Position numbers and translations under genes: made by a program | Notes under the pieces: generated by a model | Seen by the model: only the letters and a program-made list of their open reading frames with translations | Told to the model about the DNA's origin: nothing | Database searches by the model: none | In this document: one piece after another, positions 1 to 20,270 of the stretch | Numbering within the stretch: the first letter of the stretch is position 1 | Layout: each line of letters begins with the position of its first letter | DNA from: a virus | Strand: one strand, 5' to 3' | DNA: 20,270 nucleotides | IMG/VR virus record: IMGVR_UViG_3300042401_000109 | Location: 1-20,270 of that record

Positions 1-106
1 GGCTTACCTTCGCTCCCTCTCAGAAATTGACCCAGCCGCCTACAACAAGGCAGCAGTGTTCGTAACTAGCAAACCCGCAAAACCATCCATTGAACTGAAA
101 GACTAA
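1..106 (+). CDS. 3' end of an unidentified phage gene (partial)
   Basis: An open frame enters from the left edge, starting at base 2, and gives 34 residues ending in SIELKD before TAA at 104-106. It stops one base before the ATG of the next gene, so the two are clearly in one transcript. The visible tail has a short acidic/aromatic stretch (LSEIDPAAYNKAAVF) and a basic, proline-containing end. Too little remains to identify a family. Its position before a Sak4-like ATPase suggests a member of the DNA metabolism operon, which is inference only. Confidence 0.6.
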   Translation, partial: AYLRSLSEIDPAAYNKAAVFVTSKPAKPSIELKD

Positions 107-107
107 C

Positions 108-854
108 ATGGCCTTCGATCTCTCATCCATCTCTAAAACCAAACGTGTACGCTCACCCAAGATTGTTGTGGTAGGCCAAGGCAAGATTGGCAAGACCACC
201 TTTGCCGCCATGTCGCCCAACGCCATTGGCATCCTGACCGAAGACGGCGCTGATGCGGTGGACGCAAACGCCTTCCCACTGGCCTCTAGCTTGGTGGAAG
301 TGTATGCCGCCATTGACACCTTAATTAACAAAGACCATGACTTTCAGACTTTGTTCATTGATAGTCTGGATTGGCTTGAACCCATGATCCAAGAGTATGT
401 GTGCAAGCAGAATAACTGGAAGAACATTGAAGCACCAGGCTTCGGTAAGGGCTACGTTGCCGCCGCCGAGGAATGGCGCAACCTGTTGTCTGGCTTAGAA
501 GTCCTGCGCTCTGCCAAGGGCATGGGCATCATCCTGATTGCTCACGACAAGATCAAGCGCATTGAAGACCCGCTGACCGAAGGCTATGACAGCCATGTCC
601 TCAAACTGCACGACAAGGCCGCTGGTCTTGTACAAGAGTGGGCTGATGTCATTGGCTATGCAGGCTACCGCATTTTTACCAGCAAGACCGATGCAGGGTT
701 CTCTAAGAAAGAAACCAAGGCCACTACCACTGGTGAGCGCATCTTGCACGTTGAACCCCATCCGGCTCATTGCGGTGGTAACCGCTTTGGCCTTCAGAAT
801 ATGCCGCTTGACTGGACGGCATTCCAAGCAGCGCTCACCGTAGCGCAGTCTTGA
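108..854 (+). CDS. Sak4/RecA-like P-loop ATPase (AAA_24 family), phage recombination
   Basis: This 248-aa protein has a Walker A motif GQGKIGKTT (residues 23-31), a Walker B strand LFID (82-85) and a later hydrophobic strand GIILIAHDKI. That is the layout of the short RecA-core ATPases annotated in phages as AAA_24 or Sak4-type single-strand annealing/recombination proteins. Known Sak4 proteins act on ssDNA in homologous recombination and often sit beside an SSB-like gene, as here: the next gene is DUF669-type and the one after is a nuclease. ATG follows the upstream stop by one base. There is no RecA-type C-terminal domain and no signal peptide, so it should be cytoplasmic. The ATPase assignment is firm. 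The specific annealing role is inferred from family and context. Confidence 0.85.
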   Translation: MAFDLSSISKTKRVRSPKIVVVGQGKIGKTTFAAMSPNAIGILTEDGADAVDANAFPLASSLVEVYAAIDTLINKDHDFQTLFIDSLDWLEPMIQEYVCKQNNWKNIEAPGFGKGYVAAAEEWRNLLSGLEVLRSAKGMGIILIAHDKIKRIEDPLTEGYDSHVLKLHDKAAGLVQEWADVIGYAGYRIFTSKTDAGFSKKETKATTTGERILHVEPHPAHCGGNRFGLQNMPLDWTAFQAALTVAQS

Positions 855-893
855 TCACACCAGTTCGTAACTTAACTTTTTAGGAAATTTATC

Positions 894-1406
894 ATGGCTC
901 AGTTTAATTTTGACGCATCTACCGTCGCCCCCCAAGCATCTACAGGCCCACTGCCTGCCGGCACTTATTTGGCACACATCACCGAGTCTGATGTGCAGCC
1001 CTTGAAGTCTGGCAATGGCGAAGGCTTGAAGTTGACCTTTGAAATCATTGATGGCCAGTTCAAAGGCCGCCGTGTGTGGGAGAACCTTAACATTCGCCAC
1101 AGCAACGAAGACACACAACGCATTGCACAAAGCCAGTTGTCTGCGCTTTGCCATGCGGTGAACGTGATCAAGTTGATGGACACTGCTGCCCTGCACTTCA
1201 AGCCAGTTCGCATCAATGTGACCGTGCGCGAGGCACAGGGCATCTACAAGGCCAGCAACAACATCAAGGGCTATGAGGCCGCCGGTGTGTTTAGTGCAAT
1301 ATCTGCTCCACCAGCTGCTGCACCCGCGCCTGCCGAAGCCCCTGTGTGGCCAACAGCCGAGCAAGAAGCCGCTAAGTCTAAAGTCCCTGCTTGGGCTAAA
1401 AAATAA
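894..1406 (+). CDS. DUF669-like ssDNA-binding protein
   Basis: This 170-aa protein begins MAQFNFDAS, continues with GPLPAGTYLAHITESDVQPLK and then NGEGLKLTFEIIDGQFKGRRVWENLNI. This is the characteristic N-terminal pattern of DUF669 phage proteins, which sit beside recombinases and are thought to be OB-fold SSB-like partners. The tail (about residues 135-170) is alanine/proline rich and ends AWAKK, so it is basic rather than the acidic tip of bacterial SSB. A clear AGGAAA ribosome site lies upstream of ATG 894. The stop overlaps the next ATG by one base (TAATG), which implies coupling to the nuclease gene. The family call is strong. ssDNA binding is inferred from family and context. Confidence 0.8.
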   Translation: MAQFNFDASTVAPQASTGPLPAGTYLAHITESDVQPLKSGNGEGLKLTFEIIDGQFKGRRVWENLNIRHSNEDTQRIAQSQLSALCHAVNVIKLMDTAALHFKPVRINVTVREAQGIYKASNNIKGYEAAGVFSAISAPPAAAPAPAEAPVWPTAEQEAAKSKVPAWAKK

Positions 1407-2494
1407 TGGCTTTACTTCCACAATCAGTTACTGATCCTGTGGCCGATGCCATCTTTGCCTATTACAAGGCAAAGTATGGCGCGGAAGCACAACGCCCTTA
1501 CCTTGGCGCTTCTGCCATTGGTAAGCCCTGCCTGCGCCAGCACTGGTACTCATTTCGGTGGTCTAAGCCTGCGCAGTTTTCTGGCCGCTTGTACCGAGTC
1601 TTTCAGTCTGGCCATTTACAAGAGCCAAGGGTTTATGCTGACTTGTCTAGCATTGGCTGCACGGTCTACCAGATCAACCCTACCACCGGCAAGCAGTGGT
1701 CATTTACCGAACCATCTACTGGCCACCACTTTCAAGGCAACGCTGACGGCATCATTACTGGTTTGCCGCAGGCTCCAAAGTCCCCGCATTTACTGGAAAT
1801 AAAAACAGCATCTGACAAGATGTTTAAGGAAATGCAGAAATCTGGCGTAAAAAAAGCCAAGCCCGAACACTACGCGCAGATGCAAATATACATGAAGTGG
1901 TCAATTGACCAGTTTGGGGACGATGGCTGCCGACGGGCGTTGTACTTTGTGGTAAACAAAGACAACGACGACATTTACACCGAGCGCTTGGAGTTTGATG
2001 CCAAAGAAGCGCAGGCATTGATTGACAAGGCCATGGCGGTGATCACCAGCGTGGAACCCCCCGTTGGAGTGTCTACTGACCCAACATGGTTTGAGTGCAA
2101 GTTCTGTGACTACCAGGCTATTTGCCACGGCACTGATGTACCGGCAACAACTTGCCGGTCATGCGTCCATGCTACACCAGAGATGAATGGCCAAGGCCGG
2201 TGGTCATGCGCGTCACTTGGCACTGACTTGACCACAGACCAGCAACGCAAGGCTTGTAGCAAGCACCAGTACATCCCCATACTGTTGGCCAAGACTGCTA
2301 GTCCCGTTGACTTGACCAAAGACAATGGATTGATTTACGAAACGCCAGATGGCAAAGAGTTTGTCAATGGTGACCCAGAGGTTAACCCTAACTACATCAG
2401 CAGCGTTGAAATCCATGCTTGCGCAGACAAAACCGCCTTAGTGGACGAATTTGCTTTGGATCTACGCAAACAACATAATGGACGGTTTATATGA
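1406..2494 (+). CDS. PD-(D/E)XK exonuclease with Cas4/AddB-like cysteine signature
   Basis: This 362-aa protein has a RecB-type nuclease core: GASAIGKPC near the N terminus (34-42), the conserved Asp in GNADGI (D114), LEIKT with E131 and K133, and a downstream Gln-rich helix HYAQMQIYM. C42 together with C231-x2-C234-x5-C240 matches the spacing used for a 4Fe-4S cluster in Cas4 and AddB nucleases. A second cysteine set (C250, C253, C268, C284) suggests a zinc-binding extension. The role is probably dsDNA end resection feeding the Sak4-like ATPase and SSB-like partner encoded just upstream. ATG 1406 overlaps the previous stop by one base, and the stop overlaps the next ATG by four. Nuclease identity is solid. 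The Fe-S cluster is predicted from cysteine spacing. Confidence 0.85.
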   Translation: MALLPQSVTDPVADAIFAYYKAKYGAEAQRPYLGASAIGKPCLRQHWYSFRWSKPAQFSGRLYRVFQSGHLQEPRVYADLSSIGCTVYQINPTTGKQWSFTEPSTGHHFQGNADGIITGLPQAPKSPHLLEIKTASDKMFKEMQKSGVKKAKPEHYAQMQIYMKWSIDQFGDDGCRRALYFVVNKDNDDIYTERLEFDAKEAQALIDKAMAVITSVEPPVGVSTDPTWFECKFCDYQAICHGTDVPATTCRSCVHATPEMNGQGRWSCASLGTDLTTDQQRKACSKHQYIPILLAKTASPVDLTKDNGLIYETPDGKEFVNGDPEVNPNYISSVEIHACADKTALVDEFALDLRKQHNGRFI

Positions 2495-2655
2495 ACACCC
2501 CACCAATTGACAACATTACATTGAGAGATTATTTTGCCGCCCAAGCAGTCATTGGCTTACTTACTGAGAGCCATCCCAATGTCTACCAGTTGGCACGGGA
2601 TGCCTACAAAATAGCCGATGCCATGCTTGAGGAGCGCGAACGTGATCTTGCGTGA
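2491..2655 (+). CDS. Small conserved phage protein, 54 aa
   Basis: A short reading frame starts at an ATG overlapping the nuclease stop (ATGA) and ends at TGA 2653-2655, inside the start of the helicase gene. The product contains ITLRDYFAAQAVIGLL and ends AYKIADAMLEERERDLA. The LRDYFAAQA...YKIADAMLxxR pattern recurs, from memory, in many phage and prophage small proteins beside replication and recombination genes, where its function is unknown. It looks helical, charged at the C terminus and cytoplasmic, with no membrane segment. The two junctions (4-base overlap upstream, 14-base overlap with the GTG of the helicase) argue for a real, translated gene. No function can be assigned. Confidence 0.8.
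   Translation: MNTPPIDNITLRDYFAAQAVIGLLTESHPNVYQLARDAYKIADAMLEERERDLA
2629..2634 (+). promoter_or_regulatory. Ribosome binding site deciding the GTG start of the helicase
   Basis: GAGGAG lies seven bases before GTG 2642, inside the end of the 54-aa gene. No equally good site precedes the in-frame ATG at 2618. The protein from GTG starts MILREYQ, which is where homologous SF2 helicases usually begin. Confidence 0.75.
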
Positions 2656-4357
2656 GTACCAATCCCGCGCAGTTACCGAATTGTTTGGCTGGTGGACAAA
2701 GCACCAAGGGGATGCCGACATTCCCCTTTTGGTGTTGCCCACCGCCGCGGGCAAGTCGGTGATCTGCGCTGAGATTGTGCGCCAGATGTGGGATCAGTGG
2801 CCAGACTACCATCCCCGCACTGTGGTGCTAGTTCCATCCAAAGAACTGGCCGAACAGAATGCGGCCAAACTCAGAGCCTTACTGCCCCACACGATCAGCG
2901 TGGGCTATGTCAGCGCCAGCTTGGGCACAAAGAAGTACAACGCCGATGTGATTGTGGCCACCATTGGCAGCATCCACAAGGCTGCGCACTTGCTTGGCAA
3001 CATTAAGGCCGTGGTAATTGATGAGGCTCACCTGGTGAGCCAGAAGGCAAATGACGCAGGCATGTACCGCACCTTTTTGTCTAAACTTGCAGAGTTATGC
3101 AAATTTCGCATAGTTGGCATGACCGCCACGCCTTTTAGGGGCAATCAGGTCTGGCTGACAGATGGCGACGATCCGCTGTTTACTGGCATTGCAAGCCGAG
3201 TGTCCATGCGTGAGTTGCTTGATGCCAAATTCATTGCGCCATTAGTCCCACCTACCGAGCGCATTGAGACTCGCATCGATGCCAGCCACGTTGGAATTTC
3301 CAACGGCGACTACAAGGTTGGCGAATTATCCCGTGAAGTTGAGAAATACCTTGCCAAAGTAGCCGTAGAAGCCACCAGAATTGCCTCAGAGCGCAAGAAA
3401 TGGATTGCCTTTACACCGAGTGTTGCCAACGCCGAAAGCCTGTCTGACAAGCTGAACGCGCTTGGCATTGTGAGCGCTGTTGTGTGCGGTGAAACACCCA
3501 AACAAGAGCGCGAAGACTTGATTCGTAAGTTTAAGAATCATCAGATTCATTGCCTAGTCACCGTGCTGGCGCTCTCGGTTGGCTTTGATGTGCCAGACGT
3601 GGATTGCATTGTCTGGTGCAGGCCCACTAAGTCGCCAGTGCTTTATGTGCAGGGCATGGGCAGGGGCACACGCATTGCAGACGGCAAAGATGACTGCCTG
3701 GTGCTTGACTTTACCGACACCGTGGAACGCTTGGGGCCGGTGGACACGATCCAAGGCAGGGCTAAGAAAAGGTCAGGCCCACAAGAAGCGCCATACAGCA
3801 TCTGCCCAGATTGCGGTGAACGCAACGCACCAGCTGCGCTTGTGTGTGTCCATTGTGGTGGCCAAATCAGGGAAGAAGAAGCCAAGCCAATGGATGCCAA
3901 GGTTTCTTATGCTGCGCTTTTGTCAAGCCAAGCAGCTATGGCCGAACTGGTTTGGCACGATGTGTCACGGGTTGATTACAAGTTGCACCAAAAAGAAGGC
4001 AAGCCAGACTCTATGCGGGTTGACTACTATGGCGGCCTGCTTCGGGTGGCCAGCGAATGGGTTTGTTTTAACCATGTGGGCTATGCTAGGCAAAAAGCCG
4101 AGAACTGGTGGATGCGCAGGGAGAATAAATCCATGCCATCAGGTACGCAAGACGCGCTTGAGTGGCTTGAATTTCACGACATTGAAGAACCAGCCAGAAT
4201 TGCAACCCGCAAAAATGGAAAATACACAGAGGTAAAAGAATATGAATTTAATCGAATTAAACGCAATCAAGAGACATTTGGACAGCCAAGTCAAACAAAT
4301 AAATTTGATACAAGTAAATTGCCGACAGTGCAACAACTTCGAGACAGGCATTTGTAA
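2642..4357 (+). CDS. SF2 DEAH-box helicase with zinc ribbon
   Basis: From GTG 2642 the product is 571 aa. SF2 motifs appear in order: a Q-like MILREYQ start, motif I TAAGKS (34-39), motif II DEAH (127-130), motif III TAT (161-163), and motif VI QGMGRGTR (337-344). A C4 zinc ribbon follows (C388, C391, C402, C405, in CPDCGERN...CVHCGG). The C-terminal 160 residues carry the WVCFNHVGYARQKAENWW stretch that, from memory, is typical of phage DEAD/DEAH helicases next to recombination genes. It probably unwinds or remodels DNA during phage replication or recombination in the cytoplasm. An in-frame ATG at 2618 would add eight residues but has a weaker ribosome site. It overlaps the genes on both sides. 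Helicase identity is firm; the substrate is unknown. Confidence 0.9.
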   Translation: MILREYQSRAVTELFGWWTKHQGDADIPLLVLPTAAGKSVICAEIVRQMWDQWPDYHPRTVVLVPSKELAEQNAAKLRALLPHTISVGYVSASLGTKKYNADVIVATIGSIHKAAHLLGNIKAVVIDEAHLVSQKANDAGMYRTFLSKLAELCKFRIVGMTATPFRGNQVWLTDGDDPLFTGIASRVSMRELLDAKFIAPLVPPTERIETRIDASHVGISNGDYKVGELSREVEKYLAKVAVEATRIASERKKWIAFTPSVANAESLSDKLNALGIVSAVVCGETPKQEREDLIRKFKNHQIHCLVTVLALSVGFDVPDVDCIVWCRPTKSPVLYVQGMGRGTRIADGKDDCLVLDFTDTVERLGPVDTIQGRAKKRSGPQEAPYSICPDCGERNAPAALVCVHCGGQIREEEAKPMDAKVSYAALLSSQAAMAELVWHDVSRVDYKLHQKEGKPDSMRVDYYGGLLRVASEWVCFNHVGYARQKAENWWMRRENKSMPSGTQDALEWLEFHDIEEPARIATRKNGKYTEVKEYEFNRIKRNQETFGQPSQTNKFDTSKLPTVQQLRDRHL

Positions 4358-4442
4358 GCAGTTTGGAGCAAAACCACCGCTAGAGTGGATCACCGGCACG
4401 GTTGAGTGCGAACATTGGGAATGGGATCAAATCCCCTTTTGA
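4242..4442 (+). CDS. Small cysteine-rich (zinc-finger-like) protein, 66 aa
   Basis: This gene starts inside the last 116 bases of the helicase gene in another frame, preceded by AGAGGTAAAAGAAT. The first 25 residues are hydrophobic/basic. Then come C27-x2-C30, C38, C56 and H58, ending EHWEWDQIPF. The CRQCxNFE...C...C.HWEWDxIPF pattern is one I associate with recurrent small phage proteins near helicase and recombination genes. It has the residues for one zinc site and may bind nucleic acid or a partner protein, but its function is unknown. Its TGA overlaps the GAGGAG ribosome site of the next gene, so the two are probably translated together. Confidence 0.75.
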   Translation: MNLIELNAIKRHLDSQVKQINLIQVNCRQCNNFETGICKQFGAKPPLEWITGTVECEHWEWDQIPF

Positions 4443-4451
4443 GGAGACAAC

Positions 4452-4640
4452 ATGTTAGAAAAACCACCATATTCAAAAATTAGTTACCCGTTAACGCCTT
4501 TGAAAGACTTTAAATGGGAGTCTGGCTCAGATGTGCAAGCCCTTTGGCGTAAGCACGGTTGGACACCGCCTTCTGAAACTATGACTCCACCCCCACCACC
4601 CGCAGAAAAGTACATTGAGCCTTTGAGGAGAGTGCGCTGA
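4452..4640 (+). CDS. Hypothetical protein, 62 aa, proline-rich C-terminal half
   Basis: ATG 4452 is preceded by a strong GAGGAG site with good spacing that overlaps the upstream stop codon. The product has FKWESGSDVQALWRKHGWTPPSE in its middle and a run of five prolines before a basic tail ending RRVR. The DVQALWRKxGWTPPSE segment is one I remember from small phage proteins, without known function. No membrane segment or metal ligands are visible. It ends on the ATG of the next gene (TGATG, one-base overlap), so it belongs to the same coupled cluster. Confidence 0.7.
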   Translation: MLEKPPYSKISYPLTPLKDFKWESGSDVQALWRKHGWTPPSETMTPPPPPAEKYIEPLRRVR

Positions 4641-4828
4641 TGATGCCAGCGATTCAAATGGGCCGAGTTGCGCCCGTACATCAGCTAAAGTTTTGCACCA
4701 AATGTCAAGAAAGCAGACCGCCAGAGGGCGGCATTGACATGGGCGAAAAATGGAACTGCCAGCTTTGCTGGGTCAGACGAACAACTGGTAAACACTTGAG
4801 ACAAAATGCCAAGACCAAAACCACCTGA
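4640..4828 (+). CDS. Small zinc-ribbon protein, 62 aa
   Basis: The start overlaps the previous stop by one base; a second ATG follows directly at 4643. The product contains KFCTKCQESRPPEGG and later WNCQLCWVRR, so two CxxC knuckles (C19, C22 and C40, C43) separated by 17 residues form a probable structural zinc site. The tail is basic (KHLRQNAKTKTT). Similar tiny zinc-ribbon proteins with an RPPEGG loop occur in many phage early operons, from memory. Binding to DNA, RNA or a host protein is possible but not shown. It overlaps the next gene by 23 bases in a different frame. Confidence 0.75.
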   Translation: MMPAIQMGRVAPVHQLKFCTKCQESRPPEGGIDMGEKWNCQLCWVRRTTGKHLRQNAKTKTT

Positions 4829-4997
4829 ACCCCTACTAGGCCGACAAGTCCGAATGTCTGACAGACATTGGATGATCATGCAAGAACTTGGCGGCGCTGA
4901 ATGGCTGCGCAAGTACTTGGATAAAAACGCCAAGATGCCGGCCAAGTATTACCGCCGTGAACTAGACGCGCCGTCAAAGAAAGAAGTCAATGACTAA
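4806..4997 (+). CDS. Conserved small phage protein, 63 aa
   Basis: The product starts MPRPKPPEPLLGRQVRMSDRHW and continues with QELGGAEWLRKYLDKNAK. This RPKPPEPLxGRQxRMSDRxW...LGGAEWLR pattern is one I recognise from small phage proteins of unknown function. The basic N terminus and RMSDRHW segment could suggest nucleic-acid contact, perhaps as a small repressor-like or accessory protein, but no helix-turn-helix can be demonstrated. It begins inside the previous gene and overlaps the next by eight bases. It is cytoplasmic by composition. Confidence 0.75.
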   Translation: MPRPKPPEPLLGRQVRMSDRHWMIMQELGGAEWLRKYLDKNAKMPAKYYRRELDAPSKKEVND

Positions 4998-5151
4998 CAG
5001 ACCAGACTTTCAAACATGGAGCCAGGCTAACTTAGTTAAGTTTGCCAATGAAGCCTACGCCAAGTTGTGTGAACAAGATGACCGCATTCAGCAGCTGCAA
5101 TGCGATCTAAAAACGGCCATTGAAGCCTATCGAGCCTTAACTAAGGAATAA
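4990..5151 (+). CDS. Conserved small phage protein, 53 aa
   Basis: A short frame from ATG 4990, overlapping the preceding stop by eight bases, to TAA 5149-5151. The product has WSQANLVKFANEAYAKLCEQD followed by DRIQQLQCDLKTAIEAYRAL. It is two amphipathic helices, the second with heptad-like spacing, so a small coiled coil is likely. The FAxEAYAKxxEQxDRIxQLQxDLKxAxxxYR pattern is frequent in phage genomes in my memory; its function is unknown. It is the last plus-strand gene, and its final 15 bases overlap the 3' end of the lysozyme gene on the other strand. Confidence 0.75.
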   Translation: MTNRPDFQTWSQANLVKFANEAYAKLCEQDDRIQQLQCDLKTAIEAYRALTKE

Positions 5152-5613
5152 GGCGCGTTCGTCGATGCGCCGGTTCTGAAGGCCCCGTAAGACTTTGCCG
5201 CCAGCCATACAGTATTTCAGAAGTTCTTCGGCAGCGCCGGCCATGTCGCCCCGAAGAACTTTTTGGCGCATGGTTGAGCGTTGCAGTGTACCTAGCCCAA
5301 CATTGAATGAAAACGATACAAGTGCGTCAAACTGTCCTTGAGTAAGAGGAACAGGACAATAGGTAGCCACGCCTCGCTCAAACCTAGCAAGATCGGCCTT
5401 AAGTATTTCATTGACTTCCTCCATGCTGTGCTTACGCATAGACTCTGGCGGTGGCACAAAGGCATCCCGCTGGTCTATTTTGAGCTTGCCCTGCTCTGGA
5501 AACATGACGTGCCCTACTCCCACAGTCCAAAGTTTTGCTGGACATTTGTATGGATTCTGCCTGACCCCCTCGTGGTGGCGGATCATGTGCAGGCACTTGT
5601 CAGATATGTTCAT
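5137..5613 (-). CDS. Endolysin, GH24 (T4-type) lysozyme with Cys in the triad
   Basis: This 158-aa protein matches muramidases that cleave the peptidoglycan glycan strand. The active-site segment is HHEGVRQNPYKCPAKLWTVG, with E15, C24 and T30 in the GH24 spacing E-8-(D/C)-5-T, so the usual Asp is Cys. GQFDALVSFSFNVG and the final LQNRRIDERALF are the other family hallmarks. There is no signal peptide or SAR segment, so export depends on a holin; a holin-like gene lies just upstream. No clear Shine-Dalgarno precedes ATG 5613. A sigma70-like promoter sits about 15 bases before the start codon. It is the last gene of the minus-strand operon and converges with the plus-strand genes. Confidence 0.92.
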   Translation of the reverse strand: MNISDKCLHMIRHHEGVRQNPYKCPAKLWTVGVGHVMFPEQGKLKIDQRDAFVPPPESMRKHSMEEVNEILKADLARFERGVATYCPVPLTQGQFDALVSFSFNVGLGTLQRSTMRQKVLRGDMAGAAEELLKYCMAGGKVLRGLQNRRIDERALFLS

Positions 5614-5628
5614 TTTGGTAAATTTAAA

Positions 5629-5657
5629 ATTAAATAACCGCTAATAAACATAGTCAA
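5629..5657 (-). promoter_or_regulatory. Possible sigma70 promoter upstream of lysozyme
   Basis: On the minus strand TTGACT (5657-5652) and TTTAAT (5634-5629) each match the -35 and -10 consensus at five of six bases, with an exact 17-base spacer. The site lies in a 70-base AT-rich gap, the longest non-coding stretch in the late operon. The predicted transcript would start about ten bases before the lysozyme ATG, leaving an almost leaderless message. Chance matches are common in AT-rich DNA, so confidence is limited. Confidence 0.4.
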
Positions 5658-5683
5658 AGCCATTTTTGTGTATATTAAATAAA

Positions 5684-6199
5684 TCATTTACCAAACGCCC
5701 GACCACCAAAGTGAAAAGCAATGATTGACGCAAACAACGCTTGGGTATCAGAGTCCCACAGCATCTCGGCTAACTCTACGAACGTAGCGCCACTGTGCCA
5801 GCCATAGGCAAACAAGCCAACATCCACAAACAAGAGCAGAAAGAAGAAACCATAGGTAATGACTGGGCGAACGCTGGCTCTGAGGTTCTTCATCCAAGGG
5901 GATGTGCCCTCGTTTAGACTTGTGTCGTGGGCGTAGATGGCCTGCATCTCAGCTTGCTGTGCGCCAATAAGGATTTGCTGGGTATTAGCCGCGCTCTCGG
6001 TTGCCAACTGCTCTGACCGGATATTTTCAATGCGCTCTTGCGCCTCAAAGCCAGCCTTGCGCAGTTCCAACTCGCGCTGGATTTGCATTTGCGCCAGCGC
6101 CAACTCATGGATTTTGTCAGCGCGGTCTTGGAAAAAGTCCAGCAGCTTGGGCAAGCCGCCCATCAAGAAAGAAATCAGGGTTGAGAGTAGCGTTAACAT
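5684..6199 (-). CDS. Holin-like protein, three hydrophobic segments (GTA_holin_3TM type)
   Basis: This 171-aa protein has an N-terminal hydrophobic helix (about 2-22), a long charged coiled-coil-like stretch rich in Gln, Glu and Arg (about 24-95), the segment LRASVRPVITYGFFFLLLFV (about 106-130), and a final hydrophobic piece ending FASIIAFHFGGRAFGK. The LRASVRPxITY motif followed by two membrane segments is typical of the 3TM holin family also found in gene transfer agents. It would insert in the inner membrane and time release of the lysozyme encoded directly downstream. It overlaps the upstream gene by seven bases. Family similarity plus adjacency to endolysin make holin the best call. Its large coiled-coil middle is unusual for a classical holin. 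Confidence 0.7.
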   Translation of the reverse strand: MLTLLSTLISFLMGGLPKLLDFFQDRADKIHELALAQMQIQRELELRKAGFEAQERIENIRSEQLATESAANTQQILIGAQQAEMQAIYAHDTSLNEGTSPWMKNLRASVRPVITYGFFFLLLFVDVGLFAYGWHSGATFVELAEMLWDSDTQALFASIIAFHFGGRAFGK

Positions 6200-6474
6200 T
6201 TAGAGTCCTTTTTGTCGTCATTTTGCATGAGTTTGATACCAGACAGGAACCCAATCATGCCTCCGATAAGAGTAGAAAAAGCGGGTGAAATCATCTTGAA
6301 AATTTCTGCGTTGTCCACTTCCTTGGCCCACAGACCCAACATAAAGCTGACCACCATGGCTAACACGGAGATACATAGGGTTGTGCTTACCATGAGGGTC
6401 ACCCACAGCGTCAGCTTTTCTTTTGTCTCCATTGGAGGTTTCCTGACTGGTTTGGGTATTGGTTTTCTGGTCAT
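6193..6474 (-). CDS. Small two-TM membrane protein in lysis region
   Basis: This 93-aa protein (from ATG 6474) has a basic/proline N terminus, then two membrane segments: LWVTLMVSTTLCISVLAMVV and a second around SPAFSTLIGGMIGFLSGIKL. It ends in the charged tail NDDKKDSKC. ATG 6474 overlaps the previous stop by four bases (ATGA). An alternative ATG at 6432 has an AGGA site eight bases upstream and would give a 79-aa protein starting METKEKLT, without the basic arm. The position between the coiled-coil protein and the 3TM holin suggests a holin partner or antiholin, but this is inference. No family is recognised with certainty. Confidence 0.7.
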   Translation of the reverse strand: MTRKPIPKPVRKPPMETKEKLTLWVTLMVSTTLCISVLAMVVSFMLGLWAKEVDNAEIFKMISPAFSTLIGGMIGFLSGIKLMQNDDKKDSKC

Positions 6475-6710
6475 ACATAAATATCCAGCTTGCGGTTTGT
6501 AAAAATCTCAAGGGTTAGTTGATTGCGTTCTGCCTTCTTTACATACAACTCAAACTCAAGATCGTTAATTTTATCCTTTGCCTTCTTCATCTTTAGCGCT
6601 TGTGCATATTCTTCTTGTAAGCGCTCTGCCCTGCGTTCAAGCGCATCTGTCTTAGTCGGCTCGCCTCCCGGCTGAACCATCGGATACCATTTGTTTAGCG
6701 GCGGAATCAT
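6471..6710 (-). CDS. Small coiled-coil protein, 79 aa, lysis region
   Basis: The product begins MIPPLNKWYPMVQPGGEPTK and is then almost entirely charged helix (DALERRAERLQEEYAQALKM and on through KKAERNQLTLEIF), ending NRKLDIYV. It has no membrane segment. The PPxNKWYPxxQPGGxxTKTDALExR start seems conserved among environmental phages in my memory, with unknown function. Its first 59 bases overlap, in another frame, the 3' part of a 43-aa membrane protein gene, and its stop forms an ATGA junction with the next gene. It may be a soluble partner of the neighbouring membrane proteins. Confidence 0.7.
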   Translation of the reverse strand: MIPPLNKWYPMVQPGGEPTKTDALERRAERLQEEYAQALKMKKAKDKINDLEFELYVKKAERNQLTLEIFTNRKLDIYV

Positions 6711-6783
6711 TGTGAATAAAGATCCAATAGATGTAGTTCATAGGCACTGCTAACCAAAGCAGTATTTCTAGTACATCAATCAT
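6652..6783 (-). CDS. Tiny single-TM protein, 43 aa, overlapping gene
   Basis: The ATG at 6783 forms an ATGA overlap with the stop of the 95-aa gene, and the frame runs to TAA at 6654-6652. The product MIDVLEILLWLAVPMNYIYW continues IFIHNDSAAKQMVSDGSAGRRAD: one hydrophobic helix followed by a short polar tail. The gene fills what would otherwise be a 69-base gap and then runs 59 bases into the 79-aa gene in a different frame. The four-base coupling overlap, used repeatedly in this operon, is the main argument that it is real. The function is unknown; small holin-like or regulatory membrane proteins are possible. Confidence 0.55.
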   Translation of the reverse strand: MIDVLEILLWLAVPMNYIYWIFIHNDSAAKQMVSDGSAGRRAD

Positions 6784-7067
6784 TTCTTCTCCCGTTCAAG
6801 CGCATCTTTGTATCCATGAATAACTTTAGTTCTGAGTTCTGCTGAGTCTGCCGCGCCCGCCCACTCTGACAAGTTGTTCCACATCACCACATAATCTTGG
6901 CTTCGGCAAAACTTTGCATTGTTTGTTAGCCACATTGACATCTGCTGATGACGTTCGGACGGGTTGTGGATTGTCCAAGCAATTGACCAAAACTCGCGCA
7001 CATGGCAGCCATTCTTGGCTACGGCTCCAACTAGCCCCAACAGCAGTAACAGTATGAGCCAACGCAT
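6780..7067 (-). CDS. Secreted or membrane-anchored small protein, 95 aa, lysis region
   Basis: The product starts with a textbook signal/anchor MRWLILLLLLGLVGAVAKNG and then has CHVREFWSIAWTIHNPSERH followed by QQMSMWLTNNAKFC. Two cysteines (C21, C54) could form a periplasmic disulfide. The second half contains NNLSEWAGAADSAELRTKVI and a charged end. From memory this CHVREFWxxAxTIHxPSxRHQQ...NNLSEWAGxADSAELR pattern occurs in lysis cassettes of environmental phages, without assigned function. The region before C21 (KNG) is not a good lipobox, so it is not a clear Rz1-type lipoprotein. It directly follows a 31-aa gene (TAA then ATG). Confidence 0.75.
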   Translation of the reverse strand: MRWLILLLLLGLVGAVAKNGCHVREFWSIAWTIHNPSERHQQMSMWLTNNAKFCRSQDYVVMWNNLSEWAGAADSAELRTKVIHGYKDALEREKK

Positions 7068-7163
7068 TTACCACGCCCAACTCCATGCAATTATGTAAAG
7101 GCTAAAAATAACGAAGGCCGCTACAAAGACCGCCGCAATAATTGCTTCGGCCCAGTCTTTCAT
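7068..7163 (-). CDS. Tiny membrane protein, 31 aa
   Basis: ATG 7163 overlaps the upstream stop as ATGA. The TAA at 7070-7068 abuts the ATG of the 95-aa gene with no spacer. The product is MKDWAEAIIAAVFVAAFVIF followed by SLYIIAWSWAW: one hydrophobic helix after a short charged start, ending in aromatics. The exact fit between two neighbours, with coupled junctions on both sides, makes it a convincing gene despite its size. From memory, MxDWAEAxIAA starts recur in phage lysis regions. A role as a small holin-like pore former or regulator is possible but not shown. Confidence 0.65.
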   Translation of the reverse strand: MKDWAEAIIAAVFVAAFVIFSLYIIAWSWAW

Positions 7164-7381
7164 TTGTCCACTTTTCCATCTAGCTTGTCAAAAATCTTGC
7201 CAAGCATGTCTTTGACATCCCGCATGTCGGCTCGGTAGTCTTCACGCGCCACATAATTCAATGGCATACCGCGCACATCTCCATCAAGCCGGTCAATGGC
7301 TTGATAGATTCTGTTAAGCGTCCAACCACCAAAAAAGCCTGCCACGGCCACAGAAATGTTAAAAAGCACTTGGTATTCCAT
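7160..7381 (-). CDS. Small single-TM protein with helical cytosolic/periplasmic tail, 73 aa
   Basis: The N-terminal segment VLFNISVAVAGFFGGWTLNRIY forms one membrane helix. The rest is charged and helical (YVAREDYRADMRDVKDMLGK, then IFDKLDGKVDK). The YVxxEDYRxDxxxxKxxLxxIFDKLDGK pattern is common in small phage proteins found with holins and ejection proteins, in my memory. It could be a holin-associated or spanin-like membrane protein, but it is short for an i-spanin and no partner lipoprotein is seen. Its ATG is followed on the same message by the ATGA-coupled 31-aa gene. The stop of the 73-aa gene is separate from the ejection gene, whose TAA overlaps the 73-aa ATG by one base. Confidence 0.7.
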   Translation of the reverse strand: MEYQVLFNISVAVAGFFGGWTLNRIYQAIDRLDGDVRGMPLNYVAREDYRADMRDVKDMLGKIFDKLDGKVDK

Positions 7382-9288
7382 TACTTTTTACCCGTTCCAC
7401 GAATTTCTATGCGGAAAGGTTGATTTGCCAATGCGTTTTGGTTAGTTTGTTTTGGAGCCAACTGGTTAGGTTGCTCCAACGCTTTTCCAACTTGTTTGGT
7501 AATTTGGCGTGTCCGAGCAAATTCCGCAGCCGTCTGAGCGCCTGGGATTTTAACTGGCAGCTGTTGTAAAGCCTCAAGGCCACGCAAAACCGCGCCTGCT
7601 GTATTGCTGTAATTTACCGCGCCAGGCTCTTTGACCAATACATCTTTGATGGCATCGCGCAAGTCCATAATTTCATTACGGCCTTTTTTGCCAAACATAT
7701 AGACCAGCTTGTCTTCAGTATCAAGTTGATTGATAAGAGTGTTAAGGTTTCTAAAAGATGGCTGATCGGTTTTGGTCAGCATGTCTTTCATGTGCTGAAT
7801 AGTCTGGCCTTGCAATTCTGCATACGCCTTTTCACCTTCTTTGCCGCCTTTTTTAAGCAACTTGGTGACCGTGCGCATTTCTTCCAATGAGCCGTCAAGC
7901 ACCACATATTTAAACACATCATCAAGCGCCACTTGGCGGTCAGCGTAACCAGCCTTTGTGCCAAGCAATTTGTCAACGCGATAAACATCTTCAAACTCTT
8001 TGGCCAACTGCGCTCTAGATTGACGCGCTTTTTGATACAACTCACCGCCAGCACCTTCACCCATTTGGGTAATGATGTTTTTCATAGGCTTGGCATTTGC
8101 TGAGTCTTTGACCGTGCCGATTTGTTGGTAAATGTCTTCAAGCGCTCTAACTGAAATTGCTCCAGTGCCTTGCGGGTCATTCATTCTTAATGACTCAGCC
8201 ACAGAATCCAAAATTGGGTCTAATTTTTGACGTTGTGTTGGTGTTTTGGTTTCAATAAAGTCAAGCAAACTTTGATAAGGCACTTGTTGTAATGTTTCAC
8301 CAGCTTCATCTGCTTTTTTGTACAACGCCTTATATTGGTCATACTTTTTGGTGTACTCATCATTAAGCGTTTTGTCAACAATCTTGCCAACAGCCCGCAT
8401 TTGAGTCGGGTCAGCTACTTCAGCACCAATTTCATTGGTCATGCGTTCAAAGTTCTGAACAATGGCTTTTTGTTTGTTGGTTTCAAAAGCGCGCATTTGT
8501 TCAGCTAATTTGATCTTGGCATCTTCTGAAATGCCAGTTACCACGCCACGGCGAACATCTGCCTCAAATTGTTGTTGGGGCAAGTTTTTAGTGCGCTCAC
8601 CAAGTGTCGCAGGGATGTTCAAGCGTTGCAGGCGCTCTTGACGCATTAAGTCTTCAGAAGTAGATGCCGCACCAACGCCTGGCATAACAGGCTGTTGTTC
8701 GCGTGTCATTACTTTGGCCAAAGCATTTTGCACTGGCACTGTCGCCTGTCTCACAATGGGACGGGCAAGCACGTTAGCTTGTGTGGCAACCGCAGGAGCC
8801 AAAGCGTTAATAGTTGAGCCAGTTGCGCCAAGTGTTGGCGGCAAAGCGCCAGTAATTGGCTGTAAAAACTCACCAACAGCACCCAAAGCCTGTCTAGCCG
8901 TTTGTGTGCGAGGTTGATACATAACAGACTTGGCAGCTTCTTCGCCAGCGCGAATGCCTTCTTGAGTGCCGTATTTGCCACTTGTTAACGTACCAACAGC
9001 ACCAACAATTGGTGCAATGGCTGCGCCGCCTAATGTAGCGCCAAGTGCCAATGGAGTTTCAATTGCACCCATGATGCGGTCACGCATTGATATTTCTGGT
9101 TCTTTTTTACCAGTTACAACATTTTCAGCACCCGGTATTGCCGCAGCAGGCCCCAACCCAATGGTCTTGTAAAATTCCATTTTTGGCATTTTTGCATAAA
9201 ATTTTTCATGCAAAGAATCAGCCAATTTTACGTCTGGCACATCATCATATTCAGGATATTGTGCGCGGAATTCTGCAAGAGTAGCCAT
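7381..9288 (-). CDS. Probable DNA-ejection (internal virion) protein, gp16-like position, 635 aa
   Basis: The N terminus ATLAEFRAQYPEYDDVPDVK, continuing LADSLHEKFYAKMPKMEFYKTIG, is a recurrent start of podovirus internal virion and tail-lysozyme-type proteins. A glycine/alanine-rich hydrophobic region follows (about 75-110, TPLALGATLGGAAIAPIVGA), which could enter the membrane. The rest is long, polar and helical, with a basic end. No transglycosylase motif is visible. It is the third of three consecutive large proteins after the tail genes. P22 has gp7, gp20 and gp16 at the same place, and its length is close to gp16 (609 aa). Ejection into the host is inferred from order, size and composition. 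TAATG junctions occur at both ends. Confidence 0.7.
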   Translation of the reverse strand: MATLAEFRAQYPEYDDVPDVKLADSLHEKFYAKMPKMEFYKTIGLGPAAAIPGAENVVTGKKEPEISMRDRIMGAIETPLALGATLGGAAIAPIVGAVGTLTSGKYGTQEGIRAGEEAAKSVMYQPRTQTARQALGAVGEFLQPITGALPPTLGATGSTINALAPAVATQANVLARPIVRQATVPVQNALAKVMTREQQPVMPGVGAASTSEDLMRQERLQRLNIPATLGERTKNLPQQQFEADVRRGVVTGISEDAKIKLAEQMRAFETNKQKAIVQNFERMTNEIGAEVADPTQMRAVGKIVDKTLNDEYTKKYDQYKALYKKADEAGETLQQVPYQSLLDFIETKTPTQRQKLDPILDSVAESLRMNDPQGTGAISVRALEDIYQQIGTVKDSANAKPMKNIITQMGEGAGGELYQKARQSRAQLAKEFEDVYRVDKLLGTKAGYADRQVALDDVFKYVVLDGSLEEMRTVTKLLKKGGKEGEKAYAELQGQTIQHMKDMLTKTDQPSFRNLNTLINQLDTEDKLVYMFGKKGRNEIMDLRDAIKDVLVKEPGAVNYSNTAGAVLRGLEALQQLPVKIPGAQTAAEFARTRQITKQVGKALEQPNQLAPKQTNQNALANQPFRIEIRGTGKK

Positions 9289-10727
9289 TATCTATTCCTC
9301 AGTCCCAATGGATCATTTGCGCTTGCGCCGGGCAAACCACCAGCACTTGGCTGATACTTTTGAATTTCTTTAGCACCAGGTCCTGCTTGAACTTCAATTG
9401 CTTTAATTGCAAGTTTTCTAGCATTTTCTTTTTGTTTAATAACTTCTGCATTGTCATTAATTTGCGGAAAGTATTTTTTATCTTCCCTGTCAAATTCTGA
9501 GTCAGAAATAACAGCGCCAGACTCTTTACGCAAAACAGCAGTAATAAAGTTTGATTTTGCTTGATTAACTTGTTGTTGAGCAGCGCTAGTACCACCAAGA
9601 ACGCTAGGCAATGCCTGTCCCAATGCGCCACCAATAAGTGGAGTAGCTTCAATAACAGCACCTTTGAGAACGCCTTTTTTAGACAGATCATCCAAAATGG
9701 CATTAGCTTCTTTCATTCTCATGCCATACGCTGTTGCATTGCTTTGTGTTTCGGTTAGTGATGTAGCCTTGCCACGCAATGGCACACCCGCTGCGGGAGC
9801 CGCTTCTGGCACAACAGCACCAGCCGCTGGTGCGCGAGCGCCAGGCATACCCGTGCCAGCCGCTGGCTCTGTTGGTGCAGCTGCTGGAGCAGGGCCACCA
9901 AGGGAAACAGGGAATGCTTGCAATGTACGCTTGTTGACACCCACAATTGAGCCGTCTTCGGCTTCTTTGATTTCGTAACCTGGGTTGGCCTGCTCCCAAG
10001 CAAATTTGCGTTGAGCCAATCCAAGTTGACCAGCAGAAGTGGATGCTTGTCTTTCTGCGGTAAGGTCAGCAAATGTTTTGCCTTTGGTGTATTCGCTGCC
10101 AGGCACAACGGTTGCCTCGCCACCTAGCCCTGGCCTTGAAAGGACACGTCCAGTAGGGCCAAGATCCTGAGCAAAAGTAACTGGTTTGTTTTGTTTGATG
10201 TACTCACTTAAACCTAACGCAGCTTTGTTTTTCCAATCGGCAAAACCCGCAGGGTCAGCAGGAATTGCTCGGGCTGCGTCCATGATCGAAACTTTGGTAA
10301 CAGGAGAACCTAACATGTCTGGATCATTTTGTTGGGTTTGAAGCCACTGAAGCGCACCGCGTTGATCGTTTACATCTCGAAGCGCGTCACGATATAAACC
10401 AGTTTTTGATACAACCAACTCATTACGGCGCTTGGCTTCTTCGGTTTGCGCTTTACCAATTTCAGTTACACCAGTAGAAAGTTTACGTCCGCTTTCACCA
10501 AACTGGGTTGCCAACTTGTAACGGGTTTCTGGCTGAGTCAAATCAGGGTTTTCAGCCAAAAAAGTTTGCAAGCCCTTACGCTCTTTCAACGTAAGCGCAT
10601 TCAACTCGCCTTCTTGGTCAAGTTGCTTAAACTTCATCGCAGTCATCAACGTGTTGACTGGCGAAAACTGCGCTAAATCAATTTGTGCTGGCCTTGCGCC
10701 AAGAATAATGTTGGGATCAAGTGGCAT
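9288..10727 (-). CDS. Probable DNA-ejection/internal virion protein, 479 aa
   Basis: The N-terminal part contains NIILGARPAQIDLAQFSPVN followed by charged helices (TLKERKGLQTFLAENPDLTQ). Alanine/proline-rich low-complexity sequence separates this (about 283-330) from a C-terminal domain with QAKSNFITAVLRKESGAVIS and DSEFDREDKKYFPQINDN. The NFxxAVLRxESGAxISxSEF...YFPQ motif recurs in many phage virion and injection proteins. Its length is close to P22 gp20 (471 aa) and it is the middle of three such genes. It is thus a candidate ejection protein rather than an enzyme. ATG 10727 lies ten bases after the previous stop, with AAGGA in the gap; the end forms TAATG with the next gene. Confidence 0.7.
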   Translation of the reverse strand: MPLDPNIILGARPAQIDLAQFSPVNTLMTAMKFKQLDQEGELNALTLKERKGLQTFLAENPDLTQPETRYKLATQFGESGRKLSTGVTEIGKAQTEEAKRRNELVVSKTGLYRDALRDVNDQRGALQWLQTQQNDPDMLGSPVTKVSIMDAARAIPADPAGFADWKNKAALGLSEYIKQNKPVTFAQDLGPTGRVLSRPGLGGEATVVPGSEYTKGKTFADLTAERQASTSAGQLGLAQRKFAWEQANPGYEIKEAEDGSIVGVNKRTLQAFPVSLGGPAPAAAPTEPAAGTGMPGARAPAAGAVVPEAAPAAGVPLRGKATSLTETQSNATAYGMRMKEANAILDDLSKKGVLKGAVIEATPLIGGALGQALPSVLGGTSAAQQQVNQAKSNFITAVLRKESGAVISDSEFDREDKKYFPQINDNAEVIKQKENARKLAIKAIEVQAGPGAKEIQKYQPSAGGLPGASANDPLGLRNR

Positions 10728-10737
10728 GATTCAGTCC

Positions 10738-11934
10738 TTATGCTGTTCTTGTAAGGTATTTATTTAACAATTGATTTTGGTTATACATACCATACACATT
10801 GGTGGCTTGGCCTAAAGCATTGGAAAATGCGTTTGCCGAACCAATTTGTCCTGCGGCCATAGCATTCCCCGCGCCAGTAATTGCGCCAATCTGATTAGCG
10901 GTGTTTGTGCTGTATGCACTTTGACGCGCGGCGTTGGATGAACCGTATATGTTTGATAATCCCGCGCCGTAATTTCCAAAAGCGGCAGTTTGTCCAGCGC
11001 CGGCTTGCGCGGCAATATTGCCGGTTGTTGCGCCATAGTTACCATAAGCAGCGCTTGCGCCAGCGCCCGCATTTTGAATGGCTTGCGACGCGCCTGATGC
11101 AAAATTACCAGCGGCCGCCGCTTGGCCTGCCGCTGAAGCCTGACCACTGGCTGTTAAAGCCTGCAAAGGAGCAAGTTGATTTTGACGCGCAACATTAAAC
11201 CGATTAAAAGCGTTGCCGTATTCTTGGGCTTGAAATGCTTTTGTGGCTTGAAAGCGATTAAACGCATTTTGGTATTCCTGAGAACCCATTTCCTGACCGT
11301 ATCGAGTGGCAGCTTTAAGCGCAGCGCCTGATTGCAAGCCACGGCTGGCAGCAGTTGATCTTTCAAGGGTTTTTTGACCTTCGGCCAAACGAAATGCGTA
11401 GCCTGGGTCTTGTTCCATTTGTTGAGCATTAAAATTCTCAAACAGTGTGTTTGGATCAAACCCTTCTACTTTAAATGCCGTTGTTGCAGAACCATAGCCA
11501 GGGGCGCTTGTGTTGCCACTTAAGCCTAGTAAATCCATTAAACGCGCTTGGCCTTTTTCACCAGCTTCTTTAAACGAACTTAAATTTTCAACTTGTTTGT
11601 TAAACAACTCACGTTGTAACGCAAGCGTTTGATTAAGCGCAGCTTGTTGTGCTGCTAATTGCTTATCAAGCGCCGCAGCAGCGGCGGCGTTGCCAGCGTC
11701 TGCGGCTGTTTTTTGAGCCGCAAGAGTTTGTGCTAACGTATCTTTTTGAACCGCAATTTGCTTATCGACATTTTCTTTGTCAGCAGCAATTTGCAACTGA
11801 AGCCCTTCAAGACTTGTTGTGCCTGCTTTTTCAGCAGCGTCAGCTTGAATGTCTGCTGCGCTTGAAGCAGCCTTTGACGATATTACTGCGCTACCAAGGA
11901 TAGCACCACCAACAGCTACAAATCCCCATGTCAT
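10738..11934 (-). CDS. Probable DNA-ejection/internal virion protein, 398 aa, with tandem repeats
   Basis: A hydrophobic N terminus (GFVAVGGAILGSAVIS, 4-19) is followed by an Ala/Gln-rich coiled coil (about 44-118). Next come QQMEQDPGYAFRLAEGQKTL and a SRGLQSGAALKAATRYGQEM segment that recurs in podovirus internal virion/DNA-transfer proteins. Residues 219-250 hold two copies of a QEYxNAFNRFxxxxxF unit. The C-terminal third is low-complexity Gly/Ala/Asn/Tyr, with several GNYGA-like copies. It is the first of the three large genes after the tail components, at the place of P22 gp7, though longer than gp7 (229 aa). The start overlaps the preceding stop as ATGA. Role by context and composition. 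Confidence 0.75.
   Translation of the reverse strand: MTWGFVAVGGAILGSAVISSKAASSAADIQADAAEKAGTTSLEGLQLQIAADKENVDKQIAVQKDTLAQTLAAQKTAADAGNAAAAAALDKQLAAQQAALNQTLALQRELFNKQVENLSSFKEAGEKGQARLMDLLGLSGNTSAPGYGSATTAFKVEGFDPNTLFENFNAQQMEQDPGYAFRLAEGQKTLERSTAASRGLQSGAALKAATRYGQEMGSQEYQNAFNRFQATKAFQAQEYGNAFNRFNVARQNQLAPLQALTASGQASAAGQAAAAGNFASGASQAIQNAGAGASAAYGNYGATTGNIAAQAGAGQTAAFGNYGAGLSNIYGSSNAARQSAYSTNTANQIGAITGAGNAMAAGQIGSANAFSNALGQATNVYGMYNQNQLLNKYLTRTA
11185..11280 (-). repeat. Tandem repeat within the 398-aa ejection protein gene
   Basis: The two consecutive coding units share QEY(Q/G)NAFNRF at the protein level (residues 219-228 and 237-246) with an 18-residue period. The codons are similar, so this looks like a diverged internal duplication. 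The copies lie at the junction between the conserved middle and the low-complexity tail. Confidence 0.7.
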
Positions 11935-12488
11935 AATTTATCTCCTTGCGCCGTCAGTTTCGGCAAAGCGTCAACAGATGCAATTAGACCCATTTCATCA
12001 TACGACGGTGAAATGACTTCTTGCTCGATTTTATCCAGTTCTGCCTCAGATTGGAACTCTGTTAAATGGACAGTTGTCCATAGTGTATCTTCTTCAGCGT
12101 AAACTGCACGTTTTAAACCTACTTCAGACACAAAAGTACACGGGCCTTGTAGGTGTTTCTGACCAAATTCTGTGAAAACGGTTACTTTACCCTTGGCAAT
12201 AAAATTCAAATGCTGGTGGCGGTGAATCTTGCCAATAATCAATGTTCCTTTTGGGATCATCATTTCGCGGGCATAAGTGCAACATCCATACTTATCGTCT
12301 TTTGGCGTGAAATAGTGGGTTAGGGTGCAATCTTCAAGGGTTGATTGAGCCACACCGCTGTCAATTAAATCTTGCAAACCTTTTTCAATAACCAAGATTT
12401 TTTCTCGGAATTGCACTTTGACGCGCTCTGGATCAGCAACAGCAAAACCTTTGCCGTATGTCACTAAAGATGGTGCAAATGTCATCAT
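11931..12488 (-). CDS. Cupin-fold protein in the tail operon, 185 aa
   Basis: The chosen ATG at 12488 overlaps the fibre-gene stop as ATGA. An in-frame ATG at 12506 would add six residues and another ATG lies at 12485. The central part, GTLIIGKIHRHQHLNFIAKG, followed by KVTVFTEFG, a GPCTFVSEVGLKRAVYAEED segment and WTTVHLTE, has the strand pattern and histidine cluster of a cupin. In similar podovirus proteins this domain sits beside tail genes; function is unknown, perhaps structural or sugar-related. The canonical cupin Glu after HxH is not evident, so metal binding is uncertain. A CCTYAREM segment upstream contains adjacent cysteines. The fold call is reasonable and the role unknown. Confidence 0.7.
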   Translation of the reverse strand: MMTFAPSLVTYGKGFAVADPERVKVQFREKILVIEKGLQDLIDSGVAQSTLEDCTLTHYFTPKDDKYGCCTYAREMMIPKGTLIIGKIHRHQHLNFIAKGKVTVFTEFGQKHLQGPCTFVSEVGLKRAVYAEEDTLWTTVHLTEFQSEAELDKIEQEVISPSYDEMGLIASVDALPKLTAQGDKL

Positions 12489-13192
12489 GCTGCCATTACC
12501 ACCCAATTTGTGCCATCAGATACTAGCGTGGCCCACGCGCCTACTAAGCCAGGGAGAATTGCCGTACCCGCAGCGCCGCCAATCAAAGGCACAACATTAC
12601 TTGATGCCGACACCAATGTCTGAAGTTGTAGATTTTTAAATGTCACCACGCGGCCAAGCCAAGCTGAAGCGGCGGGGAGTGTAACCGTGCAAGTTGAGCC
12701 TGACTTGTTGTTGATTACCCAACCTTCGGTGTCGGCAAGTGTAAAGTCAGCAGTTTTAGTTGCTACTACACCAGAACCACCATTGGCAACAGGTAACACG
12801 CCTGCGACGCGGGTGACAAGATCAAGATTACCCGAGGTTTGAGTGTTAATGTTAATAGTTCCTACAACATCGGAAGAAGTGACAACAACATTGCCTTGCA
12901 ACGAAATTGTGCCCGTGGTTGTAATGTCGCCAACCAATGACAGCCCACTGGCGTAACCCGTACCAGTTACGCGGCTGACTGTACCCGCGCCTAAATTTGC
13001 CCGCGCTTGCGCTGCCGTAGACGCGCTAGTGCCGCCGTTTTCAATCTGTGTAATTCCCTGCGTAGCGCCGCCAGTAATTACATAGAGGTTGTTAAAAAAG
13101 CGAAACCATTCCCGCGAGATCAGTCCGGTGCGCTGGTCAACCAACTCCACCCGAGGGGCGGGGATTTTAGTAATATTTGTTGAATCAACCAT
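12485..13192 (-). CDS. Tail fibre/appendage protein, 235 aa
   Basis: The N-terminal segment IPAPRVELVDQRTGLISREW, followed by FRFFNNLY, is a widely conserved virion-attachment start of phage fibre proteins. It is followed by repetitive Thr/Ser/Gly beta-rich sequence (ENGGTSASTAAQARANLGAG, then VARVAGVLPVANGGSGV-like repeats), typical of trimeric fibre shafts. The C-terminal part (about 150-235, FTLADTEGWVINNKSGSTCT through GTNWVVMAA) resembles a beta-sandwich tip. It follows the gp10-like gene, the place where P22 encodes its gp26 needle. It may be the needle-equivalent or a short receptor-binding fibre. It overlaps the upstream gene by eight bases. Confidence 0.75.
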   Translation of the reverse strand: MVDSTNITKIPAPRVELVDQRTGLISREWFRFFNNLYVITGGATQGITQIENGGTSASTAAQARANLGAGTVSRVTGTGYASGLSLVGDITTTGTISLQGNVVVTSSDVVGTININTQTSGNLDLVTRVAGVLPVANGGSGVVATKTADFTLADTEGWVINNKSGSTCTVTLPAASAWLGRVVTFKNLQLQTLVSASSNVVPLIGGAAGTAILPGLVGAWATLVSDGTNWVVMAA

Positions 13193-14834
13193 TTGTTGGA
13201 CTTACTTTAAGTTCAGCGCCCATGATTGCAATCTTAATTGGATCAGTTGCTGACACTTCGTACACGCGATCACGCAATTTTAAAGTCATACCTAATCTGC
13301 GCCAAATAACACGGCGACCCCATTGACCAACCAAGCCCATTGACCGCCAGTGGCTATTGCTCCAAGTGTGGCCGCCGTCATCTGACCAGCGCAACATAAC
13401 TTGCGGGTCAATTGCGGTTGCAGTAAGTAACCCTTTTTCCACAAGAATTTTGCCACCTACAATTGAGGGCGCGCCATTGTAAAACATCAAGCCACCATCT
13501 TGTTGAATAATACGGTCGCCGCTTTCAGTCAGCAATGAATCAGGGCCGGGTAATTCCCAAGCAAGAAAATCACCGCTTTCGGTAAGCAAATCTTCATTTG
13601 GCTCGGAAATATCAATTAGTATTATTGTTGTAGTTACGTCGGTGTTAATTGCGCCTGTTTCTGCGTCAAGTTGAAGTGAATGCTGGGCGGTACGTTTTAA
13701 ATCGTTTGTGCCCGTAGGCAACGCTCGCCATGACCGCAACCATTTTTGAGGTTGCCCATTATCCGAAAACACATCTAAGTCAAAAGCATAAATGTTACCA
13801 AGTTCATGGTCGCCTACAACAACTTCATTGCTAAACGACATTTGGCAATTTGAACGGTGGCGGGTAAACGAACCATTTATAAATGCAGCCCGTTCATGCC
13901 ACAAATTTGTTGCCACATCAAACACCCATGTAGTGTTTGCCGATGGAAAAATTAACACATAAAATGAATGGCCGTCTTGTTGGTATGTATATGCAATCGC
14001 ATCCGACATGTTGGAGTATTGCTGAAGTTGCCATTCAATGGCGTGGGTAGATATGCGCTGGGCTGTGTAGCCATTGGCGCGGTAAACAATACCACGGCCA
14101 CGGGCATCAGCGCCTAGCCAAAAAATACCGTTATCTAGTTTGGCAACCGAAAACGCTGCAATACAGCCAACTTCGTTAAACGCGCCTTGAACGGGGCTTA
14201 GTGGAAAATCAGCAGCGCCAGAGTCATACCAAACTTCAACAGAGTTGGTTCCAAATAGCCATGCTTCACGATGGTCAATTAAAATTGCCACTAAACCATC
14301 AGGAGAACCTTCAGCGCTGGCAAAATCAAGAGGGTTAATGGATGTGCCGTCTAGCAAACTGGTGATCCACAAACGCTGACTATTGGGTTCGTTAAACACA
14401 AAATAGCCATCTAAATAACCCACGGTAACTGCGCCGGGGAAATCTGGATCATCAATTTGTTTAAACTGAAGCGTTACGCTGTTGTAAATAAAACTTGGGC
14501 CATTGCAAGCAATAAACAATTGTGTGCCGTTGTCAGCCATGCTGACAGAGCCAGAAGACCCAGCTACTGTGCCAATAGGAAACGTGTTCCAAAGGGTGTC
14601 AATTCTATAAAGCACTTCGCCCGATACGGCGTACCCATACCCACCAAATTGCCACAACCCACGAATTGGGCCGTCGCCCATATTGGCAAGAAATTTTAAG
14701 CCAGGCGCGCGGTTTAGAAACGCTGGTTCTTTTCCACCTTCGGGAACAACTTCGGGGAAAAGATTGACCATGCGGGCATCGGCAGCATTTACCGATCGTG
14801 CAACATAAGCGCCGCCCAAAATCGGTGTTTTCAT
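13185..14834 (-). CDS. P22 gp10-like tail accessory factor (packaged DNA stabilisation)
   Basis: This 549-aa protein starts KTPILGGAYVARSVNAADAR and continues MVNLFPEVVPEGGKEPAFLN, RAPGL. The pattern 'R..NA...R..NL.PE....G..P..L...PGL' is the signature start of the P22 gp10 stabilisation family. Further hallmarks are beta-propeller-like repeats such as VSGEVLYRID, VGYLDGYFVF and WLFGTNSVEVWYDSG. It closes the portal channel between the gp4 ring and the tail needle or spike. At 549 aa it is longer than P22 gp10 (472 aa). The extra part includes two LLTESGD units. It directly follows the gp4-like gene (one-base overlap TGATG), the P22 order. Confidence 0.88.
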   Translation of the reverse strand: MKTPILGGAYVARSVNAADARMVNLFPEVVPEGGKEPAFLNRAPGLKFLANMGDGPIRGLWQFGGYGYAVSGEVLYRIDTLWNTFPIGTVAGSSGSVSMADNGTQLFIACNGPSFIYNSVTLQFKQIDDPDFPGAVTVGYLDGYFVFNEPNSQRLWITSLLDGTSINPLDFASAEGSPDGLVAILIDHREAWLFGTNSVEVWYDSGAADFPLSPVQGAFNEVGCIAAFSVAKLDNGIFWLGADARGRGIVYRANGYTAQRISTHAIEWQLQQYSNMSDAIAYTYQQDGHSFYVLIFPSANTTWVFDVATNLWHERAAFINGSFTRHRSNCQMSFSNEVVVGDHELGNIYAFDLDVFSDNGQPQKWLRSWRALPTGTNDLKRTAQHSLQLDAETGAINTDVTTTIILIDISEPNEDLLTESGDFLAWELPGPDSLLTESGDRIIQQDGGLMFYNGAPSIVGGKILVEKGLLTATAIDPQVMLRWSDDGGHTWSNSHWRSMGLVGQWGRRVIWRRLGMTLKLRDRVYEVSATDPIKIAIMGAELKVSPTNG

Positions 14835-15550
14835 CAGTAGTTACCGGCGTAAATGTTGAAACGCTGACGTGTTGCCACAATTGCATACGGCAACGACATC
14901 ACATCGTCTGGGTTATTGATGCGCTTAAGATTGCGCTTGCTAGTCATAGCAATGCGTTGCACTTGCGGGCTTGGCTCAACACCAAACTCAGGCGCAATTT
15001 CCATTGCCAAGTTGTAAGTAAATGCCCGCAAATAGCCTGGTGGAAACAACATTTGCGTTGCCAACGTAGCGGGTTGGTTTAATTTTTCAACCGAAATAAA
15101 ATGCCATTCCAAATCCCGTGTGGGCTTTGGATACACCGTCATGGTGAAATTAGGATAGGTGTTATTGACAAAAATAACTTGCGGGTATGTGGACGTTACG
15201 GTTTTAACCGCAATGCCGTCATACTGCTGTTGATTGATAAACTTGATGCCAAACGACACGTTTGTGCCAGGATCACGGTAATACGTTGCATCATCTAGCA
15301 ACACTGGGCGCAAGCCCACAAAGTTACCAGTTGGGCCAAGAGTGCGGGTAATCTCACCGGCAGGCCAAGTAAAGATTTGATCTTGTGTGGCAAACACCGA
15401 AAGTCGCTCGGTATTCCATGAGTCAATCATCTGATCAAGCGCGGTCAGCGCGTCATTTGACATGTCTGCCGAAGGTGTCTCACCTTCAGCCAGTACACCT
15501 AGCAAGCGCAATGCTCGGTTGATTTGTTCGCCAGCGGTGTACGTTGCCAT
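14834..15550 (-). CDS. P22 gp4-like head-to-tail adaptor
   Basis: The product begins TYTAGEQINRALRLLGVLAE and continues GETPSADMSNDALTALDQMI, DSWNTERLSVF. This is the typical helical start of P22 tail accessory factor gp4 family proteins. It later has FPPGYLRAFTYNLAMEIAPE and the helical KRNLKRINN end. It forms the dodecameric ring that binds the portal after DNA packaging. It has 238 aa, against 166 in P22 gp4; most environmental relatives are longer. It is upstream of and coupled to the gp10-like gene. Any muramidase activity, reported for P22 gp4, cannot be judged from this sequence. Confidence 0.88.
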   Translation of the reverse strand: MATYTAGEQINRALRLLGVLAEGETPSADMSNDALTALDQMIDSWNTERLSVFATQDQIFTWPAGEITRTLGPTGNFVGLRPVLLDDATYYRDPGTNVSFGIKFINQQQYDGIAVKTVTSTYPQVIFVNNTYPNFTMTVYPKPTRDLEWHFISVEKLNQPATLATQMLFPPGYLRAFTYNLAMEIAPEFGVEPSPQVQRIAMTSKRNLKRINNPDDVMSLPYAIVATRQRFNIYAGNY

Positions 15551-15552
15551 TC

Positions 15553-15765
15553 TCAGACTCCTTCGGTTGCACCCTCGACAACTTGAGTTCGACGGGTAGA
15601 TTTGCGTTTTGTCCCCAATACGTTTACGGGGGCCGCATCTTCGGAGTCCGAAGGCGTGTCTACATTGTAGCGTGTCCAGCCATTTTTTTCATCTGCTTCG
15701 GCTTCAAGTTCCATTGTGGCAACTTTACAACCATGAACTGGGTGGCTAAGATAAATCGTTGGCAT
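15553..15765 (-). CDS. Conserved small protein, 70 aa, head-tail region
   Basis: The product begins MPTIYLSHPVHGCKVATMEL and then EAEADEKNGWTRYNVDT, with a Lys/Arg-rich end (TKRKSTRRTQ). The MPTIYLxHPxHGxKVAxxExEAxxDEKNGW pattern recurs beside gp4 genes in phages, from memory, and is of unknown function. It could be a small head-completion or virion component. Its ATG lies 20 bases inside the previous gene, and its TGA is two bases before the ATG of the gp4-like gene. Confidence 0.75.
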   Translation of the reverse strand: MPTIYLSHPVHGCKVATMELEAEADEKNGWTRYNVDTPSDSEDAAPVNVLGTKRKSTRRTQVVEGATEGV

Positions 15766-15910
15766 TGATGTTTTCCTGCTGTTTTAGCTGTTCAAGCCAA
15801 TATCCGCAATCTTGTAACGCACCAAGCGTTGCATCCAAATCTGAACGCAAACGCTCGGCTTGTTTTTGCAGACTTTGCACTCGATCCATTATTACTTCAC
15901 GAGTGATCAT
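15746..15910 (-). CDS. Small coiled-coil protein, 54 aa
   Basis: ATG 15910 begins two bases after the stop of the upstream virion gene, and the frame runs to TAG at 15748-15746. The product has MDRVQSLQKQAERLRSDLDA then TLGALQDCGYWLEQLKQQEN. It is a short heptad-like helix and a second GAxQDCxYWLxQL segment that recurs in phage small proteins near coat genes, from memory. A second in-frame ATG lies at residue 8. The preceding bases TTAAAG give only a weak ribosome site, so coupling to the upstream gene is likely. Function unknown. Confidence 0.7.
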   Translation of the reverse strand: MITREVIMDRVQSLQKQAERLRSDLDATLGALQDCGYWLEQLKQQENINANDLS

Positions 15911-15912
15911 CT

Positions 15913-16512
15913 TTAAGCAGCAATAGCAACCGTAGAGTACAACGGCAAGTAACGAATGCCGTCAGGCGTAACTACTTTAATTGCTTGAACTGGTCGCGCT
16001 GTTGAGCCTGTTGTTGTGTCTTGAAGGAACTTACCCGAACCTTTAGCCACGCCAGCCAGATTAAACAAAGTACCGTTTGTATCAAATGTTGCTTTATCAG
16101 CGCCATAGGTACTTAAGTAGAAAAACGATGTGTTCGTGCCGGTCGCAGCGCCGCTAGGCATACCGATTTCAGCTTCAAACGCAGCGTAAGTACCTTGTGT
16201 ACAGGCAGCAGACAAAACTACTTCGCCAACAGTACCCGAAGCCAACCCAGTTACACGGCCACTTGCGCCGAATGCTAGGTATCCATATAGACCATTAGCG
16301 TATGCGCCCAACGCAACATTTGCTTCTAAGTCTGACTTGCTTGCCCAACCCACAGCCCCAGCACCCGTGAGAGTGAGGGTAGTTGTAACAGCAGCAGCGT
16401 TGGTGCTACCAGTTGATGTGTCTGTAACATCAACGGTTGAAGCGCCAACCACAGTTATGCTATCAAATTGAGGATCGCTATACGCGACTCCTACGGCTTT
16501 TGTATTTGGCAT
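15913..16512 (-). CDS. Probable minor capsid/decoration-type protein, 199 aa
   Basis: I chose ATG 16512, which has AAAGGA at ideal spacing and gives MPNTKAVGVAYSDPQFDSIT. The in-frame ATG at 16548 lies inside the upstream hairpin and is unlikely. The protein is Thr/Ala/Gly-rich and beta-prone, with TSTGSTNAAAVTTTLTLTGA near residues 35-60 and a middle rich in small residues. No transmembrane or enzymatic motif is present. Proteins of this composition directly downstream of coat genes are usually decoration or head-fibre proteins, so that is the best guess. It has its own leader and hairpin, suggesting independent and high expression. Confidence 0.6.
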   Translation of the reverse strand: MPNTKAVGVAYSDPQFDSITVVGASTVDVTDTSTGSTNAAAVTTTLTLTGAGAVGWASKSDLEANVALGAYANGLYGYLAFGASGRVTGLASGTVGEVVLSAACTQGTYAAFEAEIGMPSGAATGTNTSFFYLSTYGADKATFDTNGTLFNLAGVAKGSGKFLQDTTTGSTARPVQAIKVVTPDGIRYLPLYSTVAIAA

Positions 16513-16515
16513 TAT

Positions 16516-16531
16516 TTTTCCTTTAAAAATG
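16516..16531 (-). repeat. Leader repeat copy 1: CATTTTTAAAGGAAAA
   Basis: The minus-strand sequence directly before ATG 16512 reads CATTTTTAAAGGAAAA. It supplies the Shine-Dalgarno sequence and is almost identical to the leader of the neighbouring 133-aa gene (copy 2). Confidence 0.8.
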
Positions 16532-16550
16532 AGGGCCGAAGCCCCCATTT
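16527..16550 (-). terminator. Hairpin with UUCG loop between two virion genes (terminator or attenuator)
   Basis: On the minus strand AAATGGGGGC-TTCG-GCCCTCATTT forms a 10-base-pair stem (one G-T pair) closed by C and G around a UUCG tetraloop. It is followed at once by T residues (CATTTTTAAAGG). It lies four bases after the stop of the 133-aa gene. The structure fits a Rho-independent terminator, though the T-run is short and overlaps the stem end, so partial read-through or mRNA end protection is also possible. Confidence 0.7.
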
Positions 16551-16554
16551 AGGT

Positions 16555-16956
16555 TTAGGCAATACGGTATGCAGTCCAAGTACCGTCGCCTGTTTTACGA
16601 GCGCGGAACTGGGCAGAAGTATTAACAGCTACCGCAGCAACACCGACAATTGTCCAACCAGTGCCAACAGCCAAAGTGACTGAATCAGAACCGGCTGCGT
16701 CGATATTGATGATAGTAAAGTCAAACGCGGCATTTACTTTAGAAGCACTAGAAATGTCTGCTTCAACCAAAGCTACGGTTGGCAAAGTTAAATTGCCAGC
16801 AGCGCCGTTAAACACAAACAAACCATTTGCTAGTTCAGCAGTCGTCATTGTCGCAGCGGCGGCCACGGCTGTTGGAGCGCCTTGAACAAACAGTTGTGCT
16901 TCGCCGGTATTACCGTCGCCAAGCTGGTAGCCACCAGCACCATTAGGGAGAGCCAT
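16555..16956 (-). CDS. Small beta-rich virion-type protein, 133 aa
   Basis: The product begins MALPNGAGGYQLGDGNTGEA, then LFVQGAPTAVAAAATMTTAE. The rest alternates Val/Thr/Ala-rich beta strands (GNLTLPTVALVEADI, FDFTIINIDAAGSDSVTLAV) and ends DGTWTAYRIA. It has no cysteines, charges are few and no membrane helix is present. Placed immediately after the coat gene, with a strong AAAGGAAAA ribosome site and hairpins at both ends, it looks like a highly expressed decoration or head-fibre protein. This is inference from position and composition; I do not recognise a named family. The MALPNGAGGYQxGDGNxxE start recurs in phage virion proteins in memory. Confidence 0.65.
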   Translation of the reverse strand: MALPNGAGGYQLGDGNTGEAQLFVQGAPTAVAAAATMTTAELANGLFVFNGAAGNLTLPTVALVEADISSASKVNAAFDFTIINIDAAGSDSVTLAVGTGWTIVGVAAVAVNTSAQFRARKTGDGTWTAYRIA

Positions 16957-16960
16957 GATA

Positions 16961-16977
16961 TTTTCCTTTAAAAAATG
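16961..16977 (-). repeat. Leader repeat copy 2: CATTTTTTAAAGGAAAA
   Basis: The minus-strand leader of the 133-aa gene carries CATTTTTTAAAGGAAAA, differing from copy 1 (before ATG 16512) by one extra T. It supplies the ribosome site AAAGGA, eight or nine bases before the start codon. Confidence 0.8.
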
Positions 16978-16985
16978 TTACGAAA

Positions 16986-17008
16986 TGAAGCCCCCGAGGG
17001 GGCATTCA
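16986..17008 (-). terminator. Hairpin just downstream of coat gene (terminator or attenuator)
   Basis: On the minus strand TGAATGCCCC-CTCG-GGGGCTTCA forms a GC-rich stem of about nine base pairs with one bulged T and a CTCG tetraloop. It begins two bases after the coat stop. The T-rich stretch (CATTTTTT) starts about 12 bases further on, so it is an imperfect terminator. It may limit read-through or protect the coat message 3' end. Confidence 0.6.
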
Positions 17009-17010
17009 GA

Positions 17011-18222
17011 TTAGCCCCAGATACGGCAGGCCATTTGTGGACGAATTGTGCTGAAACCGTACAAAACGTCAATACGGCAAGGCAAACGATCGTTGTTGAT
17101 GTCGTACTGGCGAACCACACGCAAGCTGATACCGTTATGAACGGCACGGGCAGCCATGTCAACGCCTTGGGGCAACAACAAGTCAGCGGTCGCAAATGTG
17201 ATCGCATCTTTGTGGTAAACCAAGTTCTGTGCGTATTGAGTGGATGCAGCACCCACAAAAGTTACAACACCACCAGTTGCAGGCAATGCGCTCATAGTAG
17301 CCAAAGCATGGCTGGCAGAGTACATAGGAGCAACGGTCACAGTCCAAGTGCCTGACGAAGCAGTAGCAGTAGTCAAAGCCACAAATTGGAACAAAGAGCC
17401 TGTGGACTCACGGGTCTGTGGGTTAACAGCATTGCAACCGCTGATAGTGAACACGTCACCAGCATTGATTGTGGTTGAAACAGAACCTTGCTCCAACAGA
17501 ATGGTTGCTGAACCTTCGGAAGTAACGCCGGGGGTCTTAACCAATGTAGAAGCAGTAGCGCTGCGTGAACCAGTTGTGTGTTGCTTGATAGACTGAGACA
17601 TGTTGACTTCTTCAAAGCCCAACACGCCCATACCCATCATGCCGTTCTTGAATTGCTTGCTGATAGTGTCTGTTGGGTTAAACAGACCTTTCATGCCTTC
17701 AACCAAGCCAGCGTTAGCAGCAGGGTTTACGGTAGCGTAACGTGGAGACATCACAGCAGCGTTTTCGTTCAGCTTCTGTTGGGCTTGCAACAAGACCAAA
17801 GAAGTGGCGGGGGTTGTGCCAGGTGTACCAACAGTGTTACCAATGGTGCGGTATGCGTTGGCAACGTCAGCATCAATAGAAGATGCCAACTGGCTGATAC
17901 GAGGCTTAAGCACACGTTCAGCAAAGTCGTCCAACTGCATTGTCAATTCAGCAGATGTGAAGTTGACACCAATGTGCTTTTGTGAAGCAACAGTCAATGT
18001 GGTGAACTGTTCGTTGTCGTCTTGCACTTGCAAGGCAGCACCGTCAGTTACCAAAGCGCGGTCGGGTAAGCGAATACGCAGTGTAGAACCGATTTTAGCG
18101 CCTTCAACAGCAAAGCTGTCGTCGTACTGGCGGTTCACGTTACGGGTAATTACAAGGTTGTTCTCAAGAATTTCGAGAGCCTTGCGTGTGATCATGTCGA
18201 TCGTCAGAATACTATTAGACAT
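17011..18222 (-). CDS. P22 gp5-like major coat protein
   Basis: This 403-aa product starts NSILTIDMITRKALEILENN and continues LVITRNVNRQYDDSFAVEGA, KIGSTLRIRLP. This is the conserved N-arm and E-loop region of P22-type coat proteins. DFAERVLKPRISQLASSIDA and the final RVVRQYDINNDRLPCRIDVL, YGFSTIRPQMACRIWG are further family hallmarks. The middle (about 225-320) is Thr/Ser/Ala-rich and beta-prone, likely the inserted I-domain. P22 coat has 430 aa, a similar length. The protein assembles on the scaffold encoded just upstream. AGGA stands seven bases before ATG 18222. It has only 20 bases between it and the scaffold gene, then hairpins downstream. Confidence 0.92.
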   Translation of the reverse strand: MSNSILTIDMITRKALEILENNLVITRNVNRQYDDSFAVEGAKIGSTLRIRLPDRALVTDGAALQVQDDNEQFTTLTVASQKHIGVNFTSAELTMQLDDFAERVLKPRISQLASSIDADVANAYRTIGNTVGTPGTTPATSLVLLQAQQKLNENAAVMSPRYATVNPAANAGLVEGMKGLFNPTDTISKQFKNGMMGMGVLGFEEVNMSQSIKQHTTGSRSATASTLVKTPGVTSEGSATILLEQGSVSTTINAGDVFTISGCNAVNPQTRESTGSLFQFVALTTATASSGTWTVTVAPMYSASHALATMSALPATGGVVTFVGAASTQYAQNLVYHKDAITFATADLLLPQGVDMAARAVHNGISLRVVRQYDINNDRLPCRIDVLYGFSTIRPQMACRIWG

Positions 18223-18242
18223 TTCAAAGTCCTTTCAAAAGA

Positions 18243-19016
18243 TTAACGGTTGCGTTGCGCTTCATACTTACGAATCTGGCGGTTGCGTTCGGCTTCGATC
18301 CAATCCGAGGTAGACATGGTTTTGATTGACCTTGGGTCAGTCGTGTCATGGCTCGGGCTTCCCGAAGACCGCGCAGTCACCGGACTAATAGGTGTTGGCG
18401 CAGAAGTTGTTTTCTTCACCGGAGGATTGTCAGACAATCTGACTTCAATCTTTCCGATTTCCCTTGCCTGCAAAATAGGCGACAAACGGGCAATGCGTTC
18501 AGCCTCCTTGGGGTTTGAACCTAGCCAATAAGCTAGATCAGGCCCAAGATCAGAATACTGAATTGTTTCAGCCATTACGTCGGTGATTCGCAGCTTGGGG
18601 TTGTACACGACATCTTCAAAATCGTCGTATTTATCCCGAGCCTTTTCTTCACGTTCGCTGTAAGCCTCTACAATTTCAGCTTGTTCCTTTTGGCGATCCC
18701 GTTGAGCAAGCAATTCTTCGGCTTTTCTGAGGGCCAGTGCTTCCGCATAGGCATCAGTGCTTTCAAAATTGTCAATCGACGGCATTTCCTTGGGAGCAAC
18801 TGGCACGGTTTGCCGTGCGGCTTGTTCACGTTCCCACTTGCGCTGTTCTCTTGCGAGGCGCTTGCCAATAGCAGCGTCAAGTTCCTCTTGCGAGAATGTC
18901 TTGGCAGGCTGGTTCTCAGCTACTTCCGGCGAAGATACTGCAACTTCAGGTGTGGCCGTCACATCCTTGGTTGGCGCGGAGTCTACTTCCGCTAGGTTTT
19001 GGACTTCTTCAGTCAT
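18243..19016 (-). CDS. P22 gp8-like scaffolding protein
   Basis: This 257-aa product is acidic at the N terminus (MTEEVQNLAEVDSAPTKDVT). It then has FSQEELDAAIGKRLAREQRK, a charged helical middle (about 95-150) and YNPKLRITDVMAETIQYSDL, GPDLAYWLGSNPKEAERIA. It ends in a basic helix (SDWIEAERNRQIRKYEAQRN), as expected for the coat-binding helix-turn-helix of P22-like scaffolds. It directs coat assembly and leaves the head before DNA packaging. P22 gp8 has 303 aa, so this one is shorter. Position just upstream of coat fits exactly. AAGGA precedes ATG 19016 by eight bases but lies within an inverted repeat, a possible translational control site. Confidence 0.9.
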   Translation of the reverse strand: MTEEVQNLAEVDSAPTKDVTATPEVAVSSPEVAENQPAKTFSQEELDAAIGKRLAREQRKWEREQAARQTVPVAPKEMPSIDNFESTDAYAEALALRKAEELLAQRDRQKEQAEIVEAYSEREEKARDKYDDFEDVVYNPKLRITDVMAETIQYSDLGPDLAYWLGSNPKEAERIARLSPILQAREIGKIEVRLSDNPPVKKTTSAPTPISPVTARSSGSPSHDTTDPRSIKTMSTSDWIEAERNRQIRKYEAQRNR

Positions 19017-19021
19017 TACAT

Positions 19022-19035
19022 GAATCCTTGGATTC
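19022..19035 (-). promoter_or_regulatory. Inverted repeat covering the scaffold Shine-Dalgarno
   Basis: On the minus strand GAATCC-AA-GGATTC is a perfect six-base inverted repeat with two central bases (realistically a five-pair stem with a CAAG loop). AAGGA, the only good ribosome site for the scaffold ATG at 19016, spans its centre and right arm. If the stem forms, the site would be partly hidden. Confidence 0.5.
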
Positions 19036-19036
19036 C

Positions 19037-19053
19037 CCGGTGAACCTCACCGG
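19037..19053 (-). other. Perfect hairpin in the scaffold leader
   Basis: CCGGTGA-GGT-TCACCGG on the minus strand gives a perfect seven-pair stem with a three-base loop, in the 46-base gap between the 159-aa gene and the scaffold gene. No T-run follows, so a simple terminator is unlikely. It stands one base upstream of the inverted repeat that covers the ribosome site. Confidence 0.65.
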
Positions 19054-19062
19054 TAAGGTTGT

Positions 19063-19542
19063 TTATAACATTCGGGTCACTAATCGTTGGCCAGTAGTAA
19101 GGCCAGTACCAAAAGTAATTGTCGTCGTGTTGGTTTCAGTATAGTCGTAATTAAACTCTTTGACGAGTCCATCGACAATAACCATCAAATAACCGCCAAG
19201 GCCGTATTCGGGCACGGTAAACACAGTTTGTCCGGAAGTTGCAACTATCGTAGCAGTTTGAACGCTTGGGCTGCTGTTAATCCCAGCCGCAGTCCAAATC
19301 AAATTATCTAATGAATCTTTAAGCAACCATGTGTAGCGCGAAGGGCCAAGCCATACATTTGCTTCACCGCGTGAATCCAAAATGACGGGGTTTGTGTTTG
19401 TGGTATTTCCAGTGCTATCAGTATATGTGGCCAAAGGAACTGTGGTTCCACTAGCGTATGTGAACAATTTTCCACCGACTAAAGGAACACCCGCAGCGGT
19501 AAAAAACTGTACTTTTGGTGATGGACTTAATGTGGTAGTCAT
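19063..19542 (-). CDS. Stand-alone tailspike/fibre head-binding-like protein, 159 aa
   Basis: The first 85 residues (SPKVQFFTAAGVPLVGGKLF, then TYASGTTVPLATYTDSTGNT, NPVILDSRGEANVWLGPSRY, TWLLKD) form the particle-binding domain pattern seen at the N terminus of many phage tailspikes and fibres. Instead of a receptor-binding enzyme, only about 70 further residues follow (PSVQTATIVATSGQTVFTVP ending TTGQRLVTRML), themselves a beta-structured unit like those in fibre shafts. The gene lies between scaffold and a small gene, away from the other tail genes. It may be a short adaptor to which a separate receptor-binding protein docks, or a remnant after loss of the enzyme domain. Placement and size make function uncertain. 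Confidence 0.7.
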   Translation of the reverse strand: MTTTLSPSPKVQFFTAAGVPLVGGKLFTYASGTTVPLATYTDSTGNTTNTNPVILDSRGEANVWLGPSRYTWLLKDSLDNLIWTAAGINSSPSVQTATIVATSGQTVFTVPEYGLGGYLMVIVDGLVKEFNYDYTETNTTTITFGTGLTTGQRLVTRML

Positions 19543-19557
19543 ACTATTTTTAAACCT

Positions 19558-19782
19558 TTAATCTTTATCAGTCACAATAACTGCAACGTTATCAACCCAA
19601 ATCAACCTACCTTTACAGGCTATGTTCCATTTCTTTTCACCATATTCGTGAGTACACTCGGTAAAAGTTTCGCCAATTATTCTTACATCAGAAGCAAGAT
19701 GTTCAGCCCCATTTTCAAAAATACGCCAGACTAAATTAGATCCATTGTGTTTTGTATTAAATCGGACATGGTATTTATTCAA
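19558..19782 (-). CDS. Small conserved protein, 74 aa
   Basis: The product begins MNKYHVRFNTKHNGSNLVWR and continues IFENGAEHLASDVRIIGETF. After an ECTHEYGEKKWNIACKG segment it ends VDNVAVIVTDKD. The KYHVRFNTKHxxxxLVWRxxExGxEHL...KWNxxCxG pattern is one I associate with small proteins of environmental phages, including cyanophages, with unknown function. It seems a compact beta-rich cytoplasmic protein. Its ATG lies inside the end of the nucleotidyltransferase gene (eight-base overlap), so it is translated with it; the pair may form a functional unit. Confidence 0.75.
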   Translation of the reverse strand: MNKYHVRFNTKHNGSNLVWRIFENGAEHLASDVRIIGETFTECTHEYGEKKWNIACKGRLIWVDNVAVIVTDKD

Positions 19783-20270
19783 TGCCCATCTCTTTTCTTA
19801 TTTTTGTTGCTGAAATAGAGTGTGTGGCATCGTCAAAAGATTCTTGTTCAATTTTATACCCAACATCTCTGCCGTATGTAATGTTTACAACATTAGGAAC
19901 AAGCTGAATTTCATATTGGCCTTGGTACAAAGGGTCAAGATCACGCTTGATAAAGTCTTTTACCTGATTGGCAGCAAACGGGTTTGAGCCGTTCCAACCC
20001 TGACAATCTCTAATCTGAATAACTACTTGACCAGTTTTTGCCAATGCTCTCTCAAACAGTTTACGATGGCCTTCATGCCAAGGTTGCCATCTGCCAAGCA
20101 TCTGAACAGTTTCTTTCTGCCAATCAAAGACGGGGCGTGGGCGGTCATCCAAAATGTGTGCGGCAATAAACTCACCCCACTTCTCAGCCTTTTGCTCAGT
20201 AATCCTAAAGTCATACTGTTCTGGCGCAACAAACACCTTGTTGGTGTCCTCAAAACGGCCTTGATTGATA
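19775..20270 (-). CDS. Nucleotidyltransferase-superfamily protein, 5' end beyond window (possible APS-kinase-like fusion)
   Basis: The frame is open to the right edge (residues INQGRFEDTNK precede a GTG at 20236 that could otherwise serve as start), so the gene is partial. The C-terminal domain has MLGRWQPWHEGHRKLFERAL with the HxGH motif of cytidylyl/adenylyltransferases, and ISATKIRKEMGI, the matching second nucleotide-binding motif. The upstream stretch RFEDTNKVFVAPEQYDFRIT is like the end of an adenylylsulfate-kinase-type P-loop domain found in phage fusions, from memory, but the kinase core itself is outside the window. It likely transfers a nucleotide to an unknown substrate in the cytoplasm. 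Substrate and kinase fusion are inference. Confidence 0.75.
   Translation of the reverse strand, partial: INQGRFEDTNKVFVAPEQYDFRITEQKAEKWGEFIAAHILDDRPRPVFDWQKETVQMLGRWQPWHEGHRKLFERALAKTGQVVIQIRDCQGWNGSNPFAANQVKDFIKRDLDPLYQGQYEIQLVPNVVNITYGRDVGYKIEQESFDDATHSISATKIRKEMGIE

Follow-up and report, generated by a model that had tools for sequence, protein, structure and literature searches.

At the end of a 20,270-base viral contig, a gene on the minus strand encodes the C-terminal part of a fusion between an APS-kinase-type P-loop domain and a compact HxGH nucleotidyltransferase (NTase). We propose, with a probability of roughly 40%, that the complete protein is a two-domain nucleotide-activating enzyme that makes an adenylyl-X and then phosphorylates it at the 3′ position, X being most likely sulfate and the product PAPS for sulfation. 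We favor this reading because the protein joins a putative short-acceptor adenylyltransferase to an APS-kinase-like kinase and frequently has sulfotransferase partners. In this pathway, the C-terminal NTase would use ATP to adenylylate a small anionic acceptor X, and the N-terminal APS-kinase-like domain would phosphorylate the 3′-OH of the resulting adenylyl-X. With sulfate as X, the protein would be a compact PAPS synthetase in which an NMNAT-like domain replaces ATP sulfurylase. The 3′-phosphorylated donor would then feed a phage sulfotransferase acting on a surface glycan or a virion protein, so that the virion or the host surface would be sulfated.

The window, the stretch of DNA that was analyzed, is the whole virus record of 20,270 bases, which may itself be a fragment. 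Its features at this end are:

19775..20269, minus strand: 3′ part of the kinase-NTase fusion gene, 164 aa (ORF list; full-length relatives, e.g., L006:4707-5492)
20138..20269, minus strand: end of the APS-kinase-like domain (INQGRFEDTNKVFVAPEQYDFRI...) (alignment with full-length relatives; the L006 kinase model superposes on APS kinases)
19778..20137, minus strand: compact NTase domain with GRWQPWHEGH, NPF, YGRDVGY, and ISATKIR (NTase alignment; profile matching archaeal-type NMNATs; PPAT/NMNAT fold class)
19558..19782, minus strand: 74-aa conserved partner gene with a TTG start (ORF list; IMG/VR relatives; linkage counts)
19063..19542, minus strand: 159-aa protein, probably structural or tail-fibre-like (PHROG matches; downstream of the cassette)
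18243..19016, minus strand: head scaffolding protein (PHROG 8865, E 7e-34)
17011..18222, minus strand: P22-like major coat protein (PF11651, E 5e-38)

The 164-aa ORF is open on its 5′ side, where the record ends, and the 5′ half of the fusion gene, including the P-loop, lies beyond the contig end. The initial annotation had taken HEGH and ISATKIR as marks of a nucleotidyltransferase, and both motifs are indeed present in this ORF within the NTase domain. The 74-aa ORF overlaps the NTase stop by 8 nt. The 159-aa protein matched PHROG 26190, a family of unknown function (E 3e-13), and PHROG 25416, a virion structural protein (E 8e-4). Between positions 18100 and 20270, promoter-like sites (5, versus 2.9 in shuffled sequences) were not clearly above the shuffled level and terminator-like sites (1, versus 2.5) were not above it.

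Relatives of the 164-aa ORF were encoded by at least 583 of 600 candidate IMG/VR stretches, and 80 loci were kept (L002-L081; 81-98% identity, on contigs of 4 to 525 kb). The full protein has approximately 262 aa in these relatives (mostly 260 to 290 aa) and consists of an N-terminal APS-kinase-type P-loop domain followed by the C-terminal compact HxGH NTase. A P-loop kinase domain stood in front of the NTase in 79 of the 80 loci retrieved by the window fragment, the exception (L010) being cut by the contig edge. When loci matching the full protein were considered, the P-loop lay in the matched ORF in 135 of 141 plus-strand loci and the remaining 6 began at a contig edge. Reading past position 20270 through the relatives thus bears out the earlier suggestion that the residues preceding the NTase are the end of an adenylylsulfate-kinase-like domain. 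Some kinases (e.g., L042:4653-5492, L045, and L097) carry an insertion of approximately 15 to 25 residues between the P-loop helix and N-A-D-x-x-R. The kinase and the NTase of L066:4680-5495 are separated by an in-frame stop precisely at their boundary, which may reflect either an error in sequencing or a genuine split like that seen in SAR11. Among GenBank phages we found only 5 distant relatives (33-39% identity), named "kinase" or hypothetical, and the window protein matched PHROG 10255 (E 8e-25).

Residues 4-90 of full-length L006 matched the Pfam APS_kinase family (PF01583) with 37.1 bits (cut-off 21.1), and the NCBIfam apsK equivalog TIGR00455 gave 25.9 bits, below its cut-off of 138.7. 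An AlphaFold2 model of full-length L006 had a mean pLDDT of 88 and a pTM of 0.63. For residues 1-141 of this model, the 30 best structural entries were APS kinases, PAPS synthetases, and ATP sulfurylases (the latter via their APS-kinase-like domain), with Z scores of 15.7-18.5 and gluconate kinase next at 14.6; 27 of the 30 superposed at 1.8-2.7 Å over 128-141 residues. In the kinase alignment, D38, R41, and F49 were invariant and R54 nearly so, and these positions correspond to GDN-x-R, GFS, and DR in the canonical APS kinases. In this comparison, which rests mainly on L311 and L312 (the L315 extraction was empty and the SAR11 sequences are divergent), the phage-type kinases retain the P-loop and D-x-x-R, together with the Phe of GFS and, in most cases, the Arg of DR, whereas FISP is changed to FV(A/C)P or FICP and approximately 18 residues of the lid with KGLY...FTG are missing in all 9 kinases aligned. 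We take the retained residues to be those that bind APS in APS-kinase structures.

The APS_kinase match of L006 would also fit the usual reading of viral cysC, namely an auxiliary metabolic gene that boosts assimilatory sulfate reduction in the host. Viral cysC genes have been reported in lake viromes, and passages in 3 papers assign them to sulfate assimilation or the sulfur cycle (PMC9611531, PMC11053968, PMC8066274), whereas a passage in a review gives viral cysC as "not validated" (PMC12713726). These lake-virome genes need not be the kinase-NTase fusion. The annotated neighbors of the fusion, which are sulfotransferases and glycan genes, argue against a role in assimilation. Furthermore, neither ECG[ILV]H nor ESG[ILV]H, which we take as the PAPS reductase motif, occurred in any ORF longer than 150 aa in L002-L150, the phage stretches that were fetched. 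Because no PAPS-reductase motif was found nearby in these ORFs, assimilatory sulfate reduction was rejected as the role of the fusion, and we regard the usual cysC reading as improbable here.

The NTase of full-length L006 matched PF01467 (CTP_transf_like) with 22.1 bits, above the cut-off of 21, and the window fragment alone scored just below it (20.7 bits). H21/H24 and S109/T111/R114, corresponding to the HxGH and ISxTxxR catalytic motifs, were invariant in the NTase alignment. A profile built from 21 rows was compared with PDB sequences, and the 11 best matches were all archaeal-type NMNATs, several of them mutants of one protein, including 2qjt (E 1.6e-9) and 1f9a (E 2.9e-9). Together with the match to the archaeal-type NMNAT model TIGR01527 (E 1.4e-6), this proximity would be expected if the fusion combined an NMN adenylyltransferase with a nicotinamide-riboside kinase, as in NadR, perhaps rebuilding NAD+ against NAD-depleting defences. 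However, TIGR01527 reached only 28.0 bits against its cut-off of 181.2, and MJ0541 has 43 residues between its 2 matched parts where the NTase profile has 19 positions, a segment 24 residues longer in MJ0541 (the second matched part alone is not significant). We assume that this segment of MJ0541 binds NMN, and its shortening in the phage NTase suggests, as far as the sequence goes, a small acceptor. In addition, the kinase is APS-kinase-like and no NAD gene occurred among the annotated neighbor clusters. A simple NMNAT or NadR is thus disfavored by the TIGR01527 score and the shorter segment, and we consider a NAD-related function of the fusion hardly probable.

Modeled alone, the NTase gave a pLDDT of 87 and a pTM of 0.80, and in structural comparison the PPAT and NMNAT folds tied at Z 8.9-9.7. 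The level score of PPAT would suit a CoA-synthase-like protein, that is, a phosphopantetheine adenylyltransferase joined to a 3′-kinase, which follows the same NTase-plus-3′-kinase logic. The kinase is APS-kinase-like, however, and CoaE was absent from the best 25 of 34 Pfam matches of the full protein and very weak in L083 (E 0.062), and we judge this alternative very improbable. The NTase was also rejected as a canonical ATP sulfurylase: PF01747 was absent from the best 25 of 34 Pfam matches of L006, and the NTase profile had no ATP sulfurylase match in PDB sequences at E values up to 5. The ATP sulfurylase fold was absent from the best 50 structural rows of the NTase model, an absence that excludes nothing. 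PAPSS1 rows did span both domains of the full L006 model, at 16-21 Å rmsd.

The preferred reading, PAPS synthesis for sulfation, also draws on the genes that accompany the fusion. Clustering of neighboring ORFs gave a sulfotransferase cluster whose member in L012 matched PF13469 (E 2e-18) and PF00685 (E 5e-11); L012:3892-4707 scored 67.7 bits against PF13469, over the cut-off of 27. The 3′ pattern was present in 27 of the 28 short members of this cluster, and the corresponding count for the 5′ motif (28 of 28) is circular because the 28 were chosen by that motif; both motifs are presumably PAPS-binding. Among 128 loci with 700 nt of upstream sequence (3 contigs are counted twice), the sulfotransferase was the gene directly upstream of the fusion in 27, with a 4-nt overlap in 24, and in the other 101 the direct upstream gene was not this sulfotransferase or none met the criterion (14 loci). 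In the 22 loci nearest the window, the sulfotransferase overlaps or abuts the kinase start in 19, the exceptions being the cut locus L010, and L016 and L017, which have another gene upstream. Among close loci that carry the 74-aa gene, L027 resembles L016 and L017 in having a different upstream gene, and L114 has the sulfotransferase. In L016, L024, and similar loci we observed proteins of approximately 600 aa in which a sulfotransferase domain is combined with other sequence, by eye TPR- or glycosyltransferase-like.

At the level of whole records, 30 of 50 carriers and then 22 of 46 further ones (including L141, which has the kinase only) passed the PF13469 cut-off, together 52 of 96, compared with 0 of 50 records of coat-gene relatives (all of at least 10 kb; Fisher p about 6e-13, with records related within groups and a control drawn from a different phage group). 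None of 4 records whose fetched stretch had the 74-aa gene but no kinase gene passed. Passes were infrequent among the carriers that are not close to the window (2 of 18 for L034-L051). The initial annotation had left the role of the enzyme between nucleotide or sulfur metabolism, DNA or capsid modification, and defence evasion; the sulfotransferases of the carriers now favor sulfur chemistry among these options, short of proof.

These neighborhoods also lend support to the main rival, in which the kinase and then the NTase would yield an activated sugar or polyol. There the kinase would act first on a small hydroxy compound and the NTase would then convert the product into an NDP-activated precursor used in a surface-glycan or teichoic-like modification, following the logic of HldE or RibF, and the sulfotransferases would simply belong to the same glycan cassettes. 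Genes near the fusion, with cluster names taken from one annotated representative per cluster, included an RfaE-type NTase (a 37-locus cluster), a PfkB/HldE-type kinase (16 loci), and an NAD-dependent epimerase (26 loci), as well as a GT25 glycosyltransferase, UDP-galactopyranose mutase, carbamoyltransferase, and DegT aminotransferase in few loci each. Directly upstream of the fusion we found the RfaE-type NTase in 12 loci, the GT25 glycosyltransferase and the carbamoyltransferase in 4 each, and, more rarely, the UDP-galactopyranose mutase and the DegT aminotransferase (2 each). An NTase of the PPAT/NMNAT fold class also suits this route, and fused SAR11 copies L151, L153, and L154 lie among polysaccharide genes (identified partly by Pfam in L151 and L154, by eye in L153). 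However, the kinase preserves residues matching the substrate-side motifs found in canonical APS kinases, and its best matches are APS kinases rather than sugar kinases; we consider a kinase-first route possible although unlikely. In L034, L040, L051, L123, and similar loci, a PTPS/QueD-like gene was detected by Pfam and QueE- and FolE-like genes by eye, in a region that also has RfaE-type NTase, PfkB/HldE-type kinase, and glycosyltransferase-like genes.

The 74-aa gene had been described as resembling small proteins of environmental phages, and its relatives were in fact encoded by 66 of 73 candidate IMG/VR stretches. Conservation of both this gene and the 164-aa ORF thus far exceeds what chance would give. 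Its linkage to the enzyme gene in other phages also holds: the kinase(-NTase) gene was present in the fetched stretch of 58 of the 66 loci and directly upstream of the 74-aa gene in 45 (gap of -12 to +30 nt), 33 of them with a 4-nt overlap. Two of the 8 loci without a kinase gene in the fetched stretch are at the contig start. The reverse linkage is weaker, with the 74-aa gene in the fetched stretch of 7 of the 80 closest kinase-NTase loci. Another gene of approximately 650 nt lies between the 2 genes in 7 loci, e.g., L100 and L113; this intervening gene (L100:2378-3004, L113:2387-3001) looks by eye like a GIY-YIG homing endonuclease, for which L100 gave no Pfam match, and in L131 a 2OG-Fe(II) oxygenase is found between the kinase-NTase and the 74-aa gene. 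The 74-aa protein had no match in GenBank phages and none in Pfam at E values up to 1, and its best PHROG match (E 0.58) was not significant. It probably serves the cassette as an accessory factor. In L141:2570-2998, L142, and L143, the 74-aa gene adjoins a kinase whose fetched stretch contains no NTase, and therefore this gene may belong with the kinase rather than with the NTase.

On this contig the 2 genes do lie beside head genes, as the initial annotation stated in placing them inside the structural operon, but this location does not extend to other phages: neither gene was present in any of 80 fetched stretches around relatives of the window coat gene. The scaffold gene was kept in 78 of these stretches, and the sequence upstream of it exceeds 2.5 kb in 47. 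In L231, L232, and L287, the 159-aa gene (80-86% identity) stands directly before the scaffold gene without the cassette. A search of 50 whole records of coat relatives, run without a positive control, likewise found no kinase-NTase. Since neither gene was found in the fetched stretches around coat relatives, the kinase-NTase and its 74-aa partner are probably an accessory insertion beside the head/structural genes, and the reading as a core structural gene is disfavored.

Homologues of the pair were also found in cellular genomes. At least 118 of 594 candidate GTDB stretches encode one (80 were kept), in SAR11, SAR86, and other Alpha- and Gammaproteobacteria, with 40-61% identity, and in 70 of 79 loci the match was split over 2 ORFs, kinase then NTase. 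In a tree of 32 NTase sequences, the window grouped with 18 phage sequences from IMG/VR (support 0.89), and 3 gammaproteobacterial sequences (2 of SAR86) stood next to them in a joint clade (0.995). A sulfotransferase lies 28 nt upstream of the cellular copy in L225 (PF13469, E 1e-36) and within about 3 kb of the copies in L151 (PF00685), L155 (on the opposite strand), and L157. Because the genomes of L155 and L157 have about 5 Mb and a single PF13469 match each, closeness by chance is unlikely in these 2. The other fused copies (L152, L153, L154, and L156) had no Pfam-supported sulfotransferase among the scanned neighbors, where Pfam scans covered one neighbor in L153 and 2 in L154, the rest were assessed visually, and L152 and L156 are represented by short stretches. 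One-carbon and catabolic genes (oxygenase, M24 peptidase, MTHFR-like, enoyl-CoA hydratase) surround most cellular pairs, with no sulfotransferase next to them, a context that does not speak for sulfation.

We then considered the complement of sulfur genes per genome. Among 39 genomes with the pair, Sat (PF01747) was detected in 2 and CysD in 3 (threshold E 0.001, with a single match above the family cut-off), giving 4 genomes with one or both; most of the 39 are single-cell or metagenome assemblies, in which a missing Sat or CysD may be missing sequence. A sulfotransferase exceeded its cut-off in 26 of the 39, versus 2 of 14 control genomes, and in 23 of the 35 genomes without detected Sat or CysD. 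The SAR86 genome G133 (L215), titled complete, has 2 strong sulfotransferases and neither Sat nor CysD; the kinase of the pair is the sole APS-kinase match in this genome and barely exceeds the cut-off. Seven genomes of the SAR11 lineage (G107, G112, G114, G115, G118, G129, and G135) have an additional ORF of 170-188 aa that matches APS kinase.

SAR11 sulfotransferase genes are given in a passage of PMC2217521. Among 88 Pelagibacterales genomes, the NTase was detected in 62 and a sulfotransferase in 59: 41 had both, 18 had only the sulfotransferase, 21 only the NTase, and 8 neither. There was no association between the two, as sulfotransferases occurred in 41 of 62 genomes with the NTase versus 18 of 26 without it (Fisher p = 1.0). 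Sat was present in 5 of the 88, and a replacement of the NTase by Sat in SAR11 was not borne out, as Sat occurred in only 1 of the 18 genomes with a sulfotransferase but without the NTase. The lack of association therefore means that in SAR11 either many proteins of the sulfotransferase family do not use PAPS, or there is another source of PAPS, or the pair has another function.

A more specific version of the preferred reading is that PAPS is made by a pocket-reduced NMNAT-type adenylyltransferase serving as ATP sulfurylase together with a short-lid APS kinase, and that phages use it to sulfate their own or the host surface. This version is tentative, and equally tentative is its extension to a system spread over environmental phages and streamlined ocean bacteria without a detected known ATP sulfurylase. 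Carriers range from the 20-kb P22-like contig to contigs above 300 kb. If this version is true, part of the viral cysC would be sulfation machinery and not sulfate assimilation; a common phage gene labeled "kinase", and possibly "cysC", would supply an activated donor for surface decoration; phage sulfotransferases would gain a testable pathway; and a PAPS route would be suggested for SAR86 and SAR11 cells without a detected known ATP sulfurylase. Even if X is not sulfate, this is a conserved kinase/NTase pair common to environmental phages and SAR11. Literature listings and passages gave no function assignment for the pair, and titles and abstracts yielded nothing on a PAPS synthetase in phages, an APS kinase with an NTase in phages, or an APS kinase in SAR11.

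Several known systems resemble the fusion in part. PHROG 10255, the phage family matched by the window protein, is described only as "kinase". Phage sulfotransferases (PF13469) are present in many of the same records as the fusion; their role is called unclear in a passage of PMC10580990, which mentions no donor-making enzyme beside them. The APS kinase CysC (PF01583) shares the P-loop, the D-x-x-R, GFS-like, and DR motifs, and the fold; the fusion kinase differs from it in lacking the lid segment, in its changed FISP, in being fused to or adjoining an NTase, and in scoring far below the TIGR00455 cut-off. With the archaeal-type NMN adenylyltransferase NadM, which provides the best PDB sequence matches, the phage NTase has GRxQPxHxGH, NPF, and IS-x-T-x-IR in common, but its acceptor-side segment is 24 residues shorter than that of MJ0541 and it is fused to an APS-kinase-like domain. 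A parallel in domain content is offered by PAPSS1/2 and the bacterial ATP sulfurylase-APS kinase fusions, which likewise combine an APS-kinase-type domain and an adenylyltransferase domain in one chain. In human PAPSS1 the APS kinase domain comes first, as the kinase does in the phage protein, and the 1x6v row spans both domains of the L006 model, at 20 Å rmsd. Unlike in PAPSS1/2, the phage NTase has about 120 aa, is NMNAT-like, and shows no ATP-sulfurylase match, and the lid of the phage kinase is shortened.
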